From contig JAJPHL010000037.1 of assembly GCA_021325275.1 (NCBI GenBank), positions 186,001 to 250,000 of the forward strand: a stretch of DNA of 64,000 nt. The letters run 5' to 3'. The stretch is from Terriglobia bacterium (lineage in GTDB: Bacteria > Acidobacteriota > Terriglobia > JAJPHL01). This document shows positions 1 through 64,000 of the stretch, piece by piece. How positions within the stretch are numbered: position 1 is the stretch's first letter; every line of letters begins with the position of its first letter. The notes beneath the pieces are model-generated. The model was given only the letters and a program-made list of their open reading frames with translations, made no database searches and was not told the origin of the DNA. The position numbers were made by a program, and so were the translations under genes.

Positions 1-121
1 CGGCGGGCGACGACGCGGCGTCGGTAGAAAATCCTTCGCCCTTCATGAGCAGGCGCAGCGCTTCGATCACGTCGGCTTGATCGTCGGCAAGAAGAATGAC
101 AGGCGGATGGTCCTTGGACAC
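1..121 (-). CDS. Response regulator, N-terminal part only (cut by window edge)
   Basis: Reading leftwards from a GTG at 121, the first 40 codons give a receiver-domain start: a hydrophobic strand VILLADDQ with the paired acidic residues DD that bind Mg2+, followed by a helix ADVIEALRLLM. The phospho-acceptor Asp would lie beyond the edge. The GTG follows the stop of the ABC ATPase gene by only 6 bases, so it belongs to the efflux operon and probably controls it or a related target. Receiver domains of this kind next to MacB operons are often NtrC-type activators, but the output domain is not visible, so the class is inference. Confidence 0.75.
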   Translation of the reverse strand, partial: MSKDHPPVILLADDQADVIEALRLLMKGEGFSTDAASSPA

Positions 122-127
122 GTCCGG

Positions 128-820
128 CTACGCTCCCGTCTTTTGTTCGCTCACCACCCAGCCGTCCATTAGGTTGATGATGCGCTTTCCGCACGCGGCG
201 TTGGCTTCCGAGTGCGTCACTTGGATGATGGTGGTTCCCTCGGAGTTGAGTTTCTGGAACAGATCCATAATTTCGCGCCCCTGCGAGGAGTGGAGATTGC
301 CGGTCGGCTCGTCGGCGAGAATCAGTTTGGGATTCGAGATGACCGCGCGAGCCACCGCGACCAATTGTTGTTGTCCGCCGGAGAGCTGGCTCGGGTACAA
401 GTCTTTTTTGCCGACGATGTGGAAGCGGTCGAGCGCGTCGGCGACCATCGCGGCGCGTTCCGAGCTCTTGATGTTCTTGTAGCTCAGCGGAACGTCGAGA
501 TTTTCGGCCACCGTGAGATCGTCGAGCAAATGGTAGCTTTGAAAAACGAAGCCGATGTAATGTTTGGCCAGTTCCGAGCGCTGTTTCAGGTTCATCGAGT
601 GAACCTTGTGCTCGAAAAGCTGATACTCGCCGGACCATGCGCCGTCGAGCATGCCGAGGATTCCCAGCAGCGTGGATTTTCCTGCGCCGCTTGGCCCCAT
701 GATGGTGAGAAAGTCGTTGTCGTAAACGTCCAGGTTGCAGCGGCGCAAGACGTAGGTGCGCGTGGGTCCCGTGGGATAGGATTTCTCCACGTCACGCAGT
801 CGAATGATCGTTTCAGGCAT
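128..820 (-). CDS. MacB/LolD-type ABC transporter ATPase with altered D-loop
   Basis: A 230-residue nucleotide-binding subunit that should energise the neighbouring MacB-like permeases at the inner membrane. Walker A GPSGAGKST is at residues 42-50, the Q-loop Gln is in FVFQSYHLL, the signature LSGGQ is at 146-150, Walker B LILADEP at 166-172 and the switch His is in VTHS. Two positions differ from the usual family pattern: the residue after LSGGQQQ is Leu instead of Arg, and the D-loop reads GNLHS instead of GNLDS. The other ATPase of the operon (6004-6720) is canonical at both. The gene lies 45 bases after the second permease and 6 bases before the response regulator. Confidence 0.93.
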   Translation of the reverse strand: MPETIIRLRDVEKSYPTGPTRTYVLRRCNLDVYDNDFLTIMGPSGAGKSTLLGILGMLDGAWSGEYQLFEHKVHSMNLKQRSELAKHYIGFVFQSYHLLDDLTVAENLDVPLSYKNIKSSERAAMVADALDRFHIVGKKDLYPSQLSGGQQQLVAVARAVISNPKLILADEPTGNLHSSQGREIMDLFQKLNSEGTTIIQVTHSEANAACGKRIINLMDGWVVSEQKTGA

Positions 821-865
821 CGTTGTTTTTTTCCAGTCCGGTACTATTATTCATGATTTCGGCGC

Positions 866-3331
866 TCATTCATAGCGCAGCGCAGTCAGCGGATCCACCC
901 GGGTCGCGCGGCGTGCCGGCAAGAATCCAGCGATCACCGAGACAACGGCGAGCGTGACGCTGATCGCCGCGTAGGTTGCGGGGTCCGCCGGGCTGACGTA
1001 CAACAGGCTCGCGATCAAGCGCGTTGCGCCGTACGACGCCGCCAGTCCCACGGCGACGCCGAGCGCCGTCAGTTTCAATCCTTGACGCAAGACCAATTGC
1101 AGCACGGCAGTTTGTTCAGCTCCCAGCGCAATTCGGATTCCGATTTCTTTGGTGCGCCGCGTGACGGTATACGCCATCACGCCGTAGATTCCCACCACCG
1201 TCAATGCCACGGCGAGGACTCCGAAGACGGCCAGGAGCTCGGCGCCGAGGCGTGCGGTCCACAAGTTGTCCGCGATCGCCGAGGTCATGGTCTGCGGTTG
1301 CGGCAGCGGCATCGTGGAGTCGAGACCGCGAATCGTTTGGCGAAACGCCGGGAACAGCGGCGCGGGATCGCCCGACGTGCGAACGCACAGCGTCATCGCG
1401 GGCGCGTAGAACTGCGTTGCCGAAAGGTAGACATGCGGCACGGCGGCGCCGCCGAGCGTGCCGAACTTGGCGTCGGCTGCGATGCCGACGACGCGGAAAA
1501 AGTTGGGATTCAAGCGATGCTTGAAGCGCCGGCCCACGGGGTCCTCGCCGGGCCAAAACATTCGCGCGGTGGTTTCGCTGATGATCGCCACTTGCTCTGC
1601 GCCTTCGCGATCGGCGGCCGAGAAGTCGCGGCCTTTCACGAGCGGAATTCCCACGGTTGAAAAATATCTTGGGAAGACGTCGTTGAAAGGCACAAACAAA
1701 CTGCGCAACTCCGCGGGCAATTCCTTGCCTTCGGGAAAAACGCGCCGCGACACGCCGGCGTTGCCGGCTTGCGGGACGTTTTCGCCCCACGTGGCCGATT
1801 GCACGCCGGGCAGCGCTTGCACACGTTCGATCGCTTGTTTGTAAAACTCGGTAGCGCGCTGCGGCGAGTATCCCTGCGCGGCGGTGTTCATGAACATCAC
1901 CGTGAGTCCCTCGACGCGAAAGCCGGGACTCAGGCGTTGCGCTTGCTGCACGCTGCGCAGGAAGAGTCCCGCGCCGATCAAGGCAACGAGCGATAACGCC
2001 ACTTGTCCGCTCACGAGAATGCTGCGCAAATCCAATCCCATCGCGAGTTGCGTGAAACGGGATCGGCGGTCCGGCGCGTCAAACTGTCCCTTGATCGCCG
2101 ACACGAGATCGGCGCGCGATCCTTGAATCGCCGGAATCAAACCGAAGAGCCAGCCGGTAAGAAACGTCAGCGCGATCGTGAACGCGAGCACGCGCGGCTC
2201 GAGTTTCAGGTCGAGAAAACGCGAGTCCATCCACGAAGGACGCATGGCCCACAGCAAATCGCGTCCCCAATACGCCACCAGCATTCCCGCCGCGCCGCCC
2301 AGCAGCGAGAGTACCGCGCTCTCCGCGAGCAATTGACGGATCAAGCGCCAACGCGGCGCGCCCACGGAGAGCCGCACGGCGATTTCCTTGCGACGCGCCA
2401 TGGCGCGCGCCAGCAAGAGGCTCGCCACATTCGCGCACGCGATCAGCAGGACTAATCCCGTGGCGCCGAGCAACAATCCGCCGGAGCGCCGGAGATCGTC
2501 GCGTTGCCCGATGCCGAGCACGGCTTCGCTCAGAGGAAAAAGCGCCGTGCTGCGGTCGGCGTTTTCGTTGGGATATTGCTTGGCGAGGCGGTCCGCCATC
2601 ATCTTCATCGCTTGATCGGCCTGCGCCATCGAGACGCCCGGGCGCAAGCGTGCCACAACCTGCACAGAGAGTGCGTTTCGCACGGTGTAGAACAGCGGGT
2701 TGGCTGGATTCAGTTGCGGATGCATCGAGATGGGCACCCAAAATTCCGATCCGCCGCCGATCGATTGCAGTCCTTTGAATTCGGGCGGCGTCACGCCGAT
2801 GATTTCGAATTTGCTGCCGTTCAGCGTCACATAGCGGCCCACGATCGATGGATCGCCGCCGAAAGTGCGCGTCCACAATCCGTTGCTGATCACCATCACG
2901 GGCGCGGCGCTGTCCACTTTGTCTTCGTCCGCGAAAAATGTCCGGCCGCGCGCGGCTTGCACGCCGAGCACGCTGAAATAGTTCGCCGTGACAAGCTGTC
3001 CGCCCAGACCTATCGGCTCGGCGCCGCCCACCATATTCGCGCCGACAAACTGATACGCCGCCATTCCCGAAAATTCCTGGACGTTGTCGCGAAAATCCTT
3101 GAAATTCAAAAAGGCGAAGGACTGGAACGCCGTCGATTTCGGCATCGTGGTGAACGCCGCGACGAGCTCGCCCGGTTTCTCCACGGGAATCGGGCGCAGG
3201 AAGACCGCGTTGATCAGCGTGAAGATCGTGGTGTTTGCGCCGATCCCGAGCGCCAGCGACGTCACGATGACAGCGGTGAGCGCGGGATTGCGCACCGCCG
3301 AGCGAAACGCGAACCGGATGTCTTGCAGCAT
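866..3331 (-). CDS. ABC transporter permease, MacB/FtsX type (ADOP-like)
   Basis: An 821-residue permease with the two-module layout of the acidobacterial family: an N-terminal membrane helix (residues about 15-40, motif [13 protein letters not shown]), a periplasmic MacB core domain, a first FtsX membrane block near residues 280-430 and a second periplasmic domain plus FtsX block at the C-terminus (TRRTKEIGIRIALGAE). The start is taken at 3331 because a GGAGG site lies just upstream and MLQDIRFAFR matches the start of the next permease; a longer frame to 3391 would overlap that gene. It follows the other permease after 25 bases. Substrate unknown: macrolides, lipoproteins or peptides are family possibilities. 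Confidence 0.93.
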   Translation of the reverse strand: MLQDIRFAFRSAVRNPALTAVIVTSLALGIGANTTIFTLINAVFLRPIPVEKPGELVAAFTTMPKSTAFQSFAFLNFKDFRDNVQEFSGMAAYQFVGANMVGGAEPIGLGGQLVTANYFSVLGVQAARGRTFFADEDKVDSAAPVMVISNGLWTRTFGGDPSIVGRYVTLNGSKFEIIGVTPPEFKGLQSIGGGSEFWVPISMHPQLNPANPLFYTVRNALSVQVVARLRPGVSMAQADQAMKMMADRLAKQYPNENADRSTALFPLSEAVLGIGQRDDLRRSGGLLLGATGLVLLIACANVASLLLARAMARRKEIAVRLSVGAPRWRLIRQLLAESAVLSLLGGAAGMLVAYWGRDLLWAMRPSWMDSRFLDLKLEPRVLAFTIALTFLTGWLFGLIPAIQGSRADLVSAIKGQFDAPDRRSRFTQLAMGLDLRSILVSGQVALSLVALIGAGLFLRSVQQAQRLSPGFRVEGLTVMFMNTAAQGYSPQRATEFYKQAIERVQALPGVQSATWGENVPQAGNAGVSRRVFPEGKELPAELRSLFVPFNDVFPRYFSTVGIPLVKGRDFSAADREGAEQVAIISETTARMFWPGEDPVGRRFKHRLNPNFFRVVGIAADAKFGTLGGAAVPHVYLSATQFYAPAMTLCVRTSGDPAPLFPAFRQTIRGLDSTMPLPQPQTMTSAIADNLWTARLGAELLAVFGVLAVALTVVGIYGVMAYTVTRRTKEIGIRIALGAEQTAVLQLVLRQGLKLTALGVAVGLAASYGATRLIASLLYVSPADPATYAAISVTLAVVSVIAGFLPARRATRVDPLTALRYE

Positions 3332-3356
3332 ACGGCCTCCCTTACGAAGACGAAAC

Positions 3357-5810
3357 TTACTCCCAACGCAACGAAACCATTGGATCGACACGCGCCGCGC
3401 GACGCGCCGGCACCCAGCAAGCGGCTGCGGCGGCCGCGCCGATCAACGCCAGTGCCGCCGTGTATGCCGGCCCATCGAGTGCTTGAACGCCATAGAGCAT
3501 TGCGGTCATGAGGCGTCCCATGACCAGCGACAACGCGATGCCGATGGCGACGCCGCCACCCAACAACATCGCGCCTCGACCGAGAATCGAGCGGATTACT
3601 TGTGGTCCACGCGCGCCCAACGCCATGCGAATGCCAATTTCGCGCGATCGCCGCGCCACCGTGTACGCCATCATTCCGTAGACGCCCGTCGACGCCAACA
3701 CGATCGCCAGCAATCCGAATGCGCCGAGCGTGCCCGCCGCGATTCGTGCGGGGAACAGCGCCAAGCCCAGTTGCGATTCCAGCGTTCCCGAGGCGAACAA
3801 CGCGATCGACGGATCTTCCTCGGCGATCGCGCGCTTCAACATCGCGGCGACTTCGGTGTCGGGCAGGGAATTGGAGCGTGCCACGATCGTGACGTCCGAT
3901 CCCACCGCTTGGCGAAGCGGCTGGAAGGTTGCCGGCAGCGGCGCTTCGCTCAACGATTGATATTTGCCCGTCTCGACGATCCCGACAATTTCCAAGAACG
4001 GCGATCCTGTTCCAAAGCGGAAGCGCCGGCCTATGGGGTCGGGCGCGTAGGAGTTGCCGACACGCTTGGAATGCAGAATGTGCGTGACGAACGCTTCGTT
4101 GACGATGGCAACTCTCTTCGAATCCGCATTGTCGCGATCGTCGAAGTCGCGGCCGGCGAGAAGTCTCGTCTTGAACGTGTCGAACAATCCGGGACTTGTC
4201 CGGTAGCCCGTCGCCGTGGGCCGCTTCGACACGGGCACGTTCTCGGAGCCTTCCACGTAGACGTAGCTGTTTTGGATATGCAGATTCAGCGGGAGGTCGT
4301 TGATGATCGCGGCGGAATCGATACCCGGCATGGCGCGGACTTTTTCGAGCACGCGCTTTTCGAGCGCCGCGCCGCGGACATTGTCGTAGCCGTGCAGACT
4401 GGAATCGAATCCCGCGACCGCCGCGTGACGCGGATCGAAGCCGACATTCAGGCTGAGAGCGTGTTGGAGACTGCGGACCATCAGCATTGATCCCACCAGT
4501 AACACAACAGAGAGACCTACTTGCGCCGCGACCAGCAAATCGCGCGCGTGGAAGCGTCCCGCGCGCATGGTGAGTCCCATATTCTTGAGTGCCGGTGTCA
4601 GATCGCCGCCGGTGGCTTGCCACGCGGGCACCAGTCCAAAGAGCAATCCGGCGAAAAGCGACGCGCCCATCGAGAAAAGCAAGACACGCGTGTCGAGCGT
4701 GAGCGGCGGAAAGACGGGAAGGTTAATCGGCGGGCGCCACGCGACCAACAGATCGGCGATCCACTTGGCGAGAAGCAATCCCGCGCCGCCGCCGACAATC
4801 GCGAGCGTCATGCTTTCCATCAGCATTTGCCGGACCAGCCGGCCACGCGATGCACCGAGCGCCAGCCGTACCGCAATTTCCCGCCGCCGATCTGTCGCGC
4901 GCGCCAAAAGCAATCCCGCGAGGTTCACGCAAGCGATCAGCAGCACGATTCCCGCGACGAGCATCAGCACGCCCGAAAATCCCAGCACCGGACCGCGTAG
5001 ATAGCTGCCCGCGAGTCCGGGGGGCGTCAGCGTGATCTTCATGCCCGCGTCGGTCTCAGGATATTCGCGCGCCAATTGTTGCGCGATCACGTTCAAGCCC
5101 GCCTCGGCGCGCTCGCGCGTGAGGCCGGGTTTCAGGCGGCCGATCAGGAATGTGCTGTGACTGCCGCGCTGTTCGAGCCACGAGTCGCCAATCTCAATTT
5201 GCTCCTGCATAGCCATCGGCACGAACAATTCCGGCGTATAAATCCGCTCCGTGCCGTAGAACTCGGGCGCCGCCACGCCCACGATCGTGTAGTCGAAGCC
5301 GTTGACCTTCACGTGGCGATCGACAACATGGCGATCCGCGCCGAAGCGATTTTGCCAGCATATATAGCTGAGCACGATCACCGGATGGCCGCCTTTTTTT
5401 ACATCGTCGCCGGAGTGGAATAGGCGGCCGAGATACGGTTTCGCGCCGAGCACGTCGAAGTAGTTTCCGGTGACCATGTACGACCACAGCAGCTTGTTGT
5501 TACCGGCGCCTTGACTCATCGAAATGCCTTCGAACGTGTAGCCGGCAAGTCCCGCGAAGACGTCGTTGCGATCGCGGAGATCGCGATAGTCGGGGTAAGA
5601 ATGCGTAGGGACTTCGTTGCCTTGCTTGAGGTTCAGCGACAACAGTTGTTCGGGATGATCGACGCCCATCGGCCGGAAGATCACCGCGTTGACGGCGGTG
5701 AAGACCGCGGAGTTCGCGCCGATTCCGAGCGCCAAGGTGATCGCGGCGGCCAGCGTGAAGGCAGGATTCTTCCGCAGCAGGCGGATGGCGAAACGAAAGT
5801 CTTGTAACAT
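3357..5810 (-). CDS. ABC transporter permease, MacB/FtsX type (ADOP-like)
   Basis: An 817-residue paralogue of the neighbouring permease: MLQDFRFAIRLLRKNPAF at the start, membrane helix with [13 protein letters not shown], MacB periplasmic core, FtsX block with ARATDRRREIAVRLALGAS, then a second half ending in ARRSREIGIRMALGA and VPARRAARVDPM. The ATG at 5810 is preferred over the GTG at 5816 because AAGGGG lies at good spacing from it and the protein then starts like its paralogue. Two different permeases and two different ATPases in one operon suggest either a heteromeric transporter or two transporters sharing one adaptor. Confidence 0.92.
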   Translation of the reverse strand: MLQDFRFAIRLLRKNPAFTLAAAITLALGIGANSAVFTAVNAVIFRPMGVDHPEQLLSLNLKQGNEVPTHSYPDYRDLRDRNDVFAGLAGYTFEGISMSQGAGNNKLLWSYMVTGNYFDVLGAKPYLGRLFHSGDDVKKGGHPVIVLSYICWQNRFGADRHVVDRHVKVNGFDYTIVGVAAPEFYGTERIYTPELFVPMAMQEQIEIGDSWLEQRGSHSTFLIGRLKPGLTRERAEAGLNVIAQQLAREYPETDAGMKITLTPPGLAGSYLRGPVLGFSGVLMLVAGIVLLIACVNLAGLLLARATDRRREIAVRLALGASRGRLVRQMLMESMTLAIVGGGAGLLLAKWIADLLVAWRPPINLPVFPPLTLDTRVLLFSMGASLFAGLLFGLVPAWQATGGDLTPALKNMGLTMRAGRFHARDLLVAAQVGLSVVLLVGSMLMVRSLQHALSLNVGFDPRHAAVAGFDSSLHGYDNVRGAALEKRVLEKVRAMPGIDSAAIINDLPLNLHIQNSYVYVEGSENVPVSKRPTATGYRTSPGLFDTFKTRLLAGRDFDDRDNADSKRVAIVNEAFVTHILHSKRVGNSYAPDPIGRRFRFGTGSPFLEIVGIVETGKYQSLSEAPLPATFQPLRQAVGSDVTIVARSNSLPDTEVAAMLKRAIAEEDPSIALFASGTLESQLGLALFPARIAAGTLGAFGLLAIVLASTGVYGMMAYTVARRSREIGIRMALGARGPQVIRSILGRGAMLLGGGVAIGIALSLVMGRLMTAMLYGVQALDGPAYTAALALIGAAAAAACWVPARRAARVDPMVSLRWE

Positions 5811-5830
5811 GCTCACCCCTTAGACGCAGA

Positions 5831-5891
5831 AACGCAGAGGCGAGCGTAGAATTGGGCTGGAGTCGCCCTCGTTTCTACGCACCTCTGCGTT
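5831..5891. repeat. Intergenic hairpin A (ACGCAGA-type unit)
   Basis: Imperfect inverted repeat inside the efflux operon, between an ATPase and a permease gene. The left arm (5831-5851) contains AACGCAGAGG and CGTAGAA; the right arm (5872-5891) contains their complements. A preceding ACGCAGA makes the left side a short tandem array. The smallest member of the hairpin class described in the findings. Confidence 0.6.
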
Positions 5892-6003
5892 AGTGTTAAA
5901 TCGAAAATGCGTGGCCCGCGTCAAGCGGCGGGCGAACAAAGCGGCGACAAGGCCAGAATCGAGCACGCAGTGCGTTTGATCCTGCCAGTCGCCGCACTCC
6001 AAA

Positions 6004-6720
6004 TTAATGCGCCGAAGACTGCTGTGCCGCTTCGACTTCGTCCACAATCCGGCCGTCGAACAAGTTGATGGTGCGATCGGCGTGCTTGCTGTAGCGCTGA
6101 TCGTGCGTCACCATGCAGATGGTCGCGCCGCCGCGATGCAATTCTTGCAGCAGCTCGATCACTTGTTCGCCGTTCTGCGAGTCCAAGTTACCGGTGGGCT
6201 CGTCCGCCAGCAAGATCAGCGGCTTGCCCACAAGCGCGCGCGCCACGGCGACACGCTGTTGCTGACCGCCAGACAGTTGGCTCGGATAATGCTTCACGCG
6301 ATGTGCCATGCCGACGCGCTCCAGCGCTTCCTGCACGGCTTTCTTGCGTTCCGCTCCCGGCATGCCGCGATATGTCAGCGGCAGTTCCACGTTTTCGAAG
6401 ACCGTCAGGTCGCCGATCAGGTTGAATGCCTGGAAGATGAATCCGATTTCGCGATTGCGGATGCGGGCGCGCTCGCCGAGATCGAGGTCCTGCACGGGAT
6501 TGCCGTTCAGCAGGTACTCGCCGTCGGAGGGCGAATCGAGCAAGCCCAGGATCGAAAGCAGCGTCGACTTGCCGCAGCCCGAGGGTCCGGCGATCGAGAC
6601 GTACTCGCCAGCGTTGATTTCCAAATGAATTCCGCTCAGGGCGTGCGTCTCAACCTCATCGGTCAAGAAGACCTTAGTAACCCCGTTCATGCGAAGCAGT
6701 GTTTGCGTTTCAGCGCTCAA
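6004..6720 (-). CDS. MacB/LolD-type ABC transporter ATPase
   Basis: A 238-residue canonical ATPase: Walker A GPSGCGKST at residues 45-53, signature LSGGQQQRVAVARA, Walker B LILLADEP, D-loop GNLDS, switch His in VTHD. The start is the TTG at 6720 because a strong GGAGGAG lies 7 bases upstream; the frame is open to 6765 but that extension has no ribosome site. The gene is preceded by the MacA-like adaptor and followed by two permeases. It probably provides the main ATP-hydrolysing subunit of the exporter. Confidence 0.94.
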   Translation of the reverse strand: MSAETQTLLRMNGVTKVFLTDEVETHALSGIHLEINAGEYVSIAGPSGCGKSTLLSILGLLDSPSDGEYLLNGNPVQDLDLGERARIRNREIGFIFQAFNLIGDLTVFENVELPLTYRGMPGAERKKAVQEALERVGMAHRVKHYPSQLSGGQQQRVAVARALVGKPLILLADEPTGNLDSQNGEQVIELLQELHRGGATICMVTHDQRYSKHADRTINLFDGRIVDEVEAAQQSSAH

Positions 6721-6780
6721 AGTTGTTCTCCTCCCATATGGTAGAACGGAGCAAGCCCCGCTCAAGTTCCGGCAAATTCT

Positions 6781-6844
6781 AGTCCTGAGTGCTGAGTCCT
6801 GAGTGCTGAGTAAAAACCCACTCAGGACTCAGTACTCAGTACTC
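6781..6844. repeat. Intergenic hairpin B (heptamer CTGAGTN arms)
   Basis: Between the adaptor stop and the ATPase start. The left arm (6781-6811) is a run of CTGAGTN heptamers with the seventh base varying among g, c and a. The right arm (6820-6844) is the same kind of array inverted; aligned to 6787-6811 it matches at 22 of 25 positions. The loop is about 8 bases. No T-run follows on the transcribed strand, so it is not an ordinary intrinsic terminator, and genes on both sides should be co-transcribed. Confidence 0.85.
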
Positions 6845-6845
6845 G

Positions 6846-8096
6846 CTATTTGAGCCGGATGCGATCCACTCCGTCTTGCGCCGACATATCCGAGAGGATC
6901 ACCTTGTCGCCTTCCTTCAATCCGCCCAGGATCTCGACCGTGTTGACAGAGGTCCGCCCTATTTTGACGGTTGTACGTACCGCTTCGTCACCCAAAGAAT
7001 TCTCTAAAAACAAAGTAATTGTGCTGTTGGGCTGCCCATGGACCGGCCGGCCGACGTACAGCACATCCTTTAGATGCTGGATTTCCACTACGCCGTCGAC
7101 GCTCAGGTCGGGGCGGGCACCCTCCGGCAGGTCGCCGTCCAGCTTCACGTCCACGGTGACCGTCGAGTTGATCGACGAGGGGTCGATGCGCATCACGTGA
7201 CCCTGGATAATGCCGTTGCGCGTGTCGATCGCGGCCTTCTGGCCGATTTGGATCAGGTTGGCTTGCGTTTCCGGGATCGCCAGGGCGGCCTTCAGGTGTC
7301 GCGGCTGTACGATTTTCGCGAGCGTGGTGCCGGGCGTCACTTGCTGGCCCACTTCCACCATTAACTGCGCGACCGTGCCGTCGACGCCCGCTTTGATCTT
7401 CAGCGATTCCACTTGATGCTTCTTGATTTCGGCGTCGGCTTTCAACTGCTCGATCCGCGACTGCTGCGAATCGATTTGCGCCTTCATCGAGGCTTCGTTG
7501 ACGGCCACGCGGTCCAACTCAATCTTGTATTGATCGGCGAGGCCGTCCATCTTCACGCGATCTTGGCGGACGGTCACGTCGGGGATCAGGCCGTCTTTCG
7601 CCAGCAGGCTGTCGGCTTCGTACTGGGTCTTGGCGGACTCGAGATTCGCATGCACGCCCGCGGCCGTCGAGCGCTGGTCGAGCACGCTCGATTCCAGCTT
7701 GGCCCTGAGGCTCGCCAAATCGGCGATCGAGGATTTGTAGACGTTCTGTGCGTCGACCGCGCTCAGCTCGAGATCCGGGTTGGTCATCTGGAAGATGACC
7801 GTGTCGGCCTTTACGACGGTGCCGGCCAGCAGGAAGCGCTGCGCGATGCGCCCGTCGGTGAGCGACGGCACGAGCATCGAGTCTTCGTTGACCAGTGTCC
7901 CCAAGCCGCGAACTTCGATCACCATTTCACCGCGCTTCACGGTGTCGGGATAGAGCGTGCTGGCCTCCACGGTCGGCGCGGCGGGCTTGAGCCTGGTCAG
8001 CGCCAGCGTGACGGCTCCGATGCCGCCGGCCACAAGAATGAAGACCAAGATTCGGATGATTCGTTTACGTCCAGATACATTGCGCGGTTTGTCCAC
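6846..8096 (-). CDS. MacA-like periplasmic adaptor (HlyD/RND membrane-fusion protein)
   Basis: A 416-residue membrane-fusion protein, first gene of the efflux operon. One N-terminal membrane helix (about residues 12-34), then a biotinyl-lipoyl half-motif, a long alpha-helical hairpin with many Gln/Glu/Lys (about 110-235), the second lipoyl half (GTVAQLMVEVGQQV) and beta-barrel regions ending in GLKEGDKVIL. Such adaptors link an inner-membrane MacB pump to a TolC-type outer-membrane channel; no channel gene is in the window. The start is the GTG at 8096 because GAGGG sits 6 bases before it; the frame is open to 8138 without a ribosome site. Confidence 0.9.
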   Translation of the reverse strand: MDKPRNVSGRKRIIRILVFILVAGGIGAVTLALTRLKPAAPTVEASTLYPDTVKRGEMVIEVRGLGTLVNEDSMLVPSLTDGRIAQRFLLAGTVVKADTVIFQMTNPDLELSAVDAQNVYKSSIADLASLRAKLESSVLDQRSTAAGVHANLESAKTQYEADSLLAKDGLIPDVTVRQDRVKMDGLADQYKIELDRVAVNEASMKAQIDSQQSRIEQLKADAEIKKHQVESLKIKAGVDGTVAQLMVEVGQQVTPGTTLAKIVQPRHLKAALAIPETQANLIQIGQKAAIDTRNGIIQGHVMRIDPSSINSTVTVDVKLDGDLPEGARPDLSVDGVVEIQHLKDVLYVGRPVHGQPNSTITLFLENSLGDEAVRTTVKIGRTSVNTVEILGGLKEGDKVILSDMSAQDGVDRIRLK

Positions 8097-8139
8097 TTTG
8101 AGTCCCTCACTTTCTACAGAAGGCAACTGCCATGCCACA

Positions 8140-8145
8140 AGTATA
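8140..8145 (-). promoter_or_regulatory. Putative -10 box of the efflux operon
   Basis: On the minus strand the hexamer reads TATACT, about 44 bases before the GTG of the adaptor gene, leaving a leader that holds the GAGGG site. Only a weak -35 (TTCGTA) lies 17 bases further upstream. The hexamer match is seen; promoter function is inferred. Confidence 0.4.
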
Positions 8146-8248
8146 GCGCCGCTAAGTATTGGTACGAAAGAGTTTGCAGAATGTTCCCCGGCTCACGGTT
8201 GCCCGCGCGCGGGAAGAAGTGTTCGATTCCGAACACGAACACGAAAAA

Positions 8249-8334
8249 GCAACCGCAGATGCACGCAGATGAACGCAGATAAGACGACAGGCCCAAGTTC
8301 TTATCTGCGTTTATCTGCGTTCATCTGCGGTTGC
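8249..8334. repeat. Intergenic hairpin C (GAACGCAGAT arms)
   Basis: Arms of 35 bases (8249-8283 and 8300-8334) with a 16-base loop; each arm is three copies of a roughly 10-base unit ending GCAGAT, and the arms match at about 32 of 35 positions. It lies between a LysR gene and the efflux operon. The right arm contains the last codons and the stop of the LysR gene. The same unit recurs in hairpin G at 55300-55385. Confidence 0.92.
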
Positions 8335-9225
8335 AGTTTGCAGTCTTGGCCGAACGTCCTCGACAACCTTCAGGAACGCGGTCATCGCCGGATCCAAGAA
8401 CTTGTCGCGATGATAGATTAACCCGAGTTCGCGCGACAGTTCGATGCCCTTGAGCGAAATCGGCGCGAGTTTGCCCATGGCCGCCTCTTGCGCGAAGAAG
8501 CTGCGGCTCATCAGCGAAATCCCCAAGCCGCCGGCGACGAATTTCTTGATTGCTTCGTTGGACGCCAGTTCCAACGCGATCTTCGGCTCCACGCCGCCGC
8601 TCGAAAAAACGCGGTCGAAGAGCACGCGCGTGCGTCCGGTGCGCGGAAAAATCACGGGATGCTGCGCCACCTGCTCGATGGTCACGGCACGGAAGTGGGT
8701 CAGCGGATGTTTCGGCGGCGCGACGACTACCAGCTCGTCTTTGTTCAACGGAATCACGATCAAATCCTTTTCGTCCACCGGCAGCGAGACCACGCCGAAG
8801 TCGAGCGAGTTCGCCAGGACGTGCTCCACGAGCTTGCGCGTGAAATTGCGGCGTAGGGAAAGGCGCACTTCCGGAAATCGCGCGCGAAATTCCGCAAAGA
8901 CCGGTGGCAAAACGTAGAGCTGCGTAGCTTCGTTCGCGCCGATCGACAGCCGGCCGCGCGGGCGGTCGCGCAGACGCTTCAGCGCTTCGAGCGCTTCCGT
9001 GCGCGTGTCGACGATCTTGCGCGCATGCTCGAGGAAAATCCTTCCCGCCGCGGTTGGTTCCACTTGTTTTCCCTGGCGTGAAAGAAGGCGCTGTCCCAAC
9101 TCCGTTTCCAGCTGACGCACTTGTTTCGACAGCGCCGGCTGCGTGCGATACAGGCGGTCGGCGGCGCGCGAAAAACTTTTCTCTTCTACAATTTTTAGGA
9201 ATGCCAGGATTTGATCGAAATCCAT
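8311..9225 (-). CDS. LysR-family transcriptional regulator
   Basis: A 304-residue regulator with the N-terminal winged helix-turn-helix (about residues 1-60, FSRAADRLYRTQPALSKQVRQLE) and a C-terminal co-inducer-binding domain (about 90-295). The start at 9225 matches the family (MDFDQILAFLKIVEE); a frame open to 9630 runs through the divergent neighbour and is not credible. The last residues TATADERR are encoded by the arm of hairpin C, so the natural C-terminus was probably changed by repeat insertion. The regulated genes are not obvious. Confidence 0.93.
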   Translation of the reverse strand: MDFDQILAFLKIVEEKSFSRAADRLYRTQPALSKQVRQLETELGQRLLSRQGKQVEPTAAGRIFLEHARKIVDTRTEALEALKRLRDRPRGRLSIGANEATQLYVLPPVFAEFRARFPEVRLSLRRNFTRKLVEHVLANSLDFGVVSLPVDEKDLIVIPLNKDELVVVAPPKHPLTHFRAVTIEQVAQHPVIFPRTGRTRVLFDRVFSSGGVEPKIALELASNEAIKKFVAGGLGISLMSRSFFAQEAAMGKLAPISLKGIELSRELGLIYHRDKFLDPAMTAFLKVVEDVRPRLQTATADERR

Positions 9226-9232
9226 GGCACAT

Positions 9233-9238
9233 AGCTTA
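9233..9238 (-). promoter_or_regulatory. Putative leaderless -10 box for the left LysR gene
   Basis: TAAGCT on the minus strand, exactly 7 bases before the ATG at 9225, with no Shine-Dalgarno site. This spacing would start the transcript at or next to the A of ATG. It shares two bases with the oppositely directed box of the right LysR gene. Confidence 0.45.
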
Positions 9239-9242
9239 TAGT
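9237..9242 (+). promoter_or_regulatory. Putative leaderless -10 box for the right LysR gene
   Basis: TATAGT, exactly 7 bases before the ATG at 9250, with no Shine-Dalgarno site. It overlaps the opposite -10 candidate, so two polymerases could not load together. Confidence 0.45.
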
Positions 9243-9249
9243 AAAACCC

Positions 9250-10146
9250 ATGGATTACGCGCAGATTCGCGCGGTGGTGGAAGTAGCGCGCTTGCAGAGT
9301 TTTTCGCGCGCCGCCGAAGCGCTGGGACTCACGCAACCCGCGATTTCCGCGCAGGTCCGCGCCGCCGAAGATGAATGCGGCTTCCGTCTTTTCGATCGCT
9401 TGGGGCGCAACGTGTATCTCACGCGTCCCGGCGCGGTGCTCGCCGACTACGGGCGCCGATTGCTGACATATCGCCGCGAAGCGCATCGCGCCCTGACGGA
9501 TTTGCACGCGGGTCCAGCGGGCAGTTTGCTTCTCGGCGCAACCGAAGCCATCTGCACGTATCTTCTTCCCGCCATCATCAAGGAATATCGCGCGCTGCAT
9601 CCGAATGTGGGCGTCAGTATTTTTCGCCACAACACGAATCGCGTGGTGCGCAAGTTGTCGGAGGGGGCGCTCGACGCCGGATTCGTTTCGCTGCCGGTCT
9701 CTGCAGACGATTTACAGGTGACACCCGTCTTTAAGGACCGCTGGATGGCTGCGGTGTCCGCGAACAATCCGCTGGCGCACGCCGATAAAGTCCGCGTGGA
9801 GGATTTGCTGCAATTTCCGTTCATCCTGCCGGAATCGGGACACACCCGCACGGTGATGGATCGTTTGCTTGCGCCGCATCGCCGCCGCGCGAAAATCGCG
9901 TTCGAGATTTCCGGTATTGAGGTGATCAAGCGCTTCGTCGCTGAAGGCATGGGCGTGACTTTGCTCAGCGAGACGTACGCCGCCGAGGAAGTGGCGGCCG
10001 GCCGCCTGAAGATGATCCCGATCGCCGGCGAAAAACTGTCGCGGGAAATTGGCTTGGCCGTGCGGCGCGACGACTATTTGCCGCAAGCGGTGCGCGCCTT
10101 GATCGCGGTGACAAAGAAACTGCATCTGGGCAAGCGGAAGAACTAG
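9250..10146 (+). CDS. LysR-family transcriptional regulator
   Basis: A 298-residue LysR protein, clearly paralogous to its divergent neighbour: helix-turn-helix FSRAAEALGLTQPAISAQVRAAE and substrate-binding region with shared strings such as VVRKLSEGALDAGFVSLPVS. Only 24 bases separate the two start codons. LysR genes usually lie divergent to a target operon; here the partner is another regulator, so the pair may cross-regulate. Ligand unknown. Confidence 0.94.
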   Translation: MDYAQIRAVVEVARLQSFSRAAEALGLTQPAISAQVRAAEDECGFRLFDRLGRNVYLTRPGAVLADYGRRLLTYRREAHRALTDLHAGPAGSLLLGATEAICTYLLPAIIKEYRALHPNVGVSIFRHNTNRVVRKLSEGALDAGFVSLPVSADDLQVTPVFKDRWMAAVSANNPLAHADKVRVEDLLQFPFILPESGHTRTVMDRLLAPHRRRAKIAFEISGIEVIKRFVAEGMGVTLLSETYAAEEVAAGRLKMIPIAGEKLSREIGLAVRRDDYLPQAVRALIAVTKKLHLGKRKN

Positions 10147-10152
10147 GATTTT

Positions 10153-10433
10153 TTAACCACAAAGACACAAAGAACACAAAGCAGAACGCCCGCCCGAGCA
10201 GTTCAACACAGAGCACACAGAGAACGCAGAGAGCACAGAGAAAAACAACACCATCGAACAAAATGGTCCGGTAGACTCGCAACAGACGCCAGAGGCTTGC
10301 CATCGTCGGGGCCGTACTCGTCTGCGGATTTGATTTCTTCCCTTAGCCTGTTACCTCGTTCTTGTTTTTCTCTGTGCTCTCTGTATTCTCTGTGCGCTCC
10401 GTGTTAATCCGGCTTTGTTGTCTTTGTGGTTAA
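10153..10433. repeat. Intergenic hairpin D (nested CACAGAG-type arms)
   Basis: The largest hairpin of the window, filling the gap between a LysR gene and a convergent membrane-protein gene. Outer arms: 10153-10172 and 10413-10433 (TTAACCACAAAGACA type). Inner arms: 10205-10248 and 10362-10405, 44 bases each, matching at 40 of 44 positions, built of CACAGAG-like units. The loop of about 113 bases (10249-10361) has no recognisable gene. The right outer arm overlaps the stop of the gene that ends at 10430. Confidence 0.93.
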
Positions 10434-10960
10434 TTGCCCTCCGGCGGGCGGTTCGCGGACCGCACGGCCGTCGCCGCGCCGATGGCCGCTAGAAGAACAT
10501 TTACGACGAGCACTGAGAGACTCGCAAAGCAATACATCACGATCAGGCCGTCTCTGCTGGTCATCCAATCGAGAATCTCGCGGGTCTGCGCGTCATTAGG
10601 CTTCGACTGTCGTAAATGTTCGGAGGCGATCATCGCGAAATCCCAGAATCCCACGTGAAGCAGCCGGTTCGCGAGCATGCTCACCGCGAGCCACACGAAA
10701 AACGCGAAGGCTCCCGTCAACATGCCCAGGCGCGCGCCGTCCGACGTGCGCCGCGGCACGAATCCGTTCATTAGTTTGAAGAAATACACGGCCAGCATTC
10801 CACCGCCGCTGAGCCACAAGCAGAATCCCTCGCTCAGCAGCGGCACACCGGTCAATACGCCGGAGCAAATCGCCGCCCAGAAAGCCGGCTGAATGTAGTC
10901 GCCGGGCGGCAACGCATCGGTGTCCGGTGGCGGCGGCACGCCTGTGGTGATCTCGTCCAC
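10430..10960 (-). CDS. Hypothetical membrane protein
   Basis: A 176-residue protein of no recognised family with a Pro/Asp-rich N-terminus and four likely membrane helices (about residues 27-45, 48-66, 80-100 and 145-170). The start is taken as the GTG at 10960, which overlaps the preceding gene's stop (TAGTG) and has AGAGG upstream; an ATG at 10984 would overlap that gene by 25 bases. Third gene of a small operon of membrane-anchored proteins. Confidence 0.7.
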   Translation of the reverse strand: MDEITTGVPPPPDTDALPPGDYIQPAFWAAICSGVLTGVPLLSEGFCLWLSGGGMLAVYFFKLMNGFVPRRTSDGARLGMLTGAFAFFVWLAVSMLANRLLHVGFWDFAMIASEHLRQSKPNDAQTREILDWMTSRDGLIVMYCFASLSVLVVNVLLAAIGAATAVRSANRPPEGN

Positions 10961-11454
10961 TATTGATCGTCCTCTTTGATCCAAACCAAACGGATGTGTG
11001 GACGGCCGTCCACTTCCTTCACGGAAATGAATCGCAATGGAAGGTCCTTGAACGTAAAGCGATAGGCGCCTGGTTTTCCGTCGGGACCGTTCTCTCGCGT
11101 CTCCACGGTTTCCTTGGCAAAGAGATTGCGATAGTTGGCCAGCACTTCGTCCATTTCGTCGTGCGTCTCAAACTCCGCGGTCACGGCTTCGAAAACTCCG
11201 GACGTCGGCAATTCCACGGCGATGCGCGCTTCGGACTCCGGCACCGGCCGCGAGTTGCCGTACATGGCCGCGGCAAAAACCCTGTGAATCGGCGTATCTT
11301 CACGTTGCGGGGTAAAGTGCGGCGCGCTCGACGACATCTGGCGATTGATGTATCGCGAGAGAAAGTATCCGCCCACCGTCATCAGCGCGATGGCCAGGGC
11401 GACCGCGCCCGCGAGAATGGGCAGCAGGCTCGTTTCTTTCTTCCGCTCGCTCAT
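10960..11454 (-). CDS. Hypothetical single-pass membrane protein
   Basis: 164 residues with a short basic N-terminus, one membrane helix (about residues 11-33) and a soluble, probably periplasmic, domain. No family was recognised. Its start codon overlaps the stop of the DUF2085 gene by four bases (ATGA), and its stop overlaps the next start, so the three proteins are translationally coupled. Confidence 0.75.
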   Translation of the reverse strand: MSERKKETSLLPILAGAVALAIALMTVGGYFLSRYINRQMSSSAPHFTPQREDTPIHRVFAAAMYGNSRPVPESEARIAVELPTSGVFEAVTAEFETHDEMDEVLANYRNLFAKETVETRENGPDGKPGAYRFTFKDLPLRFISVKEVDGRPHIRLVWIKEDDQ

Positions 11455-11849
11455 GCCTCTTGCTCCCGTGCCGGAAGCATCTCCGGAAGTACCGGCGCCG
11501 CGAACCAGCCGAGCGCGGATCCCGTGGCGAGCCGCAACATGGCGATCTCGTGAGGCAATCCGGTTGCTTCAGTGATTACGTCAATCGTCACCATCGCGGC
11601 CGCGGCCAGCAGGCCGTTACGCGAGAATCTCGCGCGGCATACCAGCGAGACAAGCGCGCCGAAATAAATTCCCGTGCACCGTGCGCACAACGGCATCGGT
11701 TCAGCGGCGATCCAGAACGATCGCGCGGGAATCTGATGGCACACCGCGCTGAACGCAAGGCGCACCAGTGTCCAATGCGCGGGTCCCGCCGCGAGTGCGG
11801 CGACACAAACAGCGGTCAGGAGTGTGGTGAAGAGCGCGCGGCCCTGCAT
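11451..11849 (-). CDS. DUF2085 family membrane protein
   Basis: 132 residues with the family signatures CHQIPARSF and PLCARCTGIY, whose His and Cys residues could bind a metal, and four hydrophobic segments. The biochemical role of DUF2085 is not known. First gene of the three-gene operon; a perfect TATAAT lies 7 bases before its ATG. Confidence 0.88.
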   Translation of the reverse strand: MQGRALFTTLLTAVCVAALAAGPAHWTLVRLAFSAVCHQIPARSFWIAAEPMPLCARCTGIYFGALVSLVCRARFSRNGLLAAAAMVTIDVITEATGLPHEIAMLRLATGSALGWFAAPVLPEMLPAREQEA

Positions 11850-11856
11850 GAAATTG

Positions 11857-11862
11857 ATTATA
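11857..11862 (-). promoter_or_regulatory. Consensus -10 box overlapping the upstream stop codon
   Basis: TATAAT on the minus strand, 7 bases before the ATG at 11849 and without a Shine-Dalgarno site. The TAA stop of the acyl-CoA dehydrogenase gene (11858-11860) lies inside the hexamer. No good -35 was seen. Confidence 0.5.
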
Positions 11863-13039
11863 CGTACGCCGCGATTCCCGTGACGCGTTCGCCAATCACC
11901 AGCGTGTGAATGTGATCAGTGCCCTCGTACGTTTTCACCGATTCCAGATTGCACATGTGGCGGAAAATCGGATACTCGTCGGCGACGCCGTTGGCGCCCA
12001 GCAAGTCGCGGCACTTCCGTGCGATATCCAGCGCGATCGCCACATTGTTGCGCTTGAGCATGGAAATGTGCGAGTGGTGCAGCTTGCCCTTGTCTTTCAA
12101 GCGCCCGCAATGGAGCGCCAGCAATTGCCCCTTGGTGATTTCGGTGATGCAGTCGGCGAGTTTTTCCTGCACCAACTGGTGCGACGCAATCGGCCTACCG
12201 TCGAATTGTTTGCGCTCGATCGTGTATTGCCGCGCGCACTCGTAGCACGCCATCGCCGCGCCGAGCGCGCCCCATCCGATGCCGAATCGTGCTTGATTCA
12301 AGCACGCCAGCGCCGATTTCAGTCCCTCGGACTTCGGTAAAAGATTCGCCGACGGGATTTTCACGTCCGAAAGATACAAGCTGGAAGTCACCGACGCGCG
12401 CAGCGAGAATTTTCCCTTGATGTCAGCGGACGTAAAGCCCGGCGTTCCTTTTTCCACGAGGAATCCGCGAACTTTGCCGCCGTGCTCGTCGGACTTTGCC
12501 CACACCACCGCGACGTCGGCGATGGTGCCCGACGTAATCCACGTTTTTTCGCCGTTCAACACGTAGTGGTCGCCCTCGCGGACCGCGCGCGCGCGCATAC
12601 CGCCGGGATTCGATCCGAAATCGGGCTCGGTGAGTCCGAAGCAGCCGATGGCTTCGCCCTTGGCCATCGCCGGCAGCCACTTTTGTTTTTGTTCTTCCGA
12701 TCCGAAGGAGTGAATCGGATACATTACCAGCGCGCCTTGCACGGAGACGAAGCTGCGCAGGCCGCTGTCACCGCGCTCGAGCTCCTGCATGATCAATCCG
12801 TAGTCGGTGGAGGTCATGCCGGCGCATCCGTAGCCGTGCAGGCTCGCGCCGAGAAAACCCAGTTGTCCGAACATCGGCACGAGCTGTTTGGGAAATTTCC
12901 CCTCGCGATTGTATTCGTCGATGATGGGAACGACTTCCTTTTCCACGAACTGGCGCGCGGTTTGGCGCACCATCAATTCTTCCTCGCTGAACAGCGTGTC
13001 GATGTCCATGTAATCGACGCCACGAAAGGGAAATGCCAT
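11858..13039 (-). CDS. Acyl-CoA dehydrogenase, glutaryl-CoA dehydrogenase-like
   Basis: A 393-residue flavoenzyme that should oxidise glutaryl-CoA or a related acyl-CoA to the enoyl-CoA (decarboxylating in true GcdH) in lysine/tryptophan or aromatic breakdown. The FAD-binding stretch CFGLTEPDFGSNPGGM and the C-terminal VKTYEGTDHIHTLVIG, which contains the Glu expected to be the catalytic base in GcdH, are visible. The start at 13039 follows a GGAGG site; a longer frame to 13177 is not used. A TATACT -10 candidate lies at 13069-13074. Confidence 0.92.
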   Translation of the reverse strand: MAFPFRGVDYMDIDTLFSEEELMVRQTARQFVEKEVVPIIDEYNREGKFPKQLVPMFGQLGFLGASLHGYGCAGMTSTDYGLIMQELERGDSGLRSFVSVQGALVMYPIHSFGSEEQKQKWLPAMAKGEAIGCFGLTEPDFGSNPGGMRARAVREGDHYVLNGEKTWITSGTIADVAVVWAKSDEHGGKVRGFLVEKGTPGFTSADIKGKFSLRASVTSSLYLSDVKIPSANLLPKSEGLKSALACLNQARFGIGWGALGAAMACYECARQYTIERKQFDGRPIASHQLVQEKLADCITEITKGQLLALHCGRLKDKGKLHHSHISMLKRNNVAIALDIARKCRDLLGANGVADEYPIFRHMCNLESVKTYEGTDHIHTLVIGERVTGIAAYV

Positions 13040-13193
13040 GAGTTGTCCTCCGAATGAGTGCGGAAGATAGTATATCGCGCGTGTTGTCAGAACCATTCGC
13101 GGTAACGAACTGGGTCTTGCGCCGCTCGTCTGCTTCCGCGGACGATTCTGACAGCGCGACTCAACAGACTGGCGCATCGTGATCGACTCGTAT

Positions 13194-13199
13194 TAGAAT
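13194..13199 (+). promoter_or_regulatory. Putative leaderless -10 box
   Basis: TAGAAT, 6 bases before the GTG at 13206; no Shine-Dalgarno site between them. Confidence 0.4.
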
Positions 13200-13205
13200 T
13201 TCCCC

Positions 13206-13733
13206 GTGCGAATCCGAGCCCTCTTGCTGATCGTTCTCGCGGCGCTGGCGATTTTTTCGGCATGCTCGAAACCGAAAGACGCCGAGAGTCCCGCGGCGCC
13301 GGCCGCCACGCCCGCCGCGCCGCTCTATTCCTACGCGCAAACCAGCGACTTGCGCGTGGCGCCGCAACTCACCAAAGGTTGGTACGGCGTTGAGGAAGGC
13401 GCGTGGCGCTGGATGGCCAAAGAGGCCGAGGGAACGCTGAAGAATCCCAGCGTCTTGCCGGCGCAATTCGAAGTGCGTCTCACGATTCCCAAGCCCGTTC
13501 TCGACGCCGCCGGCGAACCGATCAAGTTCAGCGTGCTGCTCGACGGCAAACCGCTGGGCGAAGAGACATACAAGAAGGATGGACCGTACATCTTCGAGAA
13601 GACCGTTCCGCCGGGCATGTTGTCTCCGGGACCTGTCGCCGTAACGTTGCAGGTCAGCAAAGCCAAGCCGCCCGTTCCCAACGGCGACGTGCGCGAGTTG
13701 GGCGCGATCGTGGAAGGATTCGGATTCAAATAG
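13206..13733 (+). CDS. Hypothetical lipoprotein
   Basis: 175 residues with a lipoprotein signal ending at Cys20 (lipobox FSAC), an Ala/Pro-rich linker (about 25-45) and a beta-rich C-terminal domain (RVAPQL, FEVRLTIP, ISFSVLLDG-like strands). No family was recognised. The GTG at 13206 gives a normal signal peptide. It is followed 17 bases later by the phosphoribosyltransferase gene and may share its transcript. Confidence 0.8.
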   Translation: MRIRALLLIVLAALAIFSACSKPKDAESPAAPAATPAAPLYSYAQTSDLRVAPQLTKGWYGVEEGAWRWMAKEAEGTLKNPSVLPAQFEVRLTIPKPVLDAAGEPIKFSVLLDGKPLGEETYKKDGPYIFEKTVPPGMLSPGPVAVTLQVSKAKPPVPNGDVRELGAIVEGFGFK

Positions 13734-13750
13734 CAGCACGTTCATTCAAC

Positions 13751-14293
13751 ATGTCCAAAGAACTCACAACACTTTTGTCGCGCGATCAAATCCACGACCG
13801 TATCAAGGAGATGGGCGCGCAAATCACCGCCGATTACCAAGGCCAGCAAGTGCATTTGATCTGCATCCTCAAAGGCGCGAGTTTGTTTCTTGCCGATCTC
13901 GCACGCGCCATCGACTTGCCGGTGTCGCTCGATTTCATGGCGGTGTCGAGCTACGGGAAGGGAACCAAGACCACGGGCGAAGTGCGGATTACCAAGGATT
14001 TGGACGCGGCGATTCAGAACATGAACGTGATCATCGTGGAGGACATTGTCGACACGGGCCTGACGCTGAATTATTTGCGCGGGCTGCTGGAGAATCGCGG
14101 GCCGCGCTCGGTGAAAATCGCCACGCTGCTCGACAAACCGTCGCGCCGAATCCAGCCGGTGACCGTGGAATACGTCGGCTTCACGATTCCCGATGCCTTC
14201 GTCGTGGGTTACGGCCTGGATTACGCCGAACGCTACCGGAATCTGCGCGACGTCTGCGTACTCGATCCCACGGCGACGTCCGCGGGTGCGTAG
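13751..14293 (+). CDS. hpt: Hypoxanthine phosphoribosyltransferase
   Basis: 180 residues, normal length. It converts hypoxanthine or guanine with PRPP to IMP or GMP (purine salvage, cytoplasm). The PRPP-binding loop VIIVEDIVDTGLTL, the early LICILKGASLFLADL and the C-terminal base-binding GFTIPDAFVVGYGLDY are all present. The start MSKELTT is at 13751; a frame reading further upstream is an overlap with the lipoprotein gene and is not used. Confidence 0.95.
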   Translation: MSKELTTLLSRDQIHDRIKEMGAQITADYQGQQVHLICILKGASLFLADLARAIDLPVSLDFMAVSSYGKGTKTTGEVRITKDLDAAIQNMNVIIVEDIVDTGLTLNYLRGLLENRGPRSVKIATLLDKPSRRIQPVTVEYVGFTIPDAFVVGYGLDYAERYRNLRDVCVLDPTATSAGA

Positions 14294-14343
14294 CATGTCG
14301 ATTTTGCGGCTGCAAGAGCGCCCCAAGCATCTCGATGTATGAC

Positions 14344-15261
14344 TCATCCATTTGATGAATTACGTTCGGCAGCGCCCTGAATCCTCGCGACAACAACCCA
14401 AATGATCGCGAATCCCACTAATTGCAACGGCGCCGCCCGCTGATTTAGAAAAGTCCAGTTCAAAATGACGGCCGTCGCCGGAAACGCCAGTTCGGCGATT
14501 GCCGCCGCCGGCGCCGCCGTGTTCACGAGTCCGCGATAGTACAGCAGCAACGCGGCGAGTCCCGGCACTAAGGCCATCGCGGCCAAGCGCAAAAACTGAT
14601 TGGCGTCCAGCGCCGGAATGGCCGCGCCTTGCGTCACGACAATGGCCACCAACAACGGCAGCGCGACCAAAAACCGCAGCAGCGTGATTGCCGGAAACGA
14701 CACGCGCGGCGTCAGCAAGCGACCCAGCACGGTGGACGTTCCCCACAGCGCCGACGCGCCCAGTGCCAACAGTGCAGCGCTCACTTCACTGCCAGTGAGC
14801 GCCGGCCACAATCCGCGATCGCCAAACGACACCAGCCACGCGCCCGCCACCGCCAAGGCCAAGTACCCCCACATTCGGCGCGACAATCGCTCGCCGAGCA
14901 GCGGACCCGCGAGTAGAAACGTAAACAGCGGCTGTACCTTTTGCAGCAACACCGCCGTATTCACGTTGCCGCGCGCGATCGCCGCGGTGAACAGCACGGT
15001 AGCCAGCGCCGATCCGCCCCAGGAAATGCCGAGAACGGCCAGCCAGTCGCGCGCGCGCATCTCGCGCAGCTCCCGCCAGCGCATCGCCAGGACCGGCACG
15101 GCGATCGCGCTGAGGATCAAGTGTTCCCACAGCACGATCACCGGACTCGAGAGCGACTGCGTCAGCGGGCGGCGCAAAACGCTGTCGGTGCCCCACAGGG
15201 CCGATCCCAGCGCCACTAAAAGGACTCCGGAACGCGCGCGTGGAGTGTCGGAGGTTTGCAT
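14344..15261 (-). CDS. EamA/DMT-family permease
   Basis: 305 residues with about ten membrane helices in two homologous halves (LLVALGSALWGTDSVL near the start and ALLALGASALWGTSTVL in the middle), the drug/metabolite transporter fold. Members export amino acids, nucleotides or other metabolites; the substrate cannot be told. It is divergent from cofD with 34 bases between starts. Confidence 0.92.
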   Translation of the reverse strand: MQTSDTPRARSGVLLVALGSALWGTDSVLRRPLTQSLSSPVIVLWEHLILSAIAVPVLAMRWRELREMRARDWLAVLGISWGGSALATVLFTAAIARGNVNTAVLLQKVQPLFTFLLAGPLLGERLSRRMWGYLALAVAGAWLVSFGDRGLWPALTGSEVSAALLALGASALWGTSTVLGRLLTPRVSFPAITLLRFLVALPLLVAIVVTQGAAIPALDANQFLRLAAMALVPGLAALLLYYRGLVNTAAPAAAIAELAFPATAVILNWTFLNQRAAPLQLVGFAIIWVVVARIQGAAERNSSNG

Positions 15262-15295
15262 TCGGAGTCAGTATCCAGAATAAAATAGTTAGGAC

Positions 15296-16252
15296 ATGCA
15301 TCCACAGATTGTTGCACTCGCAGGCGGCGTGGGCGCGGCGCGATTTCTCGCCGGCCTTACGGCGGTGATGGAAGAAAAAGCGGCGCCCGACCGGCTGACG
15401 ATCGTCGGCAACGTTGGGGACGACATGGAATGGAACGGTTTTTCCATTTCGCCCGACCTCGATACTGTCACCTACACGCTGGCAGGCCTGGCCGAGGAGG
15501 CGCGCGGCTGGGGACTGCGCGGCGAAACGTACCATTGTCTTGACGCGATCTCGCGTTTTGGCCTGGAAACTTGGTTTAAGCTGGGAGATCGCGACTTGGC
15601 CACGCACGTTTTTCGAACGGGCCTGTTGCGGCAGGGCGCCGCGCTCTCTGAAGTCACGCGAAAAATCACGACGGCGCTCGGAGTGCGCGCGCGATTGACG
15701 CCTGTCACCGACGATCGCTTGCGGACGCTGGTGGATTCGAGCGAAGGGCTCTTGGAGTTTCAGGATTACTTTGTGCGCCGGGCCTGTCGTCCGGAAGTCC
15801 GCCACATTGTGATGGACGGCGCCGACACGGCGCGGCCCGCGCCCGGCGTGATCCAGGCGATTCGCACCGCGGATGCTGTGATCGTTTGTCCCAGCAATCC
15901 GCTGATCAGCATCGGGCCGATTCTCTCGGTGCCGGGAATTCGCGCGGTGCTGGTGGAGAGGCGCCGGGAAGGCCGCCGCAACGCCGCGATTTCGCCGCTC
16001 GTCGGTGGACGCGCGTTGAAGGGGCCCGCGGATCGCATGATGCGCGGCGTGGGGTTGCGCGCCGACGCCACGGCGGTCGCGGAGTTGTATCGGGATTTCG
16101 TGAGTGTCTACGTGCTCGATACGGAAGACGCCGCGTCGCGCGGCGAAGTGGAAGCGTTGGGGATGAAAACGATCGTGACCAACACGGTGATGCGAGATCA
16201 GGAGTCGCGGACGGCGCTGGCGCGCGCGGTTTGGGAAGGACTCGGCCTGTGA
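15296..16252 (+). CDS. cofD: 2-phospho-L-lactate/PEP transferase of F420 biosynthesis (CofD/FbiA)
   Basis: 318 residues. It joins the GDP-activated three-carbon acid to the deazaflavin Fo to give (dehydro-)F420-0. The N-terminal glycine motif LAGGVGAARFLAGL, NVGDDMEWNGFSISPDLDT and the middle CPSNPLISIGPIL are typical. Its TGA overlaps the GTG of cofC, so the two are translationally coupled. A TAAAAT box and AGGA lie just upstream. The Fo synthase genes are not in the window. Confidence 0.95.
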   Translation: MHPQIVALAGGVGAARFLAGLTAVMEEKAAPDRLTIVGNVGDDMEWNGFSISPDLDTVTYTLAGLAEEARGWGLRGETYHCLDAISRFGLETWFKLGDRDLATHVFRTGLLRQGAALSEVTRKITTALGVRARLTPVTDDRLRTLVDSSEGLLEFQDYFVRRACRPEVRHIVMDGADTARPAPGVIQAIRTADAVIVCPSNPLISIGPILSVPGIRAVLVERRREGRRNAAISPLVGGRALKGPADRMMRGVGLRADATAVAELYRDFVSVYVLDTEDAASRGEVEALGMKTIVTNTVMRDQESRTALARAVWEGLGL

Positions 16253-16911
16253 TCTTTTGTTGCTTGCCCGTGAAGGCTCCGTCGCGCGCCAAAGAACGCT
16301 TACGTACCTACTTCACGCCGGAGCAACGCGAAAAATTCGCCCGCGCGATGTTCGAGGACGTGCTCGTGGAGGCGCGCAAAGTCCGCGGACTCGACCGGCT
16401 GGTGGTGATTTCGAACGACGCGCAATCGTTGATCATCGCCGGCGCGGCCGGCGCGCAGGTGCTGCTGGAAAAAGATCAGCATGGTCATTCCGCCTCTGCC
16501 GATTGGGCCGCCGCCGAGTGTATGAAACGCGGCGCGCAAACCGTGTTGCTGATTCCCATCGACGTGCCCGCCGTTCGCGCCGCGGAAATCGAGTCGCTGC
16601 TGGAAGCCTCAGCCGCGCTTCCGCGTCCGCACCTGGTGATCGTGCCGTCGCGCGACGGCACCGGCACAAACGCGATGGTTCGCACGCCGCCCAACGTGAT
16701 CGCCAGCCGGTTTGGCCCGGGAAGTTTCTCGGAACACGTCGCGCGCGCCGAAGCCGCCGGCGCCGAAGTAAAAGTGATGCGCCCCGAAGGATTGCTGAAC
16801 GATATCGACGAACCGGCGGATGTCGAGCGATTTCTCGCGACCGCGACGGCCGGCCGGACTGCCGAATTGCTGCGCGACTTTTTTCCAGGGAAAGCGTCGC
16901 ATCCGGCATGA
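16249..16911 (+). CDS. cofC: 2-phospho-L-lactate (or PEP) guanylyltransferase (CofC/FbiD)
   Basis: 220 residues starting at the GTG that overlaps the cofD stop. It activates the three-carbon acid with GTP for CofD. PVKAPSRAKERL near the start matches the nucleotide-binding signature of the family; LLIPIDVPAVRAAEIE and SRDGTGTNAMVRTPP complete the nucleotidyltransferase core. The frame is open further upstream but that part is the overlap with cofD. Confidence 0.93.
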   Translation: MIFCCLPVKAPSRAKERLRTYFTPEQREKFARAMFEDVLVEARKVRGLDRLVVISNDAQSLIIAGAAGAQVLLEKDQHGHSASADWAAAECMKRGAQTVLLIPIDVPAVRAAEIESLLEASAALPRPHLVIVPSRDGTGTNAMVRTPPNVIASRFGPGSFSEHVARAEAAGAEVKVMRPEGLLNDIDEPADVERFLATATAGRTAELLRDFFPGKASHPA

Positions 16912-17663
16912 ACGCCGATCTTCGTTTGACTGCACTGCGATCTCTGCCGGAGGTCGAGAACGGCGCGGATCTCGCACAATTAATCGTTGCCGCCGCCGCG
17001 TACGAAGGTTTTACGTGGGAGCCGGGCGTTGTTGTGGTCGCGGCGCAGAAGATTGTCTCGAAGGCCGAGGGGCAGGTCGTCGATCTTGCTTCCATCGATC
17101 CGTCGCCGAAAGCCCGCGAGATGGCGCGCAAGTTGCAAAAAGACGCTTCGCTGGTGGAAGTAATTCTGCGGGAATCGCGGCGAGTGGTCCGAAGCGAGCG
17201 CGGCGTGCTGGTGGTTGAGACGCATCATGGATGGGTTTGCGCCAACGCCGGCGTGGACCAATCGAATGTGCCGGGTGAAAACTGCGCGACGCTTTTGCCG
17301 CGCGATCCCGACGCGTCGGCCGCGCGTTTGCTCGATCGGTTGCGGGCGCTCGATGCGCCCGCGTCAGGTGTTGTTATCAGCGACACGTTTGGGCGTCCAT
17401 GGCGCAACGGCCTCGCGAATGTCGCGATCGGCGTGGCGGGGATTTCGCCGCTTGAGGATTATCGCGGACGCCGCGATCGCCAAGGCCGCTTGCTGAAAGG
17501 CACGATCGTCGCGGTAGCGGACGAAGTGGCGGCTGCGGCGGAATTGTTGATGGGCAAAGCGGAAGGCGTTCCGGTGGTAATGGTCGCCGGCCTGCGATCA
17601 CTTGGACGCGACGGCGTGGCGACGGATTTGATTCGTCCCGCGGCCGAAGACTTATTTAGATGA
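16908..17663 (+). CDS. cofE: F420:L-glutamate ligase, single-domain (CofE)
   Basis: 251 residues, starting at the ATG that overlaps the cofC stop (ATGA). It adds glutamates to F420-0 using GTP. NAGVDQSNVPGE and DTFGRPWRNGLANVAIGVAG are the family signatures. It lacks the C-terminal FMN reductase domain of mycobacterial FbiB, so reduction of dehydro-F420-0, if that is the intermediate, needs another protein. Confidence 0.94.
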   Translation: MNADLRLTALRSLPEVENGADLAQLIVAAAAYEGFTWEPGVVVVAAQKIVSKAEGQVVDLASIDPSPKAREMARKLQKDASLVEVILRESRRVVRSERGVLVVETHHGWVCANAGVDQSNVPGENCATLLPRDPDASAARLLDRLRALDAPASGVVISDTFGRPWRNGLANVAIGVAGISPLEDYRGRRDRQGRLLKGTIVAVADEVAAAAELLMGKAEGVPVVMVAGLRSLGRDGVATDLIRPAAEDLFR

Positions 17664-17671
17664 GGTGATGG

Positions 17672-18589
17672 ATGCACGTATTGGTTTCAGGAACCAGCGG
17701 TCTGGTTGGAAAAGCGCTGCTCGCGGCCCTGCGCGCCGCGGGACACAGCGCCACGGCGCTGCTGCGTCCCTCGACGCACATCCCTGACGATTTCAAGTTC
17801 GGCCGCGTGGCATGGGACCCGGCGAAAAACTACATCGACGCCGAAGCGTTGCACCGCCTGGACGCGGTCGTACACCTTGCCGGCGAAAACATCGCGTCCG
17901 GCCGCTGGACCGAGTCGCGCAAGCGCGAAATTCGCGCGAGCCGCGTGGACTCCACTCGCTTGCTCGCGGAAACCGTCGCCAAGCGTGTGCCCAAGCCCGC
18001 GACCTTCGTTTGCGCGTCGGCGATCGGTTATTACGGCGATCGCGGCACCGACATCATGACCGAAGAGAGCGCGGCGGGCCCCGGATACTTGTGCGAAGTT
18101 TGCAAGGCGTGGGAAGACGCGATGCTACCGGCGGAAGCGGCGGGGATTCGCGTGGTTCGTCTGCGCATCGGCGTGGTGCTGAGCACGCGCGGCGGCGCGC
18201 TCGGAAAAATGCTTTTGCCGTTCAAGATGGGCGTGGGCGGACGCATCGGCACGGGAAGTCAATTCATGAGTTGGGTGGCGATCGACGACGTGGTCCGCGC
18301 GATTCTTTTTTCTCTCGAAACGGAGTCGCTGCGCGGCGCGGTGAACGCGGTGGCTCCGCGCGCGGTCACCAACGGCGAATTCACGCGGACACTCGGGGCG
18401 GCGCTCTCGCGTCCCACGGTTTTTCCAATGCCCGAGTTTGCGGCGCGCTTGGCGCTCGGCGAAATGGCCGACGCGTTGTTGCTCGCGAGTACGCGCGTGG
18501 TCCCTAAAAGGTTGCAGGAGTCGGGATTCACGTTTCAATATCCGGAGCTCGACGGCGCGCTGCGTGCGATCTTAAAGGAGAGGAAGTAA
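17672..18589 (+). CDS. TIGR01777-family NAD(P)-dependent epimerase
   Basis: 305 residues of the atypical short-chain dehydrogenase family (YfcH/SDR39U1-like). The N-terminal VSGTSGLVGKAL binds NAD(P); SAIGYYGDRG carries the catalytic Tyr region; the C-terminal DUF1731-like part has LASTRVVPKRLQESGF. A GAGGTGAT site before the ATG overlaps the cofE stop, so it is in the F420 transcript, but a role in F420 metabolism is not established. Confidence 0.9.
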   Translation: MHVLVSGTSGLVGKALLAALRAAGHSATALLRPSTHIPDDFKFGRVAWDPAKNYIDAEALHRLDAVVHLAGENIASGRWTESRKREIRASRVDSTRLLAETVAKRVPKPATFVCASAIGYYGDRGTDIMTEESAAGPGYLCEVCKAWEDAMLPAEAAGIRVVRLRIGVVLSTRGGALGKMLLPFKMGVGGRIGTGSQFMSWVAIDDVVRAILFSLETESLRGAVNAVAPRAVTNGEFTRTLGAALSRPTVFPMPEFAARLALGEMADALLLASTRVVPKRLQESGFTFQYPELDGALRAILKERK

Positions 18590-18627
18590 TCCGATAAGAT
18601 AGAGCTTGGGGCCTATTGGGGCGGCAG

Positions 18628-20202
18628 ATGCGCATCCACTGCACTTACAACCAAGCGACGAAAACGTTCGACCGCGACGTCACGCAAGTGATCATCGGCC
18701 GTCCGAAGCCAGGCGTGGAAGTGGATCTCGACCTGACGCCCGACGACACCGTGTCGCGCCCCCACGCGCGCGTTTGGGCGGACGACGGTCGCTGGTGGAT
18801 TGAAGACCTGCGTAGTTCGCACGGCACGAAGGTCAACAGCCAAGAAGTTCGGTACGGAGGCAAGTGCCCGCTGAAGTCCGGCGACGTCGTCGAAGTGGGA
18901 CTGACGCGCCTGACCATGGAATTTCCTGTGGAACTTCCCGCGCCGGCACCCAGACCGGTCACGCTTCCCGGCGTCGAGATCGCCGCGATGCACGACGCCG
19001 GCGGCTCGCAAGTGGCGCAGTTCTCCGACGCCACGGGGGCCTCCTTCATTCCTCGCCTGAAATTGTTGTGCGATCTGCCGCTGCAACTTTCGAGCGACCA
19101 ATCGCTCGACACGTTGTTCGAAGTGGTGCTCGATCGCTTGGTGCAGGTGATTCCCGGCGCTTCGCGCGCCGCCGTGCTGTTATGCGAAGCCGGCAGCGGC
19201 GAGCTGCTGCCGCGGGCTTTTCGGTCGCCAGGTGGCAGCGGTCCAGCAGTGAGCGAGACGCTGGCGCGACGATCGATCGCGGAACGCAAAGGATTGCTGT
19301 GGCTGCGCGGCTCGGAAGCCGAGTTGAGCCAGAGCATCTTGATCAATCGCATCGAAAGCGGAATGTACGCGCCGCTGGCCTGGGGCGGGCAGACATTCGG
19401 CGTGATCTGCGTCGACAATCCGCAAGCGGGCCGCCCGTTTCTCGACGACGATTTGCGTTTTCTGGTCGCCGTCGCGCAGTACACTTCCATCGCCATTGCG
19501 AACAACAAACTCGCCGACGATTTGCGCCGCACCGTGCTGGTTCAAGAACGCTTGCTGACGAGTTTTTCTCCCAAGCTGCGGCAGAAACTGCTGGAACGCG
19601 CGCGCAACGGACGCCTGCGCACCGGCGGCGAGCGCTCCGAGGTCACCATTCTCTCCTGCGACATGCGCGGATTCACGCGCACCGCCGCCGCGATGGATCC
19701 CGAAGATGTGGTCGACATGCTGAACGAGTATTTGCCGGCGCTCACGGCGCCGATTCTCCAGCACGACGGCACGATCGACAAATTCATCGGTGACGCGGTG
19801 CTGGCGATCTTCGGCAGTCCCGAGCCGGACGCGCAGCAATGCGAGAAAGCGGTGCGCGCGGCGCTCGAGATGCAAGTGGCCGCCGAGGCGTTGAGCGGCC
19901 AGCGCCAGAAACGCAAACAGCCGACGTGCCGCATTGGCATTGGAATCCACGCCGGCGCGGTGGTTCACGGATTCGTCGGGAGCCAGGAACGGATGGAGTT
20001 TACGGTGATCGGTGACGCCGTGAATCGCGCGACGCGTTATTGCGACGCGGCCAAGGGCGGCGAAGTGCTGATCTCACCGGACGTGTTCCGTCATGTCCAT
20101 CGCATCTTTTCCACTCAGGAAAATGAAGTGACCGCGAAGCACGACGAAAAACTTCGCGCGTTTCTTGTGACGGGAATCAAAGACCGGCAGACGGCGAGTT
20201 AA
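18628..20202 (+). CDS. FHA-GAF-class III adenylate cyclase
   Basis: 524 residues. Residues 1-100 are a forkhead-associated domain (IIGRPKPG, SRPHARVW, SSHGTKVN) that binds phosphothreonine peptides; about 140-300 is a GAF sensor; about 320-520 is a class III nucleotide cyclase. Both metal Asps are present (CDMRGFT and GDAVLAIFG), the Lys of DKFIGD favours ATP, and GDAVNRATRY supplies the transition-state Asn/Arg, so it should be active and make cAMP. The ATG at 18628 is preferred to the TTG at 18616 because GGCGG precedes it. It would link Ser/Thr kinase signalling to cAMP. Confidence 0.93.
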   Translation: MRIHCTYNQATKTFDRDVTQVIIGRPKPGVEVDLDLTPDDTVSRPHARVWADDGRWWIEDLRSSHGTKVNSQEVRYGGKCPLKSGDVVEVGLTRLTMEFPVELPAPAPRPVTLPGVEIAAMHDAGGSQVAQFSDATGASFIPRLKLLCDLPLQLSSDQSLDTLFEVVLDRLVQVIPGASRAAVLLCEAGSGELLPRAFRSPGGSGPAVSETLARRSIAERKGLLWLRGSEAELSQSILINRIESGMYAPLAWGGQTFGVICVDNPQAGRPFLDDDLRFLVAVAQYTSIAIANNKLADDLRRTVLVQERLLTSFSPKLRQKLLERARNGRLRTGGERSEVTILSCDMRGFTRTAAAMDPEDVVDMLNEYLPALTAPILQHDGTIDKFIGDAVLAIFGSPEPDAQQCEKAVRAALEMQVAAEALSGQRQKRKQPTCRIGIGIHAGAVVHGFVGSQERMEFTVIGDAVNRATRYCDAAKGGEVLISPDVFRHVHRIFSTQENEVTAKHDEKLRAFLVTGIKDRQTAS

Positions 20203-20210
20203 ACGGGCGT

Positions 20211-21173
20211 TTAATCTCTTGCCGCGCGAGAGATCACGCGCTTCACCGAGTAAATGCGGCGATCCTGCGACTCGAAGTACGTCCGCACGAGAATCTCGCC
20301 GATCAATCCGGTGGAGAGAAGCTGCACGCCGGCGAGAAACGCGATCGATCCCAGAATCAGCAGCGGTCCGTGCTCGGCGAGCATGTCTTTGCCGCGCAGT
20401 TTCTCGATCAAATTGAACAGCAGAATCGCCGATCCCGATCCGAGCAGCGCCAAGCCCAGCGATCCGAAAAAGTGCAGCGGCCGCGTGAGATAACGCAGCA
20501 GAAAACGCACCGTCAACAGGTCGAGCATCACGCGATAGGTGCGCCCCAGTCCATAATGTGATTTTCCTTCGGGCCGCACGATATTGCGGATGGGCACTTC
20601 GGCGATGCGCGCGCCGTTCAGGCTTGCCAGCGCCGGGATGAAGCGGTGCAATTCGCCGTACAAGTTGATTCCACGGATCGTCTCGGCGCGATACGCCTTG
20701 AACGTGGTGCCGAAATCGTGCAATTTCACGCCGCTCAGCCGGCTCATCAAACTGTTGGCGATCGCCGAGGGCAGCCGCCGCGTCACGTAATTGTCGACGC
20801 GCGGATAGCGCCAGCCGCTGGCGATGTCGTAGCCTTCGCGCAATTTCTCCACGAGCTTGGGAATGTCGGCGGGATCGTGTTGCTGGTCGCCGTCGAGGGA
20901 AACGATGATTTCGCCCTGCGCGGCGTCAAATCCCGCGGCGAGCGCCGGTGTCTGCCCGAAGTTGCGGCGCAATTGCACCACCGTGATGCGCGGGTCGACG
21001 CCCGCCAGTTCTTCGAGAAGTTGCGAGGAGCCGTCGATCGAGCAATCGTCGACGTAGACGATTTCAAACGACGGGTAATGCGACTCCATCACTTCCTTCA
21101 AGCGCGTGTAGAGCGGCACGATGCTCTCGCGCTCGTTGTGGATCGGCACGACGATGGAGTATTCCGGCTTCAT
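20211..21173 (-). CDS. Family 2 glycosyltransferase, membrane-bound (DPM1/ArnC-like)
   Basis: 320 residues: a GT-A catalytic domain (about 1-220) with VVPIHNERES, the nucleotide-sugar-binding VDDCSIDGS and SLDGDQQHDP, then two membrane helices (about 232-258 and 268-292). Such enzymes load a sugar onto undecaprenyl phosphate for cell-surface polymers. Convergent to the cyclase gene with 8 bases between stops. Confidence 0.93.
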   Translation of the reverse strand: MKPEYSIVVPIHNERESIVPLYTRLKEVMESHYPSFEIVYVDDCSIDGSSQLLEELAGVDPRITVVQLRRNFGQTPALAAGFDAAQGEIIVSLDGDQQHDPADIPKLVEKLREGYDIASGWRYPRVDNYVTRRLPSAIANSLMSRLSGVKLHDFGTTFKAYRAETIRGINLYGELHRFIPALASLNGARIAEVPIRNIVRPEGKSHYGLGRTYRVMLDLLTVRFLLRYLTRPLHFFGSLGLALLGSGSAILLFNLIEKLRGKDMLAEHGPLLILGSIAFLAGVQLLSTGLIGEILVRTYFESQDRRIYSVKRVISRAARD

Positions 21174-21304
21174 GGCGCAAGATCAGCGATATGACGCGTA
21201 TTGGAATCGTAGCACAAGCAGCGGCCATCCGAAGTGTTGCAGGCGATTCCGATGCCGCGTTTCGCGCGTTCGAAGCATTGTAGTACGATGGATGCCGCCG
21301 TATT

Positions 21305-22642
21305 ATGTCCCGAAGCCACCTAGTTTCTATTTCTCTCGCGATCGTTCTCGCGCTGTCTGGATGCGGCAAGAGCGAAAAGAAAGCCGCCGACCTCGACGCG
21401 GCGATGGGTCCCGCAGCCAAGGCCGACGTCGCCGACGCCACGCCGCCGCAAAAAGTGAAGTCGCTCGGCGATTCCGTTCCCACCGACGTTCCTCTCGGAC
21501 TGCCGCCGCTCCCGGTGCCCAACGGTCCGCCGCCTACCGACAAATTGGTGCATCTCGGCCGCCGGCTTTTTTACGAAGGCAACATCGCCGCCGACGGCAT
21601 CACCTCGTGCGGATCGTGCCACACGTATGATCACGCCTTCGCGGAGACGCGCCAAGTGGCGCTCGGTTTCAGCTCAACGCGTGGCGATCGCAACACGCCC
21701 AGTCTGTTGAACGTGGCCTATTGGACCAGCTTGAATTGGGACGGAAGCGTGCAAACACCCGACCCGGGCTTAGGACTGCTCGAAGCGCAGGTGCGATTCC
21801 CGTTGGAAGATCCAGCGCAGATGGCCACCAAGGTCGACTCCGTGGAGAAATCGCTCAACATCAGCGATCAATACCACATGCTGATGACCAAGACGTACGG
21901 CAAGAATGTTCCTGTGAAATATGCGCTGGCCACGCGCGCCATCGCGGCGTTCGAGCGCACGCTGCTGAGCGGGAATTCGCCGTTCGACCGCTATTTTTTT
22001 GGTCACGACGAGAACGCCATCAGTTCAGCGGCGATTCGCGGATGGGAAATCTTCAAGGACCCGAAGAAGGGCAATTGCATCGCCTGCCACGCGGTGGGCG
22101 AGAAGTTCGGACTCTTCACCGACAACGAATTTCACAACACCGGCGTGGGCCTCGACTCCACGGGCGAGGGTCACGACCTGGGCCGCTTCCGCGTCACGAA
22201 TCGCCCGGCCGATAAGGGCGCGTTCCGCACGCCTTCGCTGCGCAACGTCGCGCTGACGCCGCCGTACATGCATAACGGATCGCTGCGTTCACTGCGCGGC
22301 GTGGTGGATTTTTACTCGGAAGGCGGGGGCCAGAACCCGTATCTCGATCCGCAGATCAAAAAACTCAACTTAAGCGAGAAAGATCGCGATGACCTCGTTT
22401 CGTTCCTCAATACCTTGACGGGCCCAATGCCGGTTAACACCGGCCATCCCACGCCGCAGGAAGAAGCCGCCGACGCCGTGGAGGATGACGCCACGGAAAA
22501 ACCGGCCACGCCGGAGGCGGCGACGCCGGCGTCAGGTACGACCGCACCGAGCGCGCCCGTCGAAAAGCCGTCGCCGTTCACGAAGAAAGATCAGAAGAAA
22601 GACGCGAAGAAGGACGACAAGGCCGAGAAGAAGCAGCCCTAG
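21305..22642 (+). CDS. Di-heme cytochrome c peroxidase (CcpA/MauG family), lipoprotein
   Basis: 445 residues. A lipoprotein signal ends at Cys20 (LALSGC). Two c-type heme sites are seen, CGSCH near residue 104 and CIACH near 258, with the family string FRTPSLRNVALTPPYMHNGSL. It should reduce peroxide in the periplasm or, as in MauG, oxidise a protein partner. The last 60 residues are an unusual low-complexity tail rich in Ala/Pro then Lys/Asp. Confidence 0.93.
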   Translation: MSRSHLVSISLAIVLALSGCGKSEKKAADLDAAMGPAAKADVADATPPQKVKSLGDSVPTDVPLGLPPLPVPNGPPPTDKLVHLGRRLFYEGNIAADGITSCGSCHTYDHAFAETRQVALGFSSTRGDRNTPSLLNVAYWTSLNWDGSVQTPDPGLGLLEAQVRFPLEDPAQMATKVDSVEKSLNISDQYHMLMTKTYGKNVPVKYALATRAIAAFERTLLSGNSPFDRYFFGHDENAISSAAIRGWEIFKDPKKGNCIACHAVGEKFGLFTDNEFHNTGVGLDSTGEGHDLGRFRVTNRPADKGAFRTPSLRNVALTPPYMHNGSLRSLRGVVDFYSEGGGQNPYLDPQIKKLNLSEKDRDDLVSFLNTLTGPMPVNTGHPTPQEEAADAVEDDATEKPATPEAATPASGTTAPSAPVEKPSPFTKKDQKKDAKKDDKAEKKQP

Positions 22643-22673
22643 CCGCCATCTTTCAAGTCCTCGCCTTTCAAGC

Positions 22674-22679
22674 TACAAT
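22674..22679 (+). promoter_or_regulatory. Putative near-leaderless -10 box
   Basis: TACAAT, 5 bases before the ATG at 22685; no Shine-Dalgarno site. Confidence 0.4.
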
Positions 22680-22684
22680 GAATC

Positions 22685-22963
22685 ATGACTCTCACCGCAC
22701 CGGCCGCGAGCGCGGCCGAACTGCAACTGGAAACGCTGGAGAAAAAAGTGCATCGCGTTTTGGAGATGCTCGCGGAGTCGCGCGCGGAGAATGCCCGTCT
22801 GCGGGAACAACTGGCAGAGCGCGATCGCCAATCCGAAAGTTTTGCGAACGAGCGGGAAGCCGCGCAGCGTGAACGGCAAGAAGCGCAGCGCGAGCGGCAG
22901 GAAGTCCGCCAACGCGTGGAGCGTCTCTTGAAGCAGGTAGACGCGATGACCAAAGAAGACTAG
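22685..22963 (+). CDS. Small coiled-coil protein before zapA
   Basis: 92 residues, almost all one charged coiled coil (about 10-88) with heptad Leu positions and a stretch rich in Glu, Arg and Gln (EREAAQRERQEAQRERQE). No signal peptide. It lies 8 bases before zapA, so a ZapB-like role in the division ring is plausible from size, fold and position, but there is no sequence proof. Confidence 0.75.
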   Translation: MTLTAPAASAAELQLETLEKKVHRVLEMLAESRAENARLREQLAERDRQSESFANEREAAQRERQEAQRERQEVRQRVERLLKQVDAMTKED

Positions 22964-22971
22964 AGGCACTC

Positions 22972-23268
22972 ATGGCTGCAACGCAAAATGTGCGCGTGGA
23001 GATTTTCGATCAGGTCTATCACTTGCGCGTCAAAGACTCGTCCGACGCCGAGCAGATCGAAAAAGCCGCCCAATACGTCGACACCAAGATTCGCGCCGTC
23101 GCCGCCAATACGCGCGACGTGGATTCGCTGCGGCTCGCGGTGCTTGCCGCGCTGCACATCGCCGACGAACTGAAGGCGCTCGAGTCGCGTTATGAAGAAG
23201 TCGTCGCGTCGGTCGAACGGCGTTCCAACGCGCTGGGCCGGTTGCTCGACGACGAAATCGCCAGCTAA
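22972..23268 (+). CDS. zapA: Cell division protein ZapA
   Basis: 98 residues. The N-terminal VRVEIFDQVYHLRVKDSSD strand region and the following YVDTKIRAVAA helix match ZapA, which cross-links FtsZ filaments at midcell; a C-terminal coiled coil (about 55-90) completes it. AGAGG lies 6 bases before the ATG. Followed 16 bases later by the ymdB-like gene. Confidence 0.88.
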   Translation: MAATQNVRVEIFDQVYHLRVKDSSDAEQIEKAAQYVDTKIRAVAANTRDVDSLRLAVLAALHIADELKALESRYEEVVASVERRSNALGRLLDDEIAS

Positions 23269-23284
23269 ACCCACCATCCCCACC

Positions 23285-24079
23285 TTGAGAATCCTTTTTG
23301 TAGGCGACATCTTGGGTAGTCCCGGACGCTCGGCCTTGCATGATCATTTGGCCGATCAGGCGCGCTACCATTCCATCGATTTGATTCTGGCGAATTGCGA
23401 GAATTCCGCCGCGGGATTCGGCATCACCCCGCGTTTGGCCGACGAGCTTTTTTCGCTCGGCATCGCGGCGATGACCACCGGCAATCACGTGTGGGACAAA
23501 AAAGAAATCCTCGACCATTTTCCGAAGGAACCGCGCTTGGTTCGCGCCATGAACTATCCGAGTTGGCCGCCGGAAGCCGCGCCCGGCTCGGGCGTCTATC
23601 GCGGACAATCGCGAACCGGCGTGCCGTTCGCGTTGATGCACGCGCAGGGACGCGTGTTCATGAGCAATCTCGATTGTCCCTTTCGCCGCATGGATGAGGA
23701 ACTCGCGAAACTGCCGGAGTCCTGCAAGATTCGGATTGTCGACTTTCACGCCGAAGCGACTTCCGAAAAACAAGCATTCGGCTGGTATCTCGACGGCCGC
23801 GTGACCGCGGTGATCGGCACGCACACGCATGTTCCCACCGCCGACGAACGCGTTTTTCCCGGTGGCACCGCGTTTATCACCGATTGCGGCATGACCGGAC
23901 CGTACGCGAGTGTCATCGGCGTGGATCGCGAGATTGCGGTGAAGAAGTTTCTCAATCAAATGCCGGTGCGCTACGTTCCCGCCAAAGAAGACGTACGCCT
24001 TTGCGGGGTGATTATCGATGCGTCCGAGGAGACCGGACGCGCGATCAGCATTTCGCGTCTAGAGTTGCGTGTTTCGTAG
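23285..24079 (+). CDS. TIGR00282/YmdB-family metallophosphoesterase
   Basis: 264 residues from the TTG at 23285, the first start giving the family N-terminus (RILFVGDILGSPGR). Metal ligands are in GDI, NCEN, TGNHVWD and GTHTHVPTAD. YmdB is a cyclic-nucleotide phosphodiesterase in Bacillus. The gene is often next to rny (RNase Y); here rny is absent and zapA precedes. The preceding frame to 23192 overlaps zapA and is not used. Confidence 0.9.
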   Translation: MRILFVGDILGSPGRSALHDHLADQARYHSIDLILANCENSAAGFGITPRLADELFSLGIAAMTTGNHVWDKKEILDHFPKEPRLVRAMNYPSWPPEAAPGSGVYRGQSRTGVPFALMHAQGRVFMSNLDCPFRRMDEELAKLPESCKIRIVDFHAEATSEKQAFGWYLDGRVTAVIGTHTHVPTADERVFPGGTAFITDCGMTGPYASVIGVDREIAVKKFLNQMPVRYVPAKEDVRLCGVIIDASEETGRAISISRLELRVS

Positions 24080-24094
24080 CACGCCGCCAAACGG

Positions 24095-24189
24095 AAGGCA
24101 AAAGGCAAGAGGCAAAAGGCAAAAGGCAAAAGTAGGGAGCACCCTCCGAAACTTTTGCCTTTTGACTTTTGCCTCTTGCCTTTTGCCTT
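24095..24189. repeat. Intergenic hairpin E (heptamer AAGGCAA arms)
   Basis: Two 39-base arms (24095-24133 and 24151-24189) match at 38 of 39 positions with a 17-base loop. Each arm is about five copies of AAGGCAA with one variant (GAGGCAA) placed at the same position in both arms. It starts 15 bases after the ymdB-like stop and lies upstream of the amino-acid permease. Confidence 0.95.
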
Positions 24190-24240
24190 GCAGCTAAAAA
24201 CGTTTGTGCGAAGCGTCTGCCCCAATGACACAATCAACGG

Positions 24241-25614
24241 ATGTCGCCAGACCAAGAGAAGGGCCTCTCTCGCCAGCTAACCAGCGCCCAACTGGCGATG
24301 ATGGCCATTGGCGGCGCGATCGGCACGGGACTTTTTCTCGGCAGCGCGTTGGCGGTGCGCGTGGCCGGCCCGGGCGTGATTCTGACGTATGTGATCGGCG
24401 CGGTCGTCGCGCTGCTGCTGATCGGCGCGCTTTCCGAAATGGCGGTTGCGCATCCCACCGCGGGATCGTTCGGGGTGTACGCCGAGATGTATCTCTCACC
24501 GTACGCGGGATTCGTGGTGCGATACACGTATTGGGCGTGCCAAGTGATCGCGATCGGCGGCGAGGCGACGGCCGTGGCGATTTATTGCCAGTGGTGGTGG
24601 CCGCAGATTCCGCAGTGGGCGTGGGTCGCGGGATTCTCCATCGCGCTGGTCGTGGTGAATGCCTCGAGCGTAAAGAACTTCGGTGCGTTCGAATACTGGT
24701 TCGCGATGATCAAAGTGGTCGCGATCGTTTTGTTCCTGATCGCCGGCATGATCGCCATTTTCGGATGGGGTCCCGCGCCGGCCGTGGGATTTTCGAACTA
24801 CACCGCTCACGGCGGATTCCTGCCTCATGGATGGTCGGGCGTTTGGTTCGCGATCGTCTTCGTGATTTTCGGTTATCTCGGCAGCGAAATTGTCGCGGTG
24901 ACTTCCGGAGAGGCTCAAAATCCCAAAGAAGCTGTGCCGCGCGCGATGCGCTCGATGGTGGGTCGTCTGATCGTCTTTTATCTCGGCGCGATCACGATTC
25001 TCGTGGCCATCGTGCCATGGAACGAGATTCATCCCGGCGCGGCGATCACCGCGAGTCCTTTTGTGTTGGTGTTTCAGCGACTCGGCGTGCCGGCGGCGGC
25101 GCACGCCATTAATTTCGTGGTGCTCACGGCGGCGCTCTCCAGCATGAATTGCAATTTGTATCTGGTGACGCGCATGATCTTTTCGCTCTCGCGCGGCGGC
25201 TATGCGCCCACGGCGTGGGGCAATGTCACGCCGCGCGGGGTCCCGCTCAACGCGCTGCTGGTCTCGTCGGTCGGACTGCTGGTCGCGATTGTCGTGGCGA
25301 TGCGCTACGAACGCGCCTACGAATTGCTCTTCGGCGTATCGCTGTTCGGTGGACTATTCGTGTGGCTGATGATTTTCCTCACGCACTTATTTTTCCGGCG
25401 CCGGAATCACGACGCGCCGGTGTTTCTCCCCGCCTTTCCGTACCTCACGTCGTTGGGACTCGCGTTCATGATCGCGATTCTCGCGTCGACGTGGTTCGTG
25501 GAAGGCATGGCGATCACATTGAAGGCGGGCGCGGTTTGGATGGCGGCGATTTCCGTCGTGTGGTTCTTAAATCCGCGAGTTAGATCCGGCCTTAGATCCG
25601 GTGGAAAGCTTTAA
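24241..25614 (+). CDS. Amino-acid permease (APC superfamily)
   Basis: 457 residues with twelve likely membrane helices. The first helix has the substrate-binding GGAIGTGLFLG; SGEAQNPKEAVPRAM is the conserved loop after helix 6. It should import an amino acid by proton symport; which one is not clear. The 3' end overlaps the convergent mutL gene by 23 bases. Confidence 0.93.
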   Translation: MSPDQEKGLSRQLTSAQLAMMAIGGAIGTGLFLGSALAVRVAGPGVILTYVIGAVVALLLIGALSEMAVAHPTAGSFGVYAEMYLSPYAGFVVRYTYWACQVIAIGGEATAVAIYCQWWWPQIPQWAWVAGFSIALVVVNASSVKNFGAFEYWFAMIKVVAIVLFLIAGMIAIFGWGPAPAVGFSNYTAHGGFLPHGWSGVWFAIVFVIFGYLGSEIVAVTSGEAQNPKEAVPRAMRSMVGRLIVFYLGAITILVAIVPWNEIHPGAAITASPFVLVFQRLGVPAAAHAINFVVLTAALSSMNCNLYLVTRMIFSLSRGGYAPTAWGNVTPRGVPLNALLVSSVGLLVAIVVAMRYERAYELLFGVSLFGGLFVWLMIFLTHLFFRRRNHDAPVFLPAFPYLTSLGLAFMIAILASTWFVEGMAITLKAGAVWMAAISVVWFLNPRVRSGLRSGGKL

Positions 25615-27547
25615 GGATTTCGCGCATCGAGTACTTCAGGACCACCGGTCGTCCGTGCGGGCACGTCATGGGCGATTCGGTGCGCGCCAGCGCTTCCAAC
25701 AGCCATTGCATCTTGCGGTGATCGAGCGGCATGTTCACTTTGATCGCCGCGTGGCACGCCACCGACGCCGCGATCTTGCGCTGAATTTCCTCCATGCCCG
25801 TCACCGGTTCGCGTTCCTGATTGTCGAGCACTTCCTGCAACAGCTTTTCGATTTCGCCCGGCGCCACGCCCGCGGGCGCGGCCTTGACTGCAACCGTAAA
25901 GTGTCCGAATGGCTCAAGCTCGAAGCCGTCCATCTCCAGTTCTTCCTTGATCTGCTCGTACGCGGCTTGCTGCGCGGGCGACAATCGCAGGATGTACGGC
26001 ATCAGTAATTGCTGGCCTTCCAGACGCTCCCGACCCTGGCGGCGCTTCAGCACTTGCTCGAACAATACGCGCTCGTGCGCCACATGCTGATCGATGATCC
26101 ACAAGCCTTCGGAGTTCGCCGCGACGATGAAGCTTTCTTTGAATTGACCGAGCGGCCGCAACTCGGCGAGATCGGTGGAGATGGGTTGGGGCGCGGCTTG
26201 TTCTTCCGGCGCGGGCGTCGAGATGACGGGCGACGGAAACATCGGCGCCGGCGGCTGTGACCAGGAAACGCCCGGAAGGGGCGGGAGCGTTTGTGGTCCG
26301 AACGGCAGTCGCACATTCTCCGCGGGCCTAGGCTGCGCGCGCAACGTGAAATCGGTGGACGCAGCGGGTGGCGCGATCGGACGCGGGAGCGCAGGAATCG
26401 GCATCGTGATCGCGGGCGGCGCGGTCACGGGAAATGTCGAGACGGGGCGGTTTTCGGAGAGTTTTTGGCGCAGCGCATCGCGCAGAAAATCGTGTACAAG
26501 ATTTTGGCGGCGGAAGCGCACCTCCGTCTTTGCGGGATGCACGTTCACGTCCACTTCCTCGAATGGCATTTCCAAAAACAAGAGCGCCAGCGGATACGTT
26601 CCGGGCGGAATCACGTTGCGATACGCTTCGCCCAGCGCGTGACGCAGCGTTTTGTCGCGAATCAACCGGCCGTTCAGGAAAATAAAAATGGAATCGCCGT
26701 TGTGCTTCTGGATTTGCGGTTTGGAGATGAATCCGGTGAGCCGGTACGCGACTTCCCCTTGATCTTCGATATTGTCCGAAGGAAATTTCGCGCCGTACGC
26801 CGGCGTGTAGCCGCGCAGCCGCGACGCCGAGCCCGACACCGGCAAATGCGCGGGGAACGCCGTCGTCACGTCGCCCAGGTCGACCATGTCGTCGAGCGTT
26901 TCCTGACCGAACACTTGGTAGAATCGTTCACGCACGCCGGCGACCGGCTCCACATTGAGCAGATCGCCCGTCGACGTTGCGAGGACGAAACCGCGCTGTG
27001 GATTGGCGAGGGCATAATGCGTCACCAGCGCGGCGATGTGCGACATTTCGGTTTGCTCGGAGCGCAAAAACTTGCGACGCGCCGGCAAATTGTAAAAGAG
27101 ATCACGCACCGTGATCGTGGTGCCTTCGGGCATGCCGGCTTCTTTCACGTCCGCCATCTTGCCGCCGTTCACTTCCACGCGAGTCCCTGATGGCTCGCCT
27201 TGCGCGCGCGTCTCCAGCACGAAGCGCGACACCGCGGCCATCGAGGGGATCGCCTCACCGCGGAAACCGAGCGTCGCAACGCACATCAAATCTTCGGCCT
27301 CGCGAAGTTTACTGGTGGCGTGACGCTCGAAGGCCAGCATCGCGTCGTCGGGATTCATGCCGCAGCCGTCGTCGGTGACGCGTATCAGTTTTTTTCCGCC
27401 GCCTTCGATGTCCACGCGAATGCGCGTCGATCCGGCGTCGAGCGAGTTTTCGACCAGCTCCTTCACCACCGCGGCGGGACGTTCCACCACTTCGCCCGCG
27501 GCGATTTTGTTGGCGATGTTGTCGGGAAGGATGCGGATTTTTCCCAT
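25592..27547 (-). CDS. mutL: DNA mismatch repair protein MutL
   Basis: 651 residues. The N-terminal GHKL ATPase has ENSLDAG, DDGCGM and GFRGEA; a Pro-rich linker (about 365-455) separates it from the dimerisation domain. The endonuclease motif DQHVAHERVLFE is present with Val in place of the usual Ala, as are ACHAAIKV and CPHGRP, so this MutL should nick DNA. No mutS is in the window. Confidence 0.97.
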   Translation of the reverse strand: MGKIRILPDNIANKIAAGEVVERPAAVVKELVENSLDAGSTRIRVDIEGGGKKLIRVTDDGCGMNPDDAMLAFERHATSKLREAEDLMCVATLGFRGEAIPSMAAVSRFVLETRAQGEPSGTRVEVNGGKMADVKEAGMPEGTTITVRDLFYNLPARRKFLRSEQTEMSHIAALVTHYALANPQRGFVLATSTGDLLNVEPVAGVRERFYQVFGQETLDDMVDLGDVTTAFPAHLPVSGSASRLRGYTPAYGAKFPSDNIEDQGEVAYRLTGFISKPQIQKHNGDSIFIFLNGRLIRDKTLRHALGEAYRNVIPPGTYPLALLFLEMPFEEVDVNVHPAKTEVRFRRQNLVHDFLRDALRQKLSENRPVSTFPVTAPPAITMPIPALPRPIAPPAASTDFTLRAQPRPAENVRLPFGPQTLPPLPGVSWSQPPAPMFPSPVISTPAPEEQAAPQPISTDLAELRPLGQFKESFIVAANSEGLWIIDQHVAHERVLFEQVLKRRQGRERLEGQQLLMPYILRLSPAQQAAYEQIKEELEMDGFELEPFGHFTVAVKAAPAGVAPGEIEKLLQEVLDNQEREPVTGMEEIQRKIAASVACHAAIKVNMPLDHRKMQWLLEALARTESPMTCPHGRPVVLKYSMREILKAFHRI

Positions 27548-27578
27548 GGAAATACAACGATACAGGAAAATCCGCCGA

Positions 27579-30302
27579 TTACTGCACGGGAATCGTCGCC
27601 GATCCGGTCGACGGCACGCCGTTGACCGAAATCACCAGCGCGTTCGAGCCGGATTTCAGTCCCGTGGGCACGTTCACGTTGATTTGATTCAGTCCGACGA
27701 AGCCGGGTGCGATGCCCGCATAGCTGACGGTGACGGGTAGCCCGCCGATCGTCACGCTGACGTCGTTGGCGGCCGAGTCGGCGACGGTGGACGTTGCGCC
27801 GTCGGCGAGCGGCGTTGTGAGCGCGCCCAAACCGTTCGCAAAAATCTCCAGGAATTCGCCGGCCACCGCGGGATTCGACGAAGTCACAAGCGATGAGTCC
27901 GCGGCGTGCAGCACAGCCGTGCCCGCGCCCGATTGCGACGCCGTGAACGCTGCCGGAACATTACCGATATTGATGCTTTGTACGAAAGAGAACGCGCCAT
28001 TGGCGACCACGACCACGTCGGCGGAATATTGTCCGTCGACTTCAAAAGGCACTTGCACGTTGACTTGGTCGCCGCCACTCGAAGGCGAGAGCGCCAGCAG
28101 TGCCGCGTCCACAGGTCCCATCACGACGATGATGCCGTTCACCCCCATAGGATTCTGCACGGCGGTGGCGCCGGCGATCGACTGACCGAAGAGCGACACG
28201 AGCGATCCGGCCGCTAACGGCGTCGGCGACAGGGCGTAGCTGGCGGAACTGACGATGCCGCCCGGATAAATCACAGGGAACGGAACTTTCAATGAGGTAT
28301 TCGACGGCCCCATCTCGCCGAATACCGCGACCGCCGGCGAGGTTTGCACGCCGTTCGCGCCGGCGTAAGCCGCCGACGCTGTCAGTGTCACCGGGCCGGT
28401 GAACACGAACGGGAACACCGTGCTATAAACGCCGTTTCCCTGGTCGGTAAGCACAACCTTGGCGTCGCCGTTCGACGATTGCACCGTCACCGTAGCGCCC
28501 GATACCGGGGAACCGTTGCTATCGACCAAGGCGACCGAAGCCACATTCGGCATGTCGATCTCGCTGATGAACTGATCGCAGGGATTGAGAAACGCCGCCG
28601 TCAACGGACCGCTCGCCACGGTGCCGAGATTCGTTCCATTGCCGACGGCCATCGTGACCGGCACGGAAATTGGCGCGACGTTCGATCCCGCGGTGATCAC
28701 CAATCGTCCGAGGTAGACGCCTTGCAGCAATCCTTGCGCGCTGGCCGTGACCGTGAGCGCCTGCGGCGCCGTAGGTTGTACGGTCACGACGCTCGGATTC
28801 ACGAAAAGCCAGTTGCCGCCGGACGATGTAACAGGCGTGACCGTCACGATTTGTCCAGCGCTCAACGATCCGGGCAGGCTTACGTTCACGATCGCTTGCG
28901 GCGAAAGAGCTTGCCCCGGAGAAAGTGAAAACTCCAGGCCGCCTTGATCCACTTGCAGGTACGGCGGCGATTGCTGCGAAACGAGATTCATCACCACCGA
29001 AACGGTGAGGTAACTCTGCGTGGTTCCTGGCGACGAAATCGCCACCACGCCCGAGTACGTTCCAAGGCTGGGTTTGCCGAACAACGGAGCAATCATCGAG
29101 GGATTCAACGTGACCGTCAGCGTGTTGCCGGACGCGGAAAATGTTCCGGACGTCGGTGTCACGGTGAACCAGTCGTCGCCGGCTCCCGTCGCTTGCGTGA
29201 CTTTGAACAACGTATTCGCCGGACCTGTAACCGCGAGCGTGGCCGATTGCGCTGTCACCGCGTTTTGCGTCACGGTGAACGCCAACGTTTTCGGCAGAAC
29301 CGTGGGCGGCGCTTTCTGGACGATGTGCAGATACACGGGAATCGTAATCGTGCTGGCGCCCGCGGTGACTGTCACGGTACTACTGTAGAGTCCCGCGGCC
29401 ATGTTCGCTGGATTCGCCGTGACTACCAACGTTCCGGCATTCTGGTTGCTCGTTGTCGATTGCCCCGACGCCGGAGTCACGCTGATCCACGACACTGATT
29501 TTAGCGCTGTCCAACTCAGCGATCCGCTGCCAGTGTTGTAAACCGCAAGCGCGCGTTGCTGCGACGCGCCGCCAACCACGGCGTTGAACGCCGCAACGGT
29601 CGGCTGCACCACGAGCGTCGCGACTTGCGACGCCGTCACGTTCAACTGTACGGCGATCTTGGTGGTGGCCGGGCCGAGTCCTGACGTGCTCGTGATGGTG
29701 ATCAGTCCTGTGGCGGACGCCCCTTGCTGAAAGCCATTTCCGCTCGCGGAAATTTGCAGCGCGGCGTCGCCCGTCCCCGACGACGGCGTGATGGTGAGCC
29801 ATGGAACGCTCGACGTCGTAGTCCAGGTGTAATTGCCGATCGCTGGATTGATCAATGCAACCGGCGGCACGGCGGCGGCCGGCGCGTTCGCCGGCGCGGT
29901 GAAAGTGAGAGTGTTCGGCGTGGCGATCAGCGCATTCGCCGGCAGTCCGTTGCTGGCCGGAAGGTTCGTAAGTTCCACGGCAACGCTGGCGGTTTGCGAT
30001 CCGGCCGTGATCACGACGATCGCGGCGTAGACGCCCGGCGAGACGTTCGAAGGAGCCACGTGCACGGCGACGATGCTACCGGAGACCGTGGCCGAGAGCC
30101 ACGATCCGATCCCCGCGTACGGATAAGCAATGGTCGCGGTGATCGCGCCGCTGGTGCCGCTCACGCTGACGTTCTGCGTGAAATTCGCGGAAGTTGGATT
30201 CCGGAAAAACAAAGCGGCCGGCGAGACCGTGAGGCTTTGTGCGTTCGCAAACGCTGCGAACAACAGCGCAAACAAAAACGCCCGCTTCGCGTATGCATTC
30301 AT
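27579..30302 (-). CDS. Secreted BACON-repeat protein with TIGR03437 C-terminal domain
   Basis: 907 residues with a signal peptide (about 1-21, ending FANAQS). Several BACON-like beta-sandwich repeats follow, recognisable by the W-x-x-V/I-T/N-P core (WLTITPSSGTG, WISVTPASGQ, WFTVTPTSGT, WLFVNP). An Ig-like unit (about 590-660) precedes a C-terminal TIGR03437 domain (VNVQVPFEVDGQ, VFANGLG-like, INVNVPTGL), a domain named from Solibacter. It is likely exported and binds a polymer or surface. 31 bases separate it from mutL. Confidence 0.9.
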   Translation of the reverse strand: MNAYAKRAFLFALLFAAFANAQSLTVSPAALFFRNPTSANFTQNVSVSGTSGAITATIAYPYAGIGSWLSATVSGSIVAVHVAPSNVSPGVYAAIVVITAGSQTASVAVELTNLPASNGLPANALIATPNTLTFTAPANAPAAAVPPVALINPAIGNYTWTTTSSVPWLTITPSSGTGDAALQISASGNGFQQGASATGLITITSTSGLGPATTKIAVQLNVTASQVATLVVQPTVAAFNAVVGGASQQRALAVYNTGSGSLSWTALKSVSWISVTPASGQSTTSNQNAGTLVVTANPANMAAGLYSSTVTVTAGASTITIPVYLHIVQKAPPTVLPKTLAFTVTQNAVTAQSATLAVTGPANTLFKVTQATGAGDDWFTVTPTSGTFSASGNTLTVTLNPSMIAPLFGKPSLGTYSGVVAISSPGTTQSYLTVSVVMNLVSQQSPPYLQVDQGGLEFSLSPGQALSPQAIVNVSLPGSLSAGQIVTVTPVTSSGGNWLFVNPSVVTVQPTAPQALTVTASAQGLLQGVYLGRLVITAGSNVAPISVPVTMAVGNGTNLGTVASGPLTAAFLNPCDQFISEIDMPNVASVALVDSNGSPVSGATVTVQSSNGDAKVVLTDQGNGVYSTVFPFVFTGPVTLTASAAYAGANGVQTSPAVAVFGEMGPSNTSLKVPFPVIYPGGIVSSASYALSPTPLAAGSLVSLFGQSIAGATAVQNPMGVNGIIVVMGPVDAALLALSPSSGGDQVNVQVPFEVDGQYSADVVVVANGAFSFVQSINIGNVPAAFTASQSGAGTAVLHAADSSLVTSSNPAVAGEFLEIFANGLGALTTPLADGATSTVADSAANDVSVTIGGLPVTVSYAGIAPGFVGLNQINVNVPTGLKSGSNALVISVNGVPSTGSATIPVQ

Positions 30303-30336
30303 GGTTTAGACACTCTCTTTTCAAGTCTAGTACAAT

Positions 30337-31662
30337 ATGGTTGTCATGGAATCGCACAGCTTGCCTCCGGTACCACTTCCGTCTCTCCACTTAGTTTCCG
30401 CCGTTCGGCCCAGCGCGCCGGCCATTTCCGACGTTCGCGCCGCGACGCTCGAAGCCCTGAAGAATTTTCCGTTAGATGCTCCCGCGGGCGCTCCCGTGGC
30501 GGTGGCCGTGGGTAGTCGCGGGATTTCGAATTACGCGAAAATTGTTGGCGCGACAATCGAATGGCTCAAATCGCGCGGCGTGAAGCCGTTCATTATCCCG
30601 GCGATGGGCAGTCATGGCGGTGCGACGGCCGAGGCGCAGAAGGCGCTGCTCGCGGAGTACGGCATCCACGAAGGTACGATGGGTTGTCCGGTGATTTCCT
30701 CGATGGAAACGGTGCAAACCGGCGTGACGCCCTCTGGAATCGAAGTGTTCATGGACAAGGCGGCGTTCGACGCCGGCCGCGTGCTGTTGATCAATCGCGT
30801 GAAGCCGCACACCGACTTCATCGGCAAAGTGGAAAGCGGCATTTCCAAGATGACCGCGATCGGTTTGGGCAAACTCGACGGCGCGCGGCGCTTCCACACG
30901 GCGGCCATGCGCATGGGCTTCGAGAAGGCGCTCCTCGAAATGGCGCACGTAAATCTCACCAGCGGCAAGCACCTTGGTGGCGTAGCCATCGTTGAGAACA
31001 ACGCGCACCAAACGTCGAGCATTCACGCGGTGCCGGCGGCGGCGGTGGCGTCGAAGGAGCCGGAATTGCTCGCGCACGCGCGGGCGATCCGTCCGCAACT
31101 GCCGTTCAAGAATTTGGACCTGCTGATCGTCGACGAACTCGGCAAAAACATCTCGGGAGCGGGCATGGACACGCGCGTGACGGGTCGAAGCATCCATGCG
31201 GAACTCGACGGCGCGGACTCCACCGGCACAACGCCCGGCTTCATTCGCATTCGCCGCATCTATGTGCGCGACTTGACGCACGAGACGGAAGGCAATGCCT
31301 GCGGCGTGGGGCAAGCCGACATGGTTCACGAACGTCTTTTCCGCAAAACCGATTTCACACTGACGAATATCAACGCCAACACGTCGATGGCGTTCTCGGC
31401 GGCGCGCATGCCGATGTTTTTCCCGAGTGACCGCGAAGCGGTTTTCTTCGCGATGCGCAACATGGGTTTGCCCGCCACCCAAGACGTGCGTATCGCGCGC
31501 ATTCGTAACACCAATACGGTTGACCAATTTTTGGCCTCGCCGGCGTGCGTGCGCGATCTCGCCGGAAACAACATGTATCACGTGGGCGACGCATCACCCG
31601 TGGAGTTCGACGGCGCGGGCGACTTGTCGTCGGAAGTGCGCGAGCTAGTCGGCGCGCATTAA
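30337..31662 (+). CDS. LarA-like (DUF2088) protein
   Basis: 441 residues related to the N-terminal domain of nickel-dependent lactate racemase: AVGSRGISNYAKIV, PAMGSHGGATAEAQK and RVKPHTDFIGKVESGISKM are visible. Whether it is a racemase of another 2-hydroxy acid is not known. The ATG at 30346 may be the true start, since a TACAAT box ends at 30336. The stop codon lies in the first copy of the 28-base tandem repeat. Confidence 0.82.
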   Translation: MVVMESHSLPPVPLPSLHLVSAVRPSAPAISDVRAATLEALKNFPLDAPAGAPVAVAVGSRGISNYAKIVGATIEWLKSRGVKPFIIPAMGSHGGATAEAQKALLAEYGIHEGTMGCPVISSMETVQTGVTPSGIEVFMDKAAFDAGRVLLINRVKPHTDFIGKVESGISKMTAIGLGKLDGARRFHTAAMRMGFEKALLEMAHVNLTSGKHLGGVAIVENNAHQTSSIHAVPAAAVASKEPELLAHARAIRPQLPFKNLDLLIVDELGKNISGAGMDTRVTGRSIHAELDGADSTGTTPGFIRIRRIYVRDLTHETEGNACGVGQADMVHERLFRKTDFTLTNINANTSMAFSAARMPMFFPSDREAVFFAMRNMGLPATQDVRIARIRNTNTVDQFLASPACVRDLAGNNMYHVGDASPVEFDGAGDLSSEVRELVGAH

Positions 31663-31736
31663 GCGCGCCGCCAAGAAAGCCGCGCATTAAGCGCGCTGTG
31701 AAAAAAGCCGCGCATTAAGCGCGCTGTGAAAAAGGC
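31653..31736. repeat. Three tandem copies of a 28-base unit
   Basis: Copies at 31653-31680, 31681-31708 and 31709-31736. Each begins with the self-complementary CGCGC-ATTAA-GCGCG core; copies 2 and 3 differ at one base, copy 1 at several in its second half. The array holds the stop of the LarA-like gene and reaches to just before the start of the next gene. Confidence 0.95.
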
Positions 31737-31754
31737 CGCACTCAGCGTTCACTC

Positions 31755-33470
31755 TTGCTTTTCTTCTTCTTTTACGGCGCACTCACGCTCGTGACCGGAA
31801 CGGTCTTCGGTCTCGCGCATCCGGTTACGAGTGGGATCACCACCGCGCTCGTCGTCGCAACCATTCTCGCCGGCGTGTGGAAGCGTCCTGCGGCGCGACT
31901 CTGTCCCGGCGACGATCTGGCGGTCGCCGGATTTCTCGCGATCACATTTCTCACCGCGATTTTTTCAATTTGTCCCGCGCGATCGATCCATTTGGCCGTG
32001 CCGTTTGTCGGCGCGGCCATGCTTTTCTACCTGGTGCTCGATTCGAGACGCGAGCAACTGGCTGGGCCGATGGCCGCCGTCGCCACCGTCGCGGCGATCA
32101 TTGGACTATCCGCGTGGCTCACCGGCGCAACGCCGCGCGTCACCGCGCCGTTCGCGATGCATCACTATGCCGCGGGTTTTCTGCTTCTGCATCTGCCGAT
32201 CACTTGGGCGTTGGTGCAGGAAGATTGGCGGAACTGGCGATGGCTGGCGGCGCTGGCGCTGCAAGCGGGCGCGATTGCCGGCACGCGATCACTTGCGGGA
32301 ATCGCGGCGCTGGCGCTGATGATTCTATGGACGCTGCGCCGCAAGCCGGTATTGCTGATCGCCGCGCTTGCCGCGATCGCGGCCATCGTGGGAACGGTCC
32401 CTCGCACCCGCGAAATGCTCACGCGCGGCGAAGACCGGTCGCTCTCCCTTGAGAATCGATTGCGTTATGTCGAAACCGGCGTCGCGATGCTGAAGGCTCG
32501 TCCGCTGGGTTGGGGACTGGGAAGCGTGCCGCTGGTCAGCGCGCCCTATCGTCCGCAAACGCCCGACGTGATGCCGCAAGGCGAAGTGTTGCCGCATCTC
32601 CACAATCTGCCGTTGCAACTCGCTGTGGAAACCGGACTCTTTGGATTGATCGCCGGAGGATGGTTCTTGTTTCGCGCGCGATCGCCGGCCATCGCGCCGT
32701 ACTTGCTCTTCGCGCTCTTCGACTATCAACTCGACATTCCGGCGTTGTTGTTTGCGTGCGCGGCTGTCGCGGGATTGTCGGCGAAATCCACGCTTCATCG
32801 GCCGCCCGGAAAAGTTTGGCAGATTGCGCTTTTGTGCGCCGCCGCGATGGCGCCGGTGGCGTCCATGTGCGGCTGGGACGATTTTGTCGACGCCCGTTAT
32901 ACCGACGCGGCGGCAAGACTACCCGATCTGATTCCGCTGAGCGCCGCGGCCGGCGCGTGGGATGTCGATCAAAGAAAATATGGTGAAGCGATCCCGTATC
33001 TGGAGCGCGCCGAAAAGCTCGATCCGTATTTCACGCTGGCGTGGTTCCACCATGGTCGCGCGCTTGGGCTGCTGGGCGATCGCGATGGCGCCGCGGACGC
33101 GTTCGCGCAAGCGATGCTCACGCATCCCGCGACAATTTTCGCGGAAGGCTGGGGCGCCGCGCTGTACTCCGCTGCACAACAACGCGCCATCGCCAAGCTC
33201 GATGGGCTGCACGCGAAATTGTCGCCGGACGCACGCACCGAGTATCGCTTCAAGGAACTGCGCGCGTTTCTCGGCGCGAATCCCACGCCGCCGCCCGGCG
33301 AATTTCGTGTTCCGTACTCTGAAATCACTGACGCCGATTTTGCCAGCAGCACGAGTCTCTTGGTTTTCCATCGTCCGGCGCCGGCTAAGACCACGTCGAC
33401 GATCTACGTCATGTTGCCGCGTCCCGATTTCTACATTCCGCCGGGGATTGGGTATTTGCGGCTGAGATGA
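31755..33470 (+). CDS. O-antigen ligase-like membrane protein with TPR region
   Basis: 571 residues. The first 340 hold ten or more membrane helices and a loop (GWGLGSVPLVSAPYRPQT, HLHNLPLQLAVETG) typical of the Wzy/O-antigen ligase fold; the rest (about 380-500) contains TPR-like helices (AIPYLERAEKLDPYFTLAWFHHGRALGLLGD). Such proteins act on lipid-linked glycans at the periplasmic face. The start is a TTG with no good ribosome site; a nearby GTG at 31726 in another frame, inside the repeat, suggests the original start was lost or shifted. Confidence 0.8.
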   Translation: MLFFFFYGALTLVTGTVFGLAHPVTSGITTALVVATILAGVWKRPAARLCPGDDLAVAGFLAITFLTAIFSICPARSIHLAVPFVGAAMLFYLVLDSRREQLAGPMAAVATVAAIIGLSAWLTGATPRVTAPFAMHHYAAGFLLLHLPITWALVQEDWRNWRWLAALALQAGAIAGTRSLAGIAALALMILWTLRRKPVLLIAALAAIAAIVGTVPRTREMLTRGEDRSLSLENRLRYVETGVAMLKARPLGWGLGSVPLVSAPYRPQTPDVMPQGEVLPHLHNLPLQLAVETGLFGLIAGGWFLFRARSPAIAPYLLFALFDYQLDIPALLFACAAVAGLSAKSTLHRPPGKVWQIALLCAAAMAPVASMCGWDDFVDARYTDAAARLPDLIPLSAAAGAWDVDQRKYGEAIPYLERAEKLDPYFTLAWFHHGRALGLLGDRDGAADAFAQAMLTHPATIFAEGWGAALYSAAQQRAIAKLDGLHAKLSPDARTEYRFKELRAFLGANPTPPPGEFRVPYSEITDADFASSTSLLVFHRPAPAKTTSTIYVMLPRPDFYIPPGIGYLRLR

Positions 33471-33522
33471 AGTCCCGCGCCTGCTTTGACAATCTTCCAC
33501 ATCCGGCTGCACGCCAATCGTC

Positions 33523-33528
33523 TATATT
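33523..33528 (+). promoter_or_regulatory. Putative leaderless -10 box
   Basis: TATATT, 6 bases before the ATG at 33535; no Shine-Dalgarno site. Confidence 0.4.
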
Positions 33529-33534
33529 GACGGC

Positions 33535-36099
33535 ATGGGATTCGACAGCCTCTGGCAGGATTTTCGCTTTGCCTTGCGCGTCCTCACAAAAAACAAGGCG
33601 TTCACTTTGATCGCCGCACTGATGCTCGCGCTCGGCATCGGCGCCAACACGGCGATCTTCTCGGTGATGCACGCCGTGCTGCTCGAGCCGCTCCCGTACA
33701 AAGATCCGCAGCGGCTCACGATCGTCGCCAGCGACATGCGCAAGCGCAGCGTGAACGATTTTCCGCTCTCGAACGCCAATTTCATGGACCTTCGCAACAA
33801 CACGAAGAACTCGTTTGAGGCACTCGCCGCCGTGCGCACGAATCAACGCGTGGTGCCCGCCGAGGACGGCACGTCCGAGCAAGTCACCGTCGGCCTGGTG
33901 ACGCCGAATTTCTTTTCGTTGATGGGCGCGCATGTGATCGCCGGTCGCGATTTCCAGGATGATGACGCGCGTCCGCAGCCGGCTCCTGCGGTTCCCGCGA
34001 ATCCGGTTCCGACGGCGGCGCCTGCTTCCGGCGCTGCTGCCGCTGCTGCCGCTGCTGCTGCTCCACCTGCCGCGCCCGCGGCCCCGCCGCTGCCGACCAT
34101 CGCGATTCTCAGTTACGAATATTTCCAGCGCCGCTTCGGCGGTAATCGCGGAATCGTCGGTCAAACGATTCTGTTTCCCGGCACGGGACCTCAAGTGGTC
34201 GGCATTCTGCAACCAGGATTCGAAATCCTGATGCCGCCGCAAATGAACATCCTGCCGCATCCCGATTATTGGATCGCCGCGCGCATGAATTACGACGCCG
34301 CGCAGCGCATGAACGTGAGTTGGCAAGTGGTTGGACGTTTGAAGGATGGCGCGCGTCTCGAATCGGCGCAAGGCGAAGTCGACGGCGTGGCCGCCGATTT
34401 GCGCCAGCATTACGCGATTCAGAACACGGCGGGCATGGCGTTTCGCGTGGAACCGATGCAGAAATATCTCTCGGCGGGCGTCGCGCCGGTAATCGTGATC
34501 CTTATGGGGGCAGTGGTTTTCCTCTTGCTGATCGCGTGCGCGAACGTGGCGAATTTGCTGCTGGTGCGCGCGTCGTTGCGTGAACGCGAACTCGCCGTGC
34601 GCGCGGCGCTCGGCGGAAATCGCTGGCGGCTGTTGCGGCAAATGCTGGCGGAAGCGTTGGTGCTCGCCGCCATCGGCACGGGATTGGGATTGGCGCTGGC
34701 GTGGGCGGGCATCAAGGAGCTGATCGCGCTGGCGCCGGCGAATTTGCCGCGCTTGCAAAACGTCACCATCGATGCCAACGTCTTGGGCTTCACGCTGGCC
34801 GCCGGTTTCGCCGCCGCCATGATCTTCGGCCTGGCGCCGGCGCTCTTTGCCTCGCGTCCCGATTTGTTTCATGTGCTGCGATCCGGCGGCCGCAGCGCGG
34901 ATTCCGGCACGCTTGCGGGAAAATTGCGCCGCAATGTTCTGGTGGTGGCTGAAGTCGCGCTGACCTTTGTGCTGCTCACCGGCTCTGGTCTGATGATTCG
35001 CAGTTTTATCGAGCTGCAACACATCGATCCGGGCTACGATCCGCATAAAGTTTTAAGCTTCCTCCTGCTCGGTGGACGCAACGCGCAAAATCCGCAGCAG
35101 GCCGCCGAGTTTATCCGCGAGACGCAGCGGCGCTTGAAGGCAATTCCGGGCGTCGAAGCCGTTACCGCGTCGACGCCATTTCCGCTTGCCGGAGGATACA
35201 ATCCCATTCGCTGGGGAACCGAAGAAGCGCTCGCCGACAATAGCAAGTTCAAAGCCGTCGACTGGCAAGTGGTGCTGCCGGGATATTTCGAAGCTATGAA
35301 GTCGCGTTTGATCGATGGCCGCACGTTCACCGACGCCGACAACGTTCTCGATTCGAAAAAAGTTTTGATCGACGACATGCTCGCCGCCAAGGCGTACCCG
35401 CACCAGTCGGCGATTGGCAAACGCATCTTGATTCGTTTACGCACGCCCGAACCCGAGTGGGTGGAAATCATCGGTGTGGTGGGACATCAGCGCGATACCA
35501 CGCTAGCCGAAGCGGGTCGTGAGCAAATTTACTTCACCGATTCGTTCTTGAGCTACGGCGCGGTGGCGCGCTGGGCGTTGCGCACCAACGGCGATCCAGC
35601 AACGGTCGGTGACGCCGTTCGCGCCACGGTTTCCTCGATGGATCCGAAAATTCTGATCGCCGAAATGCAGCCGATGGAGACGCTGGTGACGAAATCGGAA
35701 TCGGCGACGCGTTTTTCGCTGTTGCTGATCGGAATTTTCGCGGCCATCGCCGTGGTGCTGGCGTCGGTGGGACTCTACGGCGTGCTTTCGACGGTGGTGC
35801 GCCAGCGCACCGCTGAGATCGGCGTGCGCATGGCGTTGGGCGCTCGTCCTATGAGCATTTTCAATTTAGTTGTTGGTCATGGAATGCGCTTGACCATTGC
35901 GGGGCTTTTGGTCGGCATCATTGCCGCTTTTGCGCTCACCCGCGCGATGACCTCGATGCTGGTGGGCGTCGCGCCCACCGATCCCGCGACGTTTTTCACG
36001 ATGGCGCTGGCGTTTCTCGTGATCGCGGTGATGGCCGCGTGGCTGCCGGCGCGCCGCGCCGCGAATCTTGCGCCGACGGTCGCGCTGCGGGAAGAATAG
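33535..36099 (+). CDS. Orphan MacB/FtsX-type ABC permease with Ala/Pro insert
   Basis: 854 residues, same two-module layout as the permeases at 866-5810 ([40 protein letters not shown]). No ATPase or adaptor lies next to it. Residues about 146-188, in the periplasmic core, are a low-complexity run of Pro and Ala with ten consecutive Ala; the paralogues lack it. The insert keeps the frame and looks like a flexible linker or a repeat expansion. Confidence 0.92.
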
Positions 36100-36261
36100 C
36101 GGCCTACGAGAGAGTTGTTGATAATCACAGATCACGGAGGGCTGAAATCACTACTTCGCCTAGAGCAATTGATAACGCAAAACCCTTCGGGGAAGCTGAC
36201 GCCACAACAACCTCACGCACCAGAATAATCCTCGGTCGACATGGCAAGCCCTAGCTCGGCC

Positions 36262-39200
36262 CTAGGGTTTCCCGCTTTGATTGACGCTCGCGCCACCCCC
36301 GCTGGTTGGTGTTTCGCGAGAGATCACATCAAACCTTTCTCTGAGCTTTGAAATCGGTATGACATCTTCGGGCGGCATAGGGAGGCCTCTTGTGTACTGC
36401 ATCGGGACTACGGTGTTTGTCACCATGAGAGCTTTAATTCCTGAAATAGTGCCAAGATTCAGGACTCGCGCAACTTCCTGACGGTTATTGTTCAGCCATT
36501 CGCTTCTCCGCAGATGTTTGGCCATCTCGTCGTTTGCCTCTCCTTTGAAGCGCCGGAGTTGCTCCGCAATCTCACCGACTGTCCTCGCGAACCATAGGCT
36601 TTTGCATTCGACAACATAGACACGTCCGCCCTCCCAAGCGAGCACGTCTATATCGCCAAGGTCGCCGAGATCCCTCGGTACCAAGAGCTCCGTCATTCGT
36701 ACGGACGCTCGCGCATGCAGGCCGAGTGCCCCGAATTCGCGCGCAACGCGGTCGTTGAATTCGTGTCCTCTGCGGTTGTTTGCCCGCCCGACCCATGCCT
36801 TCATTAGATCGCTCAAGAATTCGGGGCCCAACGAACCGTCATGGGCACCACCAACAGCCTGCGCAAAGGCATCGCGATTTAGACCAGGCGAGAAAATCAT
36901 TAGATCGCCGAGGTCGAGGATAGGGCGGGCCAACAACGACAGTCGGCGTCCGAAGCGCCACGGATACCAGTCTTTGTTTTCGAAGCCAGCCGGCGCGCTG
37001 TCCCACCGTGGACGAGAGGTGAGACAGAACCTCCTTAAGAACGCCTCAGATTCCTCATGGTTCAAAGAGGCTAAAGCCAGCAGCCGAACCAGTTCGTCGC
37101 GCGAGATCTCCGCGACGAAAGATTTTCGATCGACAGCGTACTGTTCCATTGCGTCCGCCACCGAGAGTAGCTGAGGTAACGAAAAACCATGTTCTGTCCG
37201 GAAAGCGTCAACAAACTCTGCTTCGACGACATCCTCAATTCGTCGTGACGCCCGCTCCCTATATAGCTCCGAATAGGTTTCAGCACTTTTTTCGAGCAGG
37301 TCGACGAAATATCCGTCCTGGTATGGACGAAGGACCTCCTCAACATATTCCTGAGAGTTTATGAACTCGCCATTCGGGAAAATGCGAACTTCGGGCTTAG
37401 CAAAGTTCGCCCGAATACCGTCGGATGCGTGCGCGATCGCGACAAGATGCGACACTCGCGCGAGAAGGGCATCGTATTCGGCCGATCCGATCTCGTCGCC
37501 ACCTTCGGATGGGCAAGTGCAGAGCGCCATTTCTGCGAGTACGCGCGTTGCTATGGTTGCGCGGCTAATATCATTTTCATGCTTTTGTGATACGTCGAGC
37601 GCTTCGCGCTCGTCTTCGGTCAGCGCGATAATAGCTTGCGAGGTTCGACGCCACAATGCACGATCGATCTCAAGAGCGTCAAGATTCCCCAGACAGGCAA
37701 CTAGCGCGGAGCGACGGTCAAGCTTAACCAATTCTCCTTTAATCTTACGCCAGAGTGCGTCCACAGTAGAATTCAGGAATTTGCCACAGCCATCTGTCCC
37801 TTCAATAGTGAACGAGTCTTCCCGGGGTGTTTCGACTTCCCATGCGAGGCCGAGCATTGTAAGACTCTGATCCGGCTCGGCCACGATCCTCGCCGAGGTC
37901 CTCTTAAATTGCGCAATCTCATCGCGGACGTTCTGAAGGACGAAGGTATGCATGAAGCGTGCTTGGTCGGATGGAACCGCTCCATTCGCCAGCTCGCGTG
38001 CGATATTCGCATCCCCGGCGCCGGCCAAAGCCAAGCACCCGTTGGCGAACGCCTCCACGAGTTCGCGTTCAAAGAGATTCTGCGGTCGGCGAAGTAGGCT
38101 CCACATTTCTGGTCGTAACCGCAGTCTGACCTCATTGGCGCTTGTGATCTCCGCTTCAACGGAAGCAGCCGACGTCTCTGCGGTACGACATTCCCAGAGG
38201 CTTTCATCGCTGAAATCAATCTGTACGGCGACATCACCTTCAAGGGCATTGAGATGGACTTCGAGGGTACGGCTCAGCCGCATGGCCCATTTGAGCGCAG
38301 TTTCGAGAAGATGCGCTTGCATGTCGAACTGTCCCTCATCTTGACCAACAGGAACGCATTCGATCCAATAGCGCCTTGCACTCGTCTCGGCCATTCCGCG
38401 TAGTCTCCCATGTGCAATGTCATCCGGACTGACATAGATGGGACGGTTCTCCTCCTGCTTGAACAACGACTTGTAGTTTAGCCGCCTAAACGGGAGCCAA
38501 TCGCTTTCGCCCGCTCGACGCGCACCATGCCAGTCAAGGGCCTTTCGAGCCTTACTTCTGAAGGAGAAGGAGTACCCAGGCTCGACGCTAACGTTTAGGC
38601 TCTCCAATGCAACAGGACAGTGCCGCGGAAGAAGCCGATATCCGTTTGCCTCCCAATAGGAATACAACTCCACAAACCCACCGCTGGCGACAATCGGAAT
38701 CCCGCGGCTCTCGGCGACTTTCAGATGTTCCGCGAACTTCCACAACTGAAGTGGCCAATCTTGCCCGTGCCACTCTGTAAACCTAACGAAATCGGACAGA
38801 GACCAGAACTGGAACCCCCAGCCTCGCTGCATGGCGGGACTATATTGCAGACCAATTCCCCGTCCAACACCGCCGATCACGGCAACGGTAAGCCCGCTCG
38901 ATAACCCTCGTGAGCCGAAGACCTGACTCGCGAGCGCCACGTGAGCGGTCAGGCGCAGTTGGTCCGCATGCGATGGTAGATGTTGGACAAGTAGTCCGTC
39001 TTGAACTGCGGCGTTGAGGTCATCGTGCAAAAGCAGGAGGTGCAAGCCTTTGTTTTCATCGAAGGAATATGCTTCCGCGCAAACAAACCCCGGCGGAGTA
39101 ACTCCTTCAGGGGTCCAATCTGCAAGTTTGTTCCCACGAAGAGGCCGCGTAGCGTTGGAAAACACACGCCTCTCCTGTTGGGATTTCAAACCTTTGATGA

Positions 39201-40158
39201 AATTCGGCCAGCGCTGAGGTACGCGGCCGAACGCAAGGAGTATGTGCCTCCTGATACTGGCGCCGATGGCCGCAGGAATTGCGACGATCCATTTGCCGTC
39301 AATCTTCAGAAGAGGATGGCGCTCAAGAGACGAACTCTGGAGTCGCTGCTCTCGAAGCTGAGAGTATCGAGCGAAGTCGAATTCGAATGGTTGTAGGTGC
39401 TCGGGCCGAATGCCCAGTTTATCCAAGTCTGCGGTAGAAAAGGAAACTCTGAGTGCAAGGGCTTCGGGATCTCCAACAATCGAAACCGCCCTTGTCGGAG
39501 CACCTTCACTCGAAACAAATCTCGCCAATCCGGTTCTCGTTGCAATTTCGTCGCTCAGCAGCAGAAGCGCGGCTACTTGCTCTTGCAAACTGTGGTCGCC
39601 GAGGTCGCGTGTCGCGTCGAGCGCTTCCTGGAGCCAGAAGTCGGCGCCCTCCCAGTTTCCACAAAAAACTCTCCGGTTTCCGCGATTTGTGATGACGTTC
39701 GCAATGCACACGTCGTCTATTGGGTCTTCCAGATTGCGTAGCAGACTCGAAGAGAAGCCTGCGTTGATGACAGCCGCTAGATCTTGCGTCGACGGCCTCG
39801 TGTCTCCGCGGGCGAAAGCAACGACAATATGTTGAAGGGCTTCGAGTCGCGCCCAATTGGGTTGCAGTATCGGATCAGCCATAACGCCGGCGACCAGGGC
39901 GGACGTAAAGCCCAGCTCCCACATTCGAATCTTGTTCAAGCTGGCTTCGGGAAAAGCCGAGAATATCTGCTCAATCAGATCAGCCGCGTGCAATTCTTCC
40001 ATGCGTTGCGCAATCTTATCGGGGATGTCCTGGCTCGTTCCCATTGCAATCGAGGCGACCTCGATAATTCTATCAGTCACGTCATGCGTGTACTTCGCGG
40101 CGTTATCGCCTGCAGTCATCCATTTGCATCTGAGGTTAGTGTGGCGGGAAACACGCAT
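36262..40158 (-). CDS. Giant orphan protein with C-terminal PD-(D/E)XK-like nuclease motif
   Basis: 1298 residues, not recognised as any named family. No signal peptide or membrane helix is evident. The first two thirds look alpha-rich and mixed, without Walker or helicase motifs. Near the C-terminus GDIDVLAW (Asp1171) is followed by YVVECKSLW (Glu1184, Lys1186), the D-x12-E-x-K spacing of a PD-(D/E)XK nuclease, preceded by a helix with HEFNDRVAREF and followed by a long helix FARTVGEIAEQLRRF, as in restriction-type cores. Codon use is visibly more AT-rich than in neighbours, suggesting transfer. The first ATG (40158) is used; ATGs at 40119 and 40044 are alternatives and none has a clear ribosome site. 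Size, isolation and the nuclease suggest a single-gene defence factor, but that is inference. Confidence 0.8.
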   Translation of the reverse strand: MRVSRHTNLRCKWMTAGDNAAKYTHDVTDRIIEVASIAMGTSQDIPDKIAQRMEELHAADLIEQIFSAFPEASLNKIRMWELGFTSALVAGVMADPILQPNWARLEALQHIVVAFARGDTRPSTQDLAAVINAGFSSSLLRNLEDPIDDVCIANVITNRGNRRVFCGNWEGADFWLQEALDATRDLGDHSLQEQVAALLLLSDEIATRTGLARFVSSEGAPTRAVSIVGDPEALALRVSFSTADLDKLGIRPEHLQPFEFDFARYSQLREQRLQSSSLERHPLLKIDGKWIVAIPAAIGASIRRHILLAFGRVPQRWPNFIKGLKSQQERRVFSNATRPLRGNKLADWTPEGVTPPGFVCAEAYSFDENKGLHLLLLHDDLNAAVQDGLLVQHLPSHADQLRLTAHVALASQVFGSRGLSSGLTVAVIGGVGRGIGLQYSPAMQRGWGFQFWSLSDFVRFTEWHGQDWPLQLWKFAEHLKVAESRGIPIVASGGFVELYSYWEANGYRLLPRHCPVALESLNVSVEPGYSFSFRSKARKALDWHGARRAGESDWLPFRRLNYKSLFKQEENRPIYVSPDDIAHGRLRGMAETSARRYWIECVPVGQDEGQFDMQAHLLETALKWAMRLSRTLEVHLNALEGDVAVQIDFSDESLWECRTAETSAASVEAEITSANEVRLRLRPEMWSLLRRPQNLFERELVEAFANGCLALAGAGDANIARELANGAVPSDQARFMHTFVLQNVRDEIAQFKRTSARIVAEPDQSLTMLGLAWEVETPREDSFTIEGTDGCGKFLNSTVDALWRKIKGELVKLDRRSALVACLGNLDALEIDRALWRRTSQAIIALTEDEREALDVSQKHENDISRATIATRVLAEMALCTCPSEGGDEIGSAEYDALLARVSHLVAIAHASDGIRANFAKPEVRIFPNGEFINSQEYVEEVLRPYQDGYFVDLLEKSAETYSELYRERASRRIEDVVEAEFVDAFRTEHGFSLPQLLSVADAMEQYAVDRKSFVAEISRDELVRLLALASLNHEESEAFLRRFCLTSRPRWDSAPAGFENKDWYPWRFGRRLSLLARPILDLGDLMIFSPGLNRDAFAQAVGGAHDGSLGPEFLSDLMKAWVGRANNRRGHEFNDRVAREFGALGLHARASVRMTELLVPRDLGDLGDIDVLAWEGGRVYVVECKSLWFARTVGEIAEQLRRFKGEANDEMAKHLRRSEWLNNNRQEVARVLNLGTISGIKALMVTNTVVPMQYTRGLPMPPEDVIPISKLRERFDVISRETPTSGGGASVNQSGKP

Positions 40159-40348
40159 CTCGAAAACGGCATCGTTGCACAGTTGCCGCAGCGCGATACA
40201 GTACGTGGATCGCTAAGGCTTCCGAGATCGGGGAAGCGACAAAGCGCGCCCGCGCCGCTCTGCATAATCGCCTTCTGCCAGACTCACCCGCACAAACCCA
40301 GGCGCGCTGGCCGAAGGACAAAGAGCCTGACAAGCGTGGTCGCGGTTT

Positions 40349-40780
40349 CTACAACGCAGACGTACAGTGCGCACATTTCTTCGCTGCCGCCGGAATCGTC
40401 GACAAGCAGAACGGACACTCTTTCGTCGCCGGGGCGGGCGCGGGAGCCGGCGGCGGATGCAGCTTGGTGGCCATGCGCACCACGCAGAAAATCGCGAACG
40501 CGACGATCGTGAAGTTCACGATTGTATTCAAGAATTGTCCATAGGCGATCACCGGAGCGCCGGCGGTTTTTGCCGCCGCGAGATTCGGATAGCTCTGCCC
40601 GTTCAAGACGACGAACAACTCTTTGAAATCGATGCGGCCCAGCAGCATTCCAATCGGCGGCATGACGATGTCATTCACCAGCGACGTGACGATCCCGCCG
40701 AACGCGCCGCCGATCACCACCGCTACCGCCAAGTCCAGCACATTGCCGCGCATGACAAACGCTTTGAAGTCTTTGAACAT
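40349..40780 (-). CDS. mscL: Large-conductance mechanosensitive channel MscL with zinc-ribbon tail
   Basis: 143 residues. The N-terminal helix and first membrane segment ([27 protein letters not shown]), the periplasmic loop and the second membrane segment ([19 protein letters not shown]) are standard MscL, the emergency valve against osmotic downshock. After a Pro/Ala linker ([10 protein letters not shown]) comes CPFC-x10-CAHC, a likely zinc ribbon in the cytoplasm where E. coli MscL has its helical bundle. The start at 40780 follows GGGAGA; a frame to 41023 overlaps the divergent gene. Confidence 0.95.
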
Positions 40781-40839
40781 GGTCTTCTCCCAAATCCCAA
40801 CACGACGATAACAGAGTGTTGTGCTATTGTGCCTAGCAT

Positions 40840-41880
40840 ATGCCGAAAAACCTGATCTTTCTCTCCGATGGCACGTGGGATCGCCCGACCGTGGCGGCTT
40901 CCGGCAATTCGAATGTGGTGCTGCTGCGCGATCGCCTGGTGAACGACGCGACGCAAGTGGTCGCCTACGACGACGGCGTCGGTGCGACCGGCAATATCGT
41001 CGAGCGATTGATCGAGGGCGCATTCGGCGACGGACTTTTTCAGAAAGTGAAGGATGGATATTCCTTCTTCGTCAAGAATTACGCCGTCGGCGATCCCATT
41101 TATGTTTTCGGATTCAGCCGCGGCGCGTATACCGCGCGGTCGATCGCCGGAATGGTGGCGGTGTGCGGACTGCCGACGCAGAACATCGCAGCGTTCGACG
41201 TGAATCAAGCGTGGGCGGCGTATCGCCAGCGCGATCCGGCCAAACGTCAGGCGGCCCTGGATGCGCTGAACGCGCAGTACGCCATGGATAACGCGCAGAT
41301 CACGATGGTCGGCGTATGGGACACCGTCGGGTCGCTGGGGATTCCCGCGCTTTTCGGCGGCGTCGATGCCTTCAAGGACGGATTCCTCGACGTGAACCTG
41401 CATCCCGACGTTCACAACGCGTATCAGGCGCTGGCGGTCGACGAAGCGCGCCGCGAATTCCCGGCGACGCTTTGGAATCCCGATATCGCGCCGCACCAAA
41501 CGCTCGTTCAAGTATGGTTCGCCGGCGTTCACACAAACGTCGGCGGCGGCGAGGTGAAGGGTTTTCTCTCGACTATTCCGCTGGTGTGGATGATGCGTGC
41601 GGCGTCGCGCTGCGGCGCGGTGCTGACGCCTGCCGCGCAGACGCAACTCACAGAGAGTTTATCGCCGTGGATCTACGACGTGATTACGCCGGCCGATCTT
41701 ATTCCTTGGGGGCTGCCGGTGCCGCGCACGATCCCCGCCGACGCGACGGTCGCGGACAGCGTGAAAATCCGCCTGCTCAACGATCCGACGTACAAACCGT
41801 CGCAGTTCACGCCGTCGAGCAAGTTGGACGGGCATCCGATTGAAGCCGTTGTGGAAATTGCCGCGGCTGCTGGGAATTAA
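40840..41880 (+). CDS. DUF2235 alpha/beta-hydrolase
   Basis: 346 residues. FLSDGTWD at the start and the nucleophile elbow GFSRG (Ser93) in [15 protein letters not shown] mark the DUF2235 family, which includes type VI phospholipase effectors (Tle1) as well as housekeeping hydrolases. No secretion partner or immunity gene is adjacent, so an effector role is not supported here. TATTGT lies 9 bases before the ATG. The stop codon is the first triplet of hairpin F. Confidence 0.88.
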
Positions 41881-41999
41881 CCACAGAGAACACGGATGCC
41901 ACAGAGGTCACAGAGAAACACCGAGGACACGGAGAACGTTTACCTTGGGTCAAAACATCTCTGTGTCCTCTAGTTTTTTCCCTTTGTTCTCTGTGGTTA
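41878..41999. repeat. Intergenic hairpin F (CACAGAG-type arms)
   Basis: Fills the gap between two convergent genes. The outer arms (41878-41892 and 41985-41999) are a perfect 15-base inverted repeat; inner arms near 41922-41936 and 41968-41982 match less well. The left side is an array of CACAGAG-like units. It shares its unit with hairpin D. Confidence 0.88.
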
Positions 42000-42004
42000 G
42001 ATTC

Positions 42005-43039
42005 TCAGCCTGTGGTCAAACGTTTGAGGGATTCCTCGTACGGCGCTCTTGCCACGCCGCGTTCGGTGATAATTCCCGCGACGTAGCGATTCGGCGTCAC
42101 GTCGAATGCAGGATTGAACACCGCGACGCCCTCGGGCGCGATCCGTACACCGCCCATATGCGTGATCTCGCTGCCGGCGCGCTGCTCGATGGGAATGTCG
42201 TCGCCTGAGCGCAGCGTCAAGTCGAGCGTCGAGATCGGCGCGGCCACATAAAACGGCACGCCGTTTTCTTTCGCCAGCACCGCCAGCGAGTACGTGCCGA
42301 TTTTGTTGGCGACATCTCCGTTGGCGGCGATGCGATCCGCGCCCACTACGATCATTCCGACTTCGCCTTTGCGCAGAACCGATCCCGCCATGTTGTCGGT
42401 GATCAGGGTGACCGGAATGCCATCTTCGTGCAGCTCCCACGCGGTGAGCCGCGCGCCTTGCAGCACGGGGCGCGTTTCGCAACTGAACACATGGACCGCG
42501 CGTTGTTCGGCCGCGGCGCGGATCACGCCCAGCGCCGTGCCGTAACCGCCGGTGGCGAGCGCGCCGGCGTTGCAATGCGTCATGAGGCTGCCGGACGCCG
42601 GCACCAGCGCGGCGCCGTGTTGTCCGATACGCCGGCAGATCGCGATATCTTCGTCGAGCACGCGTTTCGCTTCGGCGATCATCGCTTCGCGAATCTCGGT
42701 GATCGTGGCATCCGGCATCGACGAAAACAGGCGCTTCATGCGATCAATCGCCCAGAACAGATTCACGGCCGTGGGACGCGTTGCCGCGAGCTCGCGGCAG
42801 ATTTCATCGAACTCAGGAGCCAGCTCGGCGCGCGTCTTCTTTTGCGATCGAGCAACGCCGATGGCCACACCCATCGCTGCGGCCACACCGATCGCCGGCG
42901 CGCCGCGAATCGTCAGATTGCGGATCGCTTCGGCGACGTCGCGCCACGTCTCGCACGTCAAATAATTCACGGTGCCCGGCAAGGCGCGCTGATCGATCAT
43001 GCGCACTCCCGAATCCGTCCAGTTGATGGTCTCGAACAC
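42005..43039 (-). CDS. mtnA: S-methyl-5-thioribose-1-phosphate isomerase
   Basis: 344 residues, normal length. It isomerises methylthioribose 1-phosphate to methylthioribulose 1-phosphate in methionine salvage. [31 protein letters not shown] (catalytic Cys) and [20 protein letters not shown] (catalytic Asp) are all present. Last gene of a run that starts at uvrA; 19 bases after the protease gene. No other salvage gene is nearby. Confidence 0.96.
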
Positions 43040-43058
43040 GTGTCGGTTAAAAACCCTT

Positions 43059-43868
43059 TCAGTGGGAAAAATCGTGAAAGCCCTTCGTGGATACGATGAT
43101 TGCCGTGAACAGCGTGGCGTTGTACGCAGTGTGCATCAGGAAGCCCGGCACCATCGAGCGCGTACGTCCTCGTGCATAGCCGAGCGCCACGCCCACTAGG
43201 AAGATCGCCGCCAGTTCCGGTAGCGCGCCGGCCAGTTGCGACGCGTGAATCGACGCAAACAGCGCGGCGCTGCCAAGCACGGCGGCTTCCATGCCCCAAT
43301 GCTTTTCAAACACCGGATAAATCATACCGCGGAAAAACATTTCCTCCACGAACGGCGCGATGCACACGCCGAAAAACGCCATCGACCATCCCGACACCGG
43401 ATCCTTCAACAATTGTTCGATGGGAAAATGTTTGTTCGAAGGAAACAACTGCGGGACGAGTTGAGAGACCAGCGCCAGCGTCACGCCGGCCGGAAGGAAT
43501 TGCCACGTCGCTGGGCCGAGGCCGCGAAACTCGAGCGCCTCGCCGAGCGAGCGCCGGTACTTGATCCGCGCCGTCAACATCACCGACCATACCGTGATCG
43601 CGTAGGAGAAGAATTGCACGGGAAGTTGAAAGCGCGCCTCCGTGAGCTTGTCGGCCACCCGGCCCATGTCGCCGACGGCGCGCATGTGCATCGCTACCGC
43701 CGCGGCCATCACGGCTTCGGCGAGAAAGAGCGATCCGAAGCCAATCAGCAGCGTGAACGCAAGGTCGAGAAAATTCCACGGGGCGCCCGGCGGAGGCAAA
43801 TCAGGCTGTGGCGGAGGAAGGTCCGGCGGGATTTCAACGGGAAAAGACGGCTGCGGCGTTTCGTCCAT
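43059..43868 (-). CDS. CPBP-family intramembrane metalloprotease
   Basis: 269 residues with about seven membrane helices after a Pro-rich N-terminal tail. EEMFFRG and the later [11 protein letters not shown] carry the Glu-Glu and His expected to bind zinc in the ABI/CPBP (type II CAAX protease-like) family. The substrate is unknown. The ATG lies three bases after the phosphoheptose isomerase stop. Confidence 0.9.
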
Positions 43869-43871
43869 GCA

Positions 43872-44432
43872 TTACCGCTCGTTCTTCACCAGCGCGACTG
43901 TTTGCGAACATAGCTCGTGCACCAGCATCAAGTGCACTTCCTGAATGCGCGCCACCGCATGCGACGTGTTCGCATCGCCTACACACAACGCGCTGGGCAC
44001 GAGTCCGCGAAGACGGCCGCCGCCGTTGCCGGTAAACGCAATTACGTAGTCGCCCGAGCGTTGCGCCAATTCCACGGTCTCAATGATATTCGGCGAGTTG
44101 CCGCTGGTGGAAATCGCCAACGCGCAATCGCCCTTGGCGCGCAGCGACGTGTAGAGCGACGAAAACGCCGGACCCTCGGGACGGAACAGCGCGGGCAGCG
44201 AGACGGCCGGCAATCCCTTGGAGATCAGATAGTCGGCGGTGCGTTGCGCGTCCGCGGCGCTGCCGCCGTTGCCGAACGCGATCAGTTTGCCGCCGCGCTT
44301 CAACGCCGCCGCCAGCACCAACGCTTGTGTGGCGACCGCCGGGCCGTGCTGCGCGAAGAAGTCGCGCTTCAGTTGAAGGCTGTCGGCCAGCGAATTCGGA
44401 TTGTGAATGGCTCGCGGCGTTAGTGGCGGCAT
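43872..44432 (-). CDS. gmhA: Phosphoheptose isomerase-like SIS-domain protein
   Basis: 186 residues, one SIS domain: FGNGGSAADAQ and STSGNSPNIIE bind the sugar phosphate. GmhA makes heptose 7-phosphate for LPS core. Its ATG overlaps the uvrA stop by one base (TAATG). The related DiaA proteins are an alternative, but the length and motifs fit GmhA best. Confidence 0.88.
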   Translation of the reverse strand: MPPLTPRAIHNPNSLADSLQLKRDFFAQHGPAVATQALVLAAALKRGGKLIAFGNGGSAADAQRTADYLISKGLPAVSLPALFRPEGPAFSSLYTSLRAKGDCALAISTSGNSPNIIETVELAQRSGDYVIAFTGNGGGRLRGLVPSALCVGDANTSHAVARIQEVHLMLVHELCSQTVALVKNER

Positions 44433-47218
44433 TATTTGCGCTTGGGCGAACCTCCCGCGAACAATATTTTTTCGAGCATTTCTCCCGTAAACGAACGCTT
44501 CGAGCGCGCCACTTGCTCCGGTGTTCCCTGCGCGACGAGCCTTCCGCCGAACTCGCCGCCCTCCGGCCCCAGATCGAGCACCCAGTCGGCGGATTTAATG
44601 ACGTCCGGGTGATGCTCAATGATGATGACGGTGTTCCCGAGCGCTGTCAACCGCGCCAGCACTTCCAGCAGCTTGCGTACGTCGTCGAAATGCAGTCCCG
44701 TGGTCGGTTCATCGAGCAAGTAAAGCGTGCGGCCGGTTTGCCGCCGGCTCAATTCCTTGGCCAGCTTGATGCGCTGCGCTTCGCCGCCCGAAAGCGTGGT
44801 GGACGATTGTCCCAACTGAATGTATCCAAGGCCTACGTCGACGAGCGTTTGCAACTTTTGTTTGATCTGCGGGATGTTTTCGAGCAACCCCAGCGCGTCC
44901 TGAATCGGGGTGTTCAGCAAGTCGGCCACCGATTGGCCCTTGTATTTCACTTGCAGCGTCTCGTGATTGTAGCGGCGGCCGTGGCAAACGTCGCATGTGA
45001 CGTAGACGTCGGGGAGGAAACTCATTTCGATGCGCTTCTGCCCGTCGCCCTGGCACGCCTCGCAGCGCCCGCCCTTCACGTTGAAGCTGAAACGCCCCGG
45101 CTTGTAGCCGCGCTCGCGCGACTCTGGCAACATCGCGTAAAGGTCGCGGATCGGCGAGAACGTTCCGGTGTACGTCGCGGGATTCGAGCGCGGCGTGCGG
45201 CCAATCGGCGATTGGTCGATGCGAATCACTTTGTCGATTTCGGCGGCGCCCTTCAGGTCTTTGTGCGCGCCGGGTTCGTCACGCGATCCGTAGATTTTCT
45301 TCGCCAAGGCTTTGAACAAGATGTCGTTTACCAGCGTTGATTTGCCCGATCCGCTGACGCCGGTAACCACGGTGAGCACGCCAAGCGGAAACGCCACGTC
45401 GATCGACTTTAGGTTGTGCTCGCGCGCGCCGGTAATGGTGATGGCCTTGGTGCTGGTGATGCGCCTTTCCGGAACCGGAATGCTTTGGCGGCCGCTCAAG
45501 TAGTCGCCGGTCAGCGAATCTTTCGATGCTTCGATCACGGCGGGCGTGCCAGCGGCGATCAATGCACCACCGTGGCGACCGGCGCGAGGGCCGAGATCGA
45601 GCACCCAGTCGGCACGGCGAATGGTTTCTTCGTCATGCTCTACTACAAGAACAGTATTTCCTAGATCCCGCAGCCGCGTCAGCGTTCCAAGGAGTCGTTC
45701 GTTGTCGCGGTGATGCAGGCCAATCGATGGCTCATCAAGCACATACAGGACTCCGCGGAGCCGCGAGCCAATCTGTGTGGCCAGCCGCACGCGCTGACCC
45801 TCGCCTCCTGAAAGCGTAGCGGCGGAGCGGCTGAGCGTCAGGTATCCAAGGCCCAAGGCGTTCAAAAACTCGAGGCGTTCGGCAATCTCCTTCAAGACGC
45901 GGCCGGCGATCTTTTCTTCGCGGGCGTTCAGCGAGATTTTGCGGACGCTTTCCACCGCTCTCGACACCGGTAGTTCGGTAAAGTCACCGACCGAGAGTCC
46001 TGAGACCAGCACGGCGAGGCTTTCGGGCCGCAGTCGCTTCCCTTGGCACGCTTGGCAGGGCACGCCGGACATGTATTGTTGATACCACTCGCGAAAGCCG
46101 TCCGAAGTGGCCTCGTCATACCATTTTTGTAGAATGCCGCAAAGGCCTTCCCATCGAAAACGGCCCATCGTCATCCCGTAGAGGATTTGATTCTGGATCC
46201 GAACGGGGATTTCGGCGAATGGCTTGCTTAGGTCAAAGCCCAAAACCTTGGAGATTTCCTGTAATTTACTATTTATGTAATAATTATTGCTGCCAGTGTT
46301 TAAACCACCGTCTAACAGTGGCTTACTCCAATCCCCAATTAACTTGTTGGGATCGAATTGCCACTTGCTGCCCAGTCCATTGCACGCCTTGCAGGCACCG
46401 TACATGCTGTTGAACGAGAACGAGCGCGGTTCTAGCACCGGGATGCTCGTCCCGCAATCGACGCAGGCCATGGTTTGGGAGTACATATGCTCCTCGCCCC
46501 CCACCACCGACACCAAAACGATGCCGCCGGTCAGCTTCATGGCCGTTTCGATCGAGCCCTCCAGGCGTTTTTCGATTCCGGGCCGGACTGGGAAGCGATC
46601 AATTACTACTTCTATAGTATGGTTGCTACGTTTGTCGAGTTTTGGCGGCTCTTCCAGGCTGTGTAGCGTCCCATCGATGCGGGCCCGCAGGAAACCGTCC
46701 TTCGCCAGCTTCTCGAGATCCTTTTTGAACTCGCCCTTGCGGCTGCGCACGATCGGCGCCAGGATCATCGTCCGTTCGTCGGTTTCAAGCGCCATGATCC
46801 GCTGCACAATCTGTTCGGTGGACTGCCGCGAAATGGGTTTGCCGCACTTCGGGCAATGTGGCGCGCCGATGGTCGAGTAAAGCACGCGCAGGTAGTCGTA
46901 GATTTCGGTGATCGTGCCGACGGTGGAGCGGGGGCTGCGCGACGTGGTTTTTTGCTCGATGGAGATCGCCGGGCTGAGGCCTTCGATCGAGTCGACGTCG
47001 GGCCGTTCCATCTGGTCGAGGAACTGGCGCGCGTAGGCCGAGAGTGTTTCGACGTAGCGGCGCTGGCCTTCGGCGTAAATCGTATCGAACGCCAAAGACG
47101 ATTTACCCGATCCAGAAAGCCCCGTGATGACGGTGAGGGAGTTCCGTGGAATCTCCGCCGTCACGTTGCGCAAGTTGTGCTGGCGCGCTCCGCGAACTGT
47201 AATCTTCTGGATGCCCAT
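44432..47218 (-). CDS. uvrA: Excinuclease ABC subunit A
   Basis: 928 residues from [16 protein letters not shown], the usual start; a frame to 47377 adds an unconserved stretch. Two ABC ATPase halves are present: Walker [13 protein letters not shown] near residue 35 and [12 protein letters not shown] near 620, signatures [10 protein letters not shown] and [10 protein letters not shown], and zinc-binding Cys pairs (CPKC, CVDC/CKAC, CEAC/CDVC). It finds bulky DNA lesions with UvrB. First gene of the run to mtnA. Confidence 0.98.
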
Positions 47219-47591
47219 ACAGGCGGCCGCAAAGAGTGCGGGGGAATTCTCTATGTTACTACGGATGGAAGCCAACGACCTCCGCCCGGCAAAAATGGAA
47301 GGACATTGACATGAGTCGTCAAGACTGACGGAGGAGGAAACCAACGCCGCGATCGCACTTCGATGAACTTGCTTCACTCACCGATGGACAAGGACGCTTG
47401 GTCCGCAGCGGAGGGCTGACAGAGCCTGGCTTGATGGATTCAGTCCTAAATCGGTTCTCATGACCTTCTGCAGTGGTTGAGGAGCTGGTGGTTCTTATAG
47501 CAAGATAGCAACTGTCGGTTCAGTGGAGCATACTTTGAGCCTGACCGCATTCAGTTCAAGCTTACTCGGTGTCTTCCAGCCATACTTGCGT
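47219..47591. other. Gap of 373 bases upstream of uvrA
   Basis: No coding region, repeat or RNA gene could be supported. A TTGACG hexamer on the minus strand near 47310-47320 might be part of a uvrA promoter, but no matching -10 at normal spacing was found, and no LexA-like palindrome was seen. The composition is lower in GC than the flanking uvrA gene, like the operon to its right. Confidence 0.5.
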
Positions 47592-48500
47592 TTACTTCTT
47601 GCCATCAATGACGTACTCGACCTGCTGTTTGTCATGCTCCAACTCCTTTTTTGCCGCACTAGCCTGTTTTGAAGTCTGCTCGTAGGTTTCGGCGAGCGCG
47701 CTGTGTTTCTTAATGTTCCGCTGGGGATCGATGCCGTCAGCATCTTGCTCTTTTTTCAACGCACTGTACGCCTTGAGCGTTTGTGCTCGCGCCGCACTTG
47801 CACGCTGAAGAGTGGTTTGGTGTTGGCCAAGCTGCGCAATGATCGGTCGCAACGCTTCTGCGGCTCGGGCAGCGTCTACCGCATTGCCCCCGCTCACGAT
47901 GACCTGCAGCGGTGCCCCCTCTAACGCCAGCGCCGCTTGACTCGCCAGGAAAGCCATCTCTTCATTGGCGAGTCGTTCCCCTCCATAAGTTGGTCCTAGG
48001 AGTCGCGTCTTGGCAGCAGCGAGAATGACCATTGCGCGGCGCAATGCTTCATTTGGTATTCGCGTCCCTGACATTGCCACGTGCGCAATCGGCGCCGTGA
48101 AGCTGCCAGGACTAGATGGCACTGTGTTGAAGAAATTAGTCCCCGGCGAAATGCTGACTGTGTTGCTTTGCAAAGTCACGCTGCCCACTGAGGAAACCGC
48201 TATCCAGCTTGTTTGAACGAGTTTATCCTGTGCCTCTTTGCGTATCTGGCTCCGTCGCTCCTCGACCGGATCGATGGGACGCCGCTTGGTCCTGTCGTCC
48301 AGACCAGTCACGGTGTCATTCGAAGACCTCCTCTCGGAGCGTCGGGGCGCCGTCGGAGTCGGGCTTCCGGGACACCCTCCGCCGGAACTGCCTTGACAGA
48401 CCATATCCCGTTGCCACTGGGCCCAGGACTTACTAGCGGGCCAAGCCACAAATAAACAGCAGAGAGAAGCAATCAGGATGCGCCGTGTGTGACTAAACAT
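47592..48500 (-). CDS. Hypothetical exported protein (third of a coupled operon)
   Basis: 302 residues from the ATG at 48500, which overlaps the stop of the preceding gene (TGATG); an ATG at 48515 is also possible. A signal peptide (about 1-28, ending KSWAQ) is followed by a Ser/Arg-rich segment with two Cys (VCQGSSGGGC), a Ser/Thr/Pro-rich middle (about 110-145) and a helical C-terminal half with a coiled coil (about 215-295). No family was recognised. Confidence 0.78.
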   Translation of the reverse strand: MFSHTRRILIASLCCLFVAWPASKSWAQWQRDMVCQGSSGGGCPGSPTPTAPRRSERRSSNDTVTGLDDRTKRRPIDPVEERRSQIRKEAQDKLVQTSWIAVSSVGSVTLQSNTVSISPGTNFFNTVPSSPGSFTAPIAHVAMSGTRIPNEALRRAMVILAAAKTRLLGPTYGGERLANEEMAFLASQAALALEGAPLQVIVSGGNAVDAARAAEALRPIIAQLGQHQTTLQRASAARAQTLKAYSALKKEQDADGIDPQRNIKKHSALAETYEQTSKQASAAKKELEHDKQQVEYVIDGKK

Positions 48501-50857
48501 CAATCGGTTGAACATTGGATTCCCCAATCTTTGAGCTGCCGGCAGGCGAGGATTGCCTTGGCTCCCTGCGGCGCCAAGCGTAGATAAAGGATGAACTCCT
48601 GAGCGGCAATCCTTTTGTTCGAAGTATAGGTCTCGTCGTCATACTTGAGGTTGTTAGAGAAATAGGAATCGCGCGCATAGATCGCCAAGTTGTAGTGCGC
48701 CTCCGGCCACCACGGTGCGATTGTGGTTGCCGCCACCGCCGCGCGAAAAGCGGGGTAATCTACTTTGTTTTCTCGAATGGCCTGCTCCGCGAACATCTCC
48801 TGCTCGAGAGCACGTTTCGGCGGCAACGGCTTCAATCGTAGCGCGCGGTAGAGTTGCGCGGTCTGCCAGGCGATTTGCCACTTCTCGTGTTCCAACGCCG
48901 ATTTATCCGGATTTCCGAAGCCCCCCCACTGAACAACCTCCGTTAGCAATTCGTGGAGGAGAGATAAATGGCCAAGCCGCGGATAGTGCAAGCCGACACT
49001 GATCGCCCGATCGTCCGCATCCTTGATCGTGCCATATACGATGTCGTAGGTCATTAACCGCGTCTGATTACGGTTGTCCGGGGCGGGATCAAGGGGCGGC
49101 ATGGCAATCAAGGTATCGAGAGCCAGCTTCCAACCGCCGACACCGAAAGCCGCGGCGATGCGCCATCTGCGGATGTTCGAATCCAGCCGGTCTGCGGCAT
49201 GGGCTCGGTCGAAGGCTTGGTAAGCACTCAGGTAATCGCCCAGAACCAAGTGAGAGATTCCCAGGCGCACCAGGGATCCGCTATTTAAATTCTGGCCCAA
49301 ATCGGCAGCAGATTGATAGGCCCAGATGGCGTCGCCATAGCGGTGAAGTTCAAAGCTCATCGACGCGACGCCGTACAGAAGGGCTTCGTTGTCGGGTTCC
49401 AATTCCAGCGCGTTTAGAAAGAGATCGAGTGCGCCCTGCGTGTCGCCCGTTTTCATGTCCGCTATAGCCGCCTCCGCGAGGATCTTAACTCCCCCATCGT
49501 GCATGTCCAAAGGCGAAGAGGTCCTCATTTCCCTCAAAATTGTCGAACGAAACATCGGGTCATATGCGGCGAGAAGACCGCTCGCCTTTGCTTCCTGTCC
49601 GGTAACTATGTAGTAATGGTATTGCTTCGCAACCTGGAAGCCCCATATGAACGTGTCGAAGTAGCGAGTGCTCGCCAGGTCCTCGTCACGCCCACTCGCA
49701 AAGTGTGCTTTCGGCCTTTGGAGGGATGCCTCCATCAGGCTAATCGCCGTTTCTTGGTCGCCGAGCTTGCCATATGCCTCAGCCAGGACCGTATAGCTCC
49801 AACGAAATTCTGGGTGCAGCGCCGCTGCAACCTTTAGCGGTCCGATGGCCTCCGCTGGTTTACCGAGATCGAGCAGCAGGTAGCCGAGGAAATAGTTGGC
49901 GTCATAATCGTTAGGAGAGTGCACCACGAGCTCTCTGAGCGGCGAAATGAAAATGCTTTTGTCCTTCTGGTCCTTGAGGCCCAGTAGTAAGCCCTCTTGC
50001 AGGAGTTCTTGAAGGGGACCCTGTTGCACCGCGATGACCACTTCGGCCAGAGCCTTCACTGGAGAGGTATCGCGAGGATCCGCGACGGGAGGGACCTCCG
50101 TCTTGTCACCCCGTGCACTAACACGATCAACGCCCGGGGGAGCACTCGGGCCTCCACTCGGCGACGTCTGCGAGGCGGCTAATCCGGAACCGTCCGCACC
50201 AATGGTCATATCGTAGGCTAGTACGATATCGTTGGTGACATCCACGCCAGCGGTCTGAAAAAGCACCTGCCCGGCATTGGAGGAATTTAGCATCAGATCA
50301 TACCCGTTCTTCTGGGAGTAAGCCTTAATCACTTGCAGCATCTTGCTGCCAATGACATTGACGATCTGGTCGAGGGCCTGCTGGTACTCCGCTGTGGAAT
50401 CGTCGTTGGCGCTCTTGAAGTCCCTTTTCTTGCGTTCGATATCCCGCGCCAACTGGGACTTCTGTTCCTCGCTGGGGATTTTTTCACCCTGCTGGAGCTT
50501 CGATTCCAAGTCCTGGATTTCCTTCGCTTTTTGATCGAGATCGGCCTTCTTCGAAGCAAAACGTTTAGTAAGACCCTCGGAGGATTTCTTGCCTTCGGCG
50601 CAAGCCGCGATCGCCGCCTGTATGTTGACTGTGACGACCTTGGTGGGACTGGTCGCCAACGCCGCCTGTTGCTGCTGGGCCGCTACTTGAGTCTGTGCGG
50701 CAGTCCACACGCTGCAGGCCAATGCGATGACCGCGAACCAATGCGTCGTAACTGCTTTCACGCCGGCTTCATCGCCCGATTCGCCACGCTGGCGAGCCGC
50801 CCTCTTTTCCGTGATTTCCGGCCTTCCCCCCGAAATGAACGCATGCTCCTGTTTCAT
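48500..50857 (-). CDS. OmpH/Skp-like domain fused to TPR repeats, exported
   Basis: 785 residues from the ATG at 50857, coupled to the upstream stop (ATGA) with GGAGG before it. A signal or anchor helix sits at about 38-58. Residues about 72-220 resemble the periplasmic chaperone OmpH/Skp (KVVTVNIQAAI, then a long charged coiled coil, then KNGYDLMLN and DVTNDIVLAYD). Residues about 290-780 contain several TPR-like pairs (ANYFLGYLLLDLGKPAEAI, SYTVLAEAYGKLGDQETAI, ALDLFLNALELEPDNEALLY). The fusion is unusual: Skp proteins are normally near 160-200 residues. Confidence 0.85.
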   Translation of the reverse strand: MKQEHAFISGGRPEITEKRAARQRGESGDEAGVKAVTTHWFAVIALACSVWTAAQTQVAAQQQQAALATSPTKVVTVNIQAAIAACAEGKKSSEGLTKRFASKKADLDQKAKEIQDLESKLQQGEKIPSEEQKSQLARDIERKKRDFKSANDDSTAEYQQALDQIVNVIGSKMLQVIKAYSQKNGYDLMLNSSNAGQVLFQTAGVDVTNDIVLAYDMTIGADGSGLAASQTSPSGGPSAPPGVDRVSARGDKTEVPPVADPRDTSPVKALAEVVIAVQQGPLQELLQEGLLLGLKDQKDKSIFISPLRELVVHSPNDYDANYFLGYLLLDLGKPAEAIGPLKVAAALHPEFRWSYTVLAEAYGKLGDQETAISLMEASLQRPKAHFASGRDEDLASTRYFDTFIWGFQVAKQYHYYIVTGQEAKASGLLAAYDPMFRSTILREMRTSSPLDMHDGGVKILAEAAIADMKTGDTQGALDLFLNALELEPDNEALLYGVASMSFELHRYGDAIWAYQSAADLGQNLNSGSLVRLGISHLVLGDYLSAYQAFDRAHAADRLDSNIRRWRIAAAFGVGGWKLALDTLIAMPPLDPAPDNRNQTRLMTYDIVYGTIKDADDRAISVGLHYPRLGHLSLLHELLTEVVQWGGFGNPDKSALEHEKWQIAWQTAQLYRALRLKPLPPKRALEQEMFAEQAIRENKVDYPAFRAAVAATTIAPWWPEAHYNLAIYARDSYFSNNLKYDDETYTSNKRIAAQEFILYLRLAPQGAKAILACRQLKDWGIQCSTD

Positions 50858-51957
50858 TGGCCCTCCAAGGACTTGCGGTATACGGAGAGCCATAGGTCGG
50901 CCTGAGCGATCCGCTGGTTAAGGAACTCCTCTGCCACTATGTGATTCCGATAGGCGCGTTGCAACTCCGCTTGGTCCTGCTTCATCCGTTCTAAGGTATA
51001 TTCGGACATCGCCGCTTGCACGGTGGAACGGGCCGCCTTACCGGTCGCCAACATCGGAATGTCAGTTAAGGCGTTGACCACATCGTCAGCGGCGGCCGCC
51101 AGCCCTTTCAAATCGAATGGCTGCCCGTCCGACCAACGCTGGCCAATCTTGGCCAATTTGAAGAGGGCATCCGTTCCTCGCACGATAGCAGCCCGCTCCT
51201 TTGCGGAAATCGGCAATGCGGGGTACGCCACCAACAAATTCTTGATCCCCATGCTGGCATCTATGAACCTGTCCGACGGCACGGTTCGCGCGCGCGCGAC
51301 CGCTCGGACATTGATTTCAGCCCTTGCGGTGGTTACGAGGAGGCTGATCCGTTCGGCATCGCTGGGCGGCAAGCCGCCCTCGGCCGCGATGGCCTGAGCC
51401 GCGGCGCCGATGACGGTCAGCGTATTCACCATGTCGTCAGCGATCAGGTCACGGGCCAATTCGTCGTTCGCTATAATCGCGTCGGTGAATTCGATCCTTC
51501 GATCCTGGAGCGTTGTCAGTTGGCGCATGAGAAACACTCGTTTGGCGATCAACTGGCGTTGCTGCTGGCGCGCATAGGCGGCCCATTCAGGCGTGACATA
51601 AACTGCTTGATCGACCCGCGCGAAGACGGGGAGGCCCGTACTCAGTCGCTCAAGGGCGACGCGATCCTTGAGGGACAATCGCTCAATGGCCGCCGGATCG
51701 AGCGTCGCGATATCGGTGATGGAGAGCTCTGCGATCGGCGTGCAATGGATGCGCAAGCGCCGATCCTCCAGCATTTCGCGTCTTGTTTCGATTGTGGTTT
51801 CCGGGCAGCCGTCAACGATTGCCTCGGTTGACGGCGCCGAAGTCGCAACTCCGCCGTCGCCCAGACGCTCGATTTCTCCGCCCGCGATGGTGCCCCCTCT
51901 CGCTTGAGAGCAAAGGCCCAAGTAGGAAAATAGTAAACAGATTGCCAGCCGATTCAT
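50854..51957 (-). CDS. Hypothetical exported helical protein (first of a coupled operon)
   Basis: 367 residues. The start at 51957 has GGAGG at good spacing; a frame to 51972 is not needed. A signal peptide (about 1-21, LCSQARG) is followed by a Cys-containing segment (DGCPETT, IHCTPIAE) and a mainly helical domain (about 110-365). No family was recognised. A TATAGT box at 52020-52025 on the minus strand is a likely -10 for the three-gene operon. Confidence 0.8.
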   Translation of the reverse strand: MNRLAICLLFSYLGLCSQARGGTIAGGEIERLGDGGVATSAPSTEAIVDGCPETTIETRREMLEDRRLRIHCTPIAELSITDIATLDPAAIERLSLKDRVALERLSTGLPVFARVDQAVYVTPEWAAYARQQQRQLIAKRVFLMRQLTTLQDRRIEFTDAIIANDELARDLIADDMVNTLTVIGAAAQAIAAEGGLPPSDAERISLLVTTARAEINVRAVARARTVPSDRFIDASMGIKNLLVAYPALPISAKERAAIVRGTDALFKLAKIGQRWSDGQPFDLKGLAAAADDVVNALTDIPMLATGKAARSTVQAAMSEYTLERMKQDQAELQRAYRNHIVAEEFLNQRIAQADLWLSVYRKSLEGQ

Positions 51958-52019
51958 CCGGTGCCTCCGCAAGGACCAATTTGTCGGCCCCTGCCGAGGT
52001 TGGAGCTTAGTCGGGTTTG

Positions 52020-52025
52020 ACTATA
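52020..52025 (-). promoter_or_regulatory. Putative -10 box of the exported-protein operon
   Basis: TATAGT on the minus strand, 62 bases before the ATG at 51957; this leaves a leader holding the GGAGG site. No clear -35. Confidence 0.4.
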
Positions 52026-52209
52026 CACCCATTTGGCGCACACGTTTTGGGGTATCTTCCGCTCGGTGGTGGTGTCCTAGGACGCTACTTGTAAATGGAA
52101 TAAGGCTTGGTACCGATCAAAGGATATCGAAGGAGCTAGGCCAGTTTCTCAGCAACTTTCAAGTGGAGCCGGGAAACGACTTGAGATGGCTCCTTGAAGC
52201 TTTTTGCCG

Positions 52210-52215
52210 TAAGAT
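52210..52215 (+). promoter_or_regulatory. Putative leaderless -10 box
   Basis: TAAGAT, 6 bases before the ATG at 52222; no Shine-Dalgarno site in the gap. Confidence 0.45.
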
Positions 52216-52221
52216 ACTCTC

Positions 52222-55200
52222 ATGCGTCTTGCTCGTGTTCTCGCGCTGTTCGCCACGGTTGTGGTGTCGGCGCAGGCCAAGGTGGATTTCGTGCGCGACG
52301 TTCGTCCGATCCTCGAATCGAGCTGCTTCACCTGCCATGGACCCGACGAAAAGGCGCGCATGGCCAAGCTGCGTCTCGACACGAAGGAAGGCGCGGCCGC
52401 GGTGGTCACCGCAGGCGATCCGGCGCACAGCAAGCTTTTCCAGCGCATCATTTCCACTGACGCCGCCACGCGCATGCCCATGGGCGGTCAGTTGAGCGAA
52501 AAGCAAATCGCCACGCTACGCGCATGGATCGAAGAAGGTGCGCCTTGGGCAACGCATTGGGCGTTTGTTGCACCCGTGCATCCGGAGATTCCGGCGTTGA
52601 AGCAGCGCAAGTCGAGTCCGAACCCGATCGACAATTTCATCCTGGCGCGGCTCGAAAAGGAAGGCGTGCATCCGACGCCGCTGGCCGACAAGACCACGCT
52701 GATCCGCCGCGTCACCCTCGACCTCACCGGTTTGCCGCCGGCGCCTGCGGAAGTCGACGCGTTTCTCGCCGACCATTCCGCCGATGCGTATGAGAAAGTA
52801 GTGGACCGCTTGCTGAAATCGCCGCATTACGGCGAGCGTATGGCGCTCCAATGGCTCGACCTCGCGCGTTACGCCGATTCGCACGGCTATCACATCGATA
52901 GTCACCGCGACATGTGGCCGTGGCGCGATTGGGTGGTCAGCGCGTTCAACGAAAACTTGCCGTTCGACAAATTCGCGGTGTGGCAAATCGCCGGCGACCT
53001 GCTGCCGAACGCCACGCGCGAGCAGAAAATTGCCTCGGGATTCAATCGCAATCACATGATCACGTTTGAAGGCGGCGCGATTCCCGAGGAGTACGAAGTG
53101 GAATACGTCGCCGATCGCGTCGAGACGACGTCGGTGGCGTTTCTGGGACTCACGATGGGATGCGCGCGTTGTCACGATCACAAATACGATCCCATCAAGC
53201 AGAAGGAGTTCTATCAGTTCTTCGCCTTCTTCAACAACGTCGAAGAAAAAGGACTCGATGGGCGCGCCGGCAACGCCAATCCCATTCTGCGTTTGAGCAC
53301 GCCGGAACAGGACGCGAAGCTTTCCGAACTCGACACCGCCGTGAAGGCGCTCGACAAGCAACTCGCGCCCGAAGCGATCGCCGCGGCGCAAACGGCGTGG
53401 GAAAAATCGCGACTCGCTACGTTGCCGGTCGCCACGCGCGACGGACTTCTCGCGCACTATGCATTCGACAACAATCTCGCGGACTCAAGCGGCGGCTATC
53501 GCGCGGGACGCGTTACCGCCGGCGAGCCAAGCTACGGCGAAGGTCCTGTCGATCGCGCCGTGTCGCTCAACGGAGAGGCGTCGATTGAATTGGCGCCGGG
53601 AATTCCCGATCCACGCAAACCTTTTTCCGTCGCGCTGTGGATTCGCTCGAACGGACGCGACGACATGCCCATCGTGCGCCGCGGCGGATTCGAATTGCGC
53701 TTCGAGCCGTCGTGGCCGCTGCCGTACTTGCGTCGCGGTGCGCGCGTCGACGTGCTGTTGAACGGGAAAGCGTGGCGCACGCGCGATCCGCAACTGATGG
53801 GTGGGGACGGTGCGCAGTCGTGGCATCACTACACGGTGGTAAGCGACGGCGCGGCCGCCACGCTGTACATCGACGCCAAGCCGGCGGCGCTCGAAGCGAT
53901 CACAACACCGCGGACAGTGCCGCTGAACTCGGCGCTTGAAATTCCCGCGCCGTGCCAAGCGGCTCTCGACGATTTGCGCGTCTACGGGCGCATCATTACG
54001 CCTGCCGAAATCAGTGTGCTGTTCAACGACGAGCCGATCCGCGCGGTGTTGTGGAGCGGTCCTGCGGCGGCGAAGCGCAGCGGCATGCAAAAGAGCCTGG
54101 TCCGCGAGTATTTCCTCACCAAGGACGCACCGCAGGAATTGCGCGATCTTTATAAGCGCCGCAACGACACGTTTACGGCATGGCAGAATCTCAACCGCGC
54201 GATTCCCACCACCATGGTGATGGCGGAGAAAGAGAAGCCCAACGACACATTTCTCCTGGCGCGCGGCGACTATCGCAATCAAACCGACAAAGTCACGCCC
54301 GGCGTGCCGTCTTTCCTGCCGGGACTGCCGAAGGATCAAACGGGCCGTCTTGCGCTGGCGCGCTGGCTCGTCGATCCCCGCAATCCGCTGACGGCGCGCG
54401 TGGCCGTAAATCATTTCTGGCAGATCAATTTCGGAACGGGCCTTGTGAAAACGTCGGAAGATTTTGGAACGCGCGGCGAGTTGCCGTCGCATCCTGAGTT
54501 GCTGGATTGGCTGGCGACGGAGTTCATCAAGAGCGGTTGGGATGTGCGCGCGATGATGCGCCTGATGGTCACGTCAGAAGCGTATCAGCGGAGTTCGCAT
54601 GCGACGAGAGCGCTCGAAGAGAAAGATCCCGAAAACCGTTTGCTGGCACGCGGGCCGCGCTTTCGGCTTGCCGCCGAGGAGATTCGCGACAACGCGCTGG
54701 CCATTTCCGGTTTGTTGAATGCCAAGCTCGGCGGACCACCGGTGTTTCCGTATCAGCCGCCGGGTTTGTGGGAAGACTTGGCGATCGGCGACGTCTTCTC
54801 GATGCAGTTTTACCAGCAGAGCCACGGCGACGATTTGTATCGCCGCAGCTTGTACACGTTTTGGAAACGTACGGTGCCCGCGCCGGAAATGGCAATCTTC
54901 GACGCGCCGGATCGCCAGAAGTGTCTCGCGCGCCGCTCGCGCACCAACACGCCGCTGCAAGCGCTCGTGTTGATGAATGATCCAACGTTTGTGGAAGCGT
55001 CGCGCGCGCTAGCGAGCCGCGTGATGACGTCGGCGGCATCGGCGAACGATCGCGTCGTTTTGGCGTTTCGTTTGGCCGTGGCGCGCACGCCGACGGCGAA
55101 CGAGTTGCACACGTTGGCCGCGCTGGCCGCGCAAGAGGTCACGCACTATCGCGGGCATCCTGATGCGGCAACGGAATTATTGGGCGTGGGCGAATCGAAG

Positions 55201-55293
55201 GCCGGCGCGCAACTCGATCGCGCCGAGTTGGCCGCTTGGACGACGGTCGCGCAAGTGATTTTGAACCTGGATGAAACGATCTCGGAAGAATGA
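52222..55293 (+). CDS. PSD1 protein: cytochrome-c-like, DUF1549, LamG and DUF1553 domains
   Basis: 1023 residues with a signal peptide (about 1-19). A planctomycete-type cytochrome motif CFTCHGPDEKARM lies at about 34-46, DUF1549 at about 137-340 (PIDNFILARLEKEG, LTGLPPAP), a LamG-like beta-sandwich at about 405-600 (LLAHYAFDNNLADSS) and DUF1553 at about 700-960 (RNPLTARVAVNHFWQINFGTG). The family is common in Planctomycetota, Verrucomicrobiota and Acidobacteriota and is linked to carbohydrate use, but its reaction is unknown. It is paired with the DUF1501 gene downstream. Confidence 0.93.
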   Translation: MRLARVLALFATVVVSAQAKVDFVRDVRPILESSCFTCHGPDEKARMAKLRLDTKEGAAAVVTAGDPAHSKLFQRIISTDAATRMPMGGQLSEKQIATLRAWIEEGAPWATHWAFVAPVHPEIPALKQRKSSPNPIDNFILARLEKEGVHPTPLADKTTLIRRVTLDLTGLPPAPAEVDAFLADHSADAYEKVVDRLLKSPHYGERMALQWLDLARYADSHGYHIDSHRDMWPWRDWVVSAFNENLPFDKFAVWQIAGDLLPNATREQKIASGFNRNHMITFEGGAIPEEYEVEYVADRVETTSVAFLGLTMGCARCHDHKYDPIKQKEFYQFFAFFNNVEEKGLDGRAGNANPILRLSTPEQDAKLSELDTAVKALDKQLAPEAIAAAQTAWEKSRLATLPVATRDGLLAHYAFDNNLADSSGGYRAGRVTAGEPSYGEGPVDRAVSLNGEASIELAPGIPDPRKPFSVALWIRSNGRDDMPIVRRGGFELRFEPSWPLPYLRRGARVDVLLNGKAWRTRDPQLMGGDGAQSWHHYTVVSDGAAATLYIDAKPAALEAITTPRTVPLNSALEIPAPCQAALDDLRVYGRIITPAEISVLFNDEPIRAVLWSGPAAAKRSGMQKSLVREYFLTKDAPQELRDLYKRRNDTFTAWQNLNRAIPTTMVMAEKEKPNDTFLLARGDYRNQTDKVTPGVPSFLPGLPKDQTGRLALARWLVDPRNPLTARVAVNHFWQINFGTGLVKTSEDFGTRGELPSHPELLDWLATEFIKSGWDVRAMMRLMVTSEAYQRSSHATRALEEKDPENRLLARGPRFRLAAEEIRDNALAISGLLNAKLGGPPVFPYQPPGLWEDLAIGDVFSMQFYQQSHGDDLYRRSLYTFWKRTVPAPEMAIFDAPDRQKCLARRSRTNTPLQALVLMNDPTFVEASRALASRVMTSAASANDRVVLAFRLAVARTPTANELHTLAALAAQEVTHYRGHPDAATELLGVGESKAGAQLDRAELAAWTTVAQVILNLDETISEE

Positions 55294-55299
55294 AAGAAC

Positions 55300-55385
55300 A
55301 AAAGCAACCGCAGATGAACGCAGATCAAAACCGATCGACTGTTCTTCTTATCTGCGTTCATCTGCGTTCATCTGCGGTTGCTTTT
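55300..55385. repeat. Intergenic hairpin G (GAACGCAGAT arms)
   Basis: A perfect 26-base inverted repeat (55300-55325 and 55360-55385) with a 34-base loop; the right side carries one extra unit inside the loop. The arm shares the string GCAACCGCAGATGAACGCAG with hairpin C, about 47 kb away. It lies between the paired PSD1 and DUF1501 genes. Confidence 0.95.
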
Positions 55386-55396
55386 AAAGGTGTCAT

Positions 55397-56845
55397 ATGA
55401 AATCTATCGGCTGTGGATGCGCCAATGAATTAACGCGACGCCATTTTCTCGGCGCGGCCACCGGCATCGGTGGAATCGCGCTCGCTTCGTTGCTCGATCC
55501 CAAAATGTTGCACGCGAAAACCGTTGGTGGCTTGCCCGGCTTGCCGCATTTCGCGCCAAAAGCCAAGCACGTGATCTATTTGCATCAATCGGGCGCGCCG
55601 TCGCAGATCGATCTGTTCGATTACAAACCGCAACTTAAGAAATTCCACGGCCAGGAGTTACCGGCGTCGGTTCGGAATGGCCAGCGCATCACCGGTATGA
55701 CCAGCGGCCAGGATGCCTTCCCGGTGGCCGCGCCCATTTTCGAATTCAAGCGCTACGGAAAATCGGGCACGATGCTCAGCGAGTTGTTGCCGCATACCGG
55801 CGGTATCATCGACGACATTTGTCTGATCAAGACCGTTTTCACCGACGCGATCAATCACGATCCCGGCATCACGCTCATGCAGACCGGCAGCCAGCAGATG
55901 GGCCGCCCAAGTTTCGGAAGCTGGGTCAGCTATGGTCTCGGCAACGAGACGGAGAACTTGCCGGCGTACGTGGTGATGATTTCGCAGAGCAGCACGCTGG
56001 CCACCGATCAACCGCTGTTTTCGCGTTTGTGGTCAGCGGGATTTTTGCCGTCGAACTACCAAGGCGTGCTGTTCCGCTCGGGCGCCGATCCGATCCTTTA
56101 TTTGAGCGATCCGCCGGGCATCGACCGTTCTACTCGGCGCGCCATGCTCGACGCGATGGCGCAATTGAATCACGCCGAGGCGACGCGTTCCGGCGATCCT
56201 GAAGTGGAATCGCGCATCGGACAGTTCGAGATGGCGTTTCGGATGCAAGCGTCCGCGCCGGAACTGATGGATTTATCGAAGGAACCGGACAGCGTTTTCG
56301 AGATGTACGGTCCCGACTCGCGCAAGCCCGGCACGTATGCGTCGCACTGCTTGTTGGCGCGGCGGCTGGTCGAACGTGGGGTGCGTTTTGTCCAGCTCTA
56401 CAAGCGCGGTTGGGATCAGCACAACGACTTGCCGCGCGACTTGCCGCGGCAGACTCTCTCGACTGACCAACCAAGCGCCGCGTTGATCAAAGATCTGAAG
56501 CAGCGTGGCCTCCTCGACGAAACCTTGGTGATTTGGGGCGGGGAATTTGGCCGCACGATTTACTGTCAGGGCCGCTTGACGGCGACGAATTATGGCCGCG
56601 ATCATCACCCGCGTTGTTTCGCGCAATGGATGGCCGGCGGCGGCATCAAGCCGGGCGTCGTGATCGGCGAAACCGACGACTACTGCTACAACGTCGTGCA
56701 AGACCCGGTGCATGTCCACGACATTCAGGCCACGATCCTGCATTGCCTCGGCGTTGATCACACCAAGCTGACGTATCGGTATCAAGGGCGCGACTTCCGG
56801 CTTACCGATGTCGGCGGCGAAGTGGTCCAGAAGATTTTGACGTAG
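55397..56845 (+). CDS. DUF1501 protein, Tat-exported
   Basis: 482 residues. A twin-arginine signal (TRRHFLGAATGIGG) sits near residue 14, so it is exported folded. The rest has the alkaline-phosphatase/sulfatase-like fold of DUF1501 (YLHQSGAPSQIDLFDYKPQL, LVIWGGEFGRTI, GRDHHPRCFAQWMAGGG, VHVHDIQATILHCLG). It follows the PSD1 gene, its usual partner. Role unknown; probably acts with PSD1 outside the cytoplasm. Confidence 0.93.
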   Translation: MKSIGCGCANELTRRHFLGAATGIGGIALASLLDPKMLHAKTVGGLPGLPHFAPKAKHVIYLHQSGAPSQIDLFDYKPQLKKFHGQELPASVRNGQRITGMTSGQDAFPVAAPIFEFKRYGKSGTMLSELLPHTGGIIDDICLIKTVFTDAINHDPGITLMQTGSQQMGRPSFGSWVSYGLGNETENLPAYVVMISQSSTLATDQPLFSRLWSAGFLPSNYQGVLFRSGADPILYLSDPPGIDRSTRRAMLDAMAQLNHAEATRSGDPEVESRIGQFEMAFRMQASAPELMDLSKEPDSVFEMYGPDSRKPGTYASHCLLARRLVERGVRFVQLYKRGWDQHNDLPRDLPRQTLSTDQPSAALIKDLKQRGLLDETLVIWGGEFGRTIYCQGRLTATNYGRDHHPRCFAQWMAGGGIKPGVVIGETDDYCYNVVQDPVHVHDIQATILHCLGVDHTKLTYRYQGRDFRLTDVGGEVVQKILT

Positions 56846-56858
56846 GCAAGGCCGCCAG

Positions 56859-57296
56859 TTAAGATTGCACCTCTTCCGATCGACTGATCAATTTCACGCC
56901 TGCGGCGGCAGCCGCTCTTCGAAGATCAGCATCTTGCGTTGCCAGAGGGAAACCAGTATCCAATGACAGGGCGAGATAGGCCGCGTCGTAAGAGGTCAAT
57001 TGGTGTTTTGCAGCGAGGCGACGAACTCGGGTTAGTGTCTCCTCTGTATCGAGCGGGTGGACGCGTACCGAGAAGCGCAAAATCTCCGCGATGAACCGTT
57101 CCACACGATCTTCGGTCACTCGGCCCTTACGTTGAGCGTGAACAAGGATGTTGGCAATCTCAAGGGACCAAACAGCGGGGACGTGCACGTCCGTCCCGGC
57201 TGCACACCAGTTCAGAAGTTCTTCTGTGTAGGGATTCGCTTCATCGTCGAAGCACCAAGCCAAGGTTACTGACGCGTCCGGGATGAACGGCTCCAT
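56859..57296 (-). CDS. PIN-domain toxin (VapC-like)
   Basis: 145 residues with the acidic PIN quartet: Asp7 (FIPDASV), Glu in SLEIANIL, Asp in TSYDAAYLALS and Asp in TQDADL. VapC toxins cut tRNA or other RNA. It starts one base after the antitoxin stop, as expected for a type II pair. Confidence 0.92.
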   Translation of the reverse strand: MEPFIPDASVTLAWCFDDEANPYTEELLNWCAAGTDVHVPAVWSLEIANILVHAQRKGRVTEDRVERFIAEILRFSVRVHPLDTEETLTRVRRLAAKHQLTSYDAAYLALSLDTGFPLATQDADLRRAAAAAGVKLISRSEEVQS

Positions 57297-57551
57297 TTAG
57301 AATCGATGGCCTTGGTGTGCTAAGTCTTTCATCCGCATGCCGCCTAGCGTGACGCCCGTTCGCAGTTCGCGGAGTCGTGCGGCGGCTTCGGCCCATTGGG
57401 CGGTCGCGTCAGGGGTGCTGACATCGCGGAACCCACGCGCGTGTAGCGCGCGCACACCTTCGGCGATCAAGTCGTCAACAGATCCGATGTGTCCACTCGC
57501 GATCTCCTGACGTACTAGCCGTTCCGTTTCCGGTCTAATTTCGATTGTCAT
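57297..57551 (-). CDS. Antitoxin of the PIN-domain toxin, ribbon-helix-helix type
   Basis: 84 residues. The N-terminal MTIEIRPETERLVRQEIASG and VDDLIAEGVRALH look like a ParD-type ribbon-helix-helix DNA-binding domain; the C-terminal part should wrap the toxin. First gene of the pair and probably represses it. Confidence 0.85.
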   Translation of the reverse strand: MTIEIRPETERLVRQEIASGHIGSVDDLIAEGVRALHARGFRDVSTPDATAQWAEAAARLRELRTGVTLGGMRMKDLAHQGHRF

Positions 57552-57657
57552 CGACTTCAGGATACACCAGTTGCCGCGATTCTAGTGCCGCTGCGATTCA
57601 CTGCCGGCCGTCACGCGGACTTGCGACGACAACTTTTTACAACGACGCCTCCGGCTT

Positions 57658-57685
57658 CTACATGTCTATTGTGGTAGATATGTAG
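57658..57685. promoter_or_regulatory. Inverted repeat, probable PadR operator
   Basis: Arms of 10 bases, CTACATGTCT (57658-57667) and AGATATGTAG (57676-57685), separated by 8 bases and matching at 9 of 10 positions. It lies 16 bases before the PadR start, where autoregulation would act. A strong GGAGGT follows at 57691-57696. Confidence 0.65.
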
Positions 57686-57701
57686 AAGACGGAGGTATTA
57701 C

Positions 57702-58046
57702 ATGCCGGACAAGTCCGATCTCCCGCAAGGGACCCTCGATCTGCTGATCCTGAAAATCGCCGCGCTGGGACCGGTGCACGGTTACGCCATCGCGCAGCGC
57801 TTGCAGCAAGTTTCGCGCGACGTGGTGCAGGTGCCGCAAGGCTCGCTCTATCCCGCACTGCATCGCCTGGAAAATCGCGGACTGCTGGCCGCCGAGTGGA
57901 AGGAAACGGAAACCGGCCGCGAAGCGAAATTCTACAAGCTCACGCGCAAGGGGCGCACGCAGCTTGAGGAAGAATCGGCGAGCTGGCAGCGCTTGACGCA
58001 GGCCGTGTCGCTCATTTTGAGGATTTCGGAAGGAGGCGCGCAATGA
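57702..58046 (+). CDS. PadR-family transcriptional regulator
   Basis: 114 residues: a winged helix (DLLILKIAALGPVHGYAIAQRLQ, GSLYPALHRLENRGLL, KFYKLTRKGRTQLEEE) and a short C-terminal helix for dimerisation. It overlaps the permease start by four bases (ATGA), the standard acidobacterial arrangement in which PadR controls the exporter. Confidence 0.95.
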   Translation: MPDKSDLPQGTLDLLILKIAALGPVHGYAIAQRLQQVSRDVVQVPQGSLYPALHRLENRGLLAAEWKETETGREAKFYKLTRKGRTQLEEESASWQRLTQAVSLILRISEGGAQ

Positions 58047-60691
58047 ACTGGCTGAATCGTCTCTTGCGGCGCGGAAAAATGGAGAGGCAGCTCGACAAAG
58101 AACTGCAATTCCATCTCGACCAGCACGCCTCCGACTTGATCGCGCGCGGGCGCACGCCGGACGCTGCGCGGCGCGAAGCATGGCTCGCGCTCGGCGGCGA
58201 TGAGCAAGTGAAAGAACGCTGCCGCGACGCCCGCGGCACGCGTTGGCTCGAGGATTTCGCGCAAGACGCACGCTACGCGCTGCGCGGATTGCGCCAGCAT
58301 TCCGGATTTACGGCGGTCACGCTCGCCACGTTGGCGCTGGGCATCGGCGCGACGGCGGTGATGTTCACGCTGATTTACAGCCTGCTCTTGAAGCCGCTGG
58401 CCTATCGCGACCCCGCGCGGCTGGTCTCTTTGCACGGCTACTCGGCGAGTTGGAACGTCAATCTCTTCGGCCAACAGAATCTCGCGTATCTCGATTTTCT
58501 CGATTGTCGCCGCGACAGCCGCATGCTTGAAATCGCGGGAAGTGTCTTCGATTCAGGCACCATCAGCCGGCCGGGCGATCCCGAGTATGTGAATGAGTTT
58601 GAAATCACGCCGAATTTCTTCTCCGTGCTCGGCGTTCCCCCGGCGCTCGGCCGCACGTTCACCGCCGATGAAGACCGCGCGGGCGGGACGCACTCCGCGA
58701 TCCTCGGCTACAGTTTGTGGCGCCGCCGCTTTGCCGGCGATCCGGGGATCATCGGGCAATCGGTGGTGATAGATGAGAAAACTTACACGGTTGTCGGCGT
58801 GGCGGCCTGGAACTTGCGTGTACACGATAATGAAGCGGACGTCTACACGCCGCTGGCGCAAAACACGCAGGGATACATGCGAAACCGGCGCGCCCATCCC
58901 GTGACAACGGTCGCGCGGCTCGCGCCTGGTGCGACACTCGATCAGGCCAGCGCGGAGCTGGCCGCCATCGGATCGCGTCTCGCGGCGCAATATCCCGATT
59001 CCAACAAAGAACGATCGTTGATTGCGGTGCCGCTCGGCCCGGAAGTCGGCGACGCGCGATCGATGTTGTGGCTGTTGCTCGGCGCGGTGTCGCTGGTGTT
59101 GTTGATCGCGTGTGTGAACATCGCAAGCTTGTTGTTGGCACGCGCCGTCTCGCGTCAGCGCGATTGGGCGATGCGGATCGCGCTCGGCGCCGGACGCGGA
59201 CGGCTTGTCCGGCAGTGTCTCACCGAAAGCGCCGTGCTGGGGTTGGGCGGCGGCACGCTCGGCGTAATTCTCGCGGCTGTCGGAATTCGCCCGTTCGTGC
59301 TTTTGTGGCCGGGCATTCTGCCGCGCGCCGAAGAAGTGTCGCTCGATTGGCGCGTGGTGCTTTTTACGCTGGCCGTTTCGCTCGGCTGCGGTTTGCTGTT
59401 TGGTCTCGCGCCCGCATTGCGTGTGCCCATCCGCGACGTCGAACGCACGCTGCGCTCGGGCACTCGCGGAGCGGGCGGAGGCTCGCGGCGTTTGCACATG
59501 GCGCTGGTGGCTACAGAGATGGCGCTCGCCGTGGTGCTGCTGGTTTCCGCGGGGATTTTGGGCCGCACGCTGCTGCGGCTTTCGTCCATCGATCCGGGAA
59601 TCAACGTACAGAACCTATTGACGGCGCGTGTGGCGCTGGCAGACAGCACGCTTGCCGATCCGGAAAAGACGCAAGCGGCATGGAGAGATCTTCTCGAACG
59701 CGCGCGGCGGATTCCCGGTGTGGAGGCAATCGCGGCGGTGGATACCGTGCCCATGCGCCAGGGCAGCAATCAAATCGGTTACTGGCTCACTTCGGCGGAG
59801 CCGCCGGAGAATCAGAAACCGATGGTGTTGGCGAACAGCGTGACGCCCGATTACTTGAAAGTGATGGGAATCGCATTGTTGCGCGGGCGATTTCTCACCG
59901 ACCAGGATCGCGCCGGCGCGGAATCCGTCGCCGTGATCGATGAAGTGATGGCGCACAACGCATTCGGCAACGAAGATGCGATTGGCAGGCAAGTCTGGAT
60001 CGGCTTGGGCAGTGATCCGTTGCGGGTGGTGGGCGTCGTGCGGCACGTGCGCCAGTGGGGGCCGGCGAGCGACGATCAGTCGGACAAGACGCGCGCGCAA
60101 CTCTACTATCCGTTCGCGCAAGTGCCGGCGCGTTTGGTGCGCAGGTGGTCGACGTTGATGTCGGTGGCGGTGCGCACCAGCGGCCCTCCACTAGGCATCG
60201 TTGAGTCTTTGCGCCAAGAGGTCCGCGGCGCGGGCGGCGACCAGGTGATCTATCAAGTGCGCACGATGGAACAACTCGCCGCGGCGACGCTCGCGCAGCA
60301 GCGCTTCCTCATGCTGCTGTTCGGAATTTTTGCGGCACTTGCCGTGGCCCAGGCGTGCATCGGGATTTACGGCGTGCTCGCATATCTCACGAACCAGCGC
60401 GTGCCGGAAATCGGCGTACGCATGGCGCTGGGCGCGACGCCCGGCGAAGTGCTGCGCATGGTGTTGCGGCAGAGCATGGGTATGATCGCGGCCGGCGAGT
60501 GTGCCGGGATCGCGGCGGCGCTCGCGGCAGCGCGGGTATTGTCTCAACAGGTCGCCGGAGTGCAGTCGTTCGAGCCGCTGACGTTCGCGCTGGTGATTCC
60601 GCTGCTGATCGTCGCGGCGCTGCCGGCGAGTTTTCTCCCGGCGCGCCGCGCCAGCCGGATTGATCCGATGCGCGCGTTGCGGCAAGATTGA
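58043..60691 (+). CDS. MacB/FtsX-type ABC permease (ADOP-like), PadR-linked
   Basis: 882 residues. Beyond the usual layout ([41 protein letters not shown]) it has an extra N-terminal cytoplasmic domain of about 80 residues (LDKELQFHLDQHASDLIARG), typical of the PadR-linked members. No ATPase is adjacent. Probably exports a toxic compound sensed by the PadR protein. Confidence 0.93.
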   Translation: MNWLNRLLRRGKMERQLDKELQFHLDQHASDLIARGRTPDAARREAWLALGGDEQVKERCRDARGTRWLEDFAQDARYALRGLRQHSGFTAVTLATLALGIGATAVMFTLIYSLLLKPLAYRDPARLVSLHGYSASWNVNLFGQQNLAYLDFLDCRRDSRMLEIAGSVFDSGTISRPGDPEYVNEFEITPNFFSVLGVPPALGRTFTADEDRAGGTHSAILGYSLWRRRFAGDPGIIGQSVVIDEKTYTVVGVAAWNLRVHDNEADVYTPLAQNTQGYMRNRRAHPVTTVARLAPGATLDQASAELAAIGSRLAAQYPDSNKERSLIAVPLGPEVGDARSMLWLLLGAVSLVLLIACVNIASLLLARAVSRQRDWAMRIALGAGRGRLVRQCLTESAVLGLGGGTLGVILAAVGIRPFVLLWPGILPRAEEVSLDWRVVLFTLAVSLGCGLLFGLAPALRVPIRDVERTLRSGTRGAGGGSRRLHMALVATEMALAVVLLVSAGILGRTLLRLSSIDPGINVQNLLTARVALADSTLADPEKTQAAWRDLLERARRIPGVEAIAAVDTVPMRQGSNQIGYWLTSAEPPENQKPMVLANSVTPDYLKVMGIALLRGRFLTDQDRAGAESVAVIDEVMAHNAFGNEDAIGRQVWIGLGSDPLRVVGVVRHVRQWGPASDDQSDKTRAQLYYPFAQVPARLVRRWSTLMSVAVRTSGPPLGIVESLRQEVRGAGGDQVIYQVRTMEQLAAATLAQQRFLMLLFGIFAALAVAQACIGIYGVLAYLTNQRVPEIGVRMALGATPGEVLRMVLRQSMGMIAAGECAGIAAALAAARVLSQQVAGVQSFEPLTFALVIPLLIVAALPASFLPARRASRIDPMRALRQD

Positions 60692-60693
60692 CG

Positions 60694-61905
60694 CTAGCGT
60701 TCGTTCTTAAAGACGTGGCCGCCCTTCATCACGAATTTCACTTGGCGAACCGCGGTGATGTCCGCCAGGGGATCGCCGTTCACGGCCACGATGTCGGCCT
60801 CCATTCCCGGCGCCAGCATTCCGATCTTGTCGGACATGCGCAGCGCTTCGGCGGCCACGGAAGTCGCGCTGGCGATGGCGTCGAGCGGATTGTCGCCGCC
60901 GTCTTTCACGCGATAGATGAATTCTTCGGCGTTGCGGCCGTGCGCGCCGGCCACCGCGTCGGTGCCGAAAACGATTTTTACGTGATGCGCGCGCGCCTTG
61001 CGGATGACTTGATCGTCCAACGGCAGCGCCTTCTCCATGTAGGCGAATCCTTCCTCGGTGTAGTTGCCGGTGCCCAGGAATTTCGGCTTCAACTCGAGAT
61101 AATTGTGCAGCACCAGAAAATTCGGATCGAAGTAGACGCCCTTGTCGGCCATCAGTTGGAGCGTTTCGTCGTCCAGAAAAATGCCATGCTCCACCGACGT
61201 GCATCCGCCCATCACCGCGGCCTTCGCGCCGCCCGGCGCGTGGGCGTGCACAACGCTGCGCAATCCGCGTTTGGTCGCTTCACCACAAACGGCGGCCACT
61301 TGCTCGTTCGTCATCGATTGCGCGCCGCCGTCGCGAATGCTTTTCGTGGCGAATAGCTTGATGACGTCGGCGCCTTCGTCCGCCGCTTGATCGACGGCCG
61401 CGCGAAGCTTGTCAAGGTCGCCGCCGCCGGTGGTTTCGGTGATTTGGCGGATCGACGTCAGCACGCGCGGCCCGGGGATTTGTCCCGCGGCGACGGCTTC
61501 GCGCAAATCCTTGTCAGTCGACGCGCCCAAACTCTGCACCGTGGTGAATCCGCCCTGCAGCGTCGCCCACAGATTTGCCGCCGACGCCAATGTGCTGAAC
61601 GGCGTGGCGGGACCGCCGAGCGTCGCTTTGCCGTTGGGTCCAAAATGCGCGCCGACGTGTACGTGCGTGTCGATCCAGCCCGGCATCACGGTGTATCCGG
61701 TGAGGTCGTACGTCGGTGGATCTTTGATGGGGCCTACCGAAACGATCTTCGACCCTTCCACGACAATCTGCATCCGCATTTGCACGGGATGTTTGCCGTC
61801 GAGCAAGCGTGTGGCGCGAATCACAATGCGATCTTTGGTTTGAGCATGCGCCGTGCAGAGTGACGCGCAACAAATAGCGGCCAGGACCAGCGTGCGGGTT
61901 TTCAT
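60694..61905 (-). CDS. Exported metal-dependent amidohydrolase
   Basis: 403 residues with a signal peptide (about 1-21, TAHAQ). Metal ligands: DTHVHVG, the Lys in VIKLFATK, His in VVHAHAPGG and EHGIF, and Asp in FGTDAVAG. Related enzymes are Xaa-Pro or Xaa-Arg dipeptidases and imidazolonepropionase-like hydrolases; the substrate here is not known. Stop codons of this and the permease gene are two bases apart. Confidence 0.92.
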   Translation of the reverse strand: MKTRTLVLAAICCASLCTAHAQTKDRIVIRATRLLDGKHPVQMRMQIVVEGSKIVSVGPIKDPPTYDLTGYTVMPGWIDTHVHVGAHFGPNGKATLGGPATPFSTLASAANLWATLQGGFTTVQSLGASTDKDLREAVAAGQIPGPRVLTSIRQITETTGGGDLDKLRAAVDQAADEGADVIKLFATKSIRDGGAQSMTNEQVAAVCGEATKRGLRSVVHAHAPGGAKAAVMGGCTSVEHGIFLDDETLQLMADKGVYFDPNFLVLHNYLELKPKFLGTGNYTEEGFAYMEKALPLDDQVIRKARAHHVKIVFGTDAVAGAHGRNAEEFIYRVKDGGDNPLDAIASATSVAAEALRMSDKIGMLAPGMEADIVAVNGDPLADITAVRQVKFVMKGGHVFKNER

Positions 61906-61916
61906 GGCGTTAGGAT

Positions 61917-62984
61917 ATGATGCTCACGCGGGTCATGCAACCACTTCCCGAGGTGAAAGAAACCACAGAAGTCCGCGCGGCGCATCGCTTCGATGAAGCC
62001 GCGCTCGACCGCTATCTGGCGAAACACGTGGAAGGTTACGCCGGTCCGTTGCGCGTGCGCCAGTTCGAGGGCGGACAATCGAATCCCACGTATTATCTCG
62101 AAGCATGTGGACGAGCGTACGTGCTTCGCAAAAAACCGCCGGGAAAATTGCTGCCCTCGGCGCACGCCGTCGACCGCGAGTATCGCGTGATCTCGGCGCT
62201 GCGCGATTCGGGCGTCCCGGTGTGTCGCGCGTACTGCTTGTGCGAAGACGAAAGCGTCATCGGCACGCCGTTCTACGTGATGGAGCACGTGAGCGGCCGC
62301 GTATTTCGCGAACTCCGCCTGCCGGGATTGCCGAACGCTGAACGCGCCGCGATTTACGACGCGATGAATGCGGCGCTCGCCGCGCTACACAGGGTCGATT
62401 GGGAAGCGGCGGGACTGGGCGACTACGGCAAGCCGGGAAATTACTACGCGCGGCAAATCAGCCGGTGGGCGCGGCAATACGAAGCGTCGAAGACCGAAGA
62501 AATCACCGCGATGGACCAGTTAGCGGCGTGGCTGCCGGAGCATATTCCGGCGGGAGATGAAACGCGCATCGTTCACGGCGATTTTCGCCTGGAAAACTTG
62601 ATCTTCCATCCGACCGAGCCGCGGATTCTCGCGGTCCTCGACTGGGAATTGTCGACGCTCGGCCATCCGCTCGGTGACTTGGCGTACAACTGCATGCCGT
62701 ACTACTCGACGCATCCGCGCATGGGTGGACTCGATGAGTTCGATTGCGCGGCGCACGGCATTCCCACGGAGTCGGAATACGTGGCGGCATATTGCCGCCG
62801 TACGGGTCGCACGACGATCGCGGAGTGGCCGTTCTACATGGCGTTTTCGTTGTTCCGATCCGCGAGCATTTTGCAAGGCGTCTACGCGCGTGGATTGCAG
62901 GGCAACGCGTCGAGTGAAAACGCGTTGACGCTGGGCGCGATGGTGAAAACGTCGGCCGAGCGCGCGTGGGGCCTAGTGGCGTAA
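61917..62984 (+). CDS. APH-fold phosphotransferase (ACAD10/11 kinase-like)
   Basis: 355 residues with the aminoglycoside-phosphotransferase/choline-kinase fold: catalytic [11 protein letters not shown] and metal-binding [18 protein letters not shown]. In eukaryotic ACAD10/11 this domain is fused to an acyl-CoA dehydrogenase and phosphorylates 4-hydroxyacyl-CoA; bacterial versions sit beside such a gene, as one does here at the window's edge. ATGs at 61917, 61920 and 61935 are possible starts. Confidence 0.9.
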
Positions 62985-62985
62985 G

Positions 62986-63330
62986 CTAGAGATCGAGCAG
63001 CAAGCGCAAGCCATCGTCGATTGCTTCCAGCGTACTGTCACTTACGCGGCCAATTCGTTTCTGCAAGAAGCGCCGGTCGATCGTTGCAACTTGAGACACA
63101 TTTGCAACGGAGTCAACCGAGAGTCCGGATTCGTCCGCGGTTATTAGGACGTTGCCGGCAGGCCGCAAGAGGTCTAGATTTGAAGTGACCGTTACGACGA
63201 TCACGGTACGGATGCCGCTGCGATTGAACCCGTCGTTTTGCACAATCACGACCGGACGGCGAAAGCCAGGCTCGGAACCGACCGGCTCTCGAAAATCCGC
63301 CCACCAGACGTCGCCGCGCGCGACTACCAC
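62986..63330 (-). CDS. MazF-like toxin endoribonuclease
   Basis: 114 residues of the MazF/PemK fold: RGDVWWADFREPVGSEPG at the start, RPVVIVQND and VTSN, ending in a Leu-rich helix. It should cut mRNA when freed from its antitoxin. The start overlaps the antitoxin end by 7 bases. Confidence 0.92.
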   Translation of the reverse strand: MVVARGDVWWADFREPVGSEPGFRRPVVIVQNDGFNRSGIRTVIVVTVTSNLDLLRPAGNVLITADESGLSVDSVANVSQVATIDRRFLQKRIGRVSDSTLEAIDDGLRLLLDL

Positions 63331-63560
63331 GGTTCCTTCGCGATGGTACGTGCCTGCATCTCGGCCAAGACCGGATCCATGCTGCTGTCTACTTTGGAGT
63401 AGACCTCGTTCAATCGCTCAGTGAGGTTCGCGTAGCGGCGTTTGGCAACGTACTCGGAGAGCGCGATGGCGTACAGCTTGCTTCGCGTCACACCCATTTG
63501 CTTCGCCAACTTCTCGCCGGACTTGAAAAGCTTGTCAGGGACGGAAATTGCTGCTTTCAT
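63324..63560 (-). CDS. Antitoxin of the MazF-like toxin, ribbon-helix-helix type
   Basis: 78 residues from the ATG at 63560: MKAAISVPDKLFKSGEKLAKQMG then SKLYAIALSEYV is a ribbon-helix-helix DNA-binding domain; the C-terminus should bind the toxin. The frame is open to 63617, but that extension overlaps the neighbouring dehydrogenase gene. Confidence 0.86.
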   Translation of the reverse strand: MKAAISVPDKLFKSGEKLAKQMGVTRSKLYAIALSEYVAKRRYANLTERLNEVYSKVDSSMDPVLAEMQARTIAKEPW

Positions 63561-63592
63561 ACCCAAGTAATACCACAGTATTACTCCGGCAG

Positions 63593-64000
63593 CTAGGCCT
63601 TTGCCGCGCGCGGACAATCCTTCTTCAACTCACCTTTGGCGATCGACTCGATGTGGACTTCGTCGGGACCGTCGGCGAGGCGCAGCGTGCGTGTGTGCGA
63701 CCACATGCTGGCCAGCGGAAAATCGCTGGTGACGCCGGCGCCGCCGTGCGCTTGGATCGCGCGATCGATCACGCGCAGCGCCATATTCGGCGCGACCACT
63801 TTGATCATGGCGATTTCGGCGCGCGCCGCCTTGTTCCCGGCGCGATCCATCATGTCGGCCGCTTTCAGCGTGAGCAAGCGCGCTTGCTCGATTTCCATGC
63901 GCGATTGGGCGATGTCCGCGCGGATCGTTCCTTGTTCCCCGATCGTCTTGCCGAAGGCCACGCGATTCTTTACGCGGCAGCACATGTACTCGAGCGCGCG
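63593..64000 (-). CDS. Acyl-CoA dehydrogenase, C-terminal part (cut by window edge)
   Basis: The last 135 codons of an acyl-CoA dehydrogenase: [19 protein letters not shown], the FAD-contacting [14 protein letters not shown] and [12 protein letters not shown]. The form is the ACAD10/11-like type rather than that of the glutaryl-CoA enzyme at 11858-13039. The start lies to the right of the window. Confidence 0.92.

Follow-up and report, generated by a model that had tools for sequence, protein, structure and literature searches.

The large gene that lies alone between a permease gene and mscL in the window (the whole 64-kb stretch of DNA analysed here) very probably encodes a functional, single-protein defence factor of the Upx family, as judged from sequence and predicted-fold homology. 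The name Upx denotes an uncharacterised (P)D-(D/E)XK defence protein, and Gao et al. reportedly tested it experimentally. The gene is a single ATG-started open reading frame of 1298 codons (Table 1). It is a real gene and not a chance frame, because full-length homologues are present in many phyla.

The initial annotation had described the protein as undescribed, and this has to be given up, as it belongs to a known family. The PADLOC Upx model matches it with E=5e-153, aligning residues 78–1257 to positions 45–1251 of a 1271-position profile, and the NCBIfam model Upx_antiphage ('anti-phage protein Upx', NF042954) matches with E=2e-171. In a sequence search of the PDB, the sole significant chain was 9wuf_A (E=4e-101, residues 80–1238), an entry that the fold library titles 'Cryo-EM structure of Upx' (release 2026-02-11) and for which our literature search found no paper. 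Pfam recognised no domain anywhere in the 1298-residue protein, and PHROGs gave nothing useful. Hence the earlier statement that the first ~1100 residues hold no recognised domain is right for Pfam but not for the PADLOC and NCBIfam Upx models.

The window protein is a distant relative within this family, with ~25–31% identity to other members. Its NF042954 score of 571.8 bits lies under the equivalog cut-off of 1900 bits, which stands for functional equivalence. This cut-off marks near-identical function and not the limits of the family, because Upx homologues of Vibrio europaeus (834 bits) and Pseudomonas (1538 and 1688 bits) also fall under it. Since the window protein shares this shortfall with other homologues, we file the gene, on its homology, as a divergent Upx family member and not as a proven functional equivalent. 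All the family features that could be checked were found in it: full-length collinear homology, fold, nuclease residues and the lack of a constant partner gene.

We modelled residues 79–1265 with AlphaFold from an alignment of the window protein with 62 homologues taken from genome contigs, and obtained a model with a pLDDT of 91.4 and a pTM of 0.91. Foldseek against the PDB returned a single significant match for the whole model, 9wuf (E=8e-65, TM-score 0.82/0.81 over 1240 columns), with ~24% identity in the structural alignment, and there was no significant match beyond Upx in either the PDB or the viral models. The C-terminal piece modelled alone (pLDDT 91.0) runs helix, strand, strand, strand, helix, strand, which is the classic alpha-beta-beta-beta-alpha-beta order of PD-(D/E)XK nucleases, and Foldseek matches it to 9wuf, with weaker hits that include nucleases of this type such as R2 retrotransposon proteins, Hjc and RecB. 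D1171, E1184 and K1186 occur exactly where the initial annotation had placed its Asp, Glu and Lys. In the model, the second strand bears D1171 and the third bears E1184 and K1186. Strands 1169–1176 and 1179–1186 form a tight hairpin, so that D1171 comes to stand opposite E1184 by simple register counting; by the same count the three residues are on adjacent strands and not far apart in the predicted structure. The model topology, the match to 9wuf and the invariant D, E and K uphold the proposed C-terminal nuclease, and we conclude that the protein has a predicted PD-(D/E)XK domain with an intact D-E-K site.

Table 1. Features of the Upx-family gene, in window coordinates.
Feature	Position	Strand	Basis
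Upx-family protein gene, 1298 residues	36262..40158	-	ORF; PADLOC, NCBIfam and PDB 9wuf_A matches
PADLOC Upx-matching stretch, residues 78–1257	36388..39927	-	PADLOC; predicted fold of 79–1265 superposes on 9wuf
Predicted PD-(D/E)XK nuclease core, ~residues 1117–1247 (helix, three strands, helices, strand)	36418..36810	-	AlphaFold, Foldseek to 9wuf
Asp1171 codon, predicted metal ligand	36646..36648	-	Invariant, 83 homologues
Glu1184 codon, predicted metal ligand	36607..36609	-	Invariant, 83 homologues
Lys1186 codon, predicted catalytic lysine	36601..36603	-	Invariant, 83 homologues

All 83 full-length homologues share the predicted active-site residues D1171, E1184 and K1186. The conservation of D1171 is partly a matter of data selection, because GD[VI]D forms part of one of the two patterns by which 80 of the loci were gathered. 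Neither pattern covers E1184 or K1186, and all three residues are kept in nine sequences compared earlier, outside the pattern scan. As to the search itself, a genome scan with a single sequence found no relatives, and an alignment of nine sequences gave no usable pattern; an alignment of three yielded one. Across the 83 sequences C1185, H1215 and R1218 are nearly invariant. Residues W598, N694, R872, E876, R1049 and R1071 of the body are invariant or nearly so, like the active site, which indicates that the body is also under constraint. The 83-sequence alignment offers sites for mutational tests of Upx.

The composition of the window gene is foreign. Its GC content is 0.553, compared with 0.617 and 0.593 in the two 10-kb flanks and 0.605 in the 64-kb window; this is the second lowest value among 602 gene-sized sliding windows, and effectively the minimum. 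GC3 is 0.585 versus 0.70–0.79 in most other window genes, with an equal or lower value in two or three other window ORFs. The codons are thus more AT-rich than the flanks, as the initial annotation had noted, and the reported isolation between a permease and mscL is confirmed as well: an FtsX/MacB-type permease is encoded at 33535–36099 on one side, and on the other a long ORF at 40349–41023 encodes MscL, with the MscL domain starting at residue 82. Synteny was dropped as an insertion test because the permease belongs to a greatly expanded family, with 175 match places in its own genome, and because, in the comparison of flanking genes, just one of eight relatives gave a match to ORF 40840–41880. 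Encoded on the strand opposite to the long mscL ORF, in whose 5' part it begins, this ORF strongly matches the catalytic domain of a Tle1-like phospholipase (DUF2235-type, E=1e-68). No tRNA gene was found in the 64-kb window.

Among the 87 loci examined, no neighbour family occurs in more than six and no partner gene is constant, so the homologues have no general neighbour and do not sit in fixed housekeeping neighbourhoods. The commonest neighbour families, serine recombinase among them, reach six of the 87 loci, with HsdR in five and HsdM in four. Because there is no general neighbour and serine recombinase, HsdR and HsdM recur in a few loci, these data support the view that Upx stands alone and moves in the company of defence and mobile genes. 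In three loci Upx lies beside or inside a type I restriction-modification operon. The order is HsdM, HsdS, Upx, HsdR in L046:287-9638, where the genes are co-directional and the Upx and HsdR frames overlap; HsdM, HsdS, Upx, a PIN/VapC-like ORF, HsdR in L057:3769-15793; and HsdM-like, HsdR, a 255-aa ORF, Fic, Upx in L042:90-11636. Given this placement, the three loci suggest that some Upx proteins may work with restriction-modification. Directly downstream of Upx, the Vibrio group has a gene (L118:11643-12227; also in L069 and L072) for a hydrophobic protein of 194 aa that belongs to no known family and is probably a membrane protein.

Upx is a rare gene, found in many phyla and probably spread horizontally. 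The counts of genomes with a match were 2 of 61 for relatives, 3 of 396 for the phylum and 8 of 399 for the class, with the genome of the window included. Homologues are present in Pseudomonadota, Bacillota, Gemmatimonadota, Nitrospirota, Planctomycetota, Spirochaetota and others, and conjugative plasmids of Bosea and Sinorhizobium carry them; no relative turned up in viral contigs or phage records. In Pseudomonas, Upx is reported to be concentrated in a genomic-island hotspot (PMC12629846), and Gao_Upx is reported from Vibrio europaeus (PMC13249269). Phyla are intermixed in the tree, where the window protein and the homologue from one genome of the same class form a pair (SH-aLRT 99); the window protein has an end branch of 0.99 changes per column. 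Two homologues (L024:6543-10457 and L026:1011-4928) have an N-terminal SEC-C zinc-binding motif, CxCGSGxK[FY]xxC, which is absent from the window protein and from the other full-length homologues. In a genome of the same phylum, a tandem of divergent Upx-like genes lies on the minus strand with 5 bases between the two (L027:5569-9285 and 9291-12947), and these might work as a pair.

Reading the gene as a defence factor of this family is supported by its low GC and GC3, its patchy occurrence, the plasmid copies and the lack of a constant partner. The ~25–31% identity, the score under the equivalog cut-off and the eight flanking genes, none of which was recognised as a defence or mobile-element gene when scanned, count against it. 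The deep divergence seen in the end branch, together with these flanking genes, would also fit a Upx-family protein that was repurposed in its lineage, for example for DNA repair or plasmid exclusion, and kept its nuclease. We consider this very improbable, as the gene belongs to no conserved housekeeping set (8 of 399 class genomes), its composition is foreign, and its relatives sit with restriction-modification genes and recombinases and on plasmids.

Some Upx copies are indeed broken. The copy on a Sinorhizobium meliloti conjugative plasmid (L010:3273-10133) is in pieces with IS66-family genes between them, and split copies occur in L114 and L030. Decay of the window copy into a non-functional gene is even less probable than repurposing, since it is one open frame of 1298 codons with all key residues intact and gives a confident full-length model. 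An unrelated large protein with a convergent nuclease tail, and hence a new single-gene system, might be imagined from the empty Pfam result, and its chance is negligible: it is ruled out by two independent Upx models (PADLOC and NCBIfam) that match collinearly over the full length, by superposition on the solved 9wuf structure and by the near-invariance of the six body residues across the family.

The preferred reading therefore remains a functional Upx defence protein, in agreement with the single-gene anti-phage factor first proposed from the window sequence, which fits the Upx models, the patchy occurrence and the restriction-modification, recombinase and plasmid contexts. We infer that the large N-terminal part may sense or assemble. 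By analogy with the family, the ~1100-residue body would, during phage infection, detect some signal or structure linked to infection, or be activated by it, and would release or position the C-terminal nuclease. With D1171, E1184 and K1186, the nuclease would then hydrolyse nucleic acid in a metal-dependent reaction. A later paper (PMC10855318) credits Gao et al. 2020 with Upx and groups it with systems that degrade nucleic acids; our search of the literature on the Upx mechanism found no account of its trigger or substrate. It is conceivable, if unlikely, that the window protein and the homologue from one other genome of the same class, a Upx with an additional N-terminal SEC-C zinc motif, form a deep branch that differs from the Upx tested so far in the trigger or substrate that it recognises. 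The window gene itself is an ordinary member of the Upx family.

Among known systems, the window protein is closest to Upx (Gao_Upx; PADLOC PDLC02221; NCBIfam NF042954; PDB 9wuf). The two are alike in size, with collinear full-length homology, in overall fold, in a C-terminal PD-(D/E)XK nuclease with a D-E-K site and in having no constant partner gene; they differ in sequence, at ~24% identity to 9wuf and about 572 bits versus the 1900-bit cut-off. The viperin-associated NERD protein of PADLOC has the nuclease superfamily fold in common with the window C-terminus (a weak match, E=7e-4), and the Hjc resolvase, RecB and the R2 endonuclease share the C-terminal nuclease fold as weak Foldseek hits. 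In contrast to Upx, the likeness of the NERD, Hjc, RecB and R2 nucleases to the window protein is confined to the nuclease core, and they are without the large Upx body.

Follow-up and report, generated by a model that had tools for sequence, protein, structure and literature searches.

A coupled three-gene operon of exported-looking proteins encodes a Skp-TPR fusion in a Terriglobia bacterium

Within a 64,000-nucleotide stretch of a Terriglobia bacterium genome, referred to here as the window, we delineated an operon of three overlapping genes on the reverse strand, termed G1, G2 and G3, whose middle gene encodes an exported-looking protein joining a complete OmpH/Skp domain to a long TPR part. 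Sequence comparison indicates that the Skp domain of G2 is a lineage-specific duplicate of the bamA-linked skp gene of the same genome, joined to the TPR part. As a possible product of the operon we propose a dedicated periplasmic holding complex.

The first gene, G1 (50854–51957, reverse strand), encodes an exported-looking, largely helical protein of 367 residues belonging to no known family. It is followed by G2 (48500–50857, reverse strand; 785 residues) and G3 (47592–48515, reverse strand; 307 residues), the latter encoding an exported-looking protein with an amino-terminal cysteine pair and a carboxy-terminal helical hairpin. The original prediction of three genes coupled by overlapping stop and start codons was borne out at both junctions, with coordinates matching its outer limits. 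As read from the sequence, the stop codon of G1 and the ATG of G2 overlap as ATGA, with a GGAGG just upstream of the G2 start, and G2 and G3 overlap by 16 nucleotides, or by a TGATG junction if the second methionine of G3 is the start. Likewise, hydrophobic export-signal-like amino termini were recognized by eye in all three proteins, as had been predicted, that of G2 being unusual in having ~36 residues ahead of the hydrophobic stretch. The operon is flanked upstream by a divergent PSD1/PSCyt-type gene and downstream, after a gap, by uvrA on the same strand. Scans for promoters and terminators at the operon gave signals no higher than in shuffled sequences, and the intergenic segment 47219–47600 has no repeat copies in the genome. 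Codon scores calculated for 83 long open reading frames of the same contig placed G3 at the 1st, G2 at the 7th and G1 at the 16th percentile, compared with the 41st for uvrA; the proposed difference in composition from the flanking genes therefore holds for uvrA, but it is graded from G3 over G2 to G1.

Elsewhere in the window we observed a 1298-residue protein with low GC3 (36262–40158, reverse strand) that matches the anti-phage protein Upx (PADLOC, E = 5.2e-153), its score of 571.8 bits against NCBIfam NF042954 being well under the cut-off of 1900, a Tle1-like phospholipase catalytic domain (40840–41880, forward strand; Pfam PF09994, E = 1.3e-68), and a PIN-domain gene (56859–57551, reverse strand) directly after a small gene in a toxin–antitoxin-like layout, paired by eye. 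An ADOP-type permease is also encoded in the genome (NCBIfam TIGR03434, 804.8 bits, cut-off 622.3), in keeping with a probable placement in the Acidobacteriota.

Skp is a small free chaperone, and the E. coli protein forms a trimer. In G2, the OmpH/Skp domain (Pfam PF03938) spans residues ~73–212 (50222–50641, reverse strand) and covers positions 1–138 of the 141-position profile with an E-value of 1.7e-21 and a score of 77.3 bits, compared with a cut-off of 32.4. The main TPR region, detected by Pfam TPR models, comprises residues ~305–560 (49178–49945, reverse strand). These two were the only recognized domains of the operon, as anticipated, and G1 and G3 gave nothing above the cut-off. In total, G2 carries ~570 residues beyond its Skp domain, whereas the Skp frames inspected in the six longest-frame cases measure ~200–380 residues; moreover, its gene partners are G1 and G3 and not bamA. 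Against the NCBIfam equivalog "molecular chaperone Skp", G2 scored 18.6 bits, below the cut-off of 237, a threshold that does not discriminate here because the bamA-linked Skp of the same genome also stays below it with 34.7 bits. The Skp coil of G2 also drew a PADLOC match to PbeC (E = 0.0012), which we attributed to coiled-coil noise.

Matches to G2 were obtained in all 61 genomes of a first comparison set, the best outside G2 itself being the other Skp of its own genome (G000:C19), which adjoins bamA and is 50% identical, followed by a next match at 39%. A tree of 39 Skp domains joins these two proteins as sisters with a support of 100/99 and similar branch lengths of 0.39 and 0.42, which argues that the domain was copied within the lineage after its split from the sampled relatives. 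Across the class, Skp-type matches to G2 at E ≤ 1e-10 occurred in 283 of 299 genomes, and no other Skp-TPR fusion was found among the matches listed; none of the six long frames that we inspected around Skp matches (G088, G011, G119, G108, G274 and G018; a 414-residue frame in G237 was left out) is a further fusion. Several genomes of the class (G025, G039, G059, G151, G277 and others) carry two Skp genes in tandem, from which we conclude that Skp duplication is common in the class. Within the collection of papers searched by titles and abstract openings, including for the Acidobacteria, none reported a Skp/OmpH-TPR fusion.

The carboxy-terminal TPR module of G2 (residues ~659–729; 48671–48883, reverse strand) is common to a family of ~300-residue exported TPR proteins. 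The last 226 residues of G2 were matched in four of 299 genomes including its own, and the matches in the other three (G297, G141 and G095) are exported-looking TPR proteins of about this length. Local-window shuffling gave z-scores of 5.8–11.0 for the G2 module against four family members and 9.9 against a protein of genome G107. Furthermore, a hidden Markov model built from five members without G2 recovered, out of 2864 open reading frames, its own five sequences, G2 (6e-8) and the G107 protein (2.5e-6) only. The module carries the family signature KP..P and WPE, and the alignment including G2 has 24 invariant columns. These comparisons place the module in a small family of exported TPR proteins.

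In all three other genomes the TPR-family gene is adjoined by a gene for a second protein, termed X, of 670–757 residues (L086, L087 and L088), exported-looking, with an amino-terminal cysteine region, a coiled coil and GLPGIY-type stretches. X remains unnamed in Pfam (three of three checked) and in NCBIfam (two of three checked). An alignment of the X proteins from G297, G141 and G095 matched four of 200 genomes, including the new G107 and G182, with G297 absent among the matches listed. At three of the four loci (G297, G141 and G095), though not in G107, X and the TPR protein are encoded on opposite strands. In G182, a 1329-residue open frame (L121:6723–10709, reverse strand) fuses a PDZ-containing amino-terminal part to an X domain, and the fetched stretch contains no TPR-family open reading frame. 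At L088:5188–5874 (reverse strand), the start of a 228-residue frame resembles a relative of the adjoining TPR proteins, whereas its end looks by eye like the tail of an IS3-type transposase, as if a paralogue had been interrupted by the element.

G3 was matched in one of 61 genomes and, at E ≤ 0.01, in 18 of 399, its own included in both counts. The weak matches amounted to 18 places in 17 genomes; 17 of these places were fetched with their neighborhoods, a tiny contig in G219 being left out. Among 19 fetched weak-match neighborhoods, G107 was the only one with an X or TPR-family open reading frame; the remaining fetched places had neither nearby. In this distant genome, a truncated stretch with the X carboxy terminus, a 426-residue protein matching G3 and a 554-residue PDZ-TPR-PDZ protein follow each other on one strand, a locus that we reached independently from the X alignment and from the weak G3 match. 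The TPR partner carries DegP/DegQ-like PDZ domains in place of Skp. The G3-matching protein (L106:812–2089) was detected with a phmmer E-value of 1.2e-4 among 2864 open reading frames and a shuffle z-score of 5.6, one of 1000 local shuffles scoring as high, and the two proteins have in common the stretches TNFF and E..(Y/F)L..QAA.A..G.P.QV.VSG. It is thus a probable distant relative of G3, found in a single genome. Searching L106:812–2089 against 204 relatives of G107 gave matches in three, G107 itself included; the other two are weak, contain internal stops and have no X- or TPR-related open reading frame nearby, indicating that the G3-like family is very sparse. The single-sequence structure model of G3 was mostly helical and poor (mean pLDDT 50.6), ending in a helical hairpin at ~212–303 with pLDDT values of mostly 78–90 in this block.

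For G1 we found no demonstrable relative. It matched its own genome only in the set of 61 and, at E ≤ 0.01, three of 399 genomes including itself; the matches in G375 and G014, one antisense to a long reading frame and the other within a frame that appeared secretin-like by eye, were rejected, and a Fervidobacterium protein (L035), peptide-binding-type by eye, with the short stretch WSDGxPFD in common, was rejected as a chance match. An X-domain model built from four sequences scored G1 at -1.4 bits, and shuffle z-scores against five X or large proteins ranged from -1.0 to 2.9, supporting no relation to X; the likeness of G1 to X is one of position and helical layout only. The G1 model, mostly helical and poor (mean pLDDT 54.9), shows with low confidence a 73-residue helix at ~123–195 and a long carboxy-terminal helix at ~322–366, and two cysteines, Cys51 and Cys71, were noted by eye. 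Sequence comparison showed no relation between G1 and G3. Both proteins gave nothing above the cut-off in Pfam, NCBIfam, PHROGs and PADLOC, no significant sequence match in the PDB, no match in viral contigs and plasmids and, with the poor models, no Foldseek match at E ≤ 0.001. No sequence relative of G1 was found within the partial set of G107.

The three-gene set as a whole was found in no other genome of the sets of 61 and 399, so that the co-occurring homologues by which the predicted complex was to be checked did not turn up. Homologues scattered singly and unassociated, named beforehand as its refutation, describe the situation only in part, because hardly any homologues exist to be scattered. 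In the sole same-order genome compared, the row of uvrA, a CPBP gene and mtnA is kept and the operon is missing upstream of uvrA.

The original prediction had proposed a periplasmic chaperone–scaffold complex handling one dedicated client. It gains from an intact Skp domain that is closely related to the bamA-linked copy of the same genome and fused to a TPR scaffold, and from the PDZ-TPR protein of G107 adjoining a probable G3 relative, but it is left without co-occurring homologues of all three genes, and the G107 set is without a G1 relative. A precedent for such a unit is the type 9 secretion system, where a TPR protein is described as forming one periplasmic structure together with a Skp trimer (PMC10994853). 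We consider it somewhat short of an even chance that the product of the operon is a dedicated periplasmic holding complex. In such a complex, G2 would be exported and would trimerise through its Skp body, like E. coli Skp and SkpA, whereupon its Skp cavity together with the three TPR arms would bind G1 and G3, the helical exported proteins made alongside it, keep soluble those of their segments that are disordered or coiled-coil, and place both proteins in the envelope. The arrangement would resemble SprE with the SkpA trimer of the type 9 translocon, but as one chain. That G1 or G3 is the client is suggested solely by the shared operon. This reading is favored by the overlapping genes, the complete OmpH domain and the lineage-specific skp duplicate, together with the TPR family adjoining exported coiled-coil proteins and the probable G3 relative beside the PDZ-TPR protein in G107. 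It is weakened by the lack of a full three-gene homologue, by G1 being unrelated to X and G3-like proteins nearly absent, by X and TPR genes being on opposite strands at all but one of the four loci, and by the low quality of the G1 and G3 models.

Alternatively, G2 may act as a second, general holdase for outer-membrane proteins, in which Skp binds many unfolded barrels, the TPR part docks to BAM or Sec, and G1 and G3 have an accessory role. The derivation of its Skp domain from bamA-linked skp would suit this reading, as would the pairing described for YfgM and other TPR proteins with periplasmic chaperones, which takes place at the Sec translocon (PMC9643414). We regard this as unlikely, as an ordinary skp is still kept beside bamA, G2 is linked to two orphan exported proteins instead of bam or sec genes, and the related TPR proteins elsewhere adjoin exported coiled-coil proteins. 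The YfgM–PpiD pair (PMC9643414) likewise combines a TPR domain with a periplasmic chaperone, but unlike G2 it uses another chaperone family, is anchored in the inner membrane and is not known from an operon with orphan exported proteins.

A lower probability still is assigned to G2 being built into an envelope translocon as a structural component, its Skp trimer immobilizing a disordered segment of a partner, its TPR arm forming a periplasmic dish, and G1 and G3 serving as further parts. In the extended type 9 translocon, the TPR lipoprotein SprE and the SkpA trimer are reported to form one periplasmic dish, in which SkpA orders a disordered segment of SprA as a structural part and not as a chaperone (PMC10994853), and the single chain of G2 would fuse both roles. 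The two systems agree in uniting a Skp homologue and a TPR scaffold in one periplasmic unit, but there they are described as two proteins. No translocon barrel gene was found beside the operon, no SprA- or PorV-like gene is among its annotated neighbors, no counterpart of G1 or G3 was recognized in the type 9 system, and no SprE/PorW model was among the NCBIfam matches of G2 at E ≤ 1, a database that may lack such a model. Least probable is a young, fast-changing locus of little or no fixed function created when skp was by chance duplicated into a TPR gene, since three intact frames with two overlapping junctions, a conserved Skp domain whose branch does not exceed the housekeeping one in length, and the occurrence of related TPR and G3-like proteins in other genomes stand against the missing full homologues, the atypical codon use, strongest in G3, and the absence beside uvrA.

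Returning to the dedicated holding complex, its closest parallel within the class is the exported TPR family with its X neighbors (G141, G095, G297 and G107), which has in common with the operon the carboxy-terminal TPR module and adjoining exported proteins, coiled-coil ones in that family, the G107 row holding the probable G3 relative; these TPR proteins differ in having an amino-terminal part of their own or PDZ domains and not Skp, and the operon differs in that G1 is unrelated to X by sequence and in the strand arrangement. Tentatively, and on the doubtful side, the class may possess an exported system of modular design, whose conserved TPR scaffold is combined with interchangeable periplasmic quality-control plug-ins and serves fast-changing adjoining coiled-coil surface or envelope proteins; if so, the plug-ins would be a Skp taken from the bamA-linked chaperone in one lineage and a DegP/DegQ-like PDZ in another. 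G2 would represent a natural fusion that joins Skp, otherwise a free chaperone or, in the type 9 system, a structural partner of a TPR protein, to a TPR part in a single chain. It would thereby indicate that this functional pairing also occurs in another bacterial group, and what Skp paralogues do beyond barrel folding would become testable in one small operon.
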